A stretch of 64,000 nt of DNA from assembly GCA_012840445.1 (NCBI GenBank), contig DULI01000008.1, positions 1 to 64,000 on the forward strand, in the 5' to 3' direction. Under the pieces are notes generated by a model, which was not told the origin of the DNA, made no database searches, and saw only the letters and a program-made list of their open reading frames with translations. This document shows positions 1-64,000 of this stretch, one piece after another. Position 1 is the first letter of the stretch. Each line of letters opens with the position of its first letter. The DNA is from Clostridiales bacterium (lineage in GTDB: Bacteria; Bacillota; Clostridia; Oscillospirales; Acutalibacteraceae). The translations under genes and the position numbers were made by a program.

Positions 1-6
1 AAATAA

Positions 7-82
7 TCCTCAATAGCTCAGTTGGTAGAGCATGCGGCTGTTAACCGCAGGGTCGTTGGTTCGAGTCCAACTTGAGGAGCCA
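7..82 (+). tRNA. tRNA-Asn (GTT)
   Basis: A complete cloverleaf can be folded. The 7-bp acceptor stem pairs TCCTCAA at 7-13 with TTGAGGA at 72-78, the discriminator is G79 and the CCA end is encoded at 80-82. The anticodon loop reads CTGTTAA, giving anticodon GTT for asparagine. The T-arm motif GGTTCGAGTCC is standard. A terminator follows directly. Confidence 0.97.
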
Positions 83-88
83 AGCAAA

Positions 89-122
89 AACCCTTTCAAG
101 TAAAACTTGAAAGGGTTTTTTG
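89..122 (+). terminator. Rho-independent terminator after tRNA-Asn
   Basis: A 12-bp perfect stem (89-100 with 106-117, containing CCCTTTCAAG and CTTGAAAGGG) with a 5-nt loop is followed by a T run. It lies 7 nt after the encoded CCA. Confidence 0.9.
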
Positions 123-309
123 TTTATTTTTGCAAAATTATGACTTTTAATTTCTGCATCCTACATCCACTGCCTGCGGCTTTGCTTACCAAAACTCCGG
201 TTTGCGCATAAGATATATTGAATAGCCATAGATAATGCTTTTCCTAAATTTACGCCGCAAGGAAAGTACTGCAAAAATAAGCCGCAGCGGCAGCGGTGGA
301 GTGATAAAT

Positions 310-528
310 ATGAAGACACAATTTATTACAGGTTCCATAACCTACGCAATCCGCGGGAGAGATCTTTTGAGAAAGCATGGTTTTAAAGCGCGAATGGAAA
401 AAACCCCCAATCATTTGGATAGGGTAGGTTGTGGTTACAGCATAATCGTCGAAGGCGACGCCGATAAGGCAGAGGAAGTCTTAAGAAACGCCAGAGTAAA
501 AATTCTTGGTAAGATAAAGCTTAATTAA
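310..528 (+). CDS. DUF3343 protein, putative Se/S carrier
   Basis: A 72-residue protein of the DUF3343 family, annotated elsewhere as a putative selenium/sulfur carrier. It contains a lone cysteine in the motif RVGCGYS near residue 40, the likely persulfide or selenide site. The open frame extends upstream to 235, but ATG at 310 has a GGTGGAG ribosome-binding site and matches family N-termini that begin MKTQF or similar. The class V aminotransferase-fold cysteine desulfurase starts 46 nt downstream, which fits transfer of desulfurase-bound sulfur or selenium to this small protein. The carrier role is inferred from the family and neighbour; nothing here shows which element is carried. Confidence 0.8.
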   Translation: MKTQFITGSITYAIRGRDLLRKHGFKARMEKTPNHLDRVGCGYSIIVEGDADKAEEVLRNARVKILGKIKLN

Positions 529-574
529 ATAGTGTTTTGTGCTTCTTTCCAAAAAAAATTAACCGGGGTGCCTT

Positions 575-1735
575 ATGATATATTTAGACAATGCAGCAAC
601 AAGCAGTCCAAAACCCCAAACAGTAATAAAAGCGGTTGAAAGGTCATTAAGAGAATTTTGCGCCAATCCTGGAAGAAGCGGACATGATTTGTCCCAAAGG
701 GCGGCATTGGAAATTTATGAGTGCAGAAAAAAGGTCTGCGAGTTTTTTAACGGCCCTTCCGAGGATAAAGTAATATTCACACCTAATTGTACACATTCAT
801 TAAACTATGTCTTAAAAGGCCTGCTTTCCCCCGGGGATCATGTAATCGCCTCGTCCATGGAACACAATGCCGTTGCCCGCCCGCTGCATCAGCTTGCAAA
901 GCAGGGCGTGGAGGTTGATGTGGCTGAGGTTATTTTCGACGATATGGATGCCACCCTTCGCTCTTTTGGCGCCTTAATACAACACAATACAAAATTAATT
1001 GTCTGCACGCATGCCTCCAATGTAACCGGAATGGTTTTGCCAATAAAAGAGATAGGCGCTCTTTGCAGGCAATACGGCATTTTGTTTGTGGTTGATGCGG
1101 CGCAAACAGCAGGCATAATTGACATAGACATGGAAGATATGAATATAGACTTTTTATGCATAGCTCCCCATAAAGGGCTTTACGCCCCTATGGGAACGGG
1201 TATTCTGATCGCAAGGTCAAACCTGCCCAAGACGGTTATCGAAGGTGGGACGGGCACCATGTCCATAGAGATTGAACAGCCAGAGGACCTCCCCGAACGG
1301 CTGGAAAGCGGCACTTTGAACCTGCCAGGCATTATGGGCATATCTGCGGGCATAGATTTTGTAAAGTCCAAGACCTTAGACAGGATATACAACCATGAAT
1401 TAAAACTCATGCAAATGCTTTATGACGCGCTTGAAAGCCTGCCAAATATAAGACTATACACTTCGCGGCCTCAAAAGGATTTATACGCGCCGGTTTTATC
1501 ATTCAATATAGGTGGCATGACAAGCGGCGAAGCGGCTTCCAAGCTTAATAATTACGGCATAGCGGTGCGGGCTGGCCTGCACTGCGCGCCCATGGCTCAT
1601 AAAAGGATAGGTACCCTTGACATTGGCACCGTCAGGGTTTGCCCGTCGGTGTTTACAAGCCCGAATCATATACACGAGTTGGTAAACGTAATAAAAAGAA
1701 TCATACACTCCTCAAAAAATTATTATATATATTGA
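575..1735 (+). CDS. Cysteine desulfurase family protein (class V aminotransferase fold)
   Basis: A 386-residue PLP enzyme that should release sulfur (or selenium) from cysteine as an enzyme-bound persulfide. The N-terminus MIYLDNAATSSPKP is typical. The PLP-contacting aspartate lies in VVDAAQTAG (D174), the Schiff-base lysine in APHKGLYAP (K200), and the conserved cysteine loop is RAGLHCAP near the C-terminus. It resembles the SufS/CsdA-like branch often found beside DUF3343 rather than IscS of a full isc operon; no scaffold gene is adjacent. GGGGTG at about 563 sets the start. It likely forms an operon with the DUF3343 gene. Specificity for S versus Se cannot be read from the sequence. Confidence 0.88.
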   Translation: MIYLDNAATSSPKPQTVIKAVERSLREFCANPGRSGHDLSQRAALEIYECRKKVCEFFNGPSEDKVIFTPNCTHSLNYVLKGLLSPGDHVIASSMEHNAVARPLHQLAKQGVEVDVAEVIFDDMDATLRSFGALIQHNTKLIVCTHASNVTGMVLPIKEIGALCRQYGILFVVDAAQTAGIIDIDMEDMNIDFLCIAPHKGLYAPMGTGILIARSNLPKTVIEGGTGTMSIEIEQPEDLPERLESGTLNLPGIMGISAGIDFVKSKTLDRIYNHELKLMQMLYDALESLPNIRLYTSRPQKDLYAPVLSFNIGGMTSGEAASKLNNYGIAVRAGLHCAPMAHKRIGTLDIGTVRVCPSVFTSPNHIHELVNVIKRIIHSSKNYYIY

Positions 1736-1761
1736 TAAACATAACAAACGTATGTTAAAAT
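1732..1761 (+). promoter_or_regulatory. Probable sigma-A promoter of cdaA-cdaR
   Basis: TTGATA at 1732-1737, an 18-nt spacer, and TAAAAT at 1756-1761. The -35 box overlaps the stop codon of the upstream desulfurase gene, so cdaA-cdaR can be transcribed separately. Confidence 0.5.
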
Positions 1762-1813
1762 AAATTAATAATTTATCGGATATATCGGGCAGAGAAAACG
1801 AAGGATGGGTTAA

Positions 1814-2698
1814 ATGAGCGGTTTTTTTGTCGAAGTTTTCGATTTTTTGTATACCATCGGTAACGAAATAATTGCAGTAATTAAGAATATCCGCCTGTTC
1901 GATGTGTTGGATATTCTTATTATTGCCTTCGTGATATACAAAGGTATTGAGCTCATCCGTGAAACCAGGGCACAGCAGCTTTTAAAGGGTATTATTGTTT
2001 TGTTTGTGGTCTGGCTTCTGGCGCAGTGGCTCGATATGAAAAGCCTTAAATGGCTGATGGTAAAGGTAGTTGACTCTGCAATCATAGCAATTGCAATCAT
2101 TTTCCAGCCGGAACTCCGCCGTGCTTTGGAACATGTGGGAAGAAGCAATTTTGGCTCTTTGGCACTCGGCCAGTCCGCCGAAGAACTAAGGGAGGTCTGG
2201 CTGCGATGCATTGATTCTATTTGCAGGGCATGCCAAACCATGCAGGAGCAGAAAATCGGAGCCCTCATCGTTATTGAAAGGGCAACCCTTTTGGGCGAGA
2301 TAATTGACACCGGTACGGTTGTGGATGCTGCGGCTTCGGCATCTTTAATAAGCAATATATTTTTTCCAAAATCCCCGTTGCACGACGGCGCCATGATTAT
2401 CCGGGCCGGTAAGGTGTACGCGGCAGGCTGCATTCTGCCGCTCACTTCCCATACGGAACTTAGCCGCGAGCTTGGGACAAGGCACCGCGCGGCCATAGGC
2501 ATGAGCGAGAATTCCGACGCAATTGTGGTAGTGGTTTCGGAAGAGACCGGCATTATCTCGGTTGCAGAAAACGGCAAGTTGACAAGGGACTATAACACCA
2601 TAACCCTGAGGGAAAGGCTGAAGGACAGCCTGATTCAGGATTTGGACGACAACGGCGGCAAAAGAAAAAGGCTTATCCGTCACCATAAGAAAAGCTGA
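1814..2698 (+). CDS. cdaA: Diadenylate cyclase CdaA
   Basis: A 294-residue membrane enzyme that condenses two ATP into cyclic di-AMP, the second messenger controlling potassium, osmotic and wall homeostasis. Hydrophobic segments cover roughly residues 30-43, 58-73 and 85-97, followed by the DAC catalytic domain. Its signature motifs are both present: DGA at residues 191-193 and RHR at 223-225. Length and order match the CdaA (YbbP/DacA) type. It is followed 48 nt later by cdaR, its membrane regulator. The usual third gene glmM is not present: recD2 and an unknown gene follow instead. Confidence 0.95.
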   Translation: MSGFFVEVFDFLYTIGNEIIAVIKNIRLFDVLDILIIAFVIYKGIELIRETRAQQLLKGIIVLFVVWLLAQWLDMKSLKWLMVKVVDSAIIAIAIIFQPELRRALEHVGRSNFGSLALGQSAEELREVWLRCIDSICRACQTMQEQKIGALIVIERATLLGEIIDTGTVVDAAASASLISNIFFPKSPLHDGAMIIRAGKVYAAGCILPLTSHTELSRELGTRHRAAIGMSENSDAIVVVVSEETGIISVAENGKLTRDYNTITLRERLKDSLIQDLDDNGGKRKRLIRHHKKS

Positions 2699-2746
2699 TG
2701 CCGTGCGGATTTCGTTTAATAAATTGTAGGAAAGGGCAAGAAAATC

Positions 2747-4021
2747 ATGGCAGAGAAAAAGGGCAAACTGTCGTTTAGAAATCTGCTTTACAATAACAAA
2801 TTCATGTTGCCGTTTTCGATTGTCGTGTCGGTCATATTCTGGCTTGTGATAAATATCAGTGAAAACCCGACGCGGGAACAGACCATAAGCGATATACCCA
2901 TTAATATTTCCACTTCCGGCACCATGGTAGAGGATCTTGGGCTTGATATTATAAGCGGCGGCTTTGGCGAAAAAGCAAGCGTCAGGGTCAGCGGGCCGAG
3001 CTATGTCGTAAGCTCGCTGAAACCATCCGATATCACGGTATACGCAGTTTTGGACCAGGTCAATGCTGCTGGAACATATAATTTAAAACTGCAGGCCGTG
3101 AAGAACAGCAGTTTTGCAAACTACAACATACTTGGAATAACGCCTGAAAGCATCAGCGTCACCTTTGACAATGTCGACACCAAGTCCTTTATGGTCACAC
3201 CTAAAGCCATAGGTGCAGTGGCGCAGGCAGGCTTAATTGCCCAGACGCCAGTTGTCACCCACGCAGAAAACGAAACCGTGGATATTACAGGCCCCAGGAC
3301 CGAAATTCAAAAAATCGCAATGGTCGTGGCCGAGGCGCAGGTTAACAAAACCCTTTCTGAAACCGAAAGTTTCGATGCGGTAATTAAGCTGTTTGACCAA
3401 GACGGGAACGAGATTAGCACCGACCCGTTTACAATACCAAAAACCACAATAAAAATTTCGGTCCCAATATTTAAAAGCAAAGAGTTGCCAATCAGGGCCG
3501 AATTTACGAATGTACCTGACTTCTTTAAATCCTCGCCGATACCGCATACTTTAAGCGAAAATGTTACTACGGTAATAGGGCCGCCCAATATAATCGACTC
3601 GCTTACCGAAATTACCCTGTCACCGATAGATTTTTACAATATTAGCCTTGAAAAACACAGTTTTGACTGCAGGCTAAATCTCCCCACAGCGGTAAAAAGC
3701 TACGAAAATGTCGACTATGTTACTGTGGTTATAGATGTCGCCAATTTAAGGGAAAGAACCTTTACCGTAACCAGGTTTTCACCCTATAACTACAATCCAA
3801 ACCTAAACATCACCGTCACCAAGGCGCTTAAAAACGTCAAACTGTGCGGCCCTGCCGCCTCTATACAAACGCTGTCCGACGAAGACCTTATTGCCGAGAT
3901 TGACATGTCGGGCAAACAGGCAGGTGAATACTCTGTCACTGTTAAAATCACTGCAAGAAACCACCCCGACGTCTGGCAGATAGGTACCTATTCGGTAATT
4001 GTCAAGGCAACAGAGAACTAA
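2747..4021 (+). CDS. cdaR: CdaR, YbbR-domain regulator of CdaA
   Basis: A 424-residue protein with one N-terminal transmembrane anchor (about residues 20-35, FSIVVSVIFWLVINI) and an extracytoplasmic part made of several YbbR-like beta repeats. In B. subtilis and related species CdaR binds and modulates CdaA at the membrane. Repeat boundaries recur about every 80-90 residues, marked by phrases such as VDITGPRTEI and VTTVIGPPNII. The gene has a GGAAAGGG ribosome-binding site and ends at a strong terminator, so cdaA-cdaR looks like a two-gene unit. The family call rests on the domain architecture and gene order. Confidence 0.92.
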   Translation: MAEKKGKLSFRNLLYNNKFMLPFSIVVSVIFWLVINISENPTREQTISDIPINISTSGTMVEDLGLDIISGGFGEKASVRVSGPSYVVSSLKPSDITVYAVLDQVNAAGTYNLKLQAVKNSSFANYNILGITPESISVTFDNVDTKSFMVTPKAIGAVAQAGLIAQTPVVTHAENETVDITGPRTEIQKIAMVVAEAQVNKTLSETESFDAVIKLFDQDGNEISTDPFTIPKTTIKISVPIFKSKELPIRAEFTNVPDFFKSSPIPHTLSENVTTVIGPPNIIDSLTEITLSPIDFYNISLEKHSFDCRLNLPTAVKSYENVDYVTVVIDVANLRERTFTVTRFSPYNYNPNLNITVTKALKNVKLCGPAASIQTLSDEDLIAEIDMSGKQAGEYSVTVKITARNHPDVWQIGTYSVIVKATEN

Positions 4022-4025
4022 CCGT

Positions 4026-4056
4026 AAAAAGGGATTTCTTAAGGAAATCCCTTTTT
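4026..4056 (+). terminator. Terminator after cdaR
   Basis: GGGATTTC and GAAATCCC form a stem extended by A and T runs on either side, with a short TTAAG loop. It starts 5 nt after the cdaR stop and can work in both directions. Confidence 0.85.
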
Positions 4057-4176
4057 GCAAATTATTTTTAATTTTTAACAAATTCGGATCAAATTTAAGC
4101 CAAAACATTAAATTTATAATAAATTTTTAATTAGCACAAAAAATTTCGCCTCATAGAATGTATTGAGGTGAAATTT

Positions 4177-4533
4177 ATGTTCGAATACATAATGCAGATT
4201 ATAACGATTCTTCTCGCCCTTGTGGGGCTTACCAGCTTAATCAGATATATTGCGCTTGTCGTTCTAACCCCCAAAATCCCTAAAAACCAGGCATTCATTG
4301 TAATACTTAACGACCGGGACGCCGAAATACAACTTCGGGCAGCAATCGAGCAGATAAGATGGCTGGGAAAACACCTGTGTTCTACAATTCTTGCGGTGGA
4401 CTGCGGGCTCGATCAGAATACAAGGGCAATATGCTACCGCATTGCCGAACATTATGGTAATATTATTATGTGCCAGGCGGAAAACCTCGGTTCATTCCTA
4501 AGAAGCCTTGAGCCTAACACAATATTAAGATAA
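4177..4533 (+). CDS. Uncharacterised single-pass membrane protein
   Basis: A 118-residue protein I do not recognise. A hydrophobic N-terminal stretch (about residues 4-30, IITILLALVGLTSL) looks like a membrane anchor. A soluble alpha/beta-like part follows, containing AFIVILNDRDAEIQL and STILAVDCGLDQNT, which alternates strand and helix as in a small Rossmann-like or glycosyltransferase-like core; it is too short to be a full enzyme. The open frame could begin at GTG 4168, but GAGGTG at 4165-4170 lies 6 nt before ATG 4177 and acts as the ribosome-binding site. The stop is 14 nt before recD2, so the two may be co-transcribed. No function is proposed. Confidence 0.7.
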   Translation: MFEYIMQIITILLALVGLTSLIRYIALVVLTPKIPKNQAFIVILNDRDAEIQLRAAIEQIRWLGKHLCSTILAVDCGLDQNTRAICYRIAEHYGNIIMCQAENLGSFLRSLEPNTILR

Positions 4534-4547
4534 AGTTGGATGTTTGT

Positions 4548-6749
4548 ATGTCTGAAAACCTCGAGAGCATATACGGGATTGTCGAATACATTACATATCA
4601 AAACACCGACAACGGTTTCACGGTTATAAAACTTAAAACCGCCGACGGTACCATCACGGCGGTGGGCTATATGCCCTATATCGATTTGGGGGAAGCCGTG
4701 GAACTTACCGGCAGGTACGATTTTCACAGCAGTTACGGCCCCCAGTTTAGGGTGGAATACTGCGAGCGTAGAATTCCCGCAGATACAGCGGGAATTTTAA
4801 GATACCTATCTTCCGGTGCCGTTAAAGGCATTGGCCCCGCAACCGCCCGCCGAATTGTCGAAAAGTTCGGCGAGCAGGCTTTGGATATTATAGAAAAGGA
4901 CCCTGAAAGATTAACCGAGATAAAGGGCATATCCTTGGAAAAGGCATTTAATATTTCGGAGGACTACAAATACAAATTCGGGATGAAAGAGGTCCTTGCG
5001 TTTTTAAGCCGGTTTAACATAAAACCCGAAGAAGCTTTAAACATTTACAAAAAACTGGGAAACCATGCCGTTGAAATTATAAACGAAAATCCATATATTC
5101 TCTGCATTGAGGATATCGGCTTTGATTTCGAGCGGGTCGACGCGATTGCAGGAAGGCTGAACTTCCCACAGGACAGCGCGTGCAGGATCGCGGCGGGAAT
5201 AGAATATGTGCTTCGCCACAACCTTTCAAACGGGCACACCTGCCTGCCAAAACAAAAATTAATTCAGGTATCCTCCCGCTTGCTTTCCTGCCAGCAGGAC
5301 GCGGCGGAGCTAATATGCGGACAGCTGCTTTTCGAAAAACGTCTAATCGAGCGGCAGATGGATAATACCGAATTCATTTTCCTGCCAGAAATCTACAATG
5401 CCGAGCTGTACTGCGCAAGGCGCATACTTGCCCTTTTGCAGTTTCCGCCCGACAAAATACCGCTGTCGGATGAAGAAATAAACATAATAGAGCAGGACCA
5501 GGGCATAAAATACGCCGGTCTTCAGCGCAAAGCAATCAAAACCGCCATGGAAAAAGGCCTGCTGATACTTACCGGCGGACCGGGCACCGGCAAAACCACT
5601 ACGCTTAACGCTATTATTAAATGTTTTGAAAACAAAGGCTTAAATATTATGCTTGCCGCGCCTACGGGCAGGGCGGCCAAACGCATGAGCGAGGTAACCG
5701 GCAAAGAAGCCAAAACCATTCACAGGCTTTTGGAGGTGGGCTGGACCGAAAAAGGAAGGCCCGTTTTTTTCCGCAACGAGAAAAACCCACTTGACTGCGA
5801 CGTATTGATTGTCGATGAGCTTTCCATGGTAGACGTCCTGCTGTTTGAAAACCTTTTAAGAGCTGTAAGGCTTGGCTGCAGGCTGGTTTTTGTAGGGGAC
5901 TCCGATCAATTGCCAAGCATAGGTGCCGGAAATGTCTTGTCCGACCTGCTGGCATTTGGGGAAATCCCCGGCATAAAACTGACAGAAGTTTTCCGCCAGG
6001 CCATGGAAAGCCTGATAATCACCAACGCCCATTTGGTGGTCAGCGGCAAGCCGGCAGTGCTTGACAAAACCGATTCTGATATGTTTTTTATAGAGCAGCA
6101 TAACCCCCGCGCCGCCGCCAAAACAACAGTCGACTTGTGCGTAAACAGGCTGCCCAGGGCATATAACCTATCCCCCCTTCATAATATACAGGTCCTGTGC
6201 CCTTCCAGGCTTCGGGAGCTTGGTACCGATAACCTTAACAACATGCTCCAGGCCTACATTAACCCCCAAAGCTCGAATACCGCCGAAATAGAAGTTAAGG
6301 GTTTTCGTTTCCGCGAGGGCGACAAGGTAATGCAGATAAAAAACAACTACGAAATTGTCTGGACCAAATCCGACGGGGAACAGGGAACCGGCATATTCAA
6401 CGGCGATATCGGCACCATTGAAATGATAGACCGCAGGACAAGCTCTGTGGTTGTAAGATTCGATGACAAGGTCGCCACCTACATTGGCGAAGAACTAAAC
6501 CAGCTCGAGCTTGCATATGCCATAACCATACACAAAAGCCAGGGCAGCGAGTTCGACTGCGTAATACTGCCACTTGTTGACGTGCCGAAGAAACTGCGCT
6601 ACAGGAACCTCCTTTACACCGCTCTAACAAGGGCCAAAAAACTGCTGGTGGTTGTGGGAAGCAAAGAGGTTTTCAACGAGATGGCACAGAACCATAAAAA
6701 GACACTTCGCTACACCGCTCTTTGTGATATGCTCAAAGAACTGCAGTAA
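4548..6749 (+). CDS. recD2: RecD2-type ATP-dependent DNA helicase
   Basis: A 733-residue superfamily 1B helicase that unwinds DNA 5' to 3' without RecBC partners, with roles in repair and fork stability. The N-terminal region contains an OB-like segment (VEYITYQNTDNGFTVIKLK) and helix-hairpin-helix repeats (GIGPATARRIVEKFG). Motor motifs are clear: Walker A GGPGTGKTTTLN near residue 345, DVLIVDELSMVD (motif II), and C-terminal AYAITIHKSQGSEF and LLYTALTRAK. Length fits the family. The frame is open to TTG 4536, but ATG 4548 follows a TTGGA ribosome-binding site and gives the usual start MSENLESIYG. Confidence 0.93.
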   Translation: MSENLESIYGIVEYITYQNTDNGFTVIKLKTADGTITAVGYMPYIDLGEAVELTGRYDFHSSYGPQFRVEYCERRIPADTAGILRYLSSGAVKGIGPATARRIVEKFGEQALDIIEKDPERLTEIKGISLEKAFNISEDYKYKFGMKEVLAFLSRFNIKPEEALNIYKKLGNHAVEIINENPYILCIEDIGFDFERVDAIAGRLNFPQDSACRIAAGIEYVLRHNLSNGHTCLPKQKLIQVSSRLLSCQQDAAELICGQLLFEKRLIERQMDNTEFIFLPEIYNAELYCARRILALLQFPPDKIPLSDEEINIIEQDQGIKYAGLQRKAIKTAMEKGLLILTGGPGTGKTTTLNAIIKCFENKGLNIMLAAPTGRAAKRMSEVTGKEAKTIHRLLEVGWTEKGRPVFFRNEKNPLDCDVLIVDELSMVDVLLFENLLRAVRLGCRLVFVGDSDQLPSIGAGNVLSDLLAFGEIPGIKLTEVFRQAMESLIITNAHLVVSGKPAVLDKTDSDMFFIEQHNPRAAAKTTVDLCVNRLPRAYNLSPLHNIQVLCPSRLRELGTDNLNNMLQAYINPQSSNTAEIEVKGFRFREGDKVMQIKNNYEIVWTKSDGEQGTGIFNGDIGTIEMIDRRTSSVVVRFDDKVATYIGEELNQLELAYAITIHKSQGSEFDCVILPLVDVPKKLRYRNLLYTALTRAKKLLVVVGSKEVFNEMAQNHKKTLRYTALCDMLKELQ

Positions 6750-6761
6750 AGGAAGCCGTAT

Positions 6762-7462
6762 ATGGGGTAAGAAAAATCCTTGAAAAGCTGATATGCCTTT
6801 TTTATCCGAGAAGATGCGCCTGCTGCAATATTTTAATAGATGGTAATGGCTTAATCTGCGGCAACTGTCTAACTAATTTAAAACATGTCCCTGCGCCCAT
6901 ATGTAAAAAATGCGGACAGGCAACCGAAAATTGCGAGTGTTCAAAAAACAACTACTGTTTTTCGGGGTGTGTTGCCCCCTTTTATCACGAAGGTCCCGCA
7001 AAACAAGGGATATATCTTTTGAAATTTGAAGGCAGAGCCGACTGCGCCAAATTTTTCGGAACCGAAATGGCAAAGGCGGTAAGGCGCGAGTTTTCAAATA
7101 TTAATTTTGATTGTGTATGCTTTGTGCCAATGACCTTAAAAAACAAGCTTAAAAGGGGCATTAATCAGTCAGAACTGCTCGCCCGCTGTATAGCAAATGA
7201 ACTTAATATACCGCTTTATCAAAACGCGCTTGTAAAACTTAAACAAAACAGGGTCCAGCATAATTTAAGCCGGAATGAACGTATTATGAATGTCAAAGGC
7301 GTTTTCACGGCATCGGATGATGTAAAGGGCAAGACAGTCCTTTTGGTGGACGACATAAAAACCACAGGCGCCACTTTAAACGAATGCTCAAGGGAGCTAC
7401 TTAAAGCAGGAGCCGGGCAGGTCTTCTGTGTCACAGCGGTAATAAACCGCTACGGCGGGTGA
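6762..7462 (+). CDS. comF: ComF family phosphoribosyltransferase-fold protein, apparent 5' frameshift
   Basis: ComF-like protein used in DNA uptake, and possibly replication restart, in related bacteria. The body is intact: zinc-type cysteines in RRCACC, CGNC and CKKCGQ, followed by a PRTase domain with the PRPP loop VLLVDDIKTTGATL. The problem is the start. ATG 6762 has a well-placed AAAGGAAG site at 6748-6755 but runs into TAA after one codon. The ComF frame is open from 6728 yet has no ATG, GTG or TTG until TTG 7019, which would remove the zinc domain. One extra G in the G4 run at 6764-6767 would join ATG to the full frame (about 233 residues starting MGVRKILEKL). This is either a sequencing or assembly error or a real inactivating deletion. 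Confidence 0.8.
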
Positions 7463-7473
7463 TTACCATACAA

Positions 7474-7502
7474 TTGACTTTATAAGTTTAATAAAATATA
7501 AT
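7474..7502 (+). promoter_or_regulatory. Sigma-A promoter of the mreB-type gene
   Basis: TTGACT at 7474-7479, a 17-nt spacer and a perfect TATAAT at 7497-7502, placed 77 nt before the start codon. Confidence 0.75.
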
Positions 7503-7578
7503 TAATTATGTATGCTGTTTGCCGGTGAAAAACAGCATAGCTTAATATCACACAAAGCACCGGAGAAACGGGAACAAT

Positions 7579-8601
7579 ATGTCGACAAATATTGGAATAG
7601 ATTTAGGTTCATCAAAGACAATTCTGTTTTCTGGTTCAAATATAGTTTTGGAAGAGCCATCAGTTGCAATCGTGGATACCGACACATGGGAGCCGCTTTA
7701 TTTCGGCGAAAAGGCCTTTAAAATGGTTGGCCGCACATCCGAGTACTACACAGCCGTGTTTCCCATCGAGTACGGGGTCATCGCCGACTACGGCGTTGCC
7801 GAGCAAATGGTGCGGTATTTTATGCGCAAGGCCTTTGGCAACCGTATATTAAAGCCAAAGGTAATTGTAACAGTACCAAGCGGTGTTACTTCAGTGCAGC
7901 ACCGCTGGGCGGCAAAGGCAGTCGAGGCTTCGGGCGCCCGCAATGTGCTTACCATCGAAAGCCCCATTGCCGCCGCAATCGGGCTTGGAATAGACTTTTC
8001 AAAACCGCGCGGCAATATGATAATAGACATCGGCGCGGGCACCACCGATATCGCCGTAATCTCAATGGGAGGAATTGCCACCTGCGATTCGGCGCGGGTG
8101 GCTTCCAGCGATTTTGACAATGCCATAATCAGGCATATCCGCAAGGAACACAATATGCAAATAGGGCTCCAGTCGGCCCAGAATATAAAAAAGCAGATAG
8201 GTTCCGTGGTGCCAAGGCCGATAGAAATCGCAATCCAGGCCAAAGGCAGCAACCTGTTTACCGGAATGCCTCAGATTTTCGAGGTCACCTCAAGCGAAAT
8301 CTACGAGGCGCTTAAAGAACCCGCCTTAAACATATGCAAGGCAATCCAGGCGGTCTTGGAAAAAACCGAGCCCGACCTCGTTTCGGATATTTTGCAAGAC
8401 GGGATAATGCTCACCGGCGGCGGCGCATTGATTTACGGTATGGAGCAGCTTTTGTCCGAATATCTCGGCGCCAGGGTAACCATTGCGCCCGACCCGTTGC
8501 ACAGCGTGGTAAAAGGCGCGATCACCGCCCTGAAAAACCCCGAGCTGCTTAAAAACGGTAACTACCGCTTAAGGTCAATACAGGATCTCATAATCGAATA
8601 A
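7579..8601 (+). CDS. mreB: MreB/Mbl-type actin homologue
   Basis: A 340-residue bacterial actin that polymerises under the membrane and guides lateral wall synthesis. Phosphate-1 loop NIGIDLGSSKTILF lies at the N-terminus, the phosphate-2 loop MIIDIGAGTTDIAVIS near residue 150, and the adenosine motif MLTGGGALIYGM near residue 275. The sequence VTVPSGVTSVQHRWAAKAVE is the diverged version of the MreB signature. It is a single gene with its own promoter: there is no mreC, mreD or minCD next to it, which suggests an Mbl-like paralogue rather than the primary mreBCD gene. Which paralogue it is cannot be decided here. Confidence 0.88.
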   Translation: MSTNIGIDLGSSKTILFSGSNIVLEEPSVAIVDTDTWEPLYFGEKAFKMVGRTSEYYTAVFPIEYGVIADYGVAEQMVRYFMRKAFGNRILKPKVIVTVPSGVTSVQHRWAAKAVEASGARNVLTIESPIAAAIGLGIDFSKPRGNMIIDIGAGTTDIAVISMGGIATCDSARVASSDFDNAIIRHIRKEHNMQIGLQSAQNIKKQIGSVVPRPIEIAIQAKGSNLFTGMPQIFEVTSSEIYEALKEPALNICKAIQAVLEKTEPDLVSDILQDGIMLTGGGALIYGMEQLLSEYLGARVTIAPDPLHSVVKGAITALKNPELLKNGNYRLRSIQDLIIE

Positions 8602-8610
8602 AATTTAATA

Positions 8611-8630
8611 CATAATTTATCCAAATTATG
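8611..8630. repeat. AT-rich 8-bp inverted repeat upstream of rubrerythrin
   Basis: CATAATTT and AAATTATG flank a 4-nt spacer between the mreB stop and the rubrerythrin gene. It could be a weak terminator for mreB, although no T run follows, or an operator for the oxidative-stress gene downstream. It does not match the PerR box consensus well. Confidence 0.4.
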
Positions 8631-8669
8631 GAATGATTAATATATATTATTCTGTAAGGAGGATAAATT

Positions 8670-9209
8670 ATGGATTTCAAGCAAAGCAAAACCTATGCCA
8701 ATCTGTTAACCGCATTTGCGGGGGAATCGCAGGCGAGGAACAAATACAATATCTATGCCCAGGCCGCAAGGAAAGAGGGCTACGAGCAGATAGCCGCAAT
8801 TTTTGACGAGACCGCGTATAATGAGTATCTCCACGCCAGCATGTGGCTTAAATTCCTGCACGAGGGCCAAATCCCGGATACGCTTGCCAACCTTAAGGAT
8901 GGCGCCTCTGGCGAAAACTACGAATGGTCGCAGATGTATAAAGACTTCGAGGAAACCGCAAAGCAGGAAGGCTATACCGAAATCGCCGCCATGTTCCATA
9001 TGGTTGCCAAGATAGAGAAGGAGCATGAAGAGCGGTATAAGCAGCTGATACAAAACATCGAAAACGGGCTTGTGTTCAAGCGCGATAACGTGGTGGTATG
9101 GAAATGCCGCCAGTGCGGGTATATCCACGTCGCCGAGGCAGCGCCCGAACAGTGCCCCTACTGCAAATATCCCAAAGCCTTTTTCGAACTCAAAGCCCAA
9201 AATTATTGA
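8670..9209 (+). CDS. rbr: Rubrerythrin
   Basis: A 179-residue non-heme iron protein that reduces hydrogen peroxide to water in anaerobes. The N-terminal four-helix ferritin-like domain carries the diiron ligands in AFAGESQARNKY (E19) and DETAYNEYLHA (about residues 46-56), with a second half containing EGYTEIAAMFHMVAKIEKEHEE. The C-terminal rubredoxin-like domain has two CxxC pairs, WKCRQCGY and QCPYCKY. Domain order and length match classical rubrerythrin. Ribosome-binding site AAGGAGG lies just upstream. It is transcribed alone and ends at a hairpin. Confidence 0.95.
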   Translation: MDFKQSKTYANLLTAFAGESQARNKYNIYAQAARKEGYEQIAAIFDETAYNEYLHASMWLKFLHEGQIPDTLANLKDGASGENYEWSQMYKDFEETAKQEGYTEIAAMFHMVAKIEKEHEERYKQLIQNIENGLVFKRDNVVVWKCRQCGYIHVAEAAPEQCPYCKYPKAFFELKAQNY

Positions 9210-9215
9210 TTCTAT

Positions 9216-9245
9216 GCCCGGCGAAAGGTCCTGCCGGGCTGTTTT
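9216..9245 (+). terminator. Probable terminator after rubrerythrin
   Basis: GCCCGGC at 9216-9222 pairs with GCCGGGC at 9233-9239, followed by TGTTTT. Confidence 0.6.
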
Positions 9246-9266
9246 AAAATACCGCAAATTGCGTAC

Positions 9267-9295
9267 TTGACATATTATTAACTGAACATTATAAT
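9267..9295 (+). promoter_or_regulatory. Sigma-A promoter of tRNA-Leu
   Basis: Consensus TTGACA at 9267-9272, a 17-nt spacer and TATAAT at 9290-9295, 12 nt before the tRNA. Confidence 0.85.
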
Positions 9296-9307
9296 ATTAT
9301 AGTCCCT

Positions 9308-9396
9308 GCCGCTGTGGTGGAATTGGCAGACACAAGGGACTTAAAATCCCTCGGTATTCTGATACCGTACCGGTTCAAGTCCGGTCAGCGGCACCA
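9308..9396 (+). tRNA. tRNA-Leu (TAA)
   Basis: Class II tRNA. Acceptor GCCGCTG at 9308-9314 pairs with CAGCGGC at 9386-9392; CCA is encoded at 9394-9396. The anticodon loop CTTAAAA gives anticodon TAA. The long variable arm (TCGGTATTCTGATACCG) is typical of leucine. Confidence 0.97.
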
Positions 9397-9402
9397 GTCG
9401 CA

Positions 9403-9444
9403 AAACCGAACATGCCTTTGGTAATAGGCATGTTCGGTTTTTTT
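9403..9444 (+). terminator. Terminator after tRNA-Leu
   Basis: A 15-bp stem built on ACCGAACATGCCT and AGGCATGTTCGGT with an 8-nt loop, followed by seven T residues. Confidence 0.9.
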
Positions 9445-9663
9445 GTAAGCAATTTTTGTTTATGGTAGGCTCAAGGCTTCCTGTATTTTTTGCGTTTTTT
9501 CATTTTATATAGATTTCTGCCGCACCTGTTTGTGCAACGCATCCGCCACTGTACCGCTTTCATTCGGCTTTTGTTGTGGCAATAAAAAATCCTCCGAATA
9601 TAATAAACCGAGACAATACGTCTTAAGGTTTGACCCATTAAAAATTTAGGAGTGCGGCTGTTT
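9445..9663. other. Intergenic region, one doubtful tiny minus-strand frame
   Basis: No established gene. On the minus strand a GGAGG at 9595-9591 lies 8 nt before TTG 9582, opening a 25-codon frame to 9505 (start MPQQKPNESG). It is overlapped after its stop by a 10-codon frame rich in lysine. Neither has recognisable homology by eye, and both could be chance. Confidence 0.3.
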
Positions 9664-10581
9664 ATGAAATCAAAACAAGATTTTATCACAATGTCCCTTG
9701 ACCTTAATTTGTTTTTCCTGCGGATTATGAAAGAACACTCGTTTTTTCTGGAAATCGCCTTTATGCCTGTAAACAGGCCAATGGCGGAGCAAGCAAAGGA
9801 ATTCAAAATGGGGTTTGAAAAACTGCTCGCCGAGGCCACGAATCTGGCAGACGGCAACGTAAGCAGGCCGGCACTTGAATCAAAGCAGTTTGTAACACAG
9901 TTTACGGTGGATGCCGAGCAGCTTACAAATTTCTATACCGGAATGCCCTTTAACACAAGGCTCACCAAAAGGCAGCTGATGCTAACACCAGACGGCAGTC
10001 GTAATGTAAGCGAGCAGGCGGTAGAGTCTTTAAACCGCAGGGCACACAGGCTTACCTCAAAGCTTGCCGAATTTAAAGAGAGGCTGCTTAGAAATGTATT
10101 GGCATGCAACATATTTACAATTAACTATCCCCTGTTAATTGAACATATTTTAAGGGAAGCGCGGCTGTATATGGCGCAGCTCGATGCCTTGAACGGACAA
10201 GGCGACAGCGACAATAATAATTCCTTTGATTTACTTAATCTTGAAGCGTTCTGGAACCGCCAGATGGGCGAACACGCCAAGTTCATCGCTGGCCTGCTTG
10301 ACCCGTCCGAGGAATCATTGATAGACACCGCAAGAATGTTCGGCAAGGAATTCGACACACTTACCGCCAAGGCAAAAGAAGCGCTTGAAATCAACAGTAA
10401 CTTTCCCGGCATAACAAATGACAGCATTTCGGCCACCCAGAGACTGCGCGACTTCAAGGCTGCCGGAACGCAAGGTTTGCTTGACTGCAATATAAGGTCA
10501 ATAATTATCCCACTTCTTGCGGACCATGTCTTAAGGGAAGCCAACCACTACTTGTGCGTGCTCGGCGCCTGCGGCACATAA
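9664..10581 (+). CDS. DUF2935 protein, two tandem helical domains
   Basis: A 305-residue protein of the DUF2935 family, found in spore-forming Firmicutes; function unknown. The protein is a duplication. Each half has a helix with a conserved glutamate/histidine pattern: DLNLFFLRIMKEHSFFLE with LLIEHILREARLYM in the first, and FWNRQMGEHAKFIAGLLD with LLADHVLREANHYL in the second. The repeated E-H motifs look like metal-binding ferritin-like helices; that is my inference. The open frame reaches GTG 9652, but this overlaps the AGGAG site at 9648-9652, so ATG 9664 is chosen. Downstream convergent neighbours are spore coat genes, and some DUF2935 proteins are spore-associated. Confidence 0.82.
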   Translation: MKSKQDFITMSLDLNLFFLRIMKEHSFFLEIAFMPVNRPMAEQAKEFKMGFEKLLAEATNLADGNVSRPALESKQFVTQFTVDAEQLTNFYTGMPFNTRLTKRQLMLTPDGSRNVSEQAVESLNRRAHRLTSKLAEFKERLLRNVLACNIFTINYPLLIEHILREARLYMAQLDALNGQGDSDNNNSFDLLNLEAFWNRQMGEHAKFIAGLLDPSEESLIDTARMFGKEFDTLTAKAKEALEINSNFPGITNDSISATQRLRDFKAAGTQGLLDCNIRSIIIPLLADHVLREANHYLCVLGACGT

Positions 10582-10667
10582 ACCGAAGCAAACTTATTAA
10601 AACCGCTGCCCCAATATAGGGCATTGCCTTCACTAAAAAATATTCTTAAAGCAGCCACGGCAAGCAA

Positions 10668-10693
10668 AATATTATTTTACGTAAAATAATATT
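10668..10693. repeat. 26-bp perfect palindrome without a loop
   Basis: The two 13-nt arms (AATATTATTTTAC and GTAAAATAATATT) meet at 10680/10681 with no spacer. It lies between the convergent DUF2935 and coat genes. No T run or stable loop supports a standard terminator, and the symmetry is what a dimeric DNA-binding protein would recognise. Confidence 0.75.
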
Positions 10694-10722
10694 GTAAGTT
10701 TTTGCAAAAACCATTATAATAA

Positions 10723-10748
10723 AACCGGCATCTTCCGATGCCGGTTAG
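10723..10748 (-). terminator. Terminator of the coat gene pair
   Basis: AACCGGCAT and ATGCCGGTT form a 9-bp stem with a 6-nt loop. On the minus strand it directly follows the stop of the 81-residue coat gene and leads into a T-rich tract. Confidence 0.8.
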
Positions 10749-10750
10749 TT

Positions 10751-10996
10751 TTAGCTTGTAAATTCCGATTTCACCTGCTGGATTTCGGTTTCATCGGCTG
10801 TCGAGGCCGGTTTGTAATATCCTTTCGATTGTGCTAATTTAAACAGTTCATACTGAGAGTTTTCGCAGTTATTTCTAATCTGCTGGAATGCCGAGCGCAG
10901 ACTCGGGTTTGCGCTTTCCGAAATGGCGTTTGCATATGTGGTAAGCGAACTTTTCAGCATAGAAAGGGTGTCGTTAATCATTACCTTTTCCTGCAT
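10751..10996 (-). CDS. Spore coat protein, CotF-like family
   Basis: An 81-residue protein of the Coat_F type, which assembles into the spore coat. It contains the helical pattern INDTLSMLKSSLTTYANAI and SLRSAFQQIRNNCENSQYELF, followed by KGYYKPA, matching the second half of CotF-like proteins. A strong TAGGAGGAG site precedes the ATG. The partner coat gene ends 10 nt upstream, so the two are co-transcribed; together they cover what is one protein in some species. The single Cys and high Ser/Gln content fit coat proteins. Expression late in sporulation is expected but no clear promoter was seen. Confidence 0.82.
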   Translation of the reverse strand: MQEKVMINDTLSMLKSSLTTYANAISESANPSLRSAFQQIRNNCENSQYELFKLAQSKGYYKPASTADETEIQQVKSEFTS

Positions 10997-11006
10997 ATAA
11001 CTCCTC

Positions 11007-11192
11007 CTAATTTAAAAATGACATTAACTGCTGTTTGGTCTTTAAAGCGTCCTGCGCCGCTTTTTCAAAATAGCTTTTTACCTGCATGTCGGTTGCCTGC
11101 TGGGCGTAGGACTGGAGCTTCTGGTAGGCCACGTCATGGGAGCCTATAATGTGTCTTAAGTTTTGCAATTCCAGCTGATTTAATTGGGACAT
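11007..11192 (-). CDS. Spore coat protein, CotF-like N-terminal type
   Basis: A 61-residue helical protein (SQLNQLELQNLRHIIGSHD, then YAQQATDMQVKSYFEKAAQDAL) matching the N-terminal half of CotF-family coat proteins. The open frame starts at GTG 11198, but GAAAGGAG lies 7 nt before ATG 11192, which is chosen. It is the first gene of a two-gene coat unit with the 81-residue protein. Both are small and charged without signal sequences, as expected for proteins made in the mother cell and deposited on the forespore. Confidence 0.8.
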   Translation of the reverse strand: MSQLNQLELQNLRHIIGSHDVAYQKLQSYAQQATDMQVKSYFEKAAQDALKTKQQLMSFLN

Positions 11193-11292
11193 ACACACTC
11201 TCCTTTCAATTTTGTTAACATGTATATTATTTATAAAGTTTACCTAAATATACAGATATTGCTGAAAATTTAAACAGAAAGAATGGTGTGGT

Positions 11293-11613
11293 ATGATTGT
11301 AACAACAACTCCCAATGTAGAGGGCAAAAAAATAGTCGAATACAAGGGAATTGTCTTCGGCGAGGTAATATCTGGCATAAATTTCATTAAAGACTTTGCC
11401 GCAGGCCTTTCAAACTTCTTTGGGGGCCGCTCCCGCTCCTATGAGGGGGAGCTTTTGGAGGCCCGTGAAAACGCGCTCCGCGAAATGCAGGAAAAAGCCC
11501 ATATGTTGGGTGCCAATGCGGTGGTAGGTGTGAATGTTGACTACGAGGTGCTCGGCGCCAACAACGGCATGCTTATGGTCACCGCATCCGGTACCGCTGT
11601 ACGGGTTGAATAA
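11293..11613 (+). CDS. YbjQ/UPF0145 family protein
   Basis: A 106-residue protein of the YbjQ (UPF0145) family, whose members form pentameric rings; function unknown despite an older heavy-metal-binding label. Typical features are the start [14 protein letters not shown], the glycine-rich [10 protein letters not shown] segment, the helix [21 protein letters not shown] and the final strand [14 protein letters not shown]. Length is normal. It is 28 nt ahead of the HD-GYP gene and divergent from the coat genes. Confidence 0.9.
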
Positions 11614-11641
11614 ATAATTTCTTTTAATCAGGTATTTTAAT

Positions 11642-12988
11642 ATGCAAGTTCTTTTTAGGTTTTTCAAATTTTCAGCCGCTGCCGCACATAGGTACGGGAA
11701 CGGCTTAATTGCGTATGCGGCCGTTTTGTCTGCCGCTTTTATAATTTTGCTTGCTGCTGCAATCCGGTTATACAGAAAAAATAAAACATTGGCTGCAAAA
11801 TCGAATCCAAGGGACACAAGCAGTACAAACGGGAAAACCGAAGGCCTGATTTCCCTGATAGAGAACCTCAACAAAAACGCTTCCTTTAGTGAGGCGCTCG
11901 GGTTTATTTTCAAAAGCTTCGCCCCATTTGTACCCTATAACTACATAGGCGTGGCGCTTGTTAAAAATGGCAGCAGTTCTTTGGAGGCCTCCTTCGGCAT
12001 ATCCGACGGCACAATCAAGGGCTTGCCTGAAGGCCTTATGAATAAACAGTACAACCTTTCGGGCACCAGCCTTGAAAACATACTAAAAACCGGTACAGTA
12101 AGGGTAATCAATGATTTGAAATCGTATGTCAAGGGCAGGCCGGCAAAGGAATATAATAACATAATTCTTAAAGCTGGCGTCCGTTCGTCCATATCCCTGC
12201 CGCTTAGCATCAACGACAAGCACATAGGTATAATCTTTTTTTCAAGCAATCAGAAAAACATCTACACCGACGAACATGTAAAATTCCTCAAGGCCGTCGC
12301 CAGCAGTATTGCCATCAGTTTTGATAAGAACATATTTGTAAACAACCTGCTTTACAGCAGTATTTTAGCCCTTGCCAAGCTTGCCGAAGCCCGCGACGGC
12401 GAAACGGGCGACCACATTTTCCGTATTGGCAGCTACTGCGAGCTAATCTGCCACCTGCTGAGGGAAGACAGCAAATACAAAGACGCCATAACCCCGGAAT
12501 ATACATTCAATATTAAAAGGTTCAGCCCCATGCACGACATCGGCAAGGTGGGCGTTCGGGACGCTGTTTTGCTGAAACCCGGCAAACTCACAGAGGCGGA
12601 GTTTGAGGAAATGAAGCAGCATACAATCTACGGCGCCAAGGTGCTAAGAGCCGCCGAAGACAATATTTTGTATGAAAGCGGCAGGAGTTTATTTGGCCTT
12701 GGCATTGAAATTGCCGAGAACCATCACGAAAAATGGGACGGTACCGGCTATCCATACGGCAAAAAGGGCGAGGAAATCCCCCTTAGCGCCCGCATAGTCG
12801 CGGTCGCCGATGTGTTCGACGCTTTGACCAGCAAGCGGCCTTACAAAGAGCCTCTTTCCTTTGACGAATCCCTTAAAATTATTATTGAAGGCAGCGGCAG
12901 CCACTTTGACCCCGAAATAGTAAGGGTAATAAAACAAAACAAAGACCGCCTGTTTGAACTTTACAACAGCTTAAAAACCCCGTCTTGA
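11642..12988 (+). CDS. Membrane-anchored GAF/HD-GYP domain protein, probable c-di-GMP phosphodiesterase
   Basis: A 448-residue signalling protein. A transmembrane helix sits near residues 25-42 (AAVLSAAFIILLAAAIRL). A GAF sensor domain spans about 65-225 (SISLPLSINDKHIGIIFF), followed by an HD-GYP domain from about 240 to the end. Metal and catalytic motifs are intact: GDHIFRIG, MHDIGKVGV (HD pair), HHEKWDGTGYP (GYP loop) and ARIVAVADVFDALTS. HD-GYP enzymes hydrolyse c-di-GMP to pGpG or GMP. The GAF ligand is unknown. A weak ribosome-binding site precedes ATG 11642. The stop codon lies inside a terminator stem. No GGDEF partner is in the window. Confidence 0.88.
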   Translation: MQVLFRFFKFSAAAAHRYGNGLIAYAAVLSAAFIILLAAAIRLYRKNKTLAAKSNPRDTSSTNGKTEGLISLIENLNKNASFSEALGFIFKSFAPFVPYNYIGVALVKNGSSSLEASFGISDGTIKGLPEGLMNKQYNLSGTSLENILKTGTVRVINDLKSYVKGRPAKEYNNIILKAGVRSSISLPLSINDKHIGIIFFSSNQKNIYTDEHVKFLKAVASSIAISFDKNIFVNNLLYSSILALAKLAEARDGETGDHIFRIGSYCELICHLLREDSKYKDAITPEYTFNIKRFSPMHDIGKVGVRDAVLLKPGKLTEAEFEEMKQHTIYGAKVLRAAEDNILYESGRSLFGLGIEIAENHHEKWDGTGYPYGKKGEEIPLSARIVAVADVFDALTSKRPYKEPLSFDESLKIIIEGSGSHFDPEIVRVIKQNKDRLFELYNSLKTPS

Positions 12989-13003
12989 AGACGGGGTTTT
13001 TTG
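12974..13003 (+). terminator. Terminator overlapping the end of the HD-GYP gene
   Basis: AACCCCGTCTT pairs with AAGACGGGGTT and is followed by TTTTTT; the arm includes the last codons and stop. Confidence 0.9.
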
Positions 13004-13064
13004 TTGAAATCTTATGCGAGCAAATTATCCAATTGCCGGTTTTCAGTTTAGGCAGATTTTCCAC

Positions 13065-13092
13065 TTGACTGAGGTTTTAACAGGGGTATAAT
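13065..13092 (+). promoter_or_regulatory. Sigma-A promoter of dinB
   Basis: TTGACT at 13065-13070, a 16-nt spacer and TATAAT at 13087-13092. No LexA or DinR box (CGAACnnnnGTTCG type) was seen beside it. Confidence 0.7.
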
Positions 13093-13134
13093 AATAAAAA
13101 AGAACAAATGTTCGGCAAAAAGAAGGAGTCTCAG

Positions 13135-14382
13135 GTGGAAAGGGTTATACTGCATTCTGATCTTAATAATTTCTACGCTTCGGTAGAATGTTTATATAAT
13201 CCAAAGCTAAAAGGCAAGCCGGTTGCGGTATGCGGCCGTGTTGAGGAGCGGCACGGCATTGTGCTTGCCAAAAACACGCTTGCCAAAAAATGCGGAGTAA
13301 AGACAGGCGAGGCCATATGGCAGGCAAGGCTTAAATGCCCTGATCTTGTCATTGTGCCGCCCAATTTTGACAGGTATTTAAAATTCTCAAAACTGGCAAG
13401 GGAAATATACTGCGACTATACCGACCAGGTGGAAAGCTTTGGCCTGGATGAATGCTGGCTTGATGTGACCGGCAGCCTGCTTTTGTTCGGCAGCGGGGAA
13501 AAAATCGCCCAGACAATACGCAAAAGGATAAAAGCCGAGCTTGGCATTACGGTCAGTATCGGCGTGTCTTTTAACAAAATTTTCGCAAAACTGGGCTCCG
13601 ACCTTAAAAAGCCCGACGCGGTAACTGTCATCACGCAGGAAAATTTTAAGCAGAAGGTCTGGCCCCTGCCGGTAGAGGACCTCTTGTATGTGGGGCCCTC
13701 AACCTGCAAAAAGCTGCGGAGTATCGGCATTTTCACAATAGGGGACCTGGCAAAAACCGATGTGAAGCTGCTAGGCGAATATTTCGGCAAAAACGGGGTA
13801 ATGCTGTGGAGTTTCGCCAATGGGCAGGACCAATCAAGGGTTTCAAATATCGAGGCCACACACACTATTAAGAGTATCGGCAACAGCATGACAATGCCCC
13901 GGGACCTTGTCTGCGACGAGGATGTCAAAGTGGCCCTGTATGTGCTGTGCGACAGCGTTGCGGCAAGGCTTCGGGAATATAATTTTTACTGCACTACCGT
14001 GCAAATATCCCTTCGTGACAACGACCTGTACTGGTACGAAAGGCAGGGGAAACTTAATTTCCCCACCTGCAGCTCCACAGAGATTTTGAGCAGGGCATTC
14101 GAACTGTATAAGGCCAACCATAAAAACAATAAGCCTCTCAGAAGCGTAGGTGTCAGGGCATGCGGGCTTGTAAGTGCCGACACAACCCAGCTTTCGATGT
14201 CGCCCGACTTTGTAAATATGGAAAAATGGCAGAAAATCGAGGGAGTGGTTGACAAACTAAGGTACCGATTCGGCCATCACAGCATTATGAGGGGGATTCT
14301 GTTTGCCGACAGAAACTTGTCAGGCGCCAACCCGAAAGATGAACATATCATACACCCCGTATCCTTTTTTAACGGATTTTAA
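13135..14382 (+). CDS. dinB: DNA polymerase IV (Y-family)
   Basis: A 415-residue translesion DNA polymerase. Palm motif HSDLNNFYASVE holds the first catalytic aspartate and the steric-gate position; the second acidic pair is in ESFGLDECWLDVTG. GVSFNKIFAKLGSDLKKPD and the little-finger region with helix-hairpin-helix LYVGPSTCKKLRSIGI follow. The frame is open to ATG 13108, but AAGGAG at 13123-13128 lies 6 nt before GTG 13135, which also gives the usual start VERVILHSD. It has its own promoter and is followed after 12 nt by a 78-residue gene. It lacks an obvious beta-clamp motif at the very end, but clamp motifs are hard to judge by eye. Confidence 0.94.
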   Translation: MERVILHSDLNNFYASVECLYNPKLKGKPVAVCGRVEERHGIVLAKNTLAKKCGVKTGEAIWQARLKCPDLVIVPPNFDRYLKFSKLAREIYCDYTDQVESFGLDECWLDVTGSLLLFGSGEKIAQTIRKRIKAELGITVSIGVSFNKIFAKLGSDLKKPDAVTVITQENFKQKVWPLPVEDLLYVGPSTCKKLRSIGIFTIGDLAKTDVKLLGEYFGKNGVMLWSFANGQDQSRVSNIEATHTIKSIGNSMTMPRDLVCDEDVKVALYVLCDSVAARLREYNFYCTTVQISLRDNDLYWYERQGKLNFPTCSSTEILSRAFELYKANHKNNKPLRSVGVRACGLVSADTTQLSMSPDFVNMEKWQKIEGVVDKLRYRFGHHSIMRGILFADRNLSGANPKDEHIIHPVSFFNGF

Positions 14383-14394
14383 AGGAGGCTGGAA

Positions 14395-14631
14395 ATGGCA
14401 AATAAAATTTTTGTCGATGTAGTTGTCAAATACGACGCGGAGGGCAACATAATCCCGCTTTCAATCCTATGGGAGGATGGCAGGATCTTTGAAATAGACA
14501 AGGTAGTGGATGTACGGCCCGCTCCCAGCCTTAAAGCGGGAGGACAGGGGATTCGCTTTACCTGCAGGATACAAAATAAATACAGGTACCTGTTTTTTGA
14601 AGAGCCCCGCTGGTTCGTGGAGGGAAGTTGA
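14395..14631 (+). CDS. Small conserved-looking protein downstream of dinB
   Basis: A 78-residue protein I cannot assign firmly. It is predicted mostly beta (KIFVDVVVKYDAEGNIIPL, then GIRFTCRIQNKYRYLFFEE) with a WEDGRIFEIDKV segment, like small barrel proteins. A strong AAAGGAGG site sits inside the 12-nt gap after dinB, so the two are translated from one message. Short beta-rich proteins beside dinB are known in other phyla and may act with the polymerase; that link is inference from position only. Confidence 0.75.
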   Translation: MANKIFVDVVVKYDAEGNIIPLSILWEDGRIFEIDKVVDVRPAPSLKAGGQGIRFTCRIQNKYRYLFFEEPRWFVEGS

Positions 14632-14717
14632 TTAAAATTAAAACTTTAAGCTATGAATAAAAAAACTGCTGGGACAAAACATAATAAAGTAAAATTACAC
14701 AGAAGGAGAAGTATAAT

Positions 14718-15602
14718 ATGCCAGTAACCTACAAAGACCCACATGCTAAGACTCCCAGCAAATTTCCTCCCCAGCACCAAAGCAGCCAGCCGGGCTCGCA
14801 GCAAATGATGACCCCCACACCCGTCACAGACGACCCGAACTATAAAAGCTCGGGGAAGCTTAAAGACAGGGTTGCCATCATAACCGGGGGAGACAGCGGC
14901 ATAGGACAGGCCGCCGCCATAGCCTTTGCCAAGGAAGGCGCAGACGTAGTGGTGGCGTTTTACAGCGAGCAGGAGGACGCCAACAAAACCGTCGAAATGG
15001 TAAGGAATGCGGGCAGAAACTGCGTGCTTGTTCAATGTGACCTAAAGCAGAAAAATTCTGCCAAGCACGTGGTTGAAACCGCAATGAAGGAGTTTAACCG
15101 GATAGATATTCTTGTAAACAATATAGCTGTGCAGTATCCGCAAAACAGCATAGAGGATATAACCGAGGAACAGCTTAACAACACCTTTGCAACCAATATA
15201 ATAAGCTATTTTTATATGACCCAGGCAGCGCTGCCGAAAATGAAACCGGGCAGCTCAATCATTAACACAACCTCAGTCGTGGCATACAAAGGCAGCGCCA
15301 ATTTAATAGACTACTCTGCCACCAAGGGCGCCGTAGTCTCATTCACCCGCTCGCTGGCACTGTCGCTAGCTGGACGTGGGATTAGGGTTAACGCCATAGC
15401 TCCGGGCCCTGTCTGGACGCCGCTTATTACCTCATCTTTCACCGAACAGGAGGTTCAGGAATTTGGAAAGGGCGTGCCATTAGGCCGTGCCGCCCAGCCT
15501 TTTGAGCTGGCTCCTTCCTATGTATTCCTCGCAAGCGACGACTCGGCCTATATGACCGGACAGGTGTTGCACGTAAACGGTGGAATAATAACCGAATCAT
15601 AA
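14718..15602 (+). CDS. SDR family oxidoreductase, GSP39-like
   Basis: A 294-residue short-chain dehydrogenase. The NAD(P)-binding motif is TGGDSGIGQAAAIAF near residue 58. NNIAVQYPQ corresponds to the NNAG strand. Catalytic residues are the serine in INTTSVV and the YSATKGA Tyr-Lys pair near residue 200. The 40-residue extension at the N-terminus (rich in Pro, Gln, Ser) is typical of the general stress protein 39 / YhdF group. Substrate unknown. It has an AGAAGGAGA site and sits between dinB and a train of tiny lysine-rich genes, which fits a stress or sporulation setting. Confidence 0.9.
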   Translation: MPVTYKDPHAKTPSKFPPQHQSSQPGSQQMMTPTPVTDDPNYKSSGKLKDRVAIITGGDSGIGQAAAIAFAKEGADVVVAFYSEQEDANKTVEMVRNAGRNCVLVQCDLKQKNSAKHVVETAMKEFNRIDILVNNIAVQYPQNSIEDITEEQLNNTFATNIISYFYMTQAALPKMKPGSSIINTTSVVAYKGSANLIDYSATKGAVVSFTRSLALSLAGRGIRVNAIAPGPVWTPLITSSFTEQEVQEFGKGVPLGRAAQPFELAPSYVFLASDDSAYMTGQVLHVNGGIITES

Positions 15603-15692
15603 TAAAACCCGTCCAAAGGGGTGGGTATTATATTTTTAGGTATAATTTGGAATATTAAGCTAATAATAAAAAGGAAAAAGGGGGAATGCCTA

Positions 15693-15827
15693 TTGCCGAA
15701 AGACAGCCAGCCAGATAAAAAAGGCGTACGCGAAGAAAAAGCAAACGGACAGACACCATTGACCCGGGAAAACCAGAACAAAAACAAAAACGCTAAACGC
15801 AAATCCATAAAGCACAACGATGTCTAG
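15693..15827 (+). CDS. Tiny lysine/asparagine-rich protein (44 aa), no. 1
   Basis: A 44-residue hydrophilic protein starting at TTG 15693, supported by AGGGGGAA 6 nt upstream. It has no hydrophobic core: the tail runs NQNKNKNAKRKSIKHNDV. Composition and a PLxxENxNKNKN pattern faintly recall minor small acid-soluble spore proteins such as SspP, but this is only composition-level similarity. Its stop codon overlaps the ribosome-binding site of the next tiny gene. Function unknown. Confidence 0.6.
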   Translation: MPKDSQPDKKGVREEKANGQTPLTRENQNKNKNAKRKSIKHNDV

Positions 15828-15838
15828 GAGGTGTAAAA

Positions 15839-15952
15839 ATGTCAAAGGCAAGCAGGGAAAAGAAAAAGAAACTTGCAGTCCAGCAGGAGAAAATGAGAAA
15901 GGAAAACCAAGCAGCACAAAACAACGCACAGAATAACGAAAACAATAATTAG
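15839..15952 (+). CDS. Tiny charged helical protein (37 aa), no. 2
   Basis: A 37-residue protein starting at ATG 15839 after a near-perfect TAGGAGGTG site. SREKKKKLAVQQEKMRKEN should form a charged helix; the tail is Asn/Gln only (NNAQNNENNN). No family recognised. It lies 11 nt after tiny gene 1 and 12 nt before tiny gene 3, which makes chance unlikely. Confidence 0.65.
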   Translation: MSKASREKKKKLAVQQEKMRKENQAAQNNAQNNENNN

Positions 15953-15964
15953 TCGGTGTGATTT

Positions 15965-16099
15965 ATGAGTAATAAAAATTCCGGCAAAAACAAAAATAAA
16001 GACGGAAAATTCAAATCCAAAAAAATAAAACACGATCCTAACGCCGAAAGCGCACGGGCGGTTTTCGGCCTTAAAAGCACGAATCCCAAAGATGACTGA
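15965..16099 (+). CDS. Tiny lysine-rich protein (44 aa), no. 3
   Basis: A 44-residue protein starting at ATG 15965 (GTCGGTGTG upstream). The first half is a lysine/asparagine repeat (NKNSGKNKNKDGKFKSKK), the second half contains IKHDPNAESARAVFGL. The phrase SKKIKHD echoes RKSIKHND in tiny protein 1, hinting at common origin. Its end overlaps the start of the HD-domain gene by 8 nt (ATGACTGA), so the two are translationally coupled. Confidence 0.65.
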   Translation: MSNKNSGKNKNKDGKFKSKKIKHDPNAESARAVFGLKSTNPKDD

Positions 16100-16712
16100 A
16101 AAACAGCAGCTTTTTAATGAAATAGACACACATTTGCAGTCAGACGCAGCCCCGTCAGCCTATCTAAACAGCATATCAGAGACACACCTGTTTAAACAGA
16201 AACCCTTTGTGTACCTTTACAGGCTGAAATCCACAGAACAGCCGAAAAAATACCACCCCGAAGGCAGTGTGTGGAACCATACAATGCTGGTGGTTGACAG
16301 GGCTGCCGAATATAAAACAAAAAGCAAAGATATAAGGGCCTTTATGTGGGCGGCGCTCCTGCACGATATCGGAAAGCCTGATACCAGGATACGCAATGGC
16401 AAAATCACCTCCTATGACCACGAAAAGGTGGGTGCGGCGCTTGCGAAAGAGTTTCTCAGTGAATTTGTGCGAGATGAAGCCCTTGTATCAAAGGTTTCCA
16501 GCTTAATAAGGTGGCACATGCAGGTGCTTCATGTATCAAAAGGGCTGCCCTTTGCCGAGATTAAACCAATGCTGGCGCAAACCGATGTAGAGGAAATCGC
16601 GCTGCTAGGTCTTTGTGACAGGCTAGGGCGCCTTAACGCAGATGTGGAAAGGGAAACCGAAAGCATAAAGGCTTTTAAGGAAATTTGCTTAAAGGAGCAG
16701 AGGAATGCCTAA
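16092..16712 (+). CDS. HD-domain phosphohydrolase
   Basis: A 206-residue protein with a single HD domain. Metal ligands are visible in order: WNHTMLVVDRA, ALLHDIGKPDT (HD pair), YDHEKVG, and a later SSLIRWHMQV. The layout resembles the HD part of bacterial CCA-adding enzymes and the YqeK/PolyA_pol-associated type, but no nucleotidyltransferase domain is attached. The likely reaction is phosphate-ester hydrolysis on a nucleotide or RNA end; substrate not predictable. It has no ribosome-binding site of its own: translation should depend on the overlapping 44-residue gene upstream. Another 44-residue gene overlaps its end. Confidence 0.82.
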   Translation: MTEKQQLFNEIDTHLQSDAAPSAYLNSISETHLFKQKPFVYLYRLKSTEQPKKYHPEGSVWNHTMLVVDRAAEYKTKSKDIRAFMWAALLHDIGKPDTRIRNGKITSYDHEKVGAALAKEFLSEFVRDEALVSKVSSLIRWHMQVLHVSKGLPFAEIKPMLAQTDVEEIALLGLCDRLGRLNADVERETESIKAFKEICLKEQRNA

Positions 16713-16839
16713 AGAAGGAATGAAAAGGCCCGACCCGGAAGAAGTGGGCGGCCCGAAAAAGAAGCGCAACATACAACCTCCGGTGCCCGAACTTCAGGGC
16801 AAGGTAAAGACGGGCAAAAAGAAAGCAAAACCCGGATAA
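16705..16839 (+). CDS. Tiny basic protein (44 aa), no. 4
   Basis: A 44-residue proline/lysine-rich protein starting at ATG 16705, 8 nt inside the end of the HD gene, with AAAGGAG upstream. It contains KRPDPEEVGGPKKKRN and ends LQGKVKTGKKKAKPG. It has the same length as tiny proteins 1 and 3 and similar charge but no clear sequence identity. A terminator follows directly. Function unknown. Confidence 0.65.
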   Translation: MPKEGMKRPDPEEVGGPKKKRNIQPPVPELQGKVKTGKKKAKPG

Positions 16840-16842
16840 CGC

Positions 16843-16881
16843 AAAAACTTCACCTGAAAATTTTGTCAGGTGAAGTTTTTT
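16843..16881 (+). terminator. Terminator closing the tiny-protein/HD operon
   Basis: AAAACTTCACCTGA pairs with TCAGGTGAAGTTTT across a short loop, followed by T residues, 3 nt after the last stop. Confidence 0.9.
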
Positions 16882-16926
16882 ATGTTTTAAGCTATAATAA
16901 ATAAAAATATACATAAGAGGTTTATA

Positions 16927-17421
16927 ATGGCAGTAACGGTAGTACATCCATACAAGCCTGTTTTTGACTCCAGCTCAAAGGTTTTAATCCTGGGCACAAT
17001 AGCCTCTCCCAAATCGAGGGAAAACGGCTTTTACTACACCCACCCCCAAAACCGTTTTTGGAGGGTGGTGTCGGACATTCTGTCATATCCTCTTCCCCAA
17101 AACAACTCCGAAAGGATAAAGCTTTTGCTAGACAACAATATAGCAATTTGGGACGTGCTGCACAGCTGCACCATTTCGGGCGCTGACGACAGCAGCATTA
17201 AAGACCCTGTGTGCAACGACATAAGTTATGTGTTGAATCAAGCCGACATTAAGGCAATATTCACCACCGGCAAAACGGCATATAAACTATATAACAAATA
17301 CTGTTTAAAAGACACAGGATTTCCTGCAATCTGCCTGCCGTCCACAAGCCCTGCCAACTGCAGGTGCACATACGACGAGCTGAAAAAGGAATACCAGATT
17401 ATTCTAAAATACCTAAAATAA
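16927..17421 (+). CDS. DNA-deoxyinosine glycosylase (uracil-DNA glycosylase superfamily)
   Basis: A 164-residue member of the UDG fold, family 6 (HDG) type, which excises hypoxanthine arising from adenine deamination. Visible motifs are LILGTIASPKSRENGFYYTHPQNRFW (motif 1 region, positions about 23-48) and LPSTSPANC near residue 140 (motif 2 position). The length is typical of the minimal enzymes. It has no operon partner: a terminator lies upstream and a T-box leader starts just downstream. It adds a base-repair function near dinB. Confidence 0.85.
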   Translation: MAVTVVHPYKPVFDSSSKVLILGTIASPKSRENGFYYTHPQNRFWRVVSDILSYPLPQNNSERIKLLLDNNIAIWDVLHSCTISGADDSSIKDPVCNDISYVLNQADIKAIFTTGKTAYKLYNKYCLKDTGFPAICLPSTSPANCRCTYDELKKEYQIILKYLK

Positions 17422-17424
17422 CAC

Positions 17425-17453
17425 TTGACAAAACAAAAAAGTGGGCATATACT
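17425..17453 (+). promoter_or_regulatory. Sigma-A promoter of the ilvA T-box leader
   Basis: TTGACA at 17425-17430, a 17-nt spacer, TATACT at 17448-17453. The -35 box is 3 nt after the glycosylase stop. Confidence 0.85.
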
Positions 17454-17460
17454 ATTCTAA

Positions 17461-17731
17461 AAATTGAAACCGCCAAAATACGATGACAGGGCCGGTAATA
17501 CAGACCAGTTCTTTTCAGAGAACCGTCGGTTGGTGCGAGACGGCAAAGAACCCTGTATTAGATCACCCTCGAGTAGGCTGCTGAAATCCGTTGGAGAGTA
17601 GGTTCGCCCGGGTCTTCCCGTTACAGGAGAATACATTGTTGGATGTATTAAGTGGTCGCTTTATGCGGCAATTAAGGTGGTACCGCGGAAGTTTACAGCT
17701 TTCGTCCTTATTTTGGACGAAAGCTTTTTTA
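17461..17731 (+). promoter_or_regulatory. T-box riboswitch upstream of ilvA, isoleucine specifier
   Basis: A classical T-box leader. The conserved T-box sequence AAGGTGGTACCGCGG is at 17674-17688. The specifier is probably ATC at 17562-17564 (within AGATCACC), so uncharged tRNA-Ile would turn on the threonine dehydratase gene, the first isoleucine step. The terminator stem pairs AGCTTTCGTCC at 17697-17707 with GGACGAAAGCT at 17715-17725, followed by six T residues. Confidence 0.92.
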
Positions 17732-17760
17732 ATTTAGATTTAGATTCACGGAGGTTCAAA

Positions 17761-18954
17761 ATGGTAACTTTAGACAGGGTATATCACGCCTCTTACACGC
17801 TCAAAAACGTAATCAGGAACACCGACCTTATAAGGGCGCAGAATATTAACTCCGACTGTGACCTATACTTAAAGACCGAAAACCTACAGATAACAGGCTC
17901 CTTCAAGGTCAGGGGGGCGTACTATAAGATTTCGCAGTTAAGCGATGAAGACAGGGCAAAAGGAGTAATCGCCTGCTCGGCGGGCAACCATGCCCAAGGT
18001 GTGGCCTTGGCGGCCACAAAAGCCGGAATCAAGTCGGTAATTTGCCTGCCGGACATCGCCCCAATTTCCAAGGTGGAGGCCACAAAGAAATACGGCGCCG
18101 AAACTATACTGGTGCCCGGTGTGTACGACGACGCATACAAAAAGGCAATGGAACTGAAGGAAGAGGAAGGCTACACCTTTATCCATCCCTTTGACGATGA
18201 AGAGGTAATCATCGGGCAGGGTACCATCGGTTTAGAGCTTTTGGAACAGCTCCCCGATGTTGAAGCGGTGGTAGTGCCCATCGGCGGAGGGGGGTTGATT
18301 TCTGGCGTCGCCTTCACAATTAAGTCGCTAAAACCCGACTGCAAGGTTTACGGCGTGCAGTCCTGCGGCGCAGCTTCCATGTTCAATTCGATAAAGCGCA
18401 ACTGTCTTGAAACCCTTGATTCGGTAGCTACCATTGCCGATGGCATCTCGGTCAAGACCCCCGGCAACATCACCTACGAAATGTGCTGCAAATATGTGGA
18501 CGACATAGTAACCGTCACCGACGACGAGATTTCCACCGCTATACTCACGCTAATAGAGCAGCAGAAATTAATAGCCGAGGGGGCGGGTGCGGTGTCGGTA
18601 GCCGCGGTGCTGTTCAACAAAATCCCCGTTAAAAGCAAAAAGGTGGCCTGCCTAGTCTCGGGCGGCAATATAGATGTAACAATCCTTTCCCGCGTAATCC
18701 ACCGTGGACTTCTCAAAGCCGGACGCATGGCTGATATTACTATTGCCTTGAGTGACAAGCCCGGCCAGCTTGCGGGCGTGTCCAGAATAATTGCCGACCT
18801 TGGCGGCAACGTGGTGTCAATCTACCACGACAGGGCGGATCTTGATATCGACATCAACGCATGCTACCTGCGCATTGTAATGGAAACCCGCGACCATTCC
18901 CATGTGGATGAAATCAAGAATGCGCTGACAAGCGCAGGATATACCTTGGTATAA
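17761..18954 (+). CDS. ilvA: Threonine ammonia-lyase (threonine dehydratase)
   Basis: A 397-residue PLP enzyme converting threonine to 2-oxobutanoate and ammonia, the entry to isoleucine synthesis. The PLP lysine lies in ITGSFKVRGA (K49), SAGNHAQGVA follows, and the phosphate loop is VPIGGGGLISG. The C-terminal ACT domain (about residues 327-397, ADITIALSDKPGQLAGVS) is the single-ACT, medium-length form. The open frame extends into the T-box leader, but ATG 17761 has a GGAGG site and is the obvious start. It is controlled by an isoleucine-type T-box and followed by ridA. The ACT domain could give allosteric feedback. Confidence 0.95.
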   Translation: MVTLDRVYHASYTLKNVIRNTDLIRAQNINSDCDLYLKTENLQITGSFKVRGAYYKISQLSDEDRAKGVIACSAGNHAQGVALAATKAGIKSVICLPDIAPISKVEATKKYGAETILVPGVYDDAYKKAMELKEEEGYTFIHPFDDEEVIIGQGTIGLELLEQLPDVEAVVVPIGGGGLISGVAFTIKSLKPDCKVYGVQSCGAASMFNSIKRNCLETLDSVATIADGISVKTPGNITYEMCCKYVDDIVTVTDDEISTAILTLIEQQKLIAEGAGAVSVAAVLFNKIPVKSKKVACLVSGGNIDVTILSRVIHRGLLKAGRMADITIALSDKPGQLAGVSRIIADLGGNVVSIYHDRADLDIDINACYLRIVMETRDHSHVDEIKNALTSAGYTLV

Positions 18955-18975
18955 ATTTACGAAAGGGAGATGACA

Positions 18976-19353
18976 ATGATAGACAAAATCAGCACTCCAA
19001 ACGCTCCGGGCGCCATAGGCCCATATTCACAGGGAGTTGTTTTTAACAACCTTGTGTTCACCTCGGGGCAGATTGCAATCAACCCCCAGACCAATAGGAT
19101 TGAAGCTCAGACCATAGAGGAGCAGGCCGAGCAGGTCATGAAAAACCTGAAAGCAATCCTCGAGGCCGCAGGCTCGGGGCTTGACAAGGTGATTAAAACC
19201 ACATGTTTTTTAAGCGATATGAAGGATTTTGAGGTATTTAACTCAATATACGAAAAGTATATAACCACCAAACCTGCGCGCTCCTGTGTGGCGGTAAAGC
19301 AGCTGCCTAAAAATGTCCTCGTCGAGGTAGAGGCTATAGCCGTAAAAGAATAA
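18976..19353 (+). CDS. ridA: RidA enamine/imine deaminase
   Basis: A 125-residue RidA (YjgF/YER057c/UK114) protein. It hydrolyses reactive 2-aminoacrylate and 2-aminocrotonate released by PLP lyases such as the adjacent IlvA. Signature motifs are PGAIGPYSQGV, FTSGQIAINP, the family arginine in PARSCVAVKQLP (about R103) and LVEVEAIA. ATG 18970 sits directly on the GGGAG site; ATG 18976 has a proper 6-nt spacing and is chosen. It lies 21 nt after ilvA in the same operon and ends at a terminator. Confidence 0.95.
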   Translation: MIDKISTPNAPGAIGPYSQGVVFNNLVFTSGQIAINPQTNRIEAQTIEEQAEQVMKNLKAILEAAGSGLDKVIKTTCFLSDMKDFEVFNSIYEKYITTKPARSCVAVKQLPKNVLVEVEAIAVKE

Positions 19354-19382
19354 ATTTGTATACTATTTTCTATTATAAAAAC

Positions 19383-19411
19383 AAAAGGGAAGCCTAGGGC
19401 TTCCCTTTTTT
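19383..19411 (+). terminator. Terminator after ridA
   Basis: AAAGGGAAGCC and GGCTTCCCTTT form the stem, followed by TTTTT. Confidence 0.88.
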
Positions 19412-19495
19412 GTGTGCCAGAATTGCCTTTGGTATCCACATATCAAAATAAAGAGAAGCATAGTATTTAATAGCTTTAAACGGGTGGTGTTTGGC

Positions 19496-20284
19496 TTGTA
19501 TATAATAATCAGAAGAAGACAGACGTTGATGATAATGTCGGGGCTATTAGGCATAATCTTGGCGGTAATCGGGTTTTGTAACATATATGTGTTTGCCGAA
19601 AGAAATAATACCAACTGGGGGCTCGGGTTTAAAAAGGAGGGCGAGCCGCCCACCGGCAACGCCTCGGCGGAATATCTAAAACAGTACGACGCCTATTACC
19701 TTGGGGATACAACACAAAAAAGGATATACCTAACGTTCGACGCGGGCTATGAAAACGGCTACACGCCAGCAATTTTAGATGCACTAAAAAAGCATGACGT
19801 AAAGGCCACATTTTTCTTAGTGGGAAATTACCTTGAGAAATGTCCCGACTTGGTAAAACGCATGGTGGAGGAAGGGCATATTGTTGCCAACCATACCTAT
19901 CATCACCCCGATATGTCGGCAATATCCAACTTTGAGTCCTTTAAAAAAGAACTGGTTTCGCTCGAAGAGCTGTATAAGCAGATAACCGGCCAGGATATGA
20001 AAAAATATTACCGCCCGCCGCGTGGGAAATACAGCGAAAATAATCTGAAAATGGCGAAACAGTTGGGGTATAAGACCTTTTTCTGGAGCCTTGCCTATGT
20101 GGACTGGTACGACAACAAACAGCCAAGCCGTCAGGAGGCTTTAAACAAGCTTGTAAAACGAATTCATCCGGGAGCTGTAGTGCTGCTTCACAGCACTTCA
20201 AAAACCAATTCCGAAGTGCTGGATGAATTGCTGACCATATGGAAACAGATGGGCTATACATTTGGAACCCTGGATGAATTTTGA
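19496..20284 (+). CDS. pdaA: Spore cortex de-N-acetylase PdaA-like
   Basis: A 262-residue polysaccharide deacetylase of the spore PdaA type, needed to form muramic-delta-lactam in cortex peptidoglycan. A membrane or signal segment (about residues 13-31, GLLGIILAVIGFCNIYVF) is followed by the NodB domain. The sequence NWG...AYYLGDTTQKRIYLTFD, GYENGYTP, ANHTYHHPDM (metal histidines), RPPRGKYSE and GAVVLLHS closely follows B. subtilis PdaA from memory. TTG 19496 is chosen because GGGTGGTG lies 6 nt upstream; the frame is open to 19412 and ATG 19530 is a possible alternative. It stands alone between terminators. Forespore expression is expected from the family. Confidence 0.9.
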   Translation: MYIIIRRRQTLMIMSGLLGIILAVIGFCNIYVFAERNNTNWGLGFKKEGEPPTGNASAEYLKQYDAYYLGDTTQKRIYLTFDAGYENGYTPAILDALKKHDVKATFFLVGNYLEKCPDLVKRMVEEGHIVANHTYHHPDMSAISNFESFKKELVSLEELYKQITGQDMKKYYRPPRGKYSENNLKMAKQLGYKTFFWSLAYVDWYDNKQPSRQEALNKLVKRIHPGAVVLLHSTSKTNSEVLDELLTIWKQMGYTFGTLDEF

Positions 20285-20313
20285 TTGACAAATTAGTAAG
20301 CATATGAAAAATA

Positions 20314-20350
20314 AAAACAGCGCTGCCCAAATTCAGGCGGCGCTGTTTTT
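20314..20350 (+). terminator. Terminator after pdaA
   Basis: AAAAACAGCGC pairs with GCGCTGTTTTT at 20340-20350, with a loop of about 15 nt. Confidence 0.8.
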
Positions 20351-20427
20351 CAGTTGCAAAACAAGTGCTGCCAGTGTATAATTTTGTATGTGTTCTTAGA
20401 ATAAGCCTTAACGCGCTGGAAAATTAT

Positions 20428-20443
20428 GGTTTCACGTGAAACA
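20428..20443. promoter_or_regulatory. parS: parS-like ParB/Spo0J binding site
   Basis: The 16-mer GGTTTCACGTGAAACA differs at one end base from the consensus TGTTTCACGTGAAACA and contains the perfect 14-bp palindrome GTTTCACGTGAAAC (20429-20442). It lies in a 289-bp intergenic gap between pdaA and tRNA-His. parS sites are bound by ParB, which spreads and loads SMC; they cluster around the chromosomal origin in Firmicutes. Confidence 0.85.
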
Positions 20444-20517
20444 CTTTAGGGGCGCACACAATCCGAAAAGTGTCAGGCAGATAGAAACGCATTAGGCGGA
20501 GATGATATAATTTCTAC

Positions 20518-20545
20518 TTGACAAAATCAAGTGCTATGATATAAT
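20518..20545 (+). promoter_or_regulatory. Sigma-A promoter of tRNA-His/tRNA-Gln
   Basis: Consensus TTGACA at 20518-20523, a 16-nt spacer and TATAAT at 20540-20545, 28 nt before tRNA-His. Confidence 0.8.
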
Positions 20546-20573
20546 AGCTATTGCCTTGATTTATGAAGGTTGT

Positions 20574-20651
20574 GGTGGATATAGCTCAGTTGGTTAGAGT
20601 GCCAGGTTGTGGCCCTGGAGGTCGTCGGTTCGAATCCGATTATCCACCCCA
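20574..20651 (+). tRNA. tRNA-His (GTG)
   Basis: Acceptor GTGGATA (20575-20581) pairs with TATCCAC (20641-20647). The extra 5' G at 20574, pairing with C73 at 20648, is the histidine identity element. The anticodon loop TTGTGGC gives GTG. CCA is encoded at 20649-20651. Confidence 0.97.
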
Positions 20652-20661
20652 CAGAAACTGC

Positions 20662-20684
20662 ACCATCGGCCTTGTGCCGATGGT
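20662..20684 (+). other. Hairpin between tRNA-His and tRNA-Gln
   Basis: ACCATCGGC and GCCGATGGT form a 9-bp perfect stem with a 5-nt loop, 6 nt before tRNA-Gln. The following sequence TTATATT is a poor T run, so this may separate the two tRNAs for processing or attenuate the second. Confidence 0.6.
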
Positions 20685-20690
20685 TTATAT

Positions 20691-20766
20691 TGGGGTGTAG
20701 CCAAGCGGTAAGGCAACGGACTTTGACTCCGTCACTGCGCTGGTTCGAATCCAGCCATCCCAGCCA
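20691..20766 (+). tRNA. tRNA-Gln (TTG)
   Basis: Acceptor TGGGGTG (20691-20697) pairs with CATCCCA (20756-20762), discriminator G20763, CCA encoded at 20764-20766. The anticodon loop CTTTGAC gives TTG for glutamine. Confidence 0.96.
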
Positions 20767-20767
20767 G

Positions 20768-20798
20768 GACTGTCGGTTTTTGTCGGCAGTCTTTTTTG
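20768..20798 (+). terminator. Terminator after tRNA-Gln
   Basis: A 9-bp stem beginning GACTG and ending CAGTC with two G-T wobbles, followed by six T residues. Confidence 0.8.
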
Positions 20799-21043
20799 TT
20801 TAGAAAAAGATTGCTTGCAGTCGACATATTTTGTATTGTTTTGTATAGTAGGAAAGAGTAACATTATTAAGTTAAAGATTACAGTAAATTTCAGTAATTT
20901 ATGGAAATATTTTATAGGCTCAAGTGCAGAACAGGTATTAATATAGTTTATCCCTTTTGTAATATTTGTCAGAAAATATCCTACTGATTAAATACCAAAG
21001 TTAGAATGCTGTGGTTTTTTGCTGAGGAAGCATAATTAATATA
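20799..21043. other. AT-rich intergenic region with no feature seen
   Basis: Between the tRNA terminator and the end of the minus-strand operon. No open frame with a ribosome-binding site, no DnaA-box cluster (TTATNCACA) and no strong repeat was found. Confidence 0.6.
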
Positions 21044-21074
21044 AGAAAAACCCCCGCCAAATGTGGCGGGGGTT
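21044..21074 (-). terminator. Terminator of the minus-strand oadB operon
   Basis: AACCCCCGCC pairs with GGCGGGGGTT across a 6-nt loop; on the minus strand the T run TTTTTC follows. Confidence 0.88.
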
Positions 21075-21077
21075 AAG

Positions 21078-21224
21078 TTATTTTTTCTTTTTATCCAAAA
21101 GGGAGAAGAGATAGACGCAGATTGCTATTAAAATTAAAACCGTAAAAATGCCCAACATGCCTTTCCACATTAATTCAAAGGCTTTGGACAGTGTGTCGCT
21201 GTTAATAATAAAACTGGTATTCAT
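21078..21224 (-). CDS. 48-residue membrane peptide, possible OadG-like small subunit
   Basis: A 48-residue protein (start MNTSFIINSDTLSK) with one transmembrane helix (LGIFTVLILIAICVYLFSLL) and a short tail DKKKK. Its ATG directly abuts the TAA of the beta-subunit gene, so it is translated by coupling; AAAGGT gives a further site. Size, topology and place match the small gamma-type membrane subunits (OadG, or epsilon of methylmalonyl-CoA decarboxylase) that stabilise sodium-pump decarboxylases, but it is shorter than most and has no metal-binding tail. Confidence 0.7.
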   Translation of the reverse strand: MNTSFIINSDTLSKAFELMWKGMLGIFTVLILIAICVYLFSLLDKKKK

Positions 21225-22346
21225 TTATATCATACCTTTCACCAAAGTTAAGACAATGCCGCCGGCCACGACTGATGCAATCTGTCCAGCAACGTTTGTG
21301 CCTGCCGCGTGCATTAGCAGGAAGTTCTGGTTGTCCTCTTTAAGCCCCAGTTTGTGGACAACGCGCGAGGCCATTGGGAATGCCGAAATACCTGCCGCGC
21401 CAATCATGGGATTTACCTTTGTTTTTAAGAAGAGATTCAAGAACTTGGCGAACAATACGCCTCCTATAGCGTCCATTACAAAAGCCACAAGACCTATTAC
21501 CATAATCAGGATTGTTTCGACCCTGACAAACTGCTCGGCGCGCATGCTGAAGGAAATTGTAATACCCAAAAGGATTGTGATAAGGTTGGCAAGCTCGCTT
21601 TGCGCTGTTTTTGAAAGCGAATCGAGCCGCCCGCACTCCCTGATGAGATTTCCGAACATCAAGAAACCAACGAGGGATACCGATGCCGGCGCCACAATAC
21701 CCGCGATTACGGTAACGAAAATGGGGAAGAGAATGCGGGTAGTACGGGATACGGATTTGGGATTGTATTTCATTTTTATTAAGCGCTCTTTTTTGGTGGT
21801 TACAAGCTTTATAGCAAAGGGAAGGACAATGGGTACCAGAGACATGTATGAATATGCCGCCACGGTAATGGCGCCCACGTAGTCGCTGCCAAGCTCTTTG
21901 GATACGAATATTGCGGTGGGGCCGTCGGCGGCGCCAATAATTCCGATAGAGGCCGCATCTTTTAAGTCAAAGCCGAGAAGCGCTGCTACTGCTATAGCAA
22001 AGAATATTCCAAACTGCGCCGCTGCGCCAAAAAGAAACATTTTGGGATTTGAAAGCAGCGGGCCGAAATCTATCATTGCGCCGATACCGATGAACAAAAT
22101 TATCGGCAGTGCTTCGGAAGCCGCTATTCCGATGTTATACAGCCATTCTATAATGCCCTCGGCGCCGTCCTGATTAATGGCGCCCGAAAAAGGAAGGTTG
22201 ACTATTATCGCACCGAATCCCATGGGTAAAAGCAGGGAGGGCTCAAAATCGAACTTAATAGCCAGAAAAATCAGCAGCCCACCAATTCCCCACATGACGA
22301 GCTGCTGCCATGTTATTGACATGATACTGTTAATTATAAAATCCAT
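21225..22346 (-). CDS. oadB: Sodium-ion-translocating decarboxylase beta subunit
   Basis: A 373-residue polytopic membrane protein, the OadB/GcdB/MmdB type that couples decarboxylation of a carboxybiotin to sodium export. Many hydrophobic segments are visible and the ion-site signature GIIGAADGPTAIFVS is intact near residue 140, with RECGRLDSLSKTAQSEL and GAAGISAFPMASRVVHKLG later. No carboxyltransferase alpha chain and no biotin carrier gene lies nearby, so the rest of the pump, and hence its substrate (oxaloacetate, glutaconyl-CoA or methylmalonyl-CoA), is encoded elsewhere. The upstream minus-strand neighbour is a fumarase beta subunit. Confidence 0.92.
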   Translation of the reverse strand: MDFIINSIMSITWQQLVMWGIGGLLIFLAIKFDFEPSLLLPMGFGAIIVNLPFSGAINQDGAEGIIEWLYNIGIAASEALPIILFIGIGAMIDFGPLLSNPKMFLFGAAAQFGIFFAIAVAALLGFDLKDAASIGIIGAADGPTAIFVSKELGSDYVGAITVAAYSYMSLVPIVLPFAIKLVTTKKERLIKMKYNPKSVSRTTRILFPIFVTVIAGIVAPASVSLVGFLMFGNLIRECGRLDSLSKTAQSELANLITILLGITISFSMRAEQFVRVETILIMVIGLVAFVMDAIGGVLFAKFLNLFLKTKVNPMIGAAGISAFPMASRVVHKLGLKEDNQNFLLMHAAGTNVAGQIASVVAGGIVLTLVKGMI

Positions 22347-22413
22347 GCTGTGCTAATCCTCCAAAACAAAATAAATTAAAAGCGCGGTTTTATGATTAAG
22401 CAATACAAGAGAT

Positions 22414-22944
22414 TTATACCGTGAATAAATTTCCTCCTTTGCAGTCAATTGCGGTAATCAGTGGCAGGTCTTTTATGTACAGCCTTTTGATTGATTCGCA
22501 CCCGAGATCCTCAAATGCCACAACCTCGCATTTGGTCACGCATTTGGCCACAAGGGCGCCGGCGCCGCCGATTGCGCAAAGGTAGGCCGCCTTATTCTTT
22601 ATAATAGACTGACAGACCTGCGGGCTTCTTTGACCCTTTCCAATCATGGCAATTAAGCCTAAATCAAGAAGCCGGGGCGTATATGGGTCCATTCTGCCCG
22701 AAGTGGTTGGCCCGCAGCTTCCGATAGCCAACCCTTCAGGGGTAGGAGTAGGCCCCGCATAGTAAATGACAGCGCCGTTAATATCAAAAGGCAATGGCTT
22801 GCCTTGGTCCAACAGTTCAAACATCCTTTTATGCGCCGCGTCGCGGGCGGTGTAAACGATGCCCGACAAAAGAATGCGGTCGCCTGCATTAAGTTTTTCG
22901 GCATATGCCTTTAGCTGGTCGGTATTAAGCCTTATTTCTTTCAT
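22414..22944 (-). CDS. Class I fumarate hydratase beta subunit (C-terminal domain type)
   Basis: A 176-residue protein of the Fe-S hydro-lyase beta family (fumarate hydratase or tartrate dehydratase beta). Motifs include ILLSGIVYTARDAAHKRM, YYAGPTPTPEG, GPTTSGRMDPYTP and IGKGQRS, standard for the swivelling C-terminal domain of FumA-type enzymes. The Fe-S cluster and most active-site residues lie on the alpha subunit, usually the adjacent upstream gene; here that place is taken by a DivIVA-like gene whose stop is 2 nt upstream. The alpha subunit must be elsewhere. FUM versus TTD specificity cannot be set from this half. Confidence 0.9.
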   Translation of the reverse strand: MKEIRLNTDQLKAYAEKLNAGDRILLSGIVYTARDAAHKRMFELLDQGKPLPFDINGAVIYYAGPTPTPEGLAIGSCGPTTSGRMDPYTPRLLDLGLIAMIGKGQRSPQVCQSIIKNKAAYLCAIGGAGALVAKCVTKCEVVAFEDLGCESIKRLYIKDLPLITAIDCKGGNLFTV

Positions 22945-22946
22945 TG

Positions 22947-23651
22947 CTACTCAGTCTTGCTCTTTAAAATTTCGTTTGTTGATTTGATTTCGGATTCGGT
23001 CTGGGAAACCGCCACCTGTATTTTGCCCATGTTCTGCTGGATATTTTCTTTGGCTGAGTTGAAAGAACGGCGAATTTGCTCGAGTTCCGCGTCGAATGTG
23101 CCGAAAATGTTTCTAAGCTCGTCCCTTAGCTGCTGCAGTTTCGACTGAGTGGCGTCGATTTCGCCAATGTTGCGTTTTATCTCCTCGGATATAATATTCG
23201 CGTTTTCCGCTGCATTTGAAAGGATTGCCTGCGCATTGGTGCGGGCAACGAGGTAGAGCCTGCCAATTCCCTCGCTTAGCTGCTCGATTTCCTGCCTGCG
23301 GGAACGGTATTCGGCAACTTCGGCTTCAAGCTGCCTTATGGTTTCTTCGTTTTCAGCAAGCTTTTCCCGCAGGGATTTTAACTGTTCGCATTCCTCAAGA
23401 AGCCGGGTGTTTTGTGCCTTTAGCTCTTCATTTAAAGCCTGGGCTTCATCAATTTTGGCGTTTAAATTCTCGATTGTTTTGTCGCGCTCTATAAGCTCTG
23501 ATTTTTTCGAATCCAACTCTTTTTGTAGATTTGCAATCTGGTCGCTTAGCTGTTTTTCGACCATTGCTTTGTTTTTGTGGACGGATTCGATGTAGTTAAT
23601 TACATCCTCGCGCTTGAAACCGAACAGCCCTCTTCTGAATCCACCGGCCAC
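22947..23651 (-). CDS. DivIVA-like coiled-coil protein
   Basis: A 234-residue protein. The first 25 residues (GGFRRGLFGFKREDVINYIE) match the N-terminal membrane-binding head of DivIVA/GpsB-like proteins. The rest is nearly continuous coiled coil (residues about 28-115 and 150-230), rich in Glu, Lys and Gln. DivIVA proteins recognise curved membrane at poles and septa and organise division or sporulation. GTG start supported by GGGGGA 6 nt upstream. It is only 2 nt from the fumarase beta gene, an odd partner. It is shorter in the head than canonical DivIVA, so cell-division role is inference. Confidence 0.7.
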   Translation of the reverse strand: MAGGFRRGLFGFKREDVINYIESVHKNKAMVEKQLSDQIANLQKELDSKKSELIERDKTIENLNAKIDEAQALNEELKAQNTRLLEECEQLKSLREKLAENEETIRQLEAEVAEYRSRRQEIEQLSEGIGRLYLVARTNAQAILSNAAENANIISEEIKRNIGEIDATQSKLQQLRDELRNIFGTFDAELEQIRRSFNSAKENIQQNMGKIQVAVSQTESEIKSTNEILKSKTE

Positions 23652-23687
23652 ACAAATTCCCCCATATCAAAATTTACTATAATTATA

Positions 23688-24443
23688 TCAAGCCATAACC
23701 AATTTGTAAACCGCATTTACGGCACATTTGACAGCATTTGTCGTATTTGTGACAACGGGGTTGTCAAGGCCTGCCGCTTCGCGCTCCTGATTCCAGATAA
23801 CATGAAGCACGCAGCCGGCTTTGGCGCCAAGGGATGCAGCCGCGGTGAATATTGCGGCACACTCCATTTCGGAGGCAAGCACGCCCAGTTTCCTGAAAGC
23901 GTTCCATTTGTATAAAAGCTCGTCGCTTACCGGCATTCGCTGTGGATTATGCTGCCCGTAAAAGGAGTCCTTGCTTTGAATTACTCCCATATGATAGTTT
24001 AACCCAAGTTCCTTTGCCGAGTCTGCCAGTGCTTTGGTAACCGTAAAATCTGCGGTTGCTGGATATTCGGGCGGGGCATAGTGCAGTGAGGTGCCTTCCT
24101 GCCTAACGGCGCTTTGCACAATTACCAAGTCGCCGCCCTTTAATTCAAGCTGCATTGCGCCGCTGGTTCCGACCCTTATAAAGGTATCTACGCCTGCCAT
24201 ATGCAGCTCTTCGACCGCAATGGCTGCAGAAGGTCCGCCGATACCGGTTGAGCATACAAATACGTTTTCATTGCCGGCCTTTGCAAGATAGACATTGTAT
24301 TCGCGGTTCGAAGCTATTTGATGCGCGCTGTCAAAATGCTTGGCAATCAGCGGCACCCTCGCTGGGTCACCGGGCAGTATCGCGTATTTTGCCCTGTGTT
24401 CTTTTGGGTCGAAATCAAGGTGAAAAAGTTTACTCTCGTTCAT
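23688..24443 (-). CDS. udp: Uridine phosphorylase
   Basis: A 251-residue nucleoside phosphorylase that splits uridine with phosphate into uracil and ribose-1-phosphate. Family motifs run in order: FHLDFDPKE, ILPGDPARV (phosphate), VCSTGIGGPS, FIRVGTSGAMQ, RQEGTSLHYAP and ASEMECAAIF (ribose-binding Glu). The sequence tracks E. coli Udp rather than DeoD from memory, especially FHL and SLHYAP. AGGCTGC-type weak site upstream. First gene of the minus-strand group, divergent from nusB. Confidence 0.88.
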   Translation of the reverse strand: MNESKLFHLDFDPKEHRAKYAILPGDPARVPLIAKHFDSAHQIASNREYNVYLAKAGNENVFVCSTGIGGPSAAIAVEELHMAGVDTFIRVGTSGAMQLELKGGDLVIVQSAVRQEGTSLHYAPPEYPATADFTVTKALADSAKELGLNYHMGVIQSKDSFYGQHNPQRMPVSDELLYKWNAFRKLGVLASEMECAAIFTAAASLGAKAGCVLHVIWNQEREAAGLDNPVVTNTTNAVKCAVNAVYKLVMA

Positions 24444-24590
24444 TTTGCAGCCTCCAAATTTTTTTAATCAAACGGGAAAATCCGGTTACATTAAAAATAA
24501 AGATGGCAAACTAAACATTGAAAAAGAATGGTAATTGATATAAAATATAATGTATTATCGGAAAACAAACCGGAAATGAGCAGGTGTGGT

Positions 24591-24986
24591 ATGACCCGAA
24601 AGGAAGCAAGAGAACAGGCCTTTTTTCTGATTTTTGAAAAAAGTTTCAGGGAAGAAGAAATTAATGAAATAATAGCAACCGCACAAGAGGCAAGGGAATT
24701 CGAGGAGGATGAGTATATTAAGTCTACCGTTGCGGGTGTGTTTGAAAATATTGAAGATATTGACAATATTATATCAAATAATATCTCAGGATGGAAGATA
24801 AACAGGTTGTCAAAAGTGTCCCTTGCGCTGCTTAGGCTTGCGATTTATGAGATGAAATACAACGACCAAATACCCGTTAATGTTGCAATAAACGAGGCGG
24901 TGGAGCTTTGCAAAAAATTTGCCACGCCTGATGACGCCGCGTATATCAATGGCGTACTGGGTGCCGTTGCCAAAGGCTTGAGCTGA
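24591..24986 (+). CDS. nusB: Transcription antitermination factor NusB
   Basis: A 131-residue all-helical NusB, which binds boxA RNA with S10 to promote antitermination of rRNA operons. TRKEAREQAFFLIFE at the start, INRLSKVSLALLRLAIYEM and PVNVAINEAVELCKKFATPDDAAYINGVL are all family signatures. The frame is open to 24528 and ATG 24576 is possible, but AGGTGTGGT just before ATG 24591 and the family N-terminus favour 24591. First gene of a long operon extending through recN. Confidence 0.93.
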   Translation: MTRKEAREQAFFLIFEKSFREEEINEIIATAQEAREFEEDEYIKSTVAGVFENIEDIDNIISNNISGWKINRLSKVSLALLRLAIYEMKYNDQIPVNVAINEAVELCKKFATPDDAAYINGVLGAVAKGLS

Positions 24987-24987
24987 G

Positions 24988-25929
24988 ATGTCGCTTTACC
25001 TTGGAATTGATACCAGCAACTACACAACCTCCGCCGCGTTGTTTGATAGTATTACCAATGAAATGGTAAATAAAAAGAGGTTGCTTGAAGTTAAAGAGGG
25101 CAGCGTGGGGCTTCGCCAGAGTGAGGCGCTATTTGCCCATGTGAAAGCGCTGCCTGAAATTATGGAAGAGTTGTTTAAGGAGCAAATTCCGGGCAAAGAG
25201 ATTTGCGCCGTGGGGGTATCGGCATATCCTCGGGATATAATGGGAAGCTATATGCCCTGTTTCCTGGCGGGGGTATCTGCCGCGGCCTCGGTTGCGGCGG
25301 CGTTGGGCCGACCGCTGTATAAATTTTCGCATCAATGCGGGCATATTGCCGCGGCGCTTTTTTCGGCGCAGAAAGTAGAACTTATAAATCAAAAGTTTAT
25401 CGCTTTCCATGTGTCGGGAGGCACGACAGAAGCCGTGTTGGTAAGGCCTGACAGTGAAAAGGTAATAGGATGTGAGATTGTTGCAAAATCCCTTGACCTT
25501 AATGCCGGCCAGGCAATAGACAGGATTGGAAGAATGCTGGGGCTGCCCTTTCCGGCAGGGCCTGAGCTTGACAGCTTGGCAAGGAAGGGCGAGCTGCCAA
25601 TGAAGGCAAAGCCTGTGATTAAGGGATATGACTGTTGCATATCTGGGCTTGAAAACCAGTGCGCGCAGTTAAAATCGCAGGGATGTGAGCCTGCCGCTAT
25701 TGCAAGGTATGCAATAGAATACATTGCAGAGACACTTGACCAAATGGCAGAAAGGCTGTTGTCCGATTTTGGAAAGCTGCCCCTGGTCTTTGCCGGTGGC
25801 GTTATGTCCAACAGCATTATTTCGCAGAGATTAAAGGCCAAATACGGTGCTTTTTTTGCCACGCCTGAATACTCTTCCGACAATGCCACTGGCATTGCGC
25901 TGCTGGCGCACCTAAAAAGGAGCAAATAG
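24988..25929 (+). CDS. TsaD/Kae1-family paralogue (M22-like)
   Basis: A 313-residue ASKHA-fold protein related to TsaD, the t6A threonylcarbamoyltransferase. It begins YLGIDTSNYTTSAALFD. The metal motif is HQCGH (residues about 112-116), replacing the HxxGH of TsaD, and VSGGTTEAVLV, SLDLNAGQAIDRIGRMLGLPFPAG and VFAGGVMSNSII follow. TsaD itself would be a separate gene; this shorter paralogue regularly sits between nusB and xseA in clostridia and its role is unknown. One nt separates it from nusB. Confidence 0.85.
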   Translation: MSLYLGIDTSNYTTSAALFDSITNEMVNKKRLLEVKEGSVGLRQSEALFAHVKALPEIMEELFKEQIPGKEICAVGVSAYPRDIMGSYMPCFLAGVSAAASVAAALGRPLYKFSHQCGHIAAALFSAQKVELINQKFIAFHVSGGTTEAVLVRPDSEKVIGCEIVAKSLDLNAGQAIDRIGRMLGLPFPAGPELDSLARKGELPMKAKPVIKGYDCCISGLENQCAQLKSQGCEPAAIARYAIEYIAETLDQMAERLLSDFGKLPLVFAGGVMSNSIISQRLKAKYGAFFATPEYSSDNATGIALLAHLKRSK

Positions 25930-25930
25930 T

Positions 25931-27169
25931 ATGGGCGGTTTTGCGTTGACTGTAACCCAGCTTAACAGGTATGTGCGCTCGCTGCTTGAGGGCGACGGGA
26001 ATCTCGTGTCGGTTTTTGTAACCGGGGAAATTTCGAATTTTAAAAATCACTACCAGAGCGGGCATTTGTATTTTTCGCTAAAGGACGATGCGTCGCTTGT
26101 AAAGTGCGTTATGTTCCGCCAAGACGCGGCAAGGCTTAAATTTAAGCCGCAGGACGGCATGAAGGTTATCTGCCGCGGGCGGGTATCGCTATATGAACGG
26201 GACGGGCAGTACCAGTATTATGTTGAGGATATGCAGCCCGACGGCGCAGGAAGCCTTGCGCTGGCCTTTGAGCAGCTTAAGCTGAAATTGCAAAAGGAAG
26301 GGCTTTTTGATGAGAAACTGAAGCGCCCGCTTCCCGAGCTTCCGCAAAGGATTGCGGTTGTGACCTCTGACACGGGCGCAGCCGTGAGGGATATTATTAG
26401 CATTTTAAACCGCAGGTACCCGCTTTGCGAGGTTGTATTGTGCCCTGTGCAGGTGCAGGGAGCCGGGGCGGCCGAGAGCATGATAGGCGCCCTTGAAAGG
26501 TTGAATGGTATTGATAATATAGATATAATTATTATTGGCAGGGGAGGGGGTTCTGCCGAGGATTTGTGGGCCTTTAACGACGAAAATCTTGCCCGGGCAA
26601 TCCGTAGGACCAAAGCCCCTGTGATTTCGGCCGTAGGGCATGAGACCGACTACACGATTTGCGATTTTGTGGCCGACCTTCGCGCACCCACCCCATCTGC
26701 CGCCGCGGAATTGGCGGTGCCCGATATTGCGCGGGTTAAAGACAGGGTTAATATTGCGTATTTGTCTATATTAAACCACGTGACGAATAAAGTTGAAGCA
26801 CTCTACAAAAGGCTTAATGATTTGTCCCAGCGGCGGGTGCTGAAAAACCCGGAATATATATTTGACCAATACATACTGAAATGCGATTATCTGTCTGAAC
26901 GGCTGAATAAAGCCTTTGTGCAGATTATTTATGAAAACAATGCGCGGTTTGTAAGGCTTTCGGCGGCTCTTGACGCTTTAAGCCCGCTGAAAGTGTTATC
27001 GCGCGGGTATTCGGTGGTTTACAAGGATGACAGGATTGCCGGTTCTGTGAAAGAATTATCTGAAAAAGATATAGTTGACATACGGTTTCTGGACGGAAAA
27101 GCAAACTGCACTGTAAATTATATAAAGGCTGAAGCCTGGGTAAAGGAAGAGCAGTATGAGAAAGAGTGA
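25931..27169 (+). CDS. xseA: Exodeoxyribonuclease VII large subunit
   Basis: A 412-residue catalytic subunit that degrades single-stranded DNA from both ends. The N-terminal OB fold contains VTGEISNFKNHYQSGHLYFSLKD; the catalytic core has RIAVVTSDTGAAVRDI, IIGRGGGSAEDLWAF and VISAVGHETDYTICDFVADLRAPTPSAAAE. The C-terminal helical region (about 270-380) wraps the small subunit. One nt after the TsaD paralogue, overlapping xseB by 14 nt. Confidence 0.95.
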   Translation: MGGFALTVTQLNRYVRSLLEGDGNLVSVFVTGEISNFKNHYQSGHLYFSLKDDASLVKCVMFRQDAARLKFKPQDGMKVICRGRVSLYERDGQYQYYVEDMQPDGAGSLALAFEQLKLKLQKEGLFDEKLKRPLPELPQRIAVVTSDTGAAVRDIISILNRRYPLCEVVLCPVQVQGAGAAESMIGALERLNGIDNIDIIIIGRGGGSAEDLWAFNDENLARAIRRTKAPVISAVGHETDYTICDFVADLRAPTPSAAAELAVPDIARVKDRVNIAYLSILNHVTNKVEALYKRLNDLSQRRVLKNPEYIFDQYILKCDYLSERLNKAFVQIIYENNARFVRLSAALDALSPLKVLSRGYSVVYKDDRIAGSVKELSEKDIVDIRFLDGKANCTVNYIKAEAWVKEEQYEKE

Positions 27170-27365
27170 TTTTAATAAAAGCCTTGAAAGGCTTGAGGAG
27201 ATAGTTAAAATCCTTGAGGGCGGGGATTGCCCGCTTGAGAAGTCGATTGAGCTGTTTGAAGAAGGGGTAGAGCTTACAAAACACTGTAATAAAGTTCTTG
27301 AGAAGGCAAGGCAGAAGATTATAACGCTTTCTGAGGCTGAAAGTGAGAATAATAATGATGAATAA
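27156..27365 (+). CDS. xseB: Exodeoxyribonuclease VII small subunit
   Basis: A 69-residue helical protein (SLERLEEIVKILEGGDCPLEKSIELFEEG) that binds XseA at several copies per large subunit. It overlaps xseA by 14 nt and ispA by 11 nt, so all three are translationally coupled. Length is normal. Confidence 0.94.
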   Translation: MRKSDFNKSLERLEEIVKILEGGDCPLEKSIELFEEGVELTKHCNKVLEKARQKIITLSEAESENNNDE

Positions 27366-28242
27366 AGCCGAGCAAATGCTTGAAAACTACCGCCGTTTAA
27401 TTGAAGGTGCACTGAAAAAGCATATAAATGAAGCCCCGGACCTGCAAAAGAGCGTAAGGGACGCTATGGCCTACAGCCTGTTTATTGGCGGAAAGCGCAT
27501 ACGCCCCGCTTTGTTGCTTGAATTTTGCAGGGTTTGCGGCGGGAATGTTGAGAGTGCCCTTAATTTTGCCTGCGCGGTTGAGATGATACACACATATTCT
27601 TTAATACACGACGATTTGCCCTGTATGGACAACAGCGATTTTCGGCGTGGAAGACCTTCCTGCCACAAGAAGTTTGGCGAGGATATAGCGCTGCTTGCGG
27701 GCGACGGGCTGCTGACCCTTGCGTTTGAAACCGCCCTTAAAACCGAAAACATACCTGCCGGGCGGGTAATCAAGGCAGCGGTAATATTGGCCAGAGCCGC
27801 GGGCGTTGACGGGATGATAGGCGGGCAGGTTATTGACCTTGAGAGCGAGGGCAGGGCGATTCCGCTTGATACGCTGCTTAAGATGTATTCGCTGAAAACC
27901 GGCGCGCTGATAAAGGCTTCGGCGGTCATCGGCTGTGTTTTGGCAGGCGCCGGGGACAATATTGTTAACGCGGCAGAGACTTATGCTGAAAACATAGGCC
28001 TGTGTTTTCAGATAGTTGATGACATATTGGATTTGGAGGGCGATGAGGCGACACTCGGGAAGCCTATTGGCAGCGATGAGCGAAACCGCAAATCCACGTT
28101 TGTTACCTTAAATGGTCCGGTTATTGCAAAACAAAAGGCCGCGTATTTGGCGAAGTCCGCAAAGGAAAGTTTGAAAATTTTTGGTGAAGAAGCATTACCG
28201 CTTGCCGAGCTTGCGGACATGCTGCTTTACCGCAATTCATAA
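27355..28242 (+). CDS. ispA: Polyprenyl (farnesyl/geranylgeranyl) diphosphate synthase
   Basis: A 295-residue all-helical prenyltransferase that joins IPP to allylic diphosphates to make C15 or C20 chains. First aspartate-rich motif HDDLPCMDNSDFRRG (near residue 80), GGKRIRPAL before it, second motif QIVDDILDLEGD (near 225). In xseB-ispA-dxs operons this is the farnesyl diphosphate synthase. ATG 27355, followed by a second ATG, is chosen; the longer frame starts at 27343. Product length cannot be proved from sequence alone. Confidence 0.92.
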   Translation: MMNKAEQMLENYRRLIEGALKKHINEAPDLQKSVRDAMAYSLFIGGKRIRPALLLEFCRVCGGNVESALNFACAVEMIHTYSLIHDDLPCMDNSDFRRGRPSCHKKFGEDIALLAGDGLLTLAFETALKTENIPAGRVIKAAVILARAAGVDGMIGGQVIDLESEGRAIPLDTLLKMYSLKTGALIKASAVIGCVLAGAGDNIVNAAETYAENIGLCFQIVDDILDLEGDEATLGKPIGSDERNRKSTFVTLNGPVIAKQKAAYLAKSAKESLKIFGEEALPLAELADMLLYRNS

Positions 28243-28268
28243 GTAAAGTCTTGTTCAGGGGTTTATGT

Positions 28269-28736
28269 ATGACAAATGTGTTTAAGGAAATAAAAGAGTT
28301 TTTTTATAATAGTATGTTATATGGCCCCATACTTTCATGGGTGGCGGCACAGGTTTTGAAAACCATTTATACAAAAATCACGACGGGAAAATTTGTGGCA
28401 GCAAGGCTTGTAGGGCCAGGAGGTATGCCTAGCTCCCATGCCGCGATGATGGCGGCGCTGACAATTGTTGTTGCCCGCAAATACGGCGTATCGGGGCCAT
28501 GGTTTACCATATGTATGGTGTTATCCTTTATTGTCATGTATGATGCGATGGGTGTGCGCTGGCACGCCGGCGAGCACGCCCGATTGATAAACCGGTTGTT
28601 TGAAATTTTGACCGAAGGCAAGAGCGATCCGGAGGAATACCAGAAACTGCAGGAAGTGCTCGGCCACAAGCCTTTGGAGGTCTTTGTTGGCGCGGCACTT
28701 GGGATTCTCATCGGGTTTTTGGCCCCGGTGGCATGA
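28269..28736 (+). CDS. Divergent PAP2 family membrane protein (DUF212)
   Basis: A 155-residue membrane protein of the DUF212 (YuiD) family, distantly related to PAP2 phosphatases. Motifs PGGMPSSHAAMMAAL and DAMGVRWHAGEHARLIN correspond to the histidine signature of the acid phosphatase core, and three to four hydrophobic segments are visible. A likely lipid- or prenyl-phosphate substrate would suit its place between ispA and dxs, but this is inference. ATG 28269 has CAGGGG 7 nt upstream; the frame is open to 28251. Confidence 0.85.
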   Translation: MTNVFKEIKEFFYNSMLYGPILSWVAAQVLKTIYTKITTGKFVAARLVGPGGMPSSHAAMMAALTIVVARKYGVSGPWFTICMVLSFIVMYDAMGVRWHAGEHARLINRLFEILTEGKSDPEEYQKLQEVLGHKPLEVFVGAALGILIGFLAPVA

Positions 28737-28768
28737 TTATCGATTGATTGAAAGGTGCTGAACAGGAT

Positions 28769-30622
28769 TTGGAATATAAGTTCCTTGGTAAGATTAACTC
28801 GCCGTCCGGATTAAAGCAGTTAAATCCGAATCAGCTGCCTTTGCTGTGTGAGGAAATAAGGCATAAATTAATAGATACAATATCAAAAAACGGGGGACAT
28901 CTGGCCTCTAACTTGGGTGCCGTGGAACTTACGGTTGCCCTGCACAGGGTGTTTGATTCCCCTGAAGATTCAATAATATTTGATACCGGGCACCAGTCGT
29001 ATACCCATAAACTGCTGACCGGAAGGTTTGAGAAGTTTGATACCATAAGGAAGGAAAACGGCCTTTCGGGTTTTATGCGACCTCAGGAAAGCCCGCATGA
29101 CCCTTTTGTCACAGGCCACAGCAGCAATTCCATTTCGGCGGCTTTGGGTATTGCGAGGGCAAACAGCCTGCTTGGCAAAAAAGGCAGGGTTGTTGCGGTT
29201 ATTGGTGACGGCGCAATGACAGGGGGCATGGCCTTTGAGGCGCTGAATAATGCCGGGCAATATAAAGGCAATTTTATTGTGGTGCTAAATGACAATAAAA
29301 TGTCGATATCAAACAATGTGGGCGCGATTGCGCGGCACCTTAATAAAATACGCACAAAGCCCGGGTATTACAGGTTTAAGGACTCGGTTGAGAAGACGGT
29401 TAAAAATATACCCCTTGTCGGAAACACATTAAGGGACAGCCTGTTTAAGTCTAAAAAGCTGTTGAAAGGCGCCATATATAAAAGCAACATTTTTGAGGAA
29501 CTGGGTTTTACCTATTTGGGCCCGGTGGACGGGCACAACATAAAGGATCTTTTGAATATTTTTGAGATTGCAAGGTTCCAAAACCGACCGGTGCTCGTCC
29601 ACGTGGTTACCACCAAGGGCAAGGGATATCTGCACGCCGAAAAATCCCCCATTAATTTCCACGGTGTGCCGGCCTTTGACATTGAAACAGGGCAGAGCAA
29701 CGGAAAAAAAGCAGCCGATTTTTCGTCTGAATGCGGCAGGCTGCTGTGCGAATTTGCCAAGACTGACAGCAAGCTTTGCGCAGTTACCGCCGCCATGACC
29801 TATGGCACCGGGCTTTATGAGTTTAGCAGGCAGTTTAGGCAGCGGTTTTTCGATGTGGGTATCGCCGAACAGCATGCCGTTACATTTTGCGCCGGCGCGG
29901 CGAGCGCAGGGCTGCGGCCAGTGTTTGTTGTATACTCTTCCTTTTTGCAAAGGGGATATGACCAAATTCTGCACGATGCCGCAATACAAAAGCTGCCCCT
30001 TAAACTTTGCATTGACCGTGCGGGCATTGTGGGCGAGGATGGCGAGACCCACCAGGGGGTTTTTGATACGGCTTTCCTAAGCAATATTCCAGGTGTAAGC
30101 ATATATTCCCCAACAAATTTTTCAGATCTGAAGGTTATGCTGCATCAGGCGCTGTATGAGGACCAGGGCATATCGGCTGTAAGGTACCCTCGCGGAGGGG
30201 AGCCGGTGCTTCCCGATGATTATAAGACTGAAAACAAACCATATGTTATTTATGGCGGCGGGTCTGAAACAGCGCTTGTTACTTACGGAAGGCTGTTCGC
30301 AAACGCCTGCAGGGCACGTGAAACTTTGATGGAACAAGGAATAAGTATTGATATAGTCAAACTGAACAGGATATTTCCTTTTGAGAAAAATTTAATTTCG
30401 GAATTGAAAAATTACAAAAGAATTTATTTCTTCGAAGAGGGAATACGCTCCGGAGGGATTGCGGAGCACTTATCTGCAGAGCTTATACAGAATGACTTTG
30501 GCGGCAAATACAAAATTATTGCGATTGAAAATAAGTTTGTCGCCCAGTCGACGGTTGAGTCGGCTTTGAAAAAGTTTAATTTGGACAGCGATTCCATGGT
30601 AAGGATTATTAGTGGGGAGTAG
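28769..30622 (+). CDS. dxs: 1-deoxy-D-xylulose-5-phosphate synthase
   Basis: A 617-residue TPP enzyme that condenses pyruvate and glyceraldehyde-3-phosphate, the first step of the MEP isoprenoid pathway. TPP/metal motif GDGAMTGGMAFEALNNAG lies near residue 148, the FDTGHQSYTHKLLTGR active-site segment near 70, and the transketolase domain holds DVGIAEQHAVT and DRAGIVGEDGETHQG. The frame is open to TTG 28748; TTG 28769 gives the typical start EYKFLGKINSP, spaced from GAAAGGTG by 11 nt, so either is possible. Confidence 0.95.
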   Translation: MEYKFLGKINSPSGLKQLNPNQLPLLCEEIRHKLIDTISKNGGHLASNLGAVELTVALHRVFDSPEDSIIFDTGHQSYTHKLLTGRFEKFDTIRKENGLSGFMRPQESPHDPFVTGHSSNSISAALGIARANSLLGKKGRVVAVIGDGAMTGGMAFEALNNAGQYKGNFIVVLNDNKMSISNNVGAIARHLNKIRTKPGYYRFKDSVEKTVKNIPLVGNTLRDSLFKSKKLLKGAIYKSNIFEELGFTYLGPVDGHNIKDLLNIFEIARFQNRPVLVHVVTTKGKGYLHAEKSPINFHGVPAFDIETGQSNGKKAADFSSECGRLLCEFAKTDSKLCAVTAAMTYGTGLYEFSRQFRQRFFDVGIAEQHAVTFCAGAASAGLRPVFVVYSSFLQRGYDQILHDAAIQKLPLKLCIDRAGIVGEDGETHQGVFDTAFLSNIPGVSIYSPTNFSDLKVMLHQALYEDQGISAVRYPRGGEPVLPDDYKTENKPYVIYGGGSETALVTYGRLFANACRARETLMEQGISIDIVKLNRIFPFEKNLISELKNYKRIYFFEEGIRSGGIAEHLSAELIQNDFGGKYKIIAIENKFVAQSTVESALKKFNLDSDSMVRIISGE

Positions 30623-30626
30623 TGTT

Positions 30627-31427
30627 TTGAGGAAACGACTTGACGTTAAACTTTTTGAAACGGGGCTTGCCGAAAGCCGCGAGAGGGCCAAGTCCTATAT
30701 TATGGAGGGCCTGGTTTTTGTAAACGACCAGAAGGTCGTAAAGGCTGGTACCCTTGTGGATGACGGAGACATTATAGAGATAAGGGGTACCCCGCTTAAA
30801 TATGTTAGCCGCGGCGGACTTAAACTTGAAAAAGCAATAAAAGAATTCTCTATAAATTTAAAGGGCTTAATCTGCGCCGATATTGGGGCCGCCACCGGCG
30901 GGTTTACCGATTGCATGCTGCAAAACGGCGCCAGCAGGGTTTACGCCATTGATGTGGGTTACGGGCAGCTTGCCTGGAAACTTCGCACAGACAGTAGGGT
31001 TGTGGTGCTTGAGAGAACAAATTTTAGGTATGTTACAAAAGAACAGATACCTGACCCGCTTGATTTTGCGTCGGTTGACGTGTCCTTTATCTCCCTGTCG
31101 CTGATAGTCCCTGTGTTAAAAGAGCTGATAAAGCCTGACGCACAGGCGGTATGCTTAATTAAACCCCAGTTTGAGGCGGGCAGGGAAAAGGTGGGCAAAA
31201 AGGGCGTTGTGCGGGACAGCCTGGTGCACCTTGAAGTAATAGAAAAAACGGTTAAAATGGTAATGGAACAGGGCTTTTCGGTGCTGAATCTAGACTTTTC
31301 ACCGATTAAGGGCCCTGAGGGCAATATTGAATATTTAATTCACCTAAAGAAGTCTGAGTCCCCCGAATATTTGTGCAGCGTATCGCCCAGAGAAGTGGTG
31401 GAGTCCTCTCACCTGGAACTGGATTGA
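30627..31427 (+). CDS. tlyA: TlyA family RNA methyltransferase
   Basis: A 266-residue protein of the TlyA/RrmJ-like type: an S4 RNA-binding domain at the N-terminus (RLDVKLFETGLAESRERAKSYIMEGLVFVN) and an FtsJ-like SAM methyltransferase domain (ADIGAATGGFTDCMLQNGA for SAM, DVSFISL, CLIKPQFEAGR with the catalytic Lys). TlyA 2'-O-methylates rRNA, affecting capreomycin sensitivity in some bacteria. TTG 30627 chosen for the GGGGAG site at 30613-30618; GTG 30612 is an alternative within dxs. Confidence 0.92.
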   Translation: MRKRLDVKLFETGLAESRERAKSYIMEGLVFVNDQKVVKAGTLVDDGDIIEIRGTPLKYVSRGGLKLEKAIKEFSINLKGLICADIGAATGGFTDCMLQNGASRVYAIDVGYGQLAWKLRTDSRVVVLERTNFRYVTKEQIPDPLDFASVDVSFISLSLIVPVLKELIKPDAQAVCLIKPQFEAGREKVGKKGVVRDSLVHLEVIEKTVKMVMEQGFSVLNLDFSPIKGPEGNIEYLIHLKKSESPEYLCSVSPREVVESSHLELD

Positions 31428-31452
31428 GTGTTTTTAAGAAAGGCTGTGGCTT

Positions 31453-32286
31453 ATGAAGATTGCCGTTATACCGAATTTGGACAAAAAGGGAATAGAAAAA
31501 ATCGTGGCGGATGTATGCCTTGCCCTGCGGGAATACGGCATGGAGCCTTTTTTGCCCGAGTCGATTGAAAACAATAAGTTTTTATGCTATAAAAGAATTG
31601 ATGATTTGTCAATTTTTAGTGAATGTGATATTATACTTACAGTTGGTGGCGACGGAACACTGATTCACGCCGCAAAAAAGGCCGCATTGAACAATAAGCC
31701 TATTTTGGGGGTTAATGCCGGAAGGGTTGGATTTTTGGCGTCCCTTGAGCCTGATGAGCTGCATTTGCTTAAAATGCTGAAAGACGGGACATACTTTATT
31801 GAAAAGCGCATGATGCTGAAAGTATCGGCCTGCGGCGGAAGAAATGCAGAATATTACGCGCTTAACGAGGCGGTAATTACCAAGGACATTATGCCCAGCA
31901 TGATAGATATTAAGATCGAATGTGGCCAGGACTCGCTTTTTTACAGGGCTGACGGGATTATTGTGGCGACCCCCACGGGTTCTACCGCCTATTCCATGTC
32001 CGCAGGCGGCCCTGTGCTTGACCCGTCTATTGAAAGCATTATCATCACTCCTATTTGCCCATATAATCTTTTTACAAGGCCGCTGCTATTAAATTCCGCA
32101 AGCAGGATAAAAATTACAGCCACGGGGCATGGAAAAAACCGGGCTTATCTTACGGTGGACGGAGAAGAAGCCATAGAGCTTCTTGAGGATACCTTTGTTG
32201 AAGTCTGCAGGGCTGACAGGGAGGTCAGTCTTATTAAGCTTAAAAACGACTCGTTTTATAAAATATTGGGCAGCAAACTTAGGTAA
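31453..32286 (+). CDS. nadK: NAD kinase
   Basis: A 277-residue ATP-NAD kinase making NADP from NAD. The GGDGT motif (ILTVGGDGTLIHAAKKA, near residue 60), NAGRVGFLA and the NAD-contacting TPTGSTAYSMSAGGP (near 180) are present. Length and place before argR and recN are standard for clostridia. Confidence 0.95.
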   Translation: MKIAVIPNLDKKGIEKIVADVCLALREYGMEPFLPESIENNKFLCYKRIDDLSIFSECDIILTVGGDGTLIHAAKKAALNNKPILGVNAGRVGFLASLEPDELHLLKMLKDGTYFIEKRMMLKVSACGGRNAEYYALNEAVITKDIMPSMIDIKIECGQDSLFYRADGIIVATPTGSTAYSMSAGGPVLDPSIESIIITPICPYNLFTRPLLLNSASRIKITATGHGKNRAYLTVDGEEAIELLEDTFVEVCRADREVSLIKLKNDSFYKILGSKLR

Positions 32287-32313
32287 CCGGCTTTGCCGGG
32301 GAACGGAGGGTTT

Positions 32314-32769
32314 ATGAAGAAACTGCGTCAGCAAAAGGTGCTCGAACTTATTAAATCAAGACCTATTGAGACACAGGAAGAGTTGTTGTACCTGTTAAAA
32401 CAGGCGGGCTTTGACGTGACTCAGGCTACCATTTCGAGGGATATTAAGGAGTTAAGGATTGTAAAGGTACTTGACAGCAACGGCAAATACCGTTACGTGA
32501 GCAACAGCGGGCAGACCTCTGACGTTAACGAAAGGTATGCCGAGATTTTTGTAAACTCGGTAAAATCGATTGATTATGCCATGAACAATGTGGTTATAAA
32601 ATGTTTTTCGGGAACCGCGATGGCTGCCTGCGCGGCTCTGGACCATCTGTACAGCGATTTGATGGTCGGCACTCTTGCCGGCGACGACACAATTTTGGCC
32701 ATTACAAGGGACGAAGAGGGGGCAAGGGCTCTTACCGAGAAACTCTCCGAACTTATTAATAAAGGGTAG
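32314..32769 (+). CDS. argR: Arginine repressor ArgR/AhrC
   Basis: A 151-residue arginine-responsive regulator. The N-terminal winged helix contains ETQEELLYLLKQAGF and TQATISRDIKELRIVKV; the C-terminal hexamer and arginine-binding part holds GTAMAACAALDHLYSD and VGTLAGDDTILAI with the paired aspartates. ATG 32314 has a GGAGGG site; the frame is open to 32293. In Firmicutes argR commonly precedes recN without regulating it. Confidence 0.94.
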   Translation: MKKLRQQKVLELIKSRPIETQEELLYLLKQAGFDVTQATISRDIKELRIVKVLDSNGKYRYVSNSGQTSDVNERYAEIFVNSVKSIDYAMNNVVIKCFSGTAMAACAALDHLYSDLMVGTLAGDDTILAITRDEEGARALTEKLSELINKG

Positions 32770-32775
32770 GTTTGT

Positions 32776-34443
32776 ATGCTTGCTCATTTGCATATTGAAA
32801 ATATCGCGGTGATCGAAAAGGCGGATATTGAGTTTATAAACGGGTTTAACGTGCTTACCGGAGAAACGGGCGCGGGAAAATCCATTATTATTGATTCCAT
32901 TAATGCGATAATAGGCGAGCGCACATCGAGAGAATTAATCCGCACCGGATGCGACAGGGCGGTGGTAAGCGCAGTTTTCGTTGACCTTAACAGCGCCGCG
33001 GTTGAGAAATTAAACGAATTGGGTTTTGCCCCTGACGATGAGGGCAACCTGCTTGTGCAGCGCATTATCAATTCTGACGGCAAGAGCGTTGCGCGGATTA
33101 ACGGGATGCCCGCCACGGTGACGGTTCTGCGGGAGCTTGGCAGGACGCTTATTAATATACATGGCCAGCACGACAGCCAGTCCCTTCTTGACCCTTCGAC
33201 GCACTATAAGTACCTTGACCTGATTTCGGAAAATGGCAGCGTTTTACATAATTACAGGGAAGCCTTTGAGGGATTTAAAAAGGTCAGAAAAGCCTTTCAG
33301 CAGACCGAGATGGACGAGTCTGAAAAGGCAAGGCTGCTGGATCTTCTTAACTTTCAGATTAGCGAGCTTGAGGCGGCAAATATTAGGCTTGGCGAGTATG
33401 AGGAGCTTAAAAGCAAAAGGGATTTTTTGCAAAACTATGAAAAGGTGGCAATGTTAATTTCCCGCGTGGGGCAGTACCTTTCGGGGGATGAGGACACTCA
33501 GGGGGCTGTGTCCCTTGTAAAGCTGGCGGGGGATGACATGGCTGAAATCGCGGAAATCTTAGGCGAGGCCAAAGGTTTGGCTGAGCGCCTTGCTACGCTC
33601 GGGTACGAGCTTGAAGAGGCTGCCGAGGATTTGCGGGTATTGGCTGACAATATTGAATATAACCCACAGGAACTTGAAAGAATAGAAAACAGGCTGGACT
33701 TGCTGGGCAGGCTTATGTTAAAATACGGCGGAAGCGAGCAGGAAATGCTTGCGTTTTTGGAAGACTGCAAAAGGAAAAGGGATGATATTGTTTTTAATGA
33801 GCAAAGGCGCCAGCAGCTTGAAAAGGAATTGGAACAGGCAAAGCTGAAGCTTATAAGCTGCGGCAATGCGCTTACCGAATCAAGAAAGGATGCGGCCGCC
33901 GAATTTTCAAAGGCTGTATGTGCTGCCCTTGAGTTTCTTGACATGTCCGGCGTAAAATTTAAAGCGGAAATAAAAAAGGCGCCCTACTCGGCCACGGGAG
34001 CAGATGAGATAGAGTTTTTGATTTCGACCAATCCCGGCGAGCCGCCCAAGTCTCTGGCGAAAATCGCCTCTGGCGGTGAGCTGTCGAGAATTATGCTTGC
34101 AATTAAGAGCGTGCTTGCCGGCAAGGACGATGTGGACACGCTGATTTTTGACGAGATAGACACTGGAATCAGCGGCCACGCCGCGGGGCAGGTAGGGATA
34201 AAACTGAAAAACCTTTCAAAGGACAAGCAGGTTATTTGCGTAACCCATCTTGCGCAGATCGCCGCGATGGCGGACTGCCACCTGCTTATTGAAAAGTCCG
34301 TAAATCAAGGGCGTACCTTTACCACCGTAAGGCGGATAGAGGGCGAGGAGCAAATAAAGGAGATCTCCCGAATTATTTCAGGCGGTGAGATTACCGAGAG
34401 CATTAGAAACACTGCAAGGGAAATGATTGAATCCAACCGTTGA
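32776..34443 (+). CDS. recN: DNA repair protein RecN
   Basis: A 555-residue SMC-like ATPase of double-strand break repair. Walker A GETGAGKSIIIDS (near residue 33), a central coiled coil (about 170-360), signature LAKIASGGELSRIMLA and Walker B DTLIFDEIDTGISG. Length is typical. It is the last gene of the nusB operon; its stop overlaps the -35 box of the tyrS leader promoter and no separate terminator was seen. Confidence 0.95.
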   Translation: MLAHLHIENIAVIEKADIEFINGFNVLTGETGAGKSIIIDSINAIIGERTSRELIRTGCDRAVVSAVFVDLNSAAVEKLNELGFAPDDEGNLLVQRIINSDGKSVARINGMPATVTVLRELGRTLINIHGQHDSQSLLDPSTHYKYLDLISENGSVLHNYREAFEGFKKVRKAFQQTEMDESEKARLLDLLNFQISELEAANIRLGEYEELKSKRDFLQNYEKVAMLISRVGQYLSGDEDTQGAVSLVKLAGDDMAEIAEILGEAKGLAERLATLGYELEEAAEDLRVLADNIEYNPQELERIENRLDLLGRLMLKYGGSEQEMLAFLEDCKRKRDDIVFNEQRRQQLEKELEQAKLKLISCGNALTESRKDAAAEFSKAVCAALEFLDMSGVKFKAEIKKAPYSATGADEIEFLISTNPGEPPKSLAKIASGGELSRIMLAIKSVLAGKDDVDTLIFDEIDTGISGHAAGQVGIKLKNLSKDKQVICVTHLAQIAAMADCHLLIEKSVNQGRTFTTVRRIEGEEQIKEISRIISGGEITESIRNTAREMIESNR

Positions 34444-34468
34444 CTTTTGTGTGTGTTTTGAATATACT
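34440..34468 (+). promoter_or_regulatory. Sigma-A promoter of the tyrS T-box leader
   Basis: TTGACT at 34440-34445, overlapping the recN stop, a 17-nt spacer and TATACT at 34463-34468. Confidence 0.75.
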
Positions 34469-34474
34469 GTAATT

Positions 34475-34749
34475 AATATTTACAAGTTTATATTACAATG
34501 GCGATGACGAGAAGAAGTAGGGAAGCCAAGGTTTTTTCAGAGAGCGTTTGGACGGTGCGAAAACGCAAAACCCCTTCCTGAATACATCTCTGAGCCGGCG
34601 GGCTGAAATTGCAGTAGGTCTGCCCGGGAGCACCCGTTACAGTGCCGAAGTAGGTTTACTTCCCAAGGCCGTACCCGTGAGGGTGCGGTAAATAGAGGTG
34701 GTACCGCGGTATATTCGCCCTCTGCTGTGCGACAGCCGAGGGCTTTATT
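34475..34749 (+). promoter_or_regulatory. T-box riboswitch upstream of tyrS, tyrosine specifier
   Basis: T-box sequence AGAGGTGGTACCGCGG ends at 34709. The specifier is TAC at 34583-34585 (within GAATACATC), read by tRNA-Tyr. The terminator stem pairs GCCCTC..GCTGT with ACAGC..GAGGGC at 34717-34743, but the T run (TTTATT) is weak. Confidence 0.93.
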
Positions 34750-34768
34750 AATAATCGGAGGTTTTAAT

Positions 34769-35995
34769 ATGACTTTGTTTGAGGAATTAAAGGCGCGTGG
34801 ACTAATTGCTCAGACTACGAATGAAGAAATGGTAAAAGATTTACTTGATAATCAGAAAACCACATTTTATGTCGGGTTCGATCCGACGGCCGACAGCCTG
34901 CATGTGGGGCATTTTGTTGCCGTTGTAGTGATGTCGCACCTGCAGAAGCATGGGCACCGCCCCATAGTTTTGTTTGGCGGCGGCACTGGCATGATAGGCG
35001 ACCCGTCCGGCAAGACTGAAATGCGGAAAATGCTGACACGCGAGGAGATTGAGCACAATATTTCCTGCTTCAAAAAACAGATGTCCCGGTTTGTCGACTT
35101 TGGGGAAGGCGGCGCCATTTTGGTCAACAACGGGGACTGGCTGCTTAACCTGAATTACATCGAGTTTTTAAGGGAGGTGGGCGTGCACTTTTCGGTAAAC
35201 CGAATGCTGACGTTTGAGTGCTACAAGCAAAGGCTTGAGCGGGGCCTGTCCTTTTTTGAGCTGAATTACATGCTTATGCAAAGCTACGATTTCCTGGTGC
35301 TGAACCGCAAATACAACTGCCAGCTTGAAATAGGCGGGGACGACCAGTGGAGCAATATTATAGGCGGAGTGGAACTTATCCGCCGTGCCGACCAGAAGGA
35401 AGCCTATGGCATGACCTTTAACCTGCTGCTTACGAGCGAAGGCAAAAAGATGGGCAAAACCGAAAAGGGTGCGGTATGGCTTGACCCGGAGAAGACCTCT
35501 CCCTATGATTTTTATCAGTACTGGCGCAATGTGGATGACGCCGATGTTATCAACTGCCTTAAAATGCTGACATTTATCCCGCTGGATGAGATAAAGCAAT
35601 ACGAAAACCTGACGGGTAGCGAGCTAAACCCCGTAAAAGAGCGGCTTGCCTTTGAGCTGACCGCCATGGTGCACGGCAAAGGCGAGGCCGAAAAGGCCAT
35701 GTCTGCCGCAAAGGCGCTGTTCGGCGGCGGCAGTGATATCTCCAATATGCCGAGTACCGGTATTTCCAAAGACGAGTTTGCCGACGGGCAAATCCCGTTG
35801 CTTGATGTTATGCTTAAAGCCGGGCTTATCCCCTCTAAAAGCGAGGGAAGAAGGCTTATTGTCCAGGGCGGTGTTATGGTGGACGATAACAAGGTTTCCG
35901 ACCCTCTGTTTAACCTTAGCTTGGCGGATTTTGACAAAGGATATGTAATTATTAAAAAGGGCAAAAAGGTATACCATAAAATTGACCTGCAATAA
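34769..35995 (+). CDS. tyrS: Tyrosyl-tRNA synthetase
   Basis: A 408-residue class I aminoacyl-tRNA synthetase. The HIGH motif reads HVGH (in DSLHVGHFV) and the KMSKS loop reads KKMGKTEKG, the form of the TyrZ/second TyrS group rather than [21 protein letters not shown] and GGDDQWSNI mark the tyrosine pocket, and a C-terminal S4 domain ([16 protein letters not shown]) binds tRNA. ATG 34769 follows TCGGAGG. Control is by the tyrosine T-box in front. Confidence 0.95.
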
Positions 35996-36000
35996 AACAA

Positions 36001-36030
36001 ACGGTTCGGATTGTATCCGAACCGTAAATT
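36001..36030. terminator. Bidirectional terminator between tyrS and gerQ
   Basis: ACGGTTCGGAT and ATCCGAACCGT form an 11-bp stem with a TGT loop between two convergent genes; an imperfect T-rich tail is on the plus side. Confidence 0.8.
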
Positions 36031-36037
36031 TTGCCCT

Positions 36038-36601
36038 TTACCTGCTTATGAGTGATTCGAAGTCTTGGTTGTCGATTATGGTGACAAATTTGATTGAGAA
36101 AAGGTCGCACAGAAGCGTGGTGTTCGGGTCGAGCAGTTGAAGGACTATGTAGCTGGCACCCACTTCAATAAGCCTTCCGACGCGGTCGGTCAGGTGGTTG
36201 CCAATTAAAAACTCTACCCTCATCCACTTGCCTATCTGCTCGCTCAAATACGCTGGCATGAAGGCTGTATTGACAAGGGTTTCAGGTGCAGCGTTCGGAA
36301 GCCTTGCCGGCATCCTGGTCTGGGGAGCCATTGGAGACATTGGCGTGCTTTCGGCCGGTTGCTGTACAGGCTGATGCATGGGAGGTTGGTTGTGTTGCAT
36401 ACGCTCCCTTTGGCCGGCGTACTGGGGTTCAGCAGGCTGGAACACACTCAGATTCCTAGAGGGAAGGGCCTGGGATTGAAGGTCTCTTATTACCTTGGAA
36501 TCCGGTTTGTTGATCTCTGAAGGGGACAGTTGGGTAAAATATTTGTTGTTGCCAATATTGCTTTGATTGCTCATGTTGCTTATGTTGCTCATATTGTTCA
36601 T
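36038..36601 (-). CDS. gerQ: Spore coat protein GerQ-like
   Basis: A 187-residue protein. The first 120 residues are low complexity: Asn/Ser/Met at the start (MSNISNMSNQSNIGNN) and then Pro/Gln/Met, as in coat proteins that are cross-linked. The C-terminal 65 residues (YLSEQIGKWMRVEF...GRLIEVGASYIVLQ..LLCDLFSIKFVTII) match the GerQ (YwdL) core. In B. subtilis GerQ keeps CwlJ in the coat and is joined by transglutaminase. The upstream minus-strand neighbour is cwlJ, the same pair order as in Bacillus, 19 nt apart. Confidence 0.85.
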   Translation of the reverse strand: MNNMSNISNMSNQSNIGNNKYFTQLSPSEINKPDSKVIRDLQSQALPSRNLSVFQPAEPQYAGQRERMQHNQPPMHQPVQQPAESTPMSPMAPQTRMPARLPNAAPETLVNTAFMPAYLSEQIGKWMRVEFLIGNHLTDRVGRLIEVGASYIVLQLLDPNTTLLCDLFSIKFVTIIDNQDFESLISR

Positions 36602-36620
36602 ATTTAATTAACCTCTTTTT

Positions 36621-37061
36621 CTATGTTTGATAATATAATTGAGTTGGCCGGTAGAAACAGTGGTTTCCTATCCGCGTGTGAAAAGTGCCGGTTCTGGTGC
36701 GCGGAAAGTACTGCTGGCAGGTTGGTGAAAAGGGGTTGAAATACCATAGGCAGTCGCCGACGGCCCCCAGCGCTCCGCCGCCAAGAGCCCAGTCAGCAAT
36801 TTCGTAGTGTACCTGTTCCGCGGGTATATTGAATATGTTTTGCGGGTTGTATGTACCATAAAGTTCGGTTGCTGCGCAGTCAAACTGGGAGGGCTGGAAA
36901 ATCACATTGCGAAGGTTGCCCTGGCATACTCGTAGGTATTCGCCGTCGCTCACATGCACGCGGTTCATGATTACTGTTGCGACCGCCCGCATGCCTGTGT
37001 CACCCTCGCCCTCGGCTTCGCAGCGGATAATTCTGGCTAATAATTCCCTGTTATTTAGAAT
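36621..37061 (-). CDS. cwlJ: Spore cortex-lytic enzyme CwlJ-like, apparent ATT start
   Basis: A 146-residue SleB/CwlJ-family hydrolase that degrades cortex during germination. It lacks signal peptide and extra domains, as CwlJ does. Core motifs: ELLARIIRCEAEGEG (catalytic Glu), MRAVATVIMNRV, FQPSQFDC, WYFNPF and NHCFYRPTQL. The frame has ATG only at 36992, which would remove the catalytic segment. Upstream it stays open to a GGAGG at 37073-37069 with ATT 37061 exactly 7 nt later; no ATG, GTG or TTG is available in frame. ATT is therefore the probable start. Operon with gerQ. Confidence 0.85.
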   Translation of the reverse strand: MLNNRELLARIIRCEAEGEGDTGMRAVATVIMNRVHVSDGEYLRVCQGNLRNVIFQPSQFDCAATELYGTYNPQNIFNIPAEQVHYEIADWALGGGALGAVGDCLWYFNPFSPTCQQYFPRTRTGTFHTRIGNHCFYRPTQLYYQT

Positions 37062-37111
37062 AACGGTACCTCCATTCCCTGTCTTTTTAGGTAAATTTAT
37101 CCGGTCTGTTT

Positions 37112-37140
37112 TATTTTATGATTCACTAAAAGACAAGGTG
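37112..37140 (-). promoter_or_regulatory. Possible sigma-K-type promoter of cwlJ-gerQ
   Basis: On the minus strand CACC (37140-37137) is followed by a 16-nt gap and CATAAAATA (37120-37112), which fits the sigma-K pattern AC-N16-CATANNNTA; the -10 also resembles sigma-E. Mother-cell expression suits cwlJ and gerQ. Confidence 0.4.
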
Positions 37141-37163
37141 ATAATATAGATTGATATGGAGAA

Positions 37164-37185
37164 TATTTGGCCAAAAGGCCAAATA
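37164..37185 (+). repeat. 9-bp inverted repeat just upstream of the lemA ribosome-binding site
   Basis: TATTTGGCC and GGCCAAATA separated by AAAA, ending 13 nt before AAAGGAG of lemA. No T run, so an operator or 5'-UTR hairpin is more likely than a terminator. Confidence 0.6.
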
Positions 37186-37210
37186 GAAAATATAAAAAAG
37201 GAGTTTTTGT

Positions 37211-37786
37211 ATGAAAAAGAAAAATACTGGATTGATTGTTTTAGGCGTGGTTATTGCTGTTGTGGTTATTATAGTCGGGATTTTTGTTTCCAATTACAAC
37301 AGCCTTGTTGATTTGGAGACCGATGTTGAAAAGTATGCAGGCAATATTAATGCCGAACTGCAAAGGCGAAGCGACCTAATACCCAACCTTGTAAATACCG
37401 TAAAGGGATACGCCGCGCATGAGGAAAAGATTTATACCGATATTGCCAATGCGCGAAGCAGGCTTGCGGGTGCATCCACCATGCAAGAGAAGGCAGAGGC
37501 GAATGATGAGTTGAGTTCTGCGCTTTCCCGCCTGCTTGTGGTGGTTGAAAACTACCCCGATCTAAAGGCAAATCAAAACTTTATTGGCCTTCAGGACCAG
37601 CTTGAGGGCACCGAGAACCGCATTAAGGTGGCAAGGACCGACTACAATGATGCGGTGAAGAAGTACAATAACAAAATCCGCAGGTTTCCATCAAATATAG
37701 TAGCCGGTATGTTCGGGTTTGAAAAAGCCGAATATTTTGAGGCTTCCGAAAGTGCCAAAGAGGTGCCGCAGGTCAGCTTCGACTAA
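37211..37786 (+). CDS. lemA: LemA family protein
   Basis: A 191-residue LemA-type protein: short N-terminus, one transmembrane helix (LIVLGVVIAVVVIIVGIFV, residues about 8-26) and an antiparallel helical domain. Family signatures are NLVDLETDVEKYAGNINAELQRR-like start, SDLIPNLVNTVKGYAAHEE and YPDLKANQNF..LQDQLEGTENRI. Function poorly defined; members are often beside TPM-domain proteins, as here. Confidence 0.93.
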   Translation: MKKKNTGLIVLGVVIAVVVIIVGIFVSNYNSLVDLETDVEKYAGNINAELQRRSDLIPNLVNTVKGYAAHEEKIYTDIANARSRLAGASTMQEKAEANDELSSALSRLLVVVENYPDLKANQNFIGLQDQLEGTENRIKVARTDYNDAVKKYNNKIRRFPSNIVAGMFGFEKAEYFEASESAKEVPQVSFD

Positions 37787-37810
37787 CGGCTAAAGCAGGG
37801 GGGTATTACT

Positions 37811-38560
37811 ATTAAAAGGCTGCTTTTTACATTTCTTTTTATTCCGATATGCGTATTAGCCTTGATTGGAGCTGGCTATCCAAAGCCAACCGACAAATTT
37901 TTTGTCAACGACTTTGCGGGTGTTATTAGTGCCGAGGATGAAGAGAAAATTTACGGCGCCGGCGTTGACCTGTATAATAAAACCACCGCCCAGGTTGTGG
38001 TGGTGACTGTTAATACGCTTGAGGGGCAGGACATACGCGAATACGGATATATGCTTGGCCGTGAGTGGGGCGTAGGTTATGCTGAAAAAAACAACGGCGT
38101 TCTGCTGATTTTGGCGGTACAAGATAGGGAAATCAGCATAGAGGTCGGTTACGGGCTTGAAGGTGTTCTGACCGATATAAAAACCGGCCGGATGCTTGAT
38201 GATTACGCCATGCCTTATTTGAAGCGGGAGGATTATTCAACTGCCCTTGTCCAGACCTACGGGGCCCTGGTAAATGAGTTGGCCGAATACTACGATGTTA
38301 AGATTGACTCGGCTATTGATGTTGAACAGCACACGCTTTCCTTTGATTTTATGAAAGTGCTTGGTGTGCTGATTTTGGTGCTGTTTATATCCAGCTTTTT
38401 CGGTTCAGGCCGCAGATTTATTCTCTTCCCCGGATTTTTCCGCTTTGGCGGCGGACGGGGCGGCTTTGGAGGGTTTTCCGGAGGCGGTCGCGGAGGGTTT
38501 GGCGGCTTTTCGGGCGGAGGCGGAAGTTTCGGCGGGGGAGGAAGCTCCCGCAAGTTTTGA
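37811..38560 (+). CDS. TPM-domain (YgcG-like) protein, apparent ATT start
   Basis: A 249-residue exported protein. From ATT 37811 the frame gives KRLLFTFLFIPICVLALIGA, a good signal peptide; AGGGGGG lies 7 nt upstream. No ATG/GTG occurs before, and TTG 37862 would cut off the signal. The TPM domain (YPKPTDKFFVNDFAGV, REYGYMLGREWGVGYAEKNNGVLL, VGYGLEGVLTD) is about residues 25-150; a transmembrane helix (VLGVLILVLFISSFFG) follows and the tail is pure Gly/Ser/Phe repeats. LemA/TPM pairs may act at the envelope; biochemical role unknown. Confidence 0.85.
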   Translation: MKRLLFTFLFIPICVLALIGAGYPKPTDKFFVNDFAGVISAEDEEKIYGAGVDLYNKTTAQVVVVTVNTLEGQDIREYGYMLGREWGVGYAEKNNGVLLILAVQDREISIEVGYGLEGVLTDIKTGRMLDDYAMPYLKREDYSTALVQTYGALVNELAEYYDVKIDSAIDVEQHTLSFDFMKVLGVLILVLFISSFFGSGRRFILFPGFFRFGGGRGGFGGFSGGGRGGFGGFSGGGGSFGGGGSSRKF

Positions 38561-38592
38561 AGCAATCCGCAGTATTAGTATTTCTAAATGTT

Positions 38593-38618
38593 AAAAGCAC
38601 CCGGCAGGGTGCTTTTTT
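38593..38618 (+). terminator. Terminator after the lemA-TPM pair
   Basis: AAAAGCACCC pairs with GGGTGCTTTT, followed by TT. Confidence 0.85.
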
Positions 38619-38799
38619 AATGGGAGAAAAGGCAATAGTAAACCTGGATGGGCGGGAAAAGCCTTATAAGGTTGCTAATTTACAGGTATGAGGAGTAAGC
38701 AAAAGCGGCGATTTATGGTGAATAAGGGCGGTTGAGACTTATATGCTGACTAAAGAATGAAGAATTTTTATAAAGTGACCTCGATTTAAAACCATAAAA
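38619..38799. other. Intergenic region, no feature seen
   Basis: Between the lemA-TPM terminator and the P-ATPase terminator. No supported frame or repeat was found on either strand. Confidence 0.5.
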
Positions 38800-38823
38800 T
38801 TAGCCCGGCATAAATGCCGGGCT
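38800..38823 (-). terminator. Terminator of the calcium P-ATPase gene
   Basis: AGCCCGGCA pairs with TGCCGGGCT across TAAA; the minus-strand 3' side reads AATTTTA. Confidence 0.8.
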
Positions 38824-38839
38824 TTAGGTATTTAAGGAA

Positions 38840-41521
38840 TTATTCAGGCTTGTTATTGAAGAATTTCTGGTAAAGGAATGTAGCAAACTTTACTATTTCG
38901 CATACCACCAACGGAATGAATGACAGAAGTACTATTTCTGTCCATTCGGTTGCGTTAAGTTCGACTAAATCAAATACGGCTCTTGCCGGGGTTAGAAGTA
39001 CTGCGAGCATTAGAATGGTGGAAAATGCAGCCGCAAGCAGCAAGTATTTGTTGGTATGGAATCCGACTTTAAAGAGTGAATGCTTGGTTCTTGCATTAAA
39101 GGCATGTACGATCTGGGAAAATGCGAGCACGGCAAAGGCCATAGTTCTAGCATAGATGTGGTCATTATCAGGAGAATAGTGCAGACCGAGGGCGTAGGCG
39201 ATAAGGGTTATTATGCCTATCATAATGCCTTGCCAAATGGCGTTGATTCCAAGCCCGTGGGCGAAAATGCTTTCGTCTTTCCTTCTGGGTTTCTGGGACA
39301 TTATGTCGTATTCTACCGGTTCACGCCCCAGCGCCAGAGCGGGGGCGCTGTCGGTTACAAGGTTTATCCAGAGTATCTGAACGGGAAGCAAGGGGGTTTC
39401 ACGCCAAATGAGCATGGCAATAAACACGGTTACAATTTCGCCAAGGTTGCAGCTAAGCAGGAAGTGAACTGCTTTTTTGATGTTGTCGAAAATTCCGCGG
39501 CCTTCCTTTACCGCCGTAACTATTGTGGCAAAGTTATCATCTGTAAGGGTCATGTCGGCAGCGCCCTTCGCGACGTCGGTGCCTGTAATGCCCATGGCGC
39601 AGCCGATATCCGCAGCTTTAAGGGCGGGGGCGTCATTAACGCCGTCACCAGTCATGGCGACTATCTGGCCCTTTTTCTGCCATGCCTTTACTATCCTGAT
39701 TTTGTCTTCGGGAGAAACGCGGGCGTATACCGAATACAGTTCGATGTTGTTTTCAAGTTCTTCGTCACTCATTTGTTTCAGCTCGGCACCGGTGATCGCC
39801 TTGTAGTCGCCGTAGAGAATACCTATCTGTTTTGCGATAGCTGTGGCGGTGATTACATGGTCACCGGTAATCATGATTGTGCGGATACCGGCCTTTTTGC
39901 AAAGCTTTACCGCGTCGGCGGCTTCGGGCCTTGGCGGGTCAATCATGCCCACAAGACCGATAAAGGTAAGGCCGTGCTCCAGCTCTTCGCTGGTGGGGTT
40001 GGTGGGGACATTCTCAAGGGGTTTTACGGCAACACCAAGCACACGCAGTGCCTCGTTGGCCATTGCGATGTTAGCTTCTTCAGCAGCCTTGCCTCCGCCG
40101 TGAACGCACCTTGAAATCAGAATATCGGGTGCGCCCTTGACAACGGCGTAGGGTTTGCCATCTATCATGTTGATGGTGGTCATCAGCTTGCGCTCGGAAT
40201 CAAACGGGATTTCGCCAAGCCGAGGATACATATTGTCTATGTCGCTTTTGCTAAGCCCCAAATGTTTTAATGCAGCGGCGACAATTCCGGTTTCGGTCGG
40301 GTCGCCGATGTGCACTTCCTTGCCGTTTTGTATTTCAACTTTAGCGTCACAGCACATGGACGCCAAGCGCAGCAACATTGATATATTATCTGTAATGTTT
40401 TCGTTTGACAGCTCGATAATGTTATTCCCGTCATATACCTTAACAAGCGCCATGCGGTTTTGGGTGAGGGTTCCGGTTTTATCCGAGCAGATAACCGAAG
40501 CGCTGCCTAAGGTTTCAACTGCGGGGAGCCTGCGGATTATGGCATTTTTCTTTACCATGCGCTGGACACCGAGTGCTAATACTATTGTGACTATGGCGGG
40601 CAGCCCCTCTGGAATTGCGGCAACAGCAAGCGAAACGGAAGTCATTAGCATATTAAGTACTTTGTTGAACATACCTGTTCCGGTAGAAGCGCCCTGGAAA
40701 ATACCGACCACGAAAATAATCGCGCAGATGACCAGTGCCAAAACCCCAAGGCTTTTTCCAAGCTGGGCAAGTTTGATTTTAAGGGGAGTTTCGGTATCGT
40801 CGGTGGATTCGAGCATTGTGGCGATTTTTCCCATTTCGGTGTTCATGCCGGTTTCGACGACAATTGCCTTGCCCCTTCCGTAGGCTACTGAGCAGCCTGA
40901 ATAAACCATGTTGAAGCGGTCGCCGATTCCCGCGATATCGGGCAAAGAATCGGACAGCATTTTTTCAACGGGTACCGATTCCCCGGTGAGCGACGATTCC
41001 TCGCAGCGCAGGCTTGCCACTTCAAACAGGCGGCCGTCGGCGGGGATATAGTCGCCGGCTTCCAGAACCATAATGTCGCCGGGGACGAGTTCAGAGGCTT
41101 TTATAAGTTTCTGCCTGCCGTCCCTGATGACTTTAGCCGACGGGGCGGCCATGTTTTTCAGGGCGGCAAGGGCGGCTTCGGCTTTGCTTTCCTGAATTAC
41201 ACCCAGAAGGGCGTTGATGAGCACGATTGCGACAATTACAAAGGGTTCAATCCAGTCGGGTGATTCCCCGGTTATTGCACCTATGGAGATGAGGATGTTG
41301 GTGAGCAGAGAAATGCCCGCCGCTATTATGAGGATTATGACCATGAAATCCTTTAGCTGGTCAATAAAGCGGCCAAAAAGGGTTTTGCCTTTTTTCTCGG
41401 TCAACTGATTTGGGCCGTATTTTTGCAGCCTAAGGTCGGCTTCGCCGGCAGTTAAACCGTCTGTAAGATTAGTATTCAGCTCACTTACAATATCGTTTAC
41501 GGTAGAACTATGCCAAATCAA
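38840..41521 (-). CDS. Calcium-type P-type (P2) cation ATPase
   Basis: An 893-residue P-type ATPase of the SERCA/PMCA-like class. Cation-binding motif AIPEGLPAIVTIVLALG (M4), phosphorylation motif CSDKTGTLTQNRM, nucleotide-binding KGAPDILISRC, hinge MITGDHVITATAIAKQIG and GDGVNDAPALKAADIG are all intact, with ten hydrophobic segments. The N-terminal cation_ATPase_N domain precedes M1. M6 bears N and D residues (WINLVTDSAPALALG) as in calcium pumps. The start is TTG (AGGGGGA 7 nt before). Likely exports Ca2+; Mn2+ cannot be excluded. Confidence 0.92.
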   Translation of the reverse strand: MIWHSSTVNDIVSELNTNLTDGLTAGEADLRLQKYGPNQLTEKKGKTLFGRFIDQLKDFMVIILIIAAGISLLTNILISIGAITGESPDWIEPFVIVAIVLINALLGVIQESKAEAALAALKNMAAPSAKVIRDGRQKLIKASELVPGDIMVLEAGDYIPADGRLFEVASLRCEESSLTGESVPVEKMLSDSLPDIAGIGDRFNMVYSGCSVAYGRGKAIVVETGMNTEMGKIATMLESTDDTETPLKIKLAQLGKSLGVLALVICAIIFVVGIFQGASTGTGMFNKVLNMLMTSVSLAVAAIPEGLPAIVTIVLALGVQRMVKKNAIIRRLPAVETLGSASVICSDKTGTLTQNRMALVKVYDGNNIIELSNENITDNISMLLRLASMCCDAKVEIQNGKEVHIGDPTETGIVAAALKHLGLSKSDIDNMYPRLGEIPFDSERKLMTTINMIDGKPYAVVKGAPDILISRCVHGGGKAAEEANIAMANEALRVLGVAVKPLENVPTNPTSEELEHGLTFIGLVGMIDPPRPEAADAVKLCKKAGIRTIMITGDHVITATAIAKQIGILYGDYKAITGAELKQMSDEELENNIELYSVYARVSPEDKIRIVKAWQKKGQIVAMTGDGVNDAPALKAADIGCAMGITGTDVAKGAADMTLTDDNFATIVTAVKEGRGIFDNIKKAVHFLLSCNLGEIVTVFIAMLIWRETPLLPVQILWINLVTDSAPALALGREPVEYDIMSQKPRRKDESIFAHGLGINAIWQGIMIGIITLIAYALGLHYSPDNDHIYARTMAFAVLAFSQIVHAFNARTKHSLFKVGFHTNKYLLLAAAFSTILMLAVLLTPARAVFDLVELNATEWTEIVLLSFIPLVVCEIVKFATFLYQKFFNNKPE

Positions 41522-41559
41522 GGATATTCCCCCTACTGGATTAATATAGTAAATAGTTT

Positions 41560-41599
41560 ACTTCAAATGCCAGAAAAAATCAATAAAGATATTTGAAGT
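41560..41599. repeat. 9-bp inverted repeat in the divergent P-ATPase/PHP region
   Basis: ACTTCAAAT at 41560-41568 and ATTTGAAGT at 41591-41599, 22 bp apart; a third TTGAAGT copy is at 41621-41627 near the PHP gene -35 region. A shared operator is possible. Confidence 0.45.
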
Positions 41600-41613
41600 G
41601 GGCTTTTGCAGGC

Positions 41614-41642
41614 TTTAAAATTGAAGTATTTAGTGCTATAAT
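41614..41642 (+). promoter_or_regulatory. Probable promoter of the PHP gene
   Basis: TTTAAA at 41614-41619, a 17-nt spacer, extended -10 TGCTATAAT with TATAAT at 41637-41642. Confidence 0.55.
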
Positions 41643-41673
41643 GACTTATATGTTTACAAAAGGGGATGTTGCT

Positions 41674-42345
41674 TTGTCTTATCTGTTTGAGATGCACTTT
41701 CATACTCCTTATACCAGCCACTGCGGGCAGGTAAAGCCTGAGGAGGCGTTGCCCAAATACAAGGAAATGGGATATGCCGGTGTAGTGGTTACCGACCACT
41801 ATTACAGGGACTGGTTTAGGGATTACAAGGATTTAAGCTGGGATGAGAAGGCTGAAAGGTGGCTTGCAGGATACAAAAAGGCGCTTGATGCCGGCCGCGA
41901 GTGCGGCATTGTTGTTATTCTGGGCATGGAAATCAGGTTTAACGACAACATCAACGACCATTTGGTTTACGGTATTGACGAGGAATTTGTATATAGAAAT
42001 AAGGAATTGTATGATTTGACTTACGAGGAATTCGCAGAACTTTGCAGGTCACAGGGACTGTTTTTTGCCCAGGCGCATCCTTTCAGGGACATTTGTTCTG
42101 CCCGAGACCCGAAATATTTAAACGGGGTTGAAATATATAACGGAAACATGCGCTGGAACAGCCACAACGATGTGGCAAAGGAGTTCGCCAAAGTAAATGG
42201 GCTTGTTGGTATATCCGGCTCGGATTTTCACGAATGGGAGGACCTTGCAAGGGGCGGCACATACCTTAACAAGTGCCCTAAGGATTCAAAGGAGCTGGCA
42301 AGGCTGCTGTTTGAAAAAGAAATAGCGGGATATAAAGAGACGTAA
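41674..42345 (+). CDS. PHP-domain phosphoesterase-like protein
   Basis: A 223-residue PHP-fold hydrolase. Metal-ligand motifs: EMHFHTPYTSHCG at the start, VVTDHYYRDWF near residue 38, LGMEIRF, AQAHPFRDIC and GSDFHEWEDLA near the end. It may hydrolyse phosphate esters, for example histidinol-phosphate- or nucleotide-type; substrate unknown. The open frame begins at 41593, but AGGGGATG lies 5 nt before TTG 41674, which also starts at the family edge (SYLFEMHFHT). Single gene between two terminator-like structures. Confidence 0.85.
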   Translation: MSYLFEMHFHTPYTSHCGQVKPEEALPKYKEMGYAGVVVTDHYYRDWFRDYKDLSWDEKAERWLAGYKKALDAGRECGIVVILGMEIRFNDNINDHLVYGIDEEFVYRNKELYDLTYEEFAELCRSQGLFFAQAHPFRDICSARDPKYLNGVEIYNGNMRWNSHNDVAKEFAKVNGLVGISGSDFHEWEDLARGGTYLNKCPKDSKELARLLFEKEIAGYKET

Positions 42346-42350
42346 AAAAG

Positions 42351-42380
42351 GCCCGGGGCAAAAAGCCCCGGGCATAAATT
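42351..42380 (+). terminator. Terminator after the PHP gene
   Basis: GCCCGGGGC and GCCCCGGGC with an AAAAA loop, followed after four bases by TTTTT; may serve both convergent genes. Confidence 0.75.
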
Positions 42381-42403
42381 TTTATGTATTTGGGTTGTGA
42401 AAC

Positions 42404-43081
42404 TTAAGCTTTGCAGCTAATATCTATGCCTAAAACACCGTAGGGCACGAGGAATTCGACAATACCTGAAGCGTAAGGCGCAATATCGTACTGCTGGAAG
42501 TAAAAGACAAACCCATTTTCGGCCAGGTAAAAGTTTTCGGGTTTGAAATTTTTATGTATTAGTTCCTTATAATTCTCAAAGAAATTCTGGGGGTTTTTCT
42601 GGGCCTGAGATATAAAAATATTTATTAACCTTTTACGGATTTCGGGATCGGGTTTAAAAAAGCTAAAGAAGGAAAGCTTCCTTCCATTTTTCAGGTTCCA
42701 GGTATCGGAGTGTCTTACCGTGCTTCCATGTGCGCCTCCGGTGAATTCGTATCTGTCGTCGTATGTGCTTAAATGGCAGTGTTTGTTATAGGTGACGGTG
42801 TATTCCATTACTGCCTGGTGGGTTCTGAAAGGATAGCCTTTGTCCTTGGAATTCTTGTAGTCGTTGACTGCATTTGGGTAAAGCTCATTGGCCGTGTAGC
42901 GGTAGAATCTGAAGGCACGGGAACGGTAGTAGGTGTTAATATTTTCTTGAACATAGCGGCTGTGATAGGCTTCAAGCGTAGGATAGCTTGCCGAGAAGGA
43001 GACCACCGTGTTTGCCCTGTATTTAAATTCATGCTTGATTTCCCGCATTTTTATCCTTGCAGACAGGTTTTCCAAATTCAT
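42404..43081 (-). CDS. DUF3298 (RsiV-like) domain protein
   Basis: A 225-residue protein with the DUF4163/DUF3298 arrangement seen in the C-terminal part of RsiV-type anti-sigma factors and spore proteins. YPTLEAYHSRYVQENINTYY and YTVTYNKHCHLSTYDDRYEFTGGAHGSTVRHSDTWNL are the DUF4163-like part; YDIAPYASGIVEFLVPYG is the DUF3298 end. It has no signal peptide or transmembrane helix and no sigma factor gene beside it, so an anti-sigma role is unlikely. ATG 43081 is chosen for its spacing to AAAGGT. Confidence 0.8.
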   Translation of the reverse strand: MNLENLSARIKMREIKHEFKYRANTVVSFSASYPTLEAYHSRYVQENINTYYRSRAFRFYRYTANELYPNAVNDYKNSKDKGYPFRTHQAVMEYTVTYNKHCHLSTYDDRYEFTGGAHGSTVRHSDTWNLKNGRKLSFFSFFKPDPEIRKRLINIFISQAQKNPQNFFENYKELIHKNFKPENFYLAENGFVFYFQQYDIAPYASGIVEFLVPYGVLGIDISCKA

Positions 43082-43265
43082 AGCCATCAAACCTTTCTGT
43101 TTGTTATTTCACAATAAGCATATGCTTGAAAATAAGTAAACTTAACGGCAATAAACGTTAAATATCAATTTGGCGCACTTTTGGCGGTTTTATGTATTTG
43201 TGGGTAAAGAAAAGCATATCAATTTATAGGACATATTCGCCTTTTTATTTTTGGAGGTGCGCAAA

Positions 43266-44528
43266 ATGAATAAATACATAAGGGTTTTATGTGGGTTAAT
43301 GGCTTCAATTTTACTGTTTGGCGCAATACAAGCACAAGCGAGCGAATGGACAGGCGGGATTGTGGGCATTTCCGATGATGCTCAGGTTGCCACCGAATAT
43401 TATTCGGAAGACCTGCTTTTGCCCCTTGATGAGCCGGAGGAGATTGTGGCGCTAAACCCCGACGGAAAGCTGGATATTGCGGCCAAATCGGTAGTTCTTA
43501 TGGAGGTATCCACCGGACAGATACTTTATGAAAACAATTCGCACGAAAAACTTCCTCCCGCGTCGATTACAAAAATTATGTCACTTCTGCTGATTTTCGA
43601 GGCGATTGACCAGGGGAAACTTGGCCTTGACAATGTGATTACCGCAAGCGAACATGCCTGCTCGCTTGGCGGGTCGCAGATATGGCTTGAGCCCGGTGAG
43701 ACCATGACGGTTGACGAGCTGCTTAAAGCTAGCGTTATTGCTTCGGCCAATGACGCTACAGTAGCGCTTGCGGAGACAGTGGCGGGCAGCGAAGAGGCCT
43801 TTGTGGCTCTTATGAACCAAAAGGCGCAGCAGTTGGGGCTTAAAGACACCCATTTTGTCAACTGCCACGGGCTTGATGTGGAAGGGCACTATACATCCGC
43901 CCACGACGTGGCGGTTATGTCCTGTGAGCTTATCAAACACGACCTTGTAAAGAAATATTCCACCGTGTGGATGGACAGTTTACGCGGCGGGAAAACCAGT
44001 TTGGTCAACACAAATAAACTGGTGAGGTTCTACGATGGCTGCACAGGCCTTAAAACTGGTACAACAAGCCAGGCGGGTTCCTGCGTGGCGGCCACCGCAA
44101 TGAGGGACGGCATGGAAATTGTGGCGGTGGTTATGGGGGCGGCAAGCTCGAAGGACCGGTTTAATGGGGCAAGGAAACTGCTTGATTACGGGTTCGCCAA
44201 TTGGTCCAAAGTAGATGTAAAGGTTGACGAGAGCCTCCTCAAAAATGTTCCCGTAAAAGGCGGACTTAAAAAGGATGTGGCAATACGAGCAGAGGGAAAC
44301 AGCAGCATTTTAGTTGCAAAGGGCAGGCAGAATGATGTGGTACAGAACATTACACTTGCCGAGATGGTAGAGGCACCTGTTGAGCAGGGGCAGCAGCTTG
44401 GCCAGGTGCATCTGATGCTTGATGATGAGGAGGTAGGGATAATACCTATTTTGGCGGTGGAATCTGTCGGGAAAATGACATTTAAGGCAGCGTACATAAG
44501 GCTTTTGGCTGTGCTGTTTAGATTGTAA
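43266..44528 (+). CDS. dacF: D-alanyl-D-alanine carboxypeptidase (DacF/DacA type)
   Basis: A 420-residue low-molecular-weight PBP that trims peptidoglycan pentapeptides. Signal peptide at residues 1-26 (YIRVLCGLMASILLFGAIQ, AQAS). Active site SITK at residues 100-103, SAN in IASANDATVAL, KTG in CTGLKTGTTSQAG. The C-terminal PBP5-like beta domain ends in a hydrophobic amphipathic tail (AAYIRLLAVLFRL) anchoring to the membrane. GGAGGTG sets the start. In sporeformers DacF acts in cortex; which paralogue this is cannot be set firmly. Confidence 0.9.
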   Translation: MNKYIRVLCGLMASILLFGAIQAQASEWTGGIVGISDDAQVATEYYSEDLLLPLDEPEEIVALNPDGKLDIAAKSVVLMEVSTGQILYENNSHEKLPPASITKIMSLLLIFEAIDQGKLGLDNVITASEHACSLGGSQIWLEPGETMTVDELLKASVIASANDATVALAETVAGSEEAFVALMNQKAQQLGLKDTHFVNCHGLDVEGHYTSAHDVAVMSCELIKHDLVKKYSTVWMDSLRGGKTSLVNTNKLVRFYDGCTGLKTGTTSQAGSCVAATAMRDGMEIVAVVMGAASSKDRFNGARKLLDYGFANWSKVDVKVDESLLKNVPVKGGLKKDVAIRAEGNSSILVAKGRQNDVVQNITLAEMVEAPVEQGQQLGQVHLMLDDEEVGIIPILAVESVGKMTFKAAYIRLLAVLFRL

Positions 44529-44586
44529 TGTGAATTATTTTTGATAAATTATTAAAAAGTTAACAATGTATTTCGGCTAATAATGG

Positions 44587-44615
44587 TTGAAACGTCACAA
44601 GATATATTGTAAAAT
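44587..44615 (+). promoter_or_regulatory. Sigma-A promoter of pgi
   Basis: TTGAAA at 44587-44592, a 17-nt spacer, TAAAAT at 44610-44615. Confidence 0.65.
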
Positions 44616-44648
44616 ATACATGACGGAAGTAAAATTTCGGAGGATACA

Positions 44649-45992
44649 ATGGCAGTAAAATTTATTGAAAAGTTTGCGTCTGATTATATAACCAAAAATG
44701 ATTTTGCAGGGCTTGAGCCGTTTGTAAAAAACGCCCATGAAATGCTGCATTCCAAAACCGGCCTGGGCAACGATTTTTTAGGCTGGCTTGATTTGCCGCT
44801 GAATTATGATAAAGATGAGTTTGAAAGGATAAAATCAGCGGCGAAACGCATTCAGGCCGATTCGGATATACTGGTTGTTATAGGCATTGGCGGTTCCTAT
44901 CTTGGTGCCAGGGCTGCGATTGAGTTCCTGCGCACATCGTACTACAACGCGCTGCCCAAAAGCACTCCCGAGATTTACTTTGCGGGAAACAGCATTAGCG
45001 GCAGCGAGCTTAGCAACCTGCTTAAAATTTGCGAAGGCAAGCGTGTGTCTGTAAATGTAATTTCCAAATCTGGCACCACAACCGAACCTGCCATAGCTTT
45101 CAGGGTATTTCGCGATTGGCTGGTTTCAAATTACGGTGAGTCTGAAGCCGCGAAGCGTATTTACTGCACAACAGACAAGAGCAAGGGCACGCTGAAACAG
45201 ATGGCCGATACTTTAGGGTATGAATGCTTTGTAATCCCCGACGACGTTGGCGGGCGCTATTCGGTGCTGACGGCTGTGGGGTTGCTGCCTCTAGCATGTT
45301 GTGGCATTGACATTGACGCATTGATGAAAGGGGCTGCGGAGGCCCATAACGCATATCTGAATCCCGATATTTACAGTAACGACTGCTATCGTTATGCGGC
45401 AATCAGAAATATTATGTATAACAAAGGCAAGGCCATTGAGCTGCTGGTCTCCTATGAGCCTCGCTTTGCGATGATGGCCGAGTGGTTTAAGCAGCTTTTT
45501 GGCGAGAGCGAGGGCAAGGACCACAAGGGGCTTTTCCCGGCGTCTGTCATATTCTCGACCGACCTGCATTCCATGGGCCAGTATATCCAGGACGGGCGCA
45601 GGATTATGTTTGAAACCGTGGTCTCCATTAACGATGCGGGCGAGGATATCCCGATAAAAGAGGAAGCCGATAATGGCGACGGGCTTAATTTCCTTGCGGG
45701 TAAAACCATGTCCTTTGTCAACAGCAAGGCGTTCGAGGGCACACTTTTAGCACATACGGACGGCGGCGTGCCCTGTTTTGTAATCGAAGTTGACAAGGCG
45801 GACGAATATAATCTCGGATGGCTTATATATTTCTTTGAAAAGGCCTGCGCGGTGTCGGGTTATATACTTGGAGTTAATCCTTTTGACCAGCCCGGGGTTG
45901 AGAGTTACAAAAAGAATATGTTCGCACTCCTTGGAAAGCCGGGATTTGAGAAAGAAAGGGAAATGCTACTTGGCAGACTTTCCAACAGGTAA
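44649..45992 (+). CDS. pgi: Glucose-6-phosphate isomerase
   Basis: A 447-residue Pgi converting glucose-6-phosphate and fructose-6-phosphate. Sugar-phosphate binding [12 protein letters not shown] near residue 80 and [15 protein letters not shown] near 140, catalytic segments [16 protein letters not shown] and [14 protein letters not shown] near the end. Length matches the short Gram-positive form. CGGAGG 6 nt before the ATG. Confidence 0.96.
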
Positions 45993-46033
45993 TGACCGCC
46001 GCTTGGCGGATTAAAATAAGGGAGATGGTTAAA

Positions 46034-46450
46034 ATGATAGAGTTAATCATTGGAAGAAGAGGATCCGGGAAAACCAAGAGACTGATTTCATTGGTTAATG
46101 AAGCGGTGGAAAAGTCCGACGGGAATGTTGTCTGCGTCGAAAAAGGTCATAACCTTACTTACAGTATAAGTCACAAAGCAAGGCTCGTAGATACTGATTA
46201 TTTCGAGATTTCCGGTTTTGACGCCTTTTACGGGCTGCTGTCCGGGATTTGCGCCGGGAATTTCGATGTTACCGATATATTTGTTGATGCCACGCTGCGC
46301 ATAGGCGGAAGGGACTTTAATCAGCTTGCCGAGTTCTTTAAAAAGGTTTCCAGTTTGTCAGACAAATGCAATACTAAATTTACATTTACCGTATCCTGCG
46401 AAGAAAGCGACCTGCCCTCTGAGATTTTTGAAGTTGCCAAAATTATTTAA
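46034..46450 (+). CDS. Small orphan P-loop protein
   Basis: A 138-residue protein with Walker A GRRGSGKTKRLIS at residues 6-18 and a Walker-B-like DVTDIFVDATLRIGG near 75-90. It is little larger than a bare P-loop core, with no helicase or AAA motifs. I do not recognise the family. ATG 46034 is chosen because GGGAG lies 9 nt upstream; the frame is open into the end of pgi (45992). It could be co-transcribed with pgi (42 nt gap) and ends at a terminator. Function unknown; ATP or GTP binding is inferred from the motifs. Confidence 0.75.
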   Translation: MIELIIGRRGSGKTKRLISLVNEAVEKSDGNVVCVEKGHNLTYSISHKARLVDTDYFEISGFDAFYGLLSGICAGNFDVTDIFVDATLRIGGRDFNQLAEFFKKVSSLSDKCNTKFTFTVSCEESDLPSEIFEVAKII

Positions 46451-46465
46451 CATATATTAAATTTC

Positions 46466-46494
46466 CGGCGGAGTGAAATACTCCGCCGTTTTTA
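46466..46494 (+). terminator. Terminator after the P-loop gene
   Basis: CGGCGGAGT pairs with ACTCCGCCG, followed by TTTTT. Confidence 0.88.
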
Positions 46495-46541
46495 TGTTAT
46501 AATAAACAAGGATATTAATTTCCCGAGAAGTATAATTTTTC

Positions 46542-46570
46542 TTGACAAAGCCTGGTCTTGTATATATAAT
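46542..46570 (+). promoter_or_regulatory. Consensus sigma-A promoter of yceD-rpmF
   Basis: TTGACA at 46542-46547, exactly 17 nt, TATAAT at 46565-46570: a perfect vegetative promoter, as expected for a ribosomal gene. Confidence 0.9.
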
Positions 46571-46596
46571 AATTGATGTTACTTTTGAGGTGCGCT

Positions 46597-47097
46597 ATGG
46601 TTCTTGACTTAAAACCGGTCTTTCTGAATGAAGGGGAAAGCATTGGCATTGATACCGAGTTTGATTTTTCCGATGTTGATCTTTCGGGACGGTATCCGCT
46701 GTCTGACCCAGTTAAGGTGACAGGAAGCATATACAACAGGGCAAGTGTTGTGTATCTTTCGATTGTGTGCGATTTCAGTTTTACTGCCGAGTGTGACCGG
46801 TGCGCCCGGGAGTGCAGCAACCATTATACCCTTCCGGTCGAGAGGATTTTGGTTACAAAGCTTGAATCCTCTGAAGATAACGACGATATACTTGTAGTCG
46901 AGGGCATGAAACTGGATTTAAAGGAACTGGTTTATACGGAAGTACTGCTGTTTTTGCCGACGAAGAATTTGTGCAAACCCGACTGCAAAGGAATTTGCCC
47001 AAGTTGCGGCAGGAACCTGAACGACGGCGAATGTGGCTGCAACAACCAAAACATCGATCCGAGATTGAGGGTTTTGGAACAGCTTTTAAATAACTAA
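46597..47097 (+). CDS. yceD: YceD family protein (DUF177)
   Basis: A 166-residue DUF177 protein, normally next to rpmF and linked to 23S rRNA accumulation and ribosome assembly. A CDRCARECSNH centre and the zinc-like cysteine cluster CKPDCKGICPSCGRNLNDGECGC near the C-terminus are typical. ATG 46597 has GAGGTG upstream; the frame is open from 46573. 32 nt before rpmF. Confidence 0.92.
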   Translation: MVLDLKPVFLNEGESIGIDTEFDFSDVDLSGRYPLSDPVKVTGSIYNRASVVYLSIVCDFSFTAECDRCARECSNHYTLPVERILVTKLESSEDNDDILVVEGMKLDLKELVYTEVLLFLPTKNLCKPDCKGICPSCGRNLNDGECGCNNQNIDPRLRVLEQLLNN

Positions 47098-47129
47098 AAT
47101 TTATGTTATGGATTTAAGGAGGTGCTGAA

Positions 47130-47312
47130 ATGGCGGTACCCAAGAGAAAAACATCTAAAGCTAGACGCGATAAGAGGCGTTCAAACGTTTGGAAACTTGA
47201 GGCTCCCATGCTGGTGGCATGTCCCCGCTGCGGAGAATATAAAAGACCCCACAGATTATGCTCTAATTGCGGATATTACAAAAACCGAGAGGTTGTAAAA
47301 GTAGAGGCTTAA
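47130..47312 (+). CDS. rpmF: 50S ribosomal protein L32
   Basis: A 60-residue L32. Begins [17 protein letters not shown] and carries a four-cysteine zinc ribbon ([20 protein letters not shown]), the C+ form. AAGGAGGTG site. Follows yceD, ends in a terminator. Confidence 0.98.
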
Positions 47313-47325
47313 AATTAAAATGTTT

Positions 47326-47355
47326 AGAGAGGGAGCAATCCTTCTCTATTTTTTT
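47326..47355 (+). terminator. Terminator after rpmF
   Basis: AGAGAGGG pairs with CCTTCTCT (one G-T wobble), loop AGCAAT, followed by ATTTTTTT. Confidence 0.75.
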
Positions 47356-47378
47356 ACCATATAAAGGCTGGGAAATTT

Positions 47379-48683
47379 ATGGCTGTTAGAATAAAAGGCG
47401 TTTTGCCGGATGCGCCCTGCGGCGGCACCGCTATTAAAAGCGGAGACTGCTTAGTCAAAATTAATGGGCACGAGATTATGGATGTTTTGGACTACCGCTT
47501 TTACCAGAATGAAGCTGTATTGACTCTCTCGCTAGTTGATTCCTTCGGAAACGGCTATGAGGTTGACATAAAAAAAGGCGAATATGAGGATTTGGGGCTT
47601 GAGTTTGACACCTATTTGATGGACAAACAGCGAAGCTGCCGAAATAAATGCATATTCTGTTTTATTGACCAGCTCCCAAAGGGCATGCGAAAAAGCCTTT
47701 ATTTTAAGGACGATGATTCGAGGCTTTCTTTTTTGTTCGGAAATTATATTACACTTACCAATATTTCCGAGCATGAAATAAGCAGGATAATCAAGATGCA
47801 TATAAGCCCCATTAATGTTTCGGTGCACACCACAAATCCCGAGCTGCGGGTAAAGATGATGAAAAACAAGGCGGCGGGAAAGTCCCTTGAGATTTTGAAA
47901 AGGTTTTCAAATGCGGGGATTGCGATAAACTGCCAGTTAGTGCTGTGTCCGGGCATTAATGACGGGAAGGAGCTTGAAAGGACCCTGTCTGACCTGATAG
48001 CCTTAAGCTCCGTGGAGTCAATTGCCGCGGTGCCCGTGGGGCTGACAAAATACCGGGAGGGACTGCCAGAACTAAAGCCCTTTGACAAACAGTCTGCAGG
48101 TGAGGTAATTGACATTATCGACCGTTTTGGCGACATTTGCAAAAAGCGCACTGGCAGCAGAAAAGTATTTGCTGCCGATGAATTCTATCTGATTGCTAAA
48201 AGGCAAATCCCGCCAGCTGATTACTATGAGGATTTTGCGCAGCTTGAAAACGGCGTTGGGCTGTGGGCGCTTTTTAAGTCGCAGGCTGACGAGGCGATAG
48301 AGTCCTTTCCTGCGCCGAAAAGGCCCAAAAAAGTGAGCTGCGCGACGGGTGTGGCGGCGTATCCGCTTATCAGGAATATTATTGACATGGCTATGGATAA
48401 ATGGCATAATCTATACTGTGAAGTTTATCCTGTTAAAAATAAATTTTTTGGTGAAAATATTACCGTCGCGGGACTTGTCACCGGCAGGGATTTGATAAAC
48501 CAGCTGTCCGGACGCGACCTTGGCGAACGGCTTTTTATACCCTCTGTAATGTTAAGGCGGGAGGGGGATATGTTTCTTGATGATGTTACTCTTGATGAGC
48601 TGCAAAAGGCCCTTAATGTCAGGGTGACGCCGGTGGCGGTTGACGGATATGAATTTATTGCGGCTTTGACTAGTGACTTGTAA
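47379..48683 (+). CDS. DUF512 protein, PDZ plus radical-SAM-like
   Basis: A 434-residue member of the DUF512 family. The N-terminal 60 residues form a PDZ-like domain (IKSGDCLVKINGHEI). The radical-SAM-like centre has the cysteine cluster SCRNKCIFCFIDQLPKGM (C-x3-C-x2-C, near residue 87), then the DUF512 domain (AVPVGLTKYREGLPELKP and KVFAADEFYLIA). The family is common in anaerobic Firmicutes, sits upstream of der here, and has no proven reaction. Fe-S binding is inferred from the motif. Confidence 0.88.
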   Translation: MAVRIKGVLPDAPCGGTAIKSGDCLVKINGHEIMDVLDYRFYQNEAVLTLSLVDSFGNGYEVDIKKGEYEDLGLEFDTYLMDKQRSCRNKCIFCFIDQLPKGMRKSLYFKDDDSRLSFLFGNYITLTNISEHEISRIIKMHISPINVSVHTTNPELRVKMMKNKAAGKSLEILKRFSNAGIAINCQLVLCPGINDGKELERTLSDLIALSSVESIAAVPVGLTKYREGLPELKPFDKQSAGEVIDIIDRFGDICKKRTGSRKVFAADEFYLIAKRQIPPADYYEDFAQLENGVGLWALFKSQADEAIESFPAPKRPKKVSCATGVAAYPLIRNIIDMAMDKWHNLYCEVYPVKNKFFGENITVAGLVTGRDLINQLSGRDLGERLFIPSVMLRREGDMFLDDVTLDELQKALNVRVTPVAVDGYEFIAALTSDL

Positions 48684-48698
48684 AAGGAAGATTAAAGG

Positions 48699-50024
48699 AT
48701 GGCAAAACCAGTAGTTGCAGTAGTCGGAAGACCGAATGTTGGCAAATCCACTTTGTTTAATAAATTGATTGGCAAGCGGCTGTCGATTGTGGACGACACT
48801 CCCGGTGTTACGCGCGACCGCATTTACGCCACTGCGGAATGGGCTGGAAGAGCAATGCTGCTTGTGGACACCGGTGGAATTGAGCCCAATACCGATGATA
48901 TAATCCTTTCAAAAATAAGGTCCCAGGCACAGCTTGCCATTGATACAGCAAATGTGATTATTTTCGTTGTCGATTCTAAAACCGGGCTTGTGGCCTCGGA
49001 CCATGAGGTTGCAAACATACTCCGCAAAAGCGGCAAGCCTGTGGTGCTTTGCGTGAACAAATGCGATTCCATAGGCGGCACCCCGCCAGAGGTTTACGAG
49101 TTTTATAATCTCGGGCTGGGAGACCCAATTCCCGTTTCGGCAATCCATGGCCACGGTACCGGGGATTTGCTTGACGAGGTGGTAAAATACCTGCCTGATG
49201 AGACGGCTGCCGATGAGGACAAAGAAGTGATAAATGTGGCCATTATCGGCAAGCCGAACGTTGGCAAATCCTCGCTTGTAAACCGCATTTCCGGTCAGGA
49301 AAGGTCGATAGTGACGGATATTGCGGGAACAACCAGGGACGCGGTGGATACGCTTGTTGAAAATGAATACGGAAGATTTAACTTTATTGACACTGCGGGT
49401 ATCCGCAGGAAAAGCCGCATAGATGAAAATATTGAGTGGTACAGCGTTCTAAGGGCAAGAATGGCGATTGAGCGCTCGGATGTATGCGTTATTATGATAG
49501 ACGCTTTGGAGGGCTTTACCGAGCAGGATTCCAAAATTGCCGGAATGGCGGTTGAGGAGGGAAAGGGCTGCATTATTGCCGTTAACAAATGGGACGCAAT
49601 GGAAAAGGATAGCCAGACCCTTGACAATTACCGCAAGAAGCTGATGGAAGACTTCTCTTTTATGTCCTATGTACCGATAGTTTTTATTTCTGCCCTTACA
49701 GGACAGCGGGTTAACAGGCTTTTCGAACTGATTAAATATGTAAATGAGCAGAATTCCATGAGAATATCAACAGGCATGCTAAATGACCTGCTTCTTGATG
49801 CCACCGCGCGGGTGCAGCCACCTTCGGACAAGGGAAAAAGGCTTAAAATTTATTACATGACCCAAGTGTCGGTAAAACCGCCGACATTTGTGTGCTTCTG
49901 CAACCGGGCGGACCTGTTCCATTTTTCCTATCAAAGATATATCGAAAACCAAATACGCGCGACCTTTGGCCTTGAAGGAACTCCGATCCGCTTTATTATC
50001 CGCGAGCGGGACGAAAGGATTTAA
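48699..50024 (+). CDS. der: Ribosome biogenesis GTPase Der (EngA)
   Basis: A 441-residue double GTPase for 50S assembly. First G domain: GRPNVGKSTLFNKL, DTPGVTRDR, DTGG, NKCD; second: GKPNVGKSSLVNRI, DIAGTTRDAVDT, DTAGIRRK, NKWD. C-terminal KH-like domain (VSVKPPTFVCFCNRADLFHFSYQRYIENQ). Full length. 15 nt after the DUF512 gene. Confidence 0.97.
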   Translation: MAKPVVAVVGRPNVGKSTLFNKLIGKRLSIVDDTPGVTRDRIYATAEWAGRAMLLVDTGGIEPNTDDIILSKIRSQAQLAIDTANVIIFVVDSKTGLVASDHEVANILRKSGKPVVLCVNKCDSIGGTPPEVYEFYNLGLGDPIPVSAIHGHGTGDLLDEVVKYLPDETAADEDKEVINVAIIGKPNVGKSSLVNRISGQERSIVTDIAGTTRDAVDTLVENEYGRFNFIDTAGIRRKSRIDENIEWYSVLRARMAIERSDVCVIMIDALEGFTEQDSKIAGMAVEEGKGCIIAVNKWDAMEKDSQTLDNYRKKLMEDFSFMSYVPIVFISALTGQRVNRLFELIKYVNEQNSMRISTGMLNDLLLDATARVQPPSDKGKRLKIYYMTQVSVKPPTFVCFCNRADLFHFSYQRYIENQIRATFGLEGTPIRFIIRERDERI

Positions 50025-50059
50025 AGGCTTTTCAATTCATGACTGATTGGGGCTATTGC

Positions 50060-50728
50060 ATGATGGTTTTAGCGGTATTAATTGTATCAGTGGCATTATT
50101 AAGCTACATTCTAGGCAGCATTAGCTTTGCGGTTATATTTTCCAAGCTTTTTGTTAAAAAAGATGTGAGGGACTACGGCAGCGGGAACGCGGGAATGACC
50201 AATGTGGTGCGTGTGGCAGGAGTGATTCCCGGGCTGCTTACCCTTTTGTTTGATGTGTTAAAGGGCGTAATTGCCGTTCTTTTGGCGCGGGATCTTGTGT
50301 TCGACTATTTATTCAGGACCAGCGAATATGCATTTTTGCACCCCGTATATGGAGCATACCTTTGCGGGGTGTGCTGCCTGCTTGGCCACTTTTTCCCTGT
50401 CTTTTTCAGGTTCAGGGGAGGCAAGGGGGTTGCCACAGCCGCCGGGATCATGCTGGTTATTGACTGGCGGGTACTGGCATGCGCCCTTACGGTTTTTCTG
50501 ATAGCCTTCCTGATTACAAAGATTATTTCCATCGGCTCGATACTGGCAGCATCTAGCCTTCCGCTGTTTGCCTTTGTTTTCTTTGATGCAAATTCGGGCA
50601 CTAACAGGGTTGCGGTTGTACTTTTGGCGGCCTTACTTGGTGCAATTGTAGTGGCTAAGCATAAAGACAATATTAAACGCATAATTAAAGGTGAGGAAAA
50701 ACCCATCACGTCGAAAAGGAGAGACTGA
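50060..50728 (+). CDS. plsY: Acyl-phosphate:glycerol-3-phosphate acyltransferase PlsY
   Basis: A 222-residue polytopic membrane enzyme making lysophosphatidate. Motifs: GSISFAVIFSKL (near 20), DYGSGNAGMTNVVRV, GHFFPVFFRFRGGKGVATAAG, with 5-6 hydrophobic segments. ATG 50060 has TTGGGG 7 nt upstream; ATG 50039 is possible. Next gene gpsA makes its substrate. About 15 residues at the C-terminus are charged. Confidence 0.93.
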   Translation: MMVLAVLIVSVALLSYILGSISFAVIFSKLFVKKDVRDYGSGNAGMTNVVRVAGVIPGLLTLLFDVLKGVIAVLLARDLVFDYLFRTSEYAFLHPVYGAYLCGVCCLLGHFFPVFFRFRGGKGVATAAGIMLVIDWRVLACALTVFLIAFLITKIISIGSILAASSLPLFAFVFFDANSGTNRVAVVLLAALLGAIVVAKHKDNIKRIIKGEEKPITSKRRD

Positions 50729-50730
50729 TT

Positions 50731-51747
50731 TTGGGGAAAATATCTGTTTTGGGCTGTGGATGGGGGACGGCCCTGGCTCTGGCCGCATATAGGAACCACC
50801 ATGATGTTACTATGTGGTCGCCCTTTGAAGAGGAAGTAAGGCTGCTTAAAGAAAAACACGAGCATGAAAAATTGTTGCCGGGGGTTAAAATACCGGATGA
50901 TATAAAAATTACTACCGACTTAAGCGAGGTTGACGGGTCGGATTTTACGATTATTGCGGTGCCGTCCAAATTTATCAGGCAGACGGCGGTGAAACTAAAG
51001 CCCATAAAAAACCCCGGCATTATAGTAAATGCCTCTAAGGGCATTGAAGAGGGCAGCCTTTTAAGGCTTTCCCAAGTTATTTCCCAGGAGCTGCCCGGCC
51101 GCAAGGTGGCGGTGCTTTCGGGTCCTTCTCACGCTGAGGAGGTGGCAAGGGAGATTCCGACTACGGTTGTCACCGCTTCCGAAAATATTGAGGTGGCAAA
51201 GCAGGTGCAGCAGGCTTTAATGCACAAGACGCTGAGGATTTACACCAATCAGGATGTGATTGGCGTAGAGCTTGGCGGCGCGCTGAAAAACATTATTGCG
51301 GTCTGCGCCGGCATTTGCGACGGGTTGGGGCTTGGCGACAACACAAAGGCGGCCCTAATAACAAGGGGGCTTACCGAAATCGCGCGGCTTGGGGTCAAAA
51401 TGGGTGCCATGAACCAGACCTTTGCTGGGCTTACAGGGCTTGGCGACCTGGTTGTGACCTGCACCTCGATGCACAGCCGCAACCGCAGGTTCGGAATCCT
51501 TGTGGGGCAGTCGGTGCCGATTGATGAAGCCCTTGAAAGAATTGGCACAGTAGAAGGGTATTATGCCACCAAAACGGCCTGGCAATTGTCCCAACGCTAT
51601 GGTGTGGAAATGCCCATTACCTACCAGTGCTATAAAACCCTATATGAAAACTACCCCGTAAAAGAAGTGGTATACAACCTGATGCTGCGCCCGGGCAAAC
51701 ACGAGCTTGAGCAGGAGAACACCTGGATTGACAGGATAAAGGAATAA
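50731..51747 (+). CDS. gpsA: Glycerol-3-phosphate dehydrogenase [NAD(P)+]
   Basis: A 338-residue enzyme reducing dihydroxyacetone phosphate to glycerol-3-phosphate. NAD fold SVLGCGWGTALALAA at residue 4, IIVNASKGIE, KVAVLSGPSHAEEVA and catalytic lysine region ELGGALKNIIAVCAGICDGL with DNTKAALITRGLTE. TTG start at 50731 with GGAGAG 8 nt upstream, 2 nt after plsY. Confidence 0.95.
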   Translation: MGKISVLGCGWGTALALAAYRNHHDVTMWSPFEEEVRLLKEKHEHEKLLPGVKIPDDIKITTDLSEVDGSDFTIIAVPSKFIRQTAVKLKPIKNPGIIVNASKGIEEGSLLRLSQVISQELPGRKVAVLSGPSHAEEVAREIPTTVVTASENIEVAKQVQQALMHKTLRIYTNQDVIGVELGGALKNIIAVCAGICDGLGLGDNTKAALITRGLTEIARLGVKMGAMNQTFAGLTGLGDLVVTCTSMHSRNRRFGILVGQSVPIDEALERIGTVEGYYATKTAWQLSQRYGVEMPITYQCYKTLYENYPVKEVVYNLMLRPGKHELEQENTWIDRIKE

Positions 51748-51754
51748 AAATAAA

Positions 51755-51784
51755 AAACTCCGGCTTTTTAACCGGAGTTTTAAA
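51755..51784. terminator. Bidirectional terminator between gpsA and rpmB
   Basis: AAAACTCCGG and CCGGAGTTTT with a T-rich loop, between convergent genes. Confidence 0.85.
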
Positions 51785-51792
51785 ATACATTG

Positions 51793-51981
51793 TTACATTG
51801 CCCGCGTTACCTTACCTGAACGCAAACAACTGGTGCAGGCGTAAATCCGACGGGTGCTGCCGTTGACAACAGCCTTAACACGTTTTATGTTTGGCTTCCA
51901 AGCCCTGTTCGACCGTCTGTGTGAATGGGAAAGCTTGATTCCGAAAGATACTTTCTTGTCGCAGATTTCACACTTTGCCAT
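51793..51981 (-). CDS. rpmB: 50S ribosomal protein L28
   Basis: A 62-residue L28. MAKCEICDKKVSFGIKLSHSHRRSNRAWKPN start region (positions 1-31) and RIYACTSCLRSGKVTRA end; two CxxC pairs bind zinc. AAAGGAGGTG site upstream. Single gene on the minus strand. Confidence 0.98.
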   Translation of the reverse strand: MAKCEICDKKVSFGIKLSHSHRRSNRAWKPNIKRVKAVVNGSTRRIYACTSCLRSGKVTRAM

Positions 51982-52100
51982 GAATCTGCACCTCCTTTAA
52001 TACGTCGCATAACAGAAAATATAATAACAGATTTCATAAACTATTGCAAGGGTTTTTGTAGCTTTGTTTAGAAAAATCTTTCTTAAATTTAAGTCTTGCC

Positions 52101-52129
52101 TTGATAAGGGCAAATATGTAATATATAAT
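52101..52129 (+). promoter_or_regulatory. Sigma-A promoter of the epimerase gene
   Basis: TTGATA at 52101-52106, a 17-nt spacer and TATAAT at 52124-52129. Confidence 0.7.
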
Positions 52130-52163
52130 TGCATTTGTGTGGGAATTCTTTCGAGGTAGTATT

Positions 52164-53039
52164 ATGGAAGTTAAAATTACGAATAATGATTTATACCTGA
52201 CAATTAATTCTTATGGAGCGGAAATTACATCCCTTAAAGACATACACGGCCGGGAATATTTATGGCAGGGGGATACCCAATACTGGAAGGGCAGGGCGCC
52301 AATCCTTTTCCCAATTGTAGGGGCGCTGAGAAACAATAAGGCAATAATAGACGGCGCCGAATACTCCATGCCAAGGCACGGCATTGCCAGAATTAATGAA
52401 TTTGCCTTGTGCTCCAAGCAGACCGACCGTGCGGTTTTTAAGTTCTCCGCGAATGGCAAAACGCGGGAAAGCTTTCCCTTTGATTTCGAGCTTGAGGTAA
52501 GCTATGAGCTTATTCAAAACACGCTTGTGGCGGGGTTTACGGTTGTTAATAAAGACACAAGGGACATGCCCTTTACCATTGGATATCATCCCGGATTCAA
52601 TATCCCTATTGAGGCGGATGAGCAACTGGGCGATTATTATATTAAATTCCCACAAAAAGAAACCTGTGACTCACCGCTAATTGACCCTGAAACCTCGCTT
52701 ATAGATGACAAAAACAGGATTAAGGTGCTGGAAAATCAGGATTATTTACAGCTAAAGCCCGAGCTTTTCTATAACGACGCGCTGATTCTGGAAACGCTGA
52801 AATCCAGAAGCCTGACGGTGTTTTCCATCGTGTCGGGAAGAGGGATTAAGGTAGATTTTGACGGGTTTGACTATTTGGGTTTGTGGCAGCCTAAAAACGC
52901 CCCGTTTTTGTGTATTGAGCCCTGGACCGGGACCGCGACGCTAAAAAGCGAAGGCGATATTTTGGAGAATAAGCGCGGCATGCGGCTGCTGAAAAGCGGG
53001 CAATCGCAAGAGTATATTGTGAAAATAACGATAATATAG
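52164..53039 (+). CDS. Aldose 1-epimerase family protein (LacX-like)
   Basis: A 291-residue galactose-mutarotase-fold protein. Motifs: INSYGAEITSLKD, YLWQGDTQYWKGRAPILFP (positions about 37-55), HGIARINEF and IGYHPGFN with the catalytic histidine, ending FLCIEPWTG. The LacX/YihR branch acts on sugars or phosphosugars. ATG 52164 has GAGG upstream. Precedes a HAD phosphatase by 15 nt, suggesting a sugar-phosphate clean-up pair. Confidence 0.9.
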   Translation: MEVKITNNDLYLTINSYGAEITSLKDIHGREYLWQGDTQYWKGRAPILFPIVGALRNNKAIIDGAEYSMPRHGIARINEFALCSKQTDRAVFKFSANGKTRESFPFDFELEVSYELIQNTLVAGFTVVNKDTRDMPFTIGYHPGFNIPIEADEQLGDYYIKFPQKETCDSPLIDPETSLIDDKNRIKVLENQDYLQLKPELFYNDALILETLKSRSLTVFSIVSGRGIKVDFDGFDYLGLWQPKNAPFLCIEPWTGTATLKSEGDILENKRGMRLLKSGQSQEYIVKITII

Positions 53040-53054
53040 GCAGAAAGGAATTAT

Positions 53055-53705
53055 ATGGGCAAATACAAAGCGGTTTTATTTGATTTGGACGGAACGTTGA
53101 TTAATACCCTGGAAGACCTGGCCGACGCGACCAACTATGCTTTAAACCGGCTAGGTTTTGAAAGCAGGCCGGTTGAAAATTTTAGATACTACGCAGGCAA
53201 CGGCATTGCGGTGATGATAGAAAGGGCTTTGCCGGAGAATACGGCAACGCCACAGCTTATTGAGCAGCTTAAAAAGCATTTTTTTGATTATTACGGTGTT
53301 CATTATGCTGACAAGACCGCGGCTTACAAAGGCATGCCCGAACTTGTAGGTGCGCTGCGGAGAAAAGGGCTTAAGGTTGCGGTTGTAACAAACAAGGAGG
53401 AAAACATAGCAAAGACTATTTTAAACAAGCTTTACCCCGAAGGCTTTGATTTGATATTCGGACAGAGGGACGATGTCCCGCCAAAGCCCGACCCGACACT
53501 GGCTTTAATGGCTATGAAGGAGCTTGGTGTTGAACCGGAAGAATGTATATTCGTCGGGGACTCTGGGGTTGACATTGAGACTGCGGTAAACAGCGGGACG
53601 CTTCCCGTAGGCGTTCTTTGGGGATTCAGGGACGAGCGGGAGTTAAGGCAAAACGGGGCAAAGCATATTATAAGCACGCCGGAGGAACTGTTGAATCTTT
53701 TGTGA
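53055..53705 (+). CDS. HAD hydrolase, phosphoglycolate phosphatase-like
   Basis: A 216-residue HAD-superfamily phosphatase with the DxDxT motif (AVLFDLDGTLINT), motif II threonine in VVTNKEE, the lysine in PPKPDPTLAL and VGDSGVDIETAVNSG. The helical cap contains ENTATPQLIEQLKKHFF and fits the Gph group. Whether phosphoglycolate is the true substrate cannot be judged. AGAAAGGAA site. Confidence 0.9.
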   Translation: MGKYKAVLFDLDGTLINTLEDLADATNYALNRLGFESRPVENFRYYAGNGIAVMIERALPENTATPQLIEQLKKHFFDYYGVHYADKTAAYKGMPELVGALRRKGLKVAVVTNKEENIAKTILNKLYPEGFDLIFGQRDDVPPKPDPTLALMAMKELGVEPEECIFVGDSGVDIETAVNSGTLPVGVLWGFRDERELRQNGAKHIISTPEELLNLL

Positions 53706-53774
53706 TTTATTGGTTCGTTCATATACTTTAAACAATCAAACTTATAACAAAATATTAGGAAATGGGGAAAACAG

Positions 53775-54254
53775 ATGAAGCGCAAGGATTATTTAAGCTG
53801 GGATGAGTATTTTATGGGTATTGCGCTGCTTTCCGCCCAGCGCAGCAAGGACCCCGGCACTCAGGTTGGCGCATGCATTGTAAACGAGGACAATAAAATA
53901 ATGTCCATGGGATACAACGGAATGCCTATTGGCTGCTCGGACGACTGCTACCCTTGGGAAAGGGAGGGCGAGCCGCTTAACACAAAATATATGTATGTAT
54001 GCCACGCGGAGCTTAACGCCATTTTAAATTTTAGCGGCGGGTCACTTAAGGGCTGCCGCATATATACCACCCTTTTTCCCTGCAACGAGTGCTGCAAGGC
54101 CATAATCCAAAAGGGCATTAAAGAAGTAATTTACATGCTGGACAAATACGCCGATACCGATTCGGTTATTGCATCTAAAAAAATGTTTGATTCTGCCGGC
54201 GTTACATACAGGCAGTATCAACCCACCAACCGCGTGGTTGAGTTGAAACTGTAA
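53775..54254 (+). CDS. Deoxycytidylate deaminase
   Basis: A 159-residue zinc deaminase (ComEB/dCMP type), converting dCMP to dUMP for thymidylate synthesis. Zinc motifs CHAELNAIL and [24 protein letters not shown] and [12 protein letters not shown] match dCMP deaminases. Ends head-on against the RluA gene with no gap. Confidence 0.93.
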
Positions 54255-55208
54255 TCAGAAGCCGAACAATTGCTTTGCAAACCATACCTCTTTTACCTGA
54301 AAGGATTTGCCGTTTAGGTAGGAAAGTATGCCGGCGTCGGAGTTAAAGCCGAATTTCAGGCGGTATGAATAAAGCGCCTGGTATTTTAAATCTAATTTGG
54401 TTCCGTCACTGCCTTTCCCGTATTTTTGGTCGCCCAGCAGCGGGTGGCCGATCGAGGCCATGTGTGCCCTTATCTGGTGCGGGCGGCCGGTGATAAGTTC
54501 CACTTCGATTAAAGATATATTGTTTTTGGTTTTTATCAACCTGTATCTGGTTAAAATATCCTTGTTTTCGTCGGTTTTTCTGCTTTGCAGAAAAACCTTA
54601 TTTTTTTGGGCGTTTTTCTGTAAAAAACCTTTTAATGTGTCCTGTGTGTTTTCAGGAATCCCGTGGACAGCCGCAAGGTACCATTTGCGAATTTCACGCC
54701 CTCTTATCTTTTCGCACAAAATCCGAAGGGCTGCCGCGTTTTTTGCGGCAATCACAATACCGCCGGTATTCCGGTCGATTCGGTTGGCGAGGGCAGGACG
54801 GAAACTGGTTTCCTGCGCGGGGTTGTATTCCCCCTTGGTGTACAGGTAATGCTGTATCCTGTTAATCAACGTGTCAACCTGTTCGCTTTTATCTGAATGG
54901 CATAAAAGCCCCGGTTCCTTGTCAACCAGAATAATATTTTCATCTTCATAGACTACCGAAATGTCCGTGGGAGCATGCGTAAAATCGAGCTTTGGAGACT
55001 GGGCGAAGAATTCGTCTTTCATATAGGCCTCTATAATGTCTCCCGCGACAAGGCGGGTGGAAATATCCGCCTTTTTACCGTTGAGCTTTATCTTTTTTGT
55101 ACGGATGTATTTGTACATCAATGATTTGGGCAGATTAGGGATTGCCTTTGAAAGGAATTTATCCAATCTTTGGCCTTCGTCGTTTTTTCCGACCGTAAAT
55201 GACTTCAC
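54255..55208 (-). CDS. RluA family pseudouridine synthase
   Basis: A 317-residue rRNA/tRNA pseudouridine synthase: N-terminal S4 domain (QRLDKFLSKAIPNLPKSLMYKYIRTKKIKLNG region), catalytic LANRIDRNTGGIVIAAKNA (Asp in RID), VELITGRPHQIRAHMASIGHPLLGDQKYG. GTG 55208 with GGAGG 5 nt upstream starts at the S4 edge; the frame extends to 55292. RluC/D subtype not resolved. Confidence 0.92.
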   Translation of the reverse strand: MKSFTVGKNDEGQRLDKFLSKAIPNLPKSLMYKYIRTKKIKLNGKKADISTRLVAGDIIEAYMKDEFFAQSPKLDFTHAPTDISVVYEDENIILVDKEPGLLCHSDKSEQVDTLINRIQHYLYTKGEYNPAQETSFRPALANRIDRNTGGIVIAAKNAAALRILCEKIRGREIRKWYLAAVHGIPENTQDTLKGFLQKNAQKNKVFLQSRKTDENKDILTRYRLIKTKNNISLIEVELITGRPHQIRAHMASIGHPLLGDQKYGKGSDGTKLDLKYQALYSYRLKFGFNSDAGILSYLNGKSFQVKEVWFAKQLFGF

Positions 55209-55349
55209 AGCGTCCTCCGTTTTAAATATTGCTGTATTATTTTGCAAAATTTGATACTCTCTTATATTATACCACTTAAATCGGCTTTTCAAAAGGGAAG
55301 GAATGGTATATAATATTAGACGAATATTTAATACGAGGAGTTATATTCT

Positions 55350-55934
55350 ATGCTGACTAAAAATGAAGTGTTAGAAATGTTTAAGGAAGCCGGGGTTTTA
55401 AAGCAAGGGCATTTTTTGCTGACTTCCGGCCGGCATTCCGATAGATACCTGCAATGCGCCAACATTTTTAGGAATACTAAATACAGTGAAAAACTGTGCG
55501 CAGATTTGGCAAGTCAGTTTGAAGGATTTAATGTGGAACTGGTTATTGGCCCGGCGCTTGGTGCTGTCCAGATGGCGTATGAGGTAAGCAGGCACTTAAA
55601 GTGCGAAAACTTTTTTGCTGAGCGGGTGGACGGCAGGATGACCCTGCGCCGCGGGTTTGCAATAAAGCCATGGCAGAAGGTGCTGGTTGTGGAAGATGTA
55701 GTGACAACCGGGGGCTCGGTATTGGAGGTTATTGACATTGTAAGGCAGAGTGGCGGAGAGGTTGTCGGTGTTGGCGTTATTGTAGACCGTTCGGGCGGGA
55801 AAATTGATTTCGGTGTGCCGCTAAAGTCGGTTATTTCCATGCAGGTGGACTCCTGGGCACCTGATGAGTGCCCTTTGTGCAGAAGCGGCAATACACAACT
55901 TGAAAAACCGGGGAGCCGAAAGCTTCCCATATAA
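55350..55934 (+). CDS. pyrE: Orotate phosphoribosyltransferase
   Basis: A 194-residue PRTase making OMP from orotate. FLLTSGRHSDRYLQCANI, VIGPALGAVQMAYEVSRHL, the PRPP loop VLVVEDVVTTGGSVLEV, and a short zinc-like end CPLCRSGN. A -10-like TATAAT lies at 55309-55314. ACGAGGAG site. Alone, without other pyr genes. Confidence 0.94.
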   Translation: MLTKNEVLEMFKEAGVLKQGHFLLTSGRHSDRYLQCANIFRNTKYSEKLCADLASQFEGFNVELVIGPALGAVQMAYEVSRHLKCENFFAERVDGRMTLRRGFAIKPWQKVLVVEDVVTTGGSVLEVIDIVRQSGGEVVGVGVIVDRSGGKIDFGVPLKSVISMQVDSWAPDECPLCRSGNTQLEKPGSRKLPI

Positions 55935-55970
55935 ATAAAATACAGATTTTCGGAAAGGCTTGGTTGTGCC

Positions 55971-56654
55971 ATGCATGAAGGACACCGTGAGCGTTTGAAA
56001 TCAAGATTCCTATCCGAAGGGCTGGATAATTTTAATCCTCACAATGTATTGGAATTGCTGTTGTTTTACTCCATTCCGCGCAAGGATACCAATGAGATTG
56101 CCCACAGGCTTATTGAGCGGTTCGGGTCGCTGGCCGGCGTTTTTGACGCATCGGTTGAGGATTTGCTTCAAGTGGAGGGTATTACGCTGCATAGCGCATG
56201 CCTAATTAAAATGATTATCCCGATGTCAAGGTACTATTCTGCAGACAAATTCCGCCGCAAGGTGGTGCTTAATTCCTCTAAACTATGCGGGGATTATCTG
56301 CTGGCAAGGTATCTTGGCTATACTGATGAGATGGTGTCCCTCATTAGTATGGACAACCAGTGCAGGATTATCTCCTTTGATATAATCGGGGAAGGGGATA
56401 TTAGTTCCGCGGGGATCAGCACCCGCAAGGTTATTGAGACGGTAATCCGGACCAAAGCCACCAGCGCGGTTATTGCGCATAACCATCCCGGTGGGATTGC
56501 GCTGCCCTCTAAAGAGGACATAGAAGCTACGAGGAACATAATTGAAGCATTGCGCGTTGTTGGGGTATACCTGCTTGACCACATTATTCTGGCTGGCGAC
56601 GATTATGTGTCTCTTGCCGACTCAAAGGAATTTCAATACCTTTTTAATTATTGA
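55971..56654 (+). CDS. radC: RadC family protein (JAMM domain)
   Basis: A 227-residue RadC-like protein. The N-terminal helix-hairpin-helix (HEGHRERLKSRFLSEG, NPHNVLELLLFYSIPRKD) leads to a JAMM metalloprotease-like domain with HNHPGGIALPSKEDIEAT (metal His/Asp). RadC is no longer seen as a core repair protein; function unsettled. Overlap-free with uvrB, 16 nt apart. Confidence 0.92.
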   Translation: MHEGHRERLKSRFLSEGLDNFNPHNVLELLLFYSIPRKDTNEIAHRLIERFGSLAGVFDASVEDLLQVEGITLHSACLIKMIIPMSRYYSADKFRRKVVLNSSKLCGDYLLARYLGYTDEMVSLISMDNQCRIISFDIIGEGDISSAGISTRKVIETVIRTKATSAVIAHNHPGGIALPSKEDIEATRNIIEALRVVGVYLLDHIILAGDDYVSLADSKEFQYLFNY

Positions 56655-56670
56655 TTAAGGTGCGTTGCTT

Positions 56671-58641
56671 ATGGAAGGACAAAAATTTAAACTGGTGTCC
56701 CCCTACAAACCCACAGGCGACCAGCCCGAGGCCATAGCGGCCTTGGTTGAGGGGCTTAACAAGGGATACAGGGAGCAGACCTTGCTTGGAGTTACCGGTT
56801 CGGGCAAGACCTTTACGATGGCAAATGTGATAGCCCGGGTTAACCGCCCGACCCTGGTGCTTGCCCACAACAAAACCCTTGCGGCCCAGCTTTGCAGCGA
56901 GTTTAGAGAGTTCTTCCCTGAAAACGCAGTTGAATACTTTGTAAGTTATTATGATTACTACCAGCCGGAGGCTTATATCCCGACCACCGATACCTATATC
57001 GAAAAGGATTCGGCTATTAATGACGAGATTGATAAACTGCGCCATTCGGCCACCTGTGCGTTGTCCGAACGGCGCGATGTAATAATAGTCGCAAGTGTTT
57101 CGTGCATTTACAGCCTTGGAGATCCTATTGACTACAGGAACATGGTGATATCCCTGCGCCCCGGCCAGGCCAGGGACCGGGACCAGCTGCTTAAAAAGCT
57201 GGTTGAGCTGCAGTATGAAAGAAACGACATCAATTTCACCCGTAACAAATTCAGGGTGCGCGGGGACGTTGTGGAGGTATTCCCCGCCTATTCGGGCGAG
57301 AGCGCCATTAGGATTGAGTTTTTCGGGGACGAAATTGACCGGATTTGCGAGATTAACACCGTAACGGGTGAAGTAAAAAGCATGCTTGGGCATGTGGCCA
57401 TATATCCCGCATCCCACTATATAGTCCCCGGCGACAAGATGCAAAGGGCGATTGAGGAAATCAGGCGGGAAATGGAGGAGCGGGTTAAGTATTTTGAAAG
57501 TCAGGGCAGGCTGATAGAAGCCCAGCGAATCCGCCAGAGGACTGAGTATGATATTGAAATGCTTACCGAAATCGGAGTCTGCAAGGGGATAGAAAATTAT
57601 TCGCGGGTGCTTTCTGGCAGGGCCCCTGGCAGCGCACCCTTTACCTTGCTTGATTATTTCCCGAAGGATTACCTGCTGTTTGTGGACGAGTCCCACGTGA
57701 CGCTGCCGCAGGTAAGGGGCATGTACGGCGGTGACAGGGCAAGGAAGGAAAACCTTGTGGAATACGGTTTCAGGTTGCCCTCGGCTTTTGATAACCGCCC
57801 GCTTACCTTCGACGAGTTTTATGAGCGCATAAACCAGGCGATTTATGTTTCTGCCACGCCCGGTGACTTTGAAAAGCAGCATTCGGCACAGGTTGTGGAA
57901 CAGGTGATAAGGCCTACCGGACTTGTTGACCCCGAGGTGGTTGTCAAGCCCACCGAAGGGCAGATTGACGACCTTGTATCGGAAATAAATCAGCGTGTTG
58001 AGAAAAACGAGCGAGTGCTTGTGACCACCCTTACCAAGAAAATGGCGGAGGACCTGACCGAATACCTTGGAAATTTAAATATAAAGGTCAGATATATGCA
58101 TTATGATATAGATACCATCGAAAGGATGCAGATAATAAGGGATTTAAGGCTTGGCGAGTTTGATGTGCTGGTGGGAATTAACCTTTTAAGGGAAGGACTT
58201 GACATTCCAGAGGTATCTTTGGTGGCAATACTTGACGCCGACAAGGAAGGTTTCCTGCGTTCCGAAACATCACTCATACAGACAATCGGCAGAGCGGCGA
58301 GGAATGCTTCTGGTAAGGTTATTATGTATGCTGATACAGTTACAAAATCCATGGAAAACGCCATTAAGGAGACCTACCGCCGCCGGGAAATCCAGATGGC
58401 TTACAATAAAAAGCACGGCATTGTTCCCAAAACGGTTATTAAGGATGTTAGGGACATAATTGAAATATCGTCTAAAGCTGACGAGAAGCTTGAAAAGCAT
58501 GAAAAGCGGTTGTCCAAAGCTGAGCGCGAGCAGCTTATAAAACGCCTGACAGCAGAAATGAAGCAGGCGGCAAAGATGCTGGAATTCGAGCATGCTGCAT
58601 ATTTAAGGGACAGAATTGCAAGACTTAGAGAAGGAAAGTAG
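56671..58641 (+). CDS. uvrB: Excinuclease ABC subunit B
   Basis: A 656-residue nucleotide excision repair helicase-like protein. Walker [15 protein letters not shown] (near residue 43), damage-probing beta hairpin [12 protein letters not shown], motif [33 protein letters not shown] and IGRAARN; C-terminal UVR motif. ATG 56671 has AAGGTG 8 nt upstream. Followed by uvrA. Confidence 0.97.
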
Positions 58642-58665
58642 CTTTAATTTACTGGGGGAAATATA

Positions 58666-61494
58666 GTGCCACAGGATTTTATTGAAATTATAGGTGCGAG
58701 GGAGCATAACCTTAAAGGAATAAATTTAAAAATTCCCAGAAACAAGCTTGTAGTGTTTACGGGCCTTTCGGGTTCGGGAAAGTCCTCCCTTGCCTTTGAC
58801 ACAATATATGCCGAGGGGCAGCGGCGGTATGTGGAGTCGCTGTCCTCTTATGCAAGGCAGTTTTTGGGGCTTATGGAAAAGCCCCAGGTTGAGAGTATTC
58901 GGGGCCTTTCCCCGGCTATTGCCATTGACCAGAAAACCACCTCGAGGAATCCGCGCTCTACGGTGGGCACGGTTACCGAAATTTACGACTATTTAAGGCT
59001 TTTGTATGCAAGGATTGGCGTGCCGCACTGCCCTGTTTGCGGAAGGGAGATAAAACAGCAGACTGTTGACCAGATAGTCGAAAAGGTGTTGTCCCTGCAA
59101 CCCGGCAGCCGCATACAGGTATTGGCGCCAGTGGTCAGGGGTAGGAAGGGCGAGCACCAGAAGGTGTTTGAGTCTGCTAAAAAATCCGGATTTGTCCGGG
59201 TACGGGTAGACGGGAATATCTATGATTTGTCTGAAAATATTGCCCTTGACAAGAATAAAAAGCACCACATAGAAATTGTAGTGGACAGGCTTGTGATTAA
59301 GGAAGATATAAAAAGCCGCTTGGCCGACAGCATAGAGACTGCCACAGGGCTTGCGGGCGGTCTTGTGATAATCAGCGTGGTGGACGGGGAAGAGCTCCTG
59401 TTTTCACAAAATTATGCCTGCCCCGAGCACGGGTTCAGCATGCCGGAACTGACCCCGAGGATGTTTTCCTTTAATAACCCCTATGGCGCCTGCCCCACCT
59501 GTACTGGCCTTGGCGTATTTTTAAAACTTTCCCCCGAGCTTGTGGTTGCGAATCCCGAGCTGTCCCTCGCCCAGGGTGCCATTACTGCCTCGGGCTGGGG
59601 CGGCGGAAATACCAACAAAATATCCATGATGTATTACAAAGGCCTTGCAAAAAAGTACGGATTTGATATAAACACCCCGTTTTACAAGCTGCCGGAGGAG
59701 GCAAAACACGCGGTCCTTTACGGAACGGGGGATGAAAAAATCGAGCTTGAAAGGGTTGCCGAATGGGGTGGCGGTGTTTATTATGCGCCCTTTGAGGGTG
59801 TTATTAACAATCTTGACCGCAGGTACAAAACCACCACCAGTGATTATGCCAGGGCTGAAATTGAAAGCTATATGCTGGAATACGAGTGCCCCGACTGCCA
59901 CGGAGCCCGACTTAAGCCCGAGTCACTTGCTGTGACGGTTGGCGGAAAAAACATAAAGGAGATTTCGGACCTTTCTGTTAACCGTTTGATTGAGTTTTTC
60001 GACAAACTTGAATTGAACCAGCGGGATATGATGATAGCCGGGCCGATTTTGAAGGAGATTAAGGAAAGGCTGGGCTTTTTGCAGAGCGTGGGGCTGGATT
60101 ATTTGACCCTTTCCCGTTCGGCGGGCACGCTTTCGGGCGGGGAGAGCCAGAGGATAAGGCTTGCGACTCAAATCGGTTCATCTCTGATGGGGGTTATATA
60201 TATACTTGATGAGCCGAGCATAGGACTTCATCAGAGGGACAACGACCGGCTGCTTGCGACATTGAAAAGGCTTCGGGATATGGGAAATACCCTGATTGTT
60301 GTGGAACACGACGAGGACACCATACGCGCTGCCGATTATATTGTGGATATCGGCCCCGGAGCGGGGATTCACGGAGGGCAGGTGGTCTGCGCTGGTACCT
60401 TAAAGGATATCGAGGGGTGCAAGGAATCCGTTACAGGCGCCTATCTTACAGGGCGAAAGAAAATCCCAGTTCCCCAAAAGCGCAGGAACGGAAACGGCAA
60501 GTTCTTGATTGTCAGAAACGCCAGGGAGAACAATCTTAAGAATATAGATGTAAAAATCCCACTTGGCAGGTTTGTGTGCATAACAGGCGTGTCGGGTTCG
60601 GGCAAGTCGACGCTTGTGAATGAAATTATGTACAAAAGGCTAGCAAATGAGCTGAACAATTCCAAAATGTTTCCCGGCAAGCACGACGCGATAGAGGGAG
60701 TCGAGCACCTTGACAAGGTAATAAATATTAATCAGGCGCCCATTGGCAGGACGCCGAGGTCCAATCCGGCCACATATACGGGCGTGTTTACCGACATACG
60801 CGAGCTGTTTGCCAACACCCAGGATGCCAAAATGCGAGGCTACACCGCGGGGCGGTTTTCCTTTAATGTCAAGGGAGGGCGCTGCGAGGCCTGCCAGGGC
60901 GACGGGATTATCCGGATAGAAATGCACTTTTTGCCCGACATCTATGTGCCCTGCGATGTCTGCCATGGCAGCAGGTACAACCGCGAAACGCTGGAGATTA
61001 AATATAAAGGCAAGAATATAAGCGATGTGCTTGAAATGACTGTGGAAGAGGGTATGCACTTTTTCGAGAGCATTCCCAAAATCCACCGCAAACTAGAAAC
61101 CCTTTATGACGTGGGGCTCGGATATATTAAAATCGGGCAGCCCGCCACCACACTGTCAGGTGGTGAGGCGCAGCGCGTAAAACTTGCCACCGAACTGTCC
61201 AAAAGGGCTACAGGGCGGACGATATATATTCTTGATGAGCCGACCACAGGGCTTCACACCGCCGATGTCCACAGGCTGATAGATGTGCTGAACCGCCTGG
61301 TGGATTCGGGCAATACTGTTGTGGTGATCGAGCATAACCTTGATGTTATTAAGACAGCTGACTATATTATCGATTTGGGGCCCGAGGGTGGAGATCTCGG
61401 CGGACAGATAATCGCCGAAGGTACGCCCGAAGAGGTGTCGACAAACGAAAAGTCTTATACTGGAATTTACCTTGCAAAGCTGTTAAACGGCTGA
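58666..61494 (+). CDS. uvrA: Excinuclease ABC subunit A
   Basis: A 942-residue damage-recognition ABC ATPase. First ATP site [14 protein letters not shown], first signature [16 protein letters not shown], zinc cysteines CPVC and CPDC; second site [13 protein letters not shown], zinc motif CEACQGD and CDVCHG, signature [34 protein letters not shown] 58666 with GGGGGAA 7 nt upstream. Confidence 0.97.
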
Positions 61495-61590
61495 AAATTT
61501 GAAATCTACGCTTTATTTACATTTATTTAACTTTTTAAAGGCGCTTATCCCTTAGAATAGTATCAAAGCTGTACGTTTAGGAGCAGGTTT

Positions 61591-62460
61591 GTGTTTGGGT
61601 ATGTAAGGGCATATAAGCCGGAATTAAAAGTCAGGGACTATGAAATATACAAAGCCGTTTACTGCACTCTATGCAGAAAATTAGGCAGGTCCTACGGTCT
61701 TTTTGCCCGGCTTACCTTAAGCTATGATTTCACCTTTTTGGCGCTGATACACTCGGGGTTAAAAGAGACGTGCGGCGGGTTCGACAAGAGGCGCTGCGCT
61801 TTTAACCCCTTTAAAAAATGCAGCTACTGCAAGGACGACCAGGACTTTGAGCTGCCGAGCGCCGCCGCAATGATTATGCTGTATTACAAAATTCTTGACA
61901 ATATTGCGGATAACAGGGGAATTAAGCGGCTGTTTTACAAACTGGTTTTGCCCATATTTAATATGGCGAGGAAAAAGGCCGAACAAAAATACCCGCAGAT
62001 AGCGCGGGTTGTTGGAAGTTATATAGATAATCAGACAATTGTTGAAAAGCAGTACAGCGGGAATCTTGACCTGGCCAGCGAGCCGACGGCAGCAGCGCTT
62101 TCGCAAATTTTTGCGATGTGTGGAGACACTAAAGACAAAAGGCAGCTTGAAAGATTGGGCTATTGCATTGGGAAGTGGGTTTATCTGCTTGACGCCGCGG
62201 CCGACCTTGAAACCGATATAAAAAGGGGTAATTTTAACCCTTTGGCTTTTGAATACAACCGGGAAACCGACCCGTTATATTATGCAAAACTCAGGATAGA
62301 GCCGGTTTTGAACGTGTGCATATCCGAGGCGGCCAAGGCTTTTGAATTGCTGGATGTAAAAAAGTACAAATCCATACTTGAGAATATTATATATTTGGGG
62401 CTGAAAAACAGCCAGATGTATATTTTTAAAAAGGAGAGTTTTAATGAAAGACCCTTATGA
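61591..62460 (+). CDS. DUF5685 family protein
   Basis: A 289-residue mostly helical protein of the DUF5685 family, function unknown. A CTLCRKLG motif sits near residue 30 and [15 protein letters not shown] near 68, giving five cysteines in two clusters that could bind a metal or Fe-S centre. Aspartate-rich patches, including [10 protein letters not shown] near residue 195, recall prenyl-synthase-like helical folds, but I cannot support an enzyme call. GTG 61591 with AGGAG 7 nt upstream. Its last 17 nt overlap the J-domain gene, and a membrane protein follows: a clear three-gene unit. Confidence 0.8.
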
Positions 62461-63034
62461 AGTGCTTGGTATTTCCAGAAACGCCACCGACGAGGAGATA
62501 AAGAATGCGTACAGGGAACTGGCGCGGAAATACCACCCCGACAATTACGCAGATAACCCACTGTCCGATTTGGCTGCCGAAAAAATGCAGGAGATAAATG
62601 AAGCCTATGATAGAATAATGAACGAGAGGCGCTCGCGCGGGAGCAATTCGGGATACAGTTACAGCTCCAATTTTGCGGATATACGTTCCCTGATTGAGCA
62701 GGGGAAACTGGAAGAGGCGCAGGAACTGCTTGACGGTGTACCGATTAATAAGCGGGATGCCGAGTGGTATTTTTTGAATGGAAGCGTGCTTTACCGCAGG
62801 GGCTGGTTTGACAGCGCCTATGCCAGTTTTGCCACCGCCTGCCGCATGAACCCATCCAACCCTGAGTACAGGGCCGCCTTTAACCAGATGCAGTATCAGA
62901 GAAGGGGTTACGGGTACCACAGGGGGCATACCGGCCACTCTGATGGCTGCAGCGGCTGCGATGTTTGCGCGGGACTTATCTGCGCCGATTGCTGCTGCGA
63001 ATGCTTGGGTGGAGACCTTATTCGATGCTGTTAG
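62444..63034 (+). CDS. J-domain protein with cysteine-rich tail
   Basis: A 196-residue DnaJ-type co-chaperone. The J domain (residues 1-65; [22 protein letters not shown] motif in KYHPDN) should stimulate Hsp70 ATPase. A TPR-like helical stretch follows (about 80-155). The end is unusual: about 28 residues with ten cysteines, including CSGCDVCAG and ADCCCEC. It lacks the G/F and canonical zinc-finger domains of DnaJ. Translationally coupled to the DUF5685 gene. It may bring Hsp70 to a metal- or Fe-S-protein client; that is inference. Confidence 0.85.
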
Positions 63035-63047
63035 GCGGAGGTGCCCG

Positions 63048-63575
63048 ATGAAAAGGACAAGCAGGATAGCTCTGTGCGGGATTGTTGCTGCGTTAGCGGT
63101 CGTTATTATGTTTCTTTCCTATTTTCCCTATTTTACCTATGCTGTCCCTGCCGCGGCGGGTATTTTGATGATTATTTTAGTAATTGAAATCGACCCGAAG
63201 TGGGCGGTGCTGTCGTTTGTCGCTTCTTCAATTTTGATTCTGCTGCTTGCCGAAACCGAGGCAAAACTAATGTATGTCCTGTTTTTTGGGTATTACCCGA
63301 TTCTGAAGGAGAGAATCGAGCGGATTAGGAAACCTTTAATTGAATATATTTTAAAATTTGCGGTATTTAACGTTGCTATGATTGCGGCGTATTTTTTGGC
63401 TTCCAAGGTCTTTGGCATACCGTTTGACGACATGGGGAATTTCGGCAAGTATTTGGAACTTGTGCTGCTAATCGGCGGAAATATTACCTTTGTGATATAT
63501 GATTTTGCAATTTCGAGGCTTGTTGTTACTTATATGATAAGGCTACATCCAAAGCTTAAAAAGCTTATAAAATAA
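63048..63575 (+). CDS. Five- to six-TM membrane protein
   Basis: A 175-residue hydrophobic protein starting at ATG 63048 (GGAGGTG upstream), 13 nt after the J-domain gene. SRIALCGIVAALAVVIMFLS at the start resembles the substrate-specificity components (S units) of ECF transporters and DUF-type membrane proteins. Helices cover roughly residues 7-27, 31-47, 52-68, 93-115 and 134-152. No substrate can be given. The tail is basic (RLHPKLKKLIK). Confidence 0.75.
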   Translation: MKRTSRIALCGIVAALAVVIMFLSYFPYFTYAVPAAAGILMIILVIEIDPKWAVLSFVASSILILLLAETEAKLMYVLFFGYYPILKERIERIRKPLIEYILKFAVFNVAMIAAYFLASKVFGIPFDDMGNFGKYLELVLLIGGNITFVIYDFAISRLVVTYMIRLHPKLKKLIK

Positions 63576-63599
63576 TCCGGTAGGAAACCGGATTTTTTT
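63576..63599 (+). terminator. Terminator after the membrane-protein gene
   Basis: ATCCGG pairs with CCGGAT around TAGGAAA, then seven T residues; closes the DUF5685/J-domain unit. Confidence 0.75.
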
Positions 63600-63702
63600 G
63601 TGGGAATATAATTTTAAAATAATCAAACACTGAAACTGAAAAAATCTTGATTTTAAAGCGAAATAGAGTAAAATTAAACCATATAAATCGGGGAATGTAT
63701 AT

Positions 63703-64000
63703 ATGTTTGACGTTATAGTGGTCGGCGGCGGCCCCGCAGGTCTTATGGCCGCGGGGACTGCGTGCGAAAGAGGCAAAAGGGTTTTGCTTATTGAGCGCAA
63801 CAGCCGTCCTGCCCGAAAGCTGATGATTACCGGCAAGGGCAGGTGCAATGTAACCAACAATACTGATATAAACGGGCTTATTTCCAATGTTCCCAACAAC
63901 GGGAAGTTTCTATATTCCGCCTTTTCCGCCTTTTCGGCACAGGATACCATGACTTTTTTTGAAAGCCGCGGGGTTAAACTTAAAACCGAACGGGGAAACA
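63703..64000 (+). CDS. NAD(P)/FAD-dependent oxidoreductase (HI0933/BaiN-like), 3' truncated by window
   Basis: The first 99 residues of a flavoprotein cut by the end of the window. FAD Rossmann motif DVIVVGGGPAGLMAAGTA with the glutamate-ending strand VLLIERN, then the family signature RKLMITGKGRCNVTNN. These are typical of the HI0933-like (YhiN/BaiN) family; the substrate is uncertain. ATG 63703 follows GGGGA by 8 nt. Confidence 0.85.
   Translation, partial: MFDVIVVGGGPAGLMAAGTACERGKRVLLIERNSRPARKLMITGKGRCNVTNNTDINGLISNVPNNGKFLYSAFSAFSAQDTMTFFESRGVKLKTERGN

Follow-up and report, generated by a model that had tools for sequence, protein, structure and literature searches.

Known small proteins comparable to those considered here are the SASPs of endospores. 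The α/β-type SASPs (PF00269) are small sigma-G spore proteins, while the minor SASPs of Bacillus (SspH-SspP and Tlp) form a further set of small, basic and hydrophilic proteins, most of which have been reported missing from Clostridia (PMC3533761). The CPC_1213 family is recorded as NF040908, an entry without an assigned function, and a search on CPC_1213 in the literature available found no paper. On the enzyme side, the closest described systems are the A-adding tRNA nucleotidyltransferase of Aquifex (structures 3wfo-3wfs) and the bacterial CCA enzymes (TIGR02692). In the E. coli CCA enzyme, the HD domain acts as a 2',3'-cyclic phosphodiesterase, a 2'-nucleotidase and a phosphatase.

Layout of the small-protein operon

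The locus lies in a stretch of 64,000 nucleotides from a Clostridiales bacterium (contig DULI01000008.1), called the window below. A frame check on the window placed an HD gene among four small basic frames between 15693 and 16839, in the order S1-S2-S3-HD-S4:

15607-15626, + strand: terminator-like hairpin (8-pair stem, T-rich tail), 3' of the dehydrogenase gene, which it parts from the small-protein operon
15640-15668, + strand: forespore-type promoter-like site GTATA-N17-AATAATA, 24 nt 5' of S1
15693-15827, + strand: S1, 44 aa, TTG start
15839-15952, + strand: S2, 37 aa, rich in Lys, Asn and Gln, with a strong Shine-Dalgarno sequence
15965-16099, + strand: S3, 44 aa, CPC_1213 family (NF040908)
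16092-16712, + strand: HD, 206 aa, stand-alone HD-domain phosphohydrolase (PF01966)
16705-16839, + strand: S4, 44 aa, basic and Pro-rich
16843-16880, + strand: strong intrinsic terminator (15-pair stem and T-run) closing the operon

All five frames have the coordinates given in the original prediction, and the two 8-nt overlaps that it described are exact: ATGACTGA joins S3 to HD (16092-16099) and ATGCCTAA joins HD to S4 (16705-16712). S1 and S2 are 11 nt apart, S2 and S3 12 nt. Each frame had been credited with a strong ribosome-binding site or a stop/start overlap; the Shine-Dalgarno sequences of S1, S2 and S4 are indeed good, whereas that of S3 is weak (GGTG) and this frame overlaps HD. Each of the four small proteins has a pI of about 10, a net charge of +5 to +8 and 16-24% hydrophobic residues. 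The 5' neighbour of the operon is a stress dehydrogenase (PRK06701-like SDR) and the 3' neighbour a deoxyinosine glycosylase (TIGR04274); given the terminators on both sides, neither gene belongs to the small-protein unit.

Two further features of the window may be recorded. Directly 3' of a Y-family DNA polymerase gene (PF00817), positions 14395-14631 encode a 78-aa protein without a match in Pfam, whose size and position resemble those of a YolD-type partner. At 17474-17712, a T-box leader (RF00230, 119 bits) stands 5' of a threonine dehydratase-like gene.

Three conserved small-protein families

In a sample of 391 Clostridia genomes, homologues were found in 22 for S1, in 29 for S3 and in 51 for S4. 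Herbinix (L031) carries copies of S1 and S4 that are 84% and 59% identical to those of the window, and the S4 of Mobilisporobacter senegalensis (L032) is 61% identical. The conserved cores are PKDSQPDNK..R.EK..QTPIT for S1, DGKF.SKNIKHDPQAESARAVFG for S3 and AKAGMRRPDP..PHGTESN...PVPEIQGKAKTG for S4, the window copy of which reads MPKEGMKRPDP...PVPELQGK. The S1 sequence begins MPKDSQPDKK, and as M(P/A/T)KDSQ opens all 23 of the other collected homologues at this same position, its TTG start is confirmed.

In Nei-Gojobori comparisons, pN was lower than pS in 276/276 pairs for S1, 553/561 for S3 and 528/528 for S4, and the closest pairs of the three families gave dN/dS values of about 0.04-0.2. 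S1, S3 and S4 are real conserved protein families under strong purifying selection. The original prediction had staked itself on the frames being conserved between relatives and on a synonymous to non-synonymous ratio away from one, and for these three both were found. S2 had no homologue in the loci collected or among 20 genomes of carriers and relatives; it is an unproven candidate, a reading frame preceded by a good ribosome-binding site.

S3 clearly belongs to CPC_1213, scoring 63.2 bits against NF040908 (curated cut-off 33); this family had no match in 14 well-known control genomes, Bacillus subtilis included. S1 and S4 gave no match to NF040908 and had no counterpart among the models of Pfam and NCBIfam. 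Homology among S1, S3 and S4 was ruled out by profile-profile comparison, in which the probability was about 0.2% or less, as it was for S1 and S4 against NF040908; the faint phrases RKSIKHND and SKKIKHD, once taken as a shared trait, are thus no sign of kinship.

Other small proteins were also seen beside CPC_1213 genes. A recurrent basic protein of about 41-48 aa, ending like E(M/I)xKHKSKGVIR, occurs in four genomes of one family (L060:1666-1797, L063:1368-1493, L064:1326-1457, L070:1643-1789), and a second recurrent small protein, of 51-55 aa (NKNRLKDRPKSN...NSDLGII), in two genomes (L068:1280-1435, L073:1622-1789).

The HD enzyme and its co-inheritance with S1 and S3

The HD protein scores 39.8 bits against PF01966 (cut-off 22), and its AF2 model has a mean pLDDT of 93. 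Among solved structures, the protein comes closest to the A-adding tRNA enzymes 3wfo-3wfs (TMq 0.70-0.74), to which the sequence also matches with an E-value of about 4e-15. The protein has the HD fold with an intact H...HD...D set of metal ligands, and H63, H91-D92, H110, H142 and D176 are invariant in 18 orthologues, which makes an active metal phosphohydrolase very likely. Judging by the activities of the HD domain in the E. coli enzyme, nucleotides or the 3' ends of RNA would be the first substrates to consider. Two assignments were rejected: a full CCA- or A-adding tRNA nucleotidyltransferase, given that the 206-aa protein has no head domain and reaches 62.6 bits against TIGR02692 (cut-off 438.8), and a Cas3'' nuclease (TIGR01596, 25.3 bits, cut-off 43.45). 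One orthologue (G204, L164) contains a TAA inside the match and may be decayed.

Translational coupling of S3 to HD is recurrent: the two genes overlap or abut at seven loci from five families (the window, G006, G029, G110, G206, G398 and G394). In the window, Herbinix, Mobilisporobacter and G451 it is S4 that abuts HD, and in G273 S1 lies less than 300 bp from HD. The slot 5' of HD seems open to more than one kind of small basic protein: in G190, 7 nt separate the end of another tiny basic frame, of 47 aa (L172:465-608, MSVKHDRENKKGNKQDKLKN...), from the start of HD. Apart from HD and the small genes, no conserved neighbour was found for S1, S3 or HD, and for S4 only a SPOCS gene in one family.

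S1, S3 and HD are also co-inherited. S1 and S3 occur together in 19 genomes against 1.6 expected, and HD is present in all 19, mostly unlinked. Of the genomes with S1 or S3, 25/32 have an HD orthologue, as against 4/40 of the SpoIVA-positive genomes with none of the small families (p = 4e-9, without correction for relatedness). Within one family (f65), HD accompanies S3 in all 15 carriers and is absent from both non-carriers tested. As a blind check, a genome first known through its HD gene (G025) was found to contain S1 and S3, located far apart. Conservation, the flanking terminators and a coupling to HD that recurs in several lineages support the earlier view of the small frames as probably real and co-translated for S1, S3 and S4, and the good ribosome-binding site is all that speaks for S2.

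The repeated coupling and adjacency, the presence of HD wherever S1 and S3 meet and the kinship of HD to an A-adding enzyme would also be expected if S1, S3 and S4 were nucleic-acid-binding accessory subunits or activators of an HD enzyme that trims or heals RNA (tRNA) ends, with the link to sporulation being secondary. However, S3 occurs without HD in five genomes of another family (f51), HD was found in only two of the eight genomes tested that carry S4 alone, the four of 40 genomes mentioned above have HD without any small family, and the genes are unlinked in most genomes. We therefore regard this reading as unlikely. The original suggestion that the small proteins are partners of the HD enzyme is supported in the sense of co-inheritance and repeated adjacency, but a physical partnership is hypothetical, and S3 and S4 are frequently found without HD.

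Association with sporulation and comparison with known systems

With spoIVA as the sporulation marker and completeness of at least 90% as the definition of a good-quality genome, all 53 good-quality carriers of S1, S3 or S4 were SpoIVA-positive, compared with 235/318 in the background (p = 2e-8, without tree correction). The only SpoIVA-negative carriers are two incomplete assemblies. α/β-type SASPs were present in 30/30 carriers tested, and the genome of the window itself has both SpoIVA and SASP. S1, S3 and S4 are confined to endospore-forming clostridia. Since the sampled genomes are related, the p-values are too good; S3 carriers, for example, are clustered, with 15 of 29 in one family and 7 in another. 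Many spore-formers lack all three families, none of which can therefore be essential. In 11 genomes of one family (L112-L115, L119, L121-L123, L126, L129 and L131), S4 adjoins a gene with a SPOCS domain (PF12673), a neighbour of the spore-coat type. Altogether, the association of S1, S3 and S4 with the spore is fairly well supported.

Promoter motifs were counted, with at most one mismatch to the consensus, in the upstream regions of 92 family members and of 80 long genes from the same loci. The sigma-G motif, for which the Bacillus consensus was used, preceded 26 small genes and 8 controls (p = 0.004), and the sigma-F motif 10 and 1 (p = 0.01). The sigma-A motif was depleted (0 against 9, p = 0.0008), a reversed decoy gave no significant difference (13 against 8), and neither sigma-E (4 against 7) nor sigma-K was enriched upstream of the small genes. 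The strict Bacillus consensus finds only 5/29 SASP promoters and is thus a poor yardstick; for this reason, the SASP promoters of these genomes were also used to train a two-block matrix, which detected 15/92 small genes against 1/67 controls. The window's own promoter does not score with this matrix (3.7 bits). Its site GTATA-N17-AATAATA has one mismatch to the sigma-G consensus and also one to that of sigma-F, and an equally good site occurs by chance 5' of about 10% of control genes. Sigma-F and sigma-G promoters are known to overlap in C. difficile (PMC3789822, PMC7438776). Forespore expression of the small genes from forespore-type promoters is moderately supported, the enrichment being modest. 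The original proposal that these may be minor spore proteins thus gains indirect support, from carriers that are spore-formers only and from the enriched forespore-type motifs.

The same distribution and motifs bear on whether S1, S3 and S4 could instead serve the general stress response or the stationary phase in spore-forming clostridia rather than being spore components. The stress and DNA-repair genes next to the operon in the window would fit, but the dehydrogenase, which had been offered as context, is set apart from the operon by a terminator and is no conserved neighbour: a gene of this type appears once among 62 S3-flanking genes. Together with the restriction of carriers to SpoIVA-positive genomes and the enrichment of forespore motifs, this makes a general stress role improbable.

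A mobile or defence element built from an HD nuclease and small basic proteins would account for the patchy spread over distant families and for the weak similarity of HD to Cas3''. The defence and phage comparisons, however, gave weak HD-superfamily matches only, with Cas3-HD below its cut-off; the best relative of HD is a tRNA enzyme, the small proteins have no PHROG match, none of the families was present on 72,556 plasmid records searched for named, annotated homologues, and the carriers are spore-formers only, so that such an origin is very hard to credit. Least plausible of all are chance open frames in A-rich DNA: the frames are short and of low complexity, and S2 could still be one, but homologues with pN far below pS refute the idea for S1, S3 and S4.

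The reading that we favour, and consider rather probable, is that of a sporulation operon encoding cationic spore-core proteins made in the forespore, like the minor SASPs, together with a co-inherited stand-alone HD phosphohydrolase. In this sporulation operon, S1, S3 and S4 would be three unrelated families of tiny, cationic and probably disordered proteins, whose genes sigma-G/sigma-F most likely switch on in the forespore. By analogy with the minor SASPs of Bacillus, they would gather in the spore core as a coat or condensing agent for nucleic acid; alternatively, they might serve there as a basic, digestible filler. HD, being of the A-adding-enzyme type, would find its substrates, RNA 3' ends or nucleotides, in that compartment too. 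The spore-core location, the nucleic-acid binding and the HD substrate are inferred here. A bolder and rather doubtful extension is that S1, S3 and HD form a dedicated spore-core system of clostridia that keeps RNA usable through dormancy, in which the peptides would package RNA and not only DNA, and HD would process damaged or cyclic tRNA 3' ends in late sporulation or germination.

S1, S3 and S4 may well be proteins of the dormant spore that have been overlooked. Two of the three families (S1 and S4) are without a Pfam or NCBIfam model and all are too short for reliable annotation; as families tracking spore formation, they could fill part of the minor-SASP gap in clostridia. Inherited along with one HD phosphohydrolase, also where unlinked, they point to a concrete candidate enzyme function in the forespore.

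Compared with the systems described at the outset, the window's HD shares its fold and invariant metal ligands with the Aquifex A-adding enzyme and the bacterial CCA enzymes, but corresponds to their HD part alone, without the nucleotidyltransferase head. For CPC_1213, the restriction to spore-formers and the coupling to an HD gene are first described here. The α/β-type SASPs accompany S1, S3 and S4 in every carrier tested, without sequence similarity to them. No Pfam match was found for S1-S4 of the window at E <= 10, SASP families (α/β, γ, SspH-SspP and Tlp) included, nor did 38 family members match the SASP models. From the minor SASPs of Bacillus, S1, S3 and S4 thus differ in sequence and in their occurrence in Clostridia, yet they resemble them in size, in basic hydrophilic make-up, in a spread limited to spore-formers and, on moderate evidence, in putative forespore-type promoters. 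The best account, drawn from this analogy, is that S1, S3 and S4, while belonging to no minor SASP family, would work like minor SASPs.
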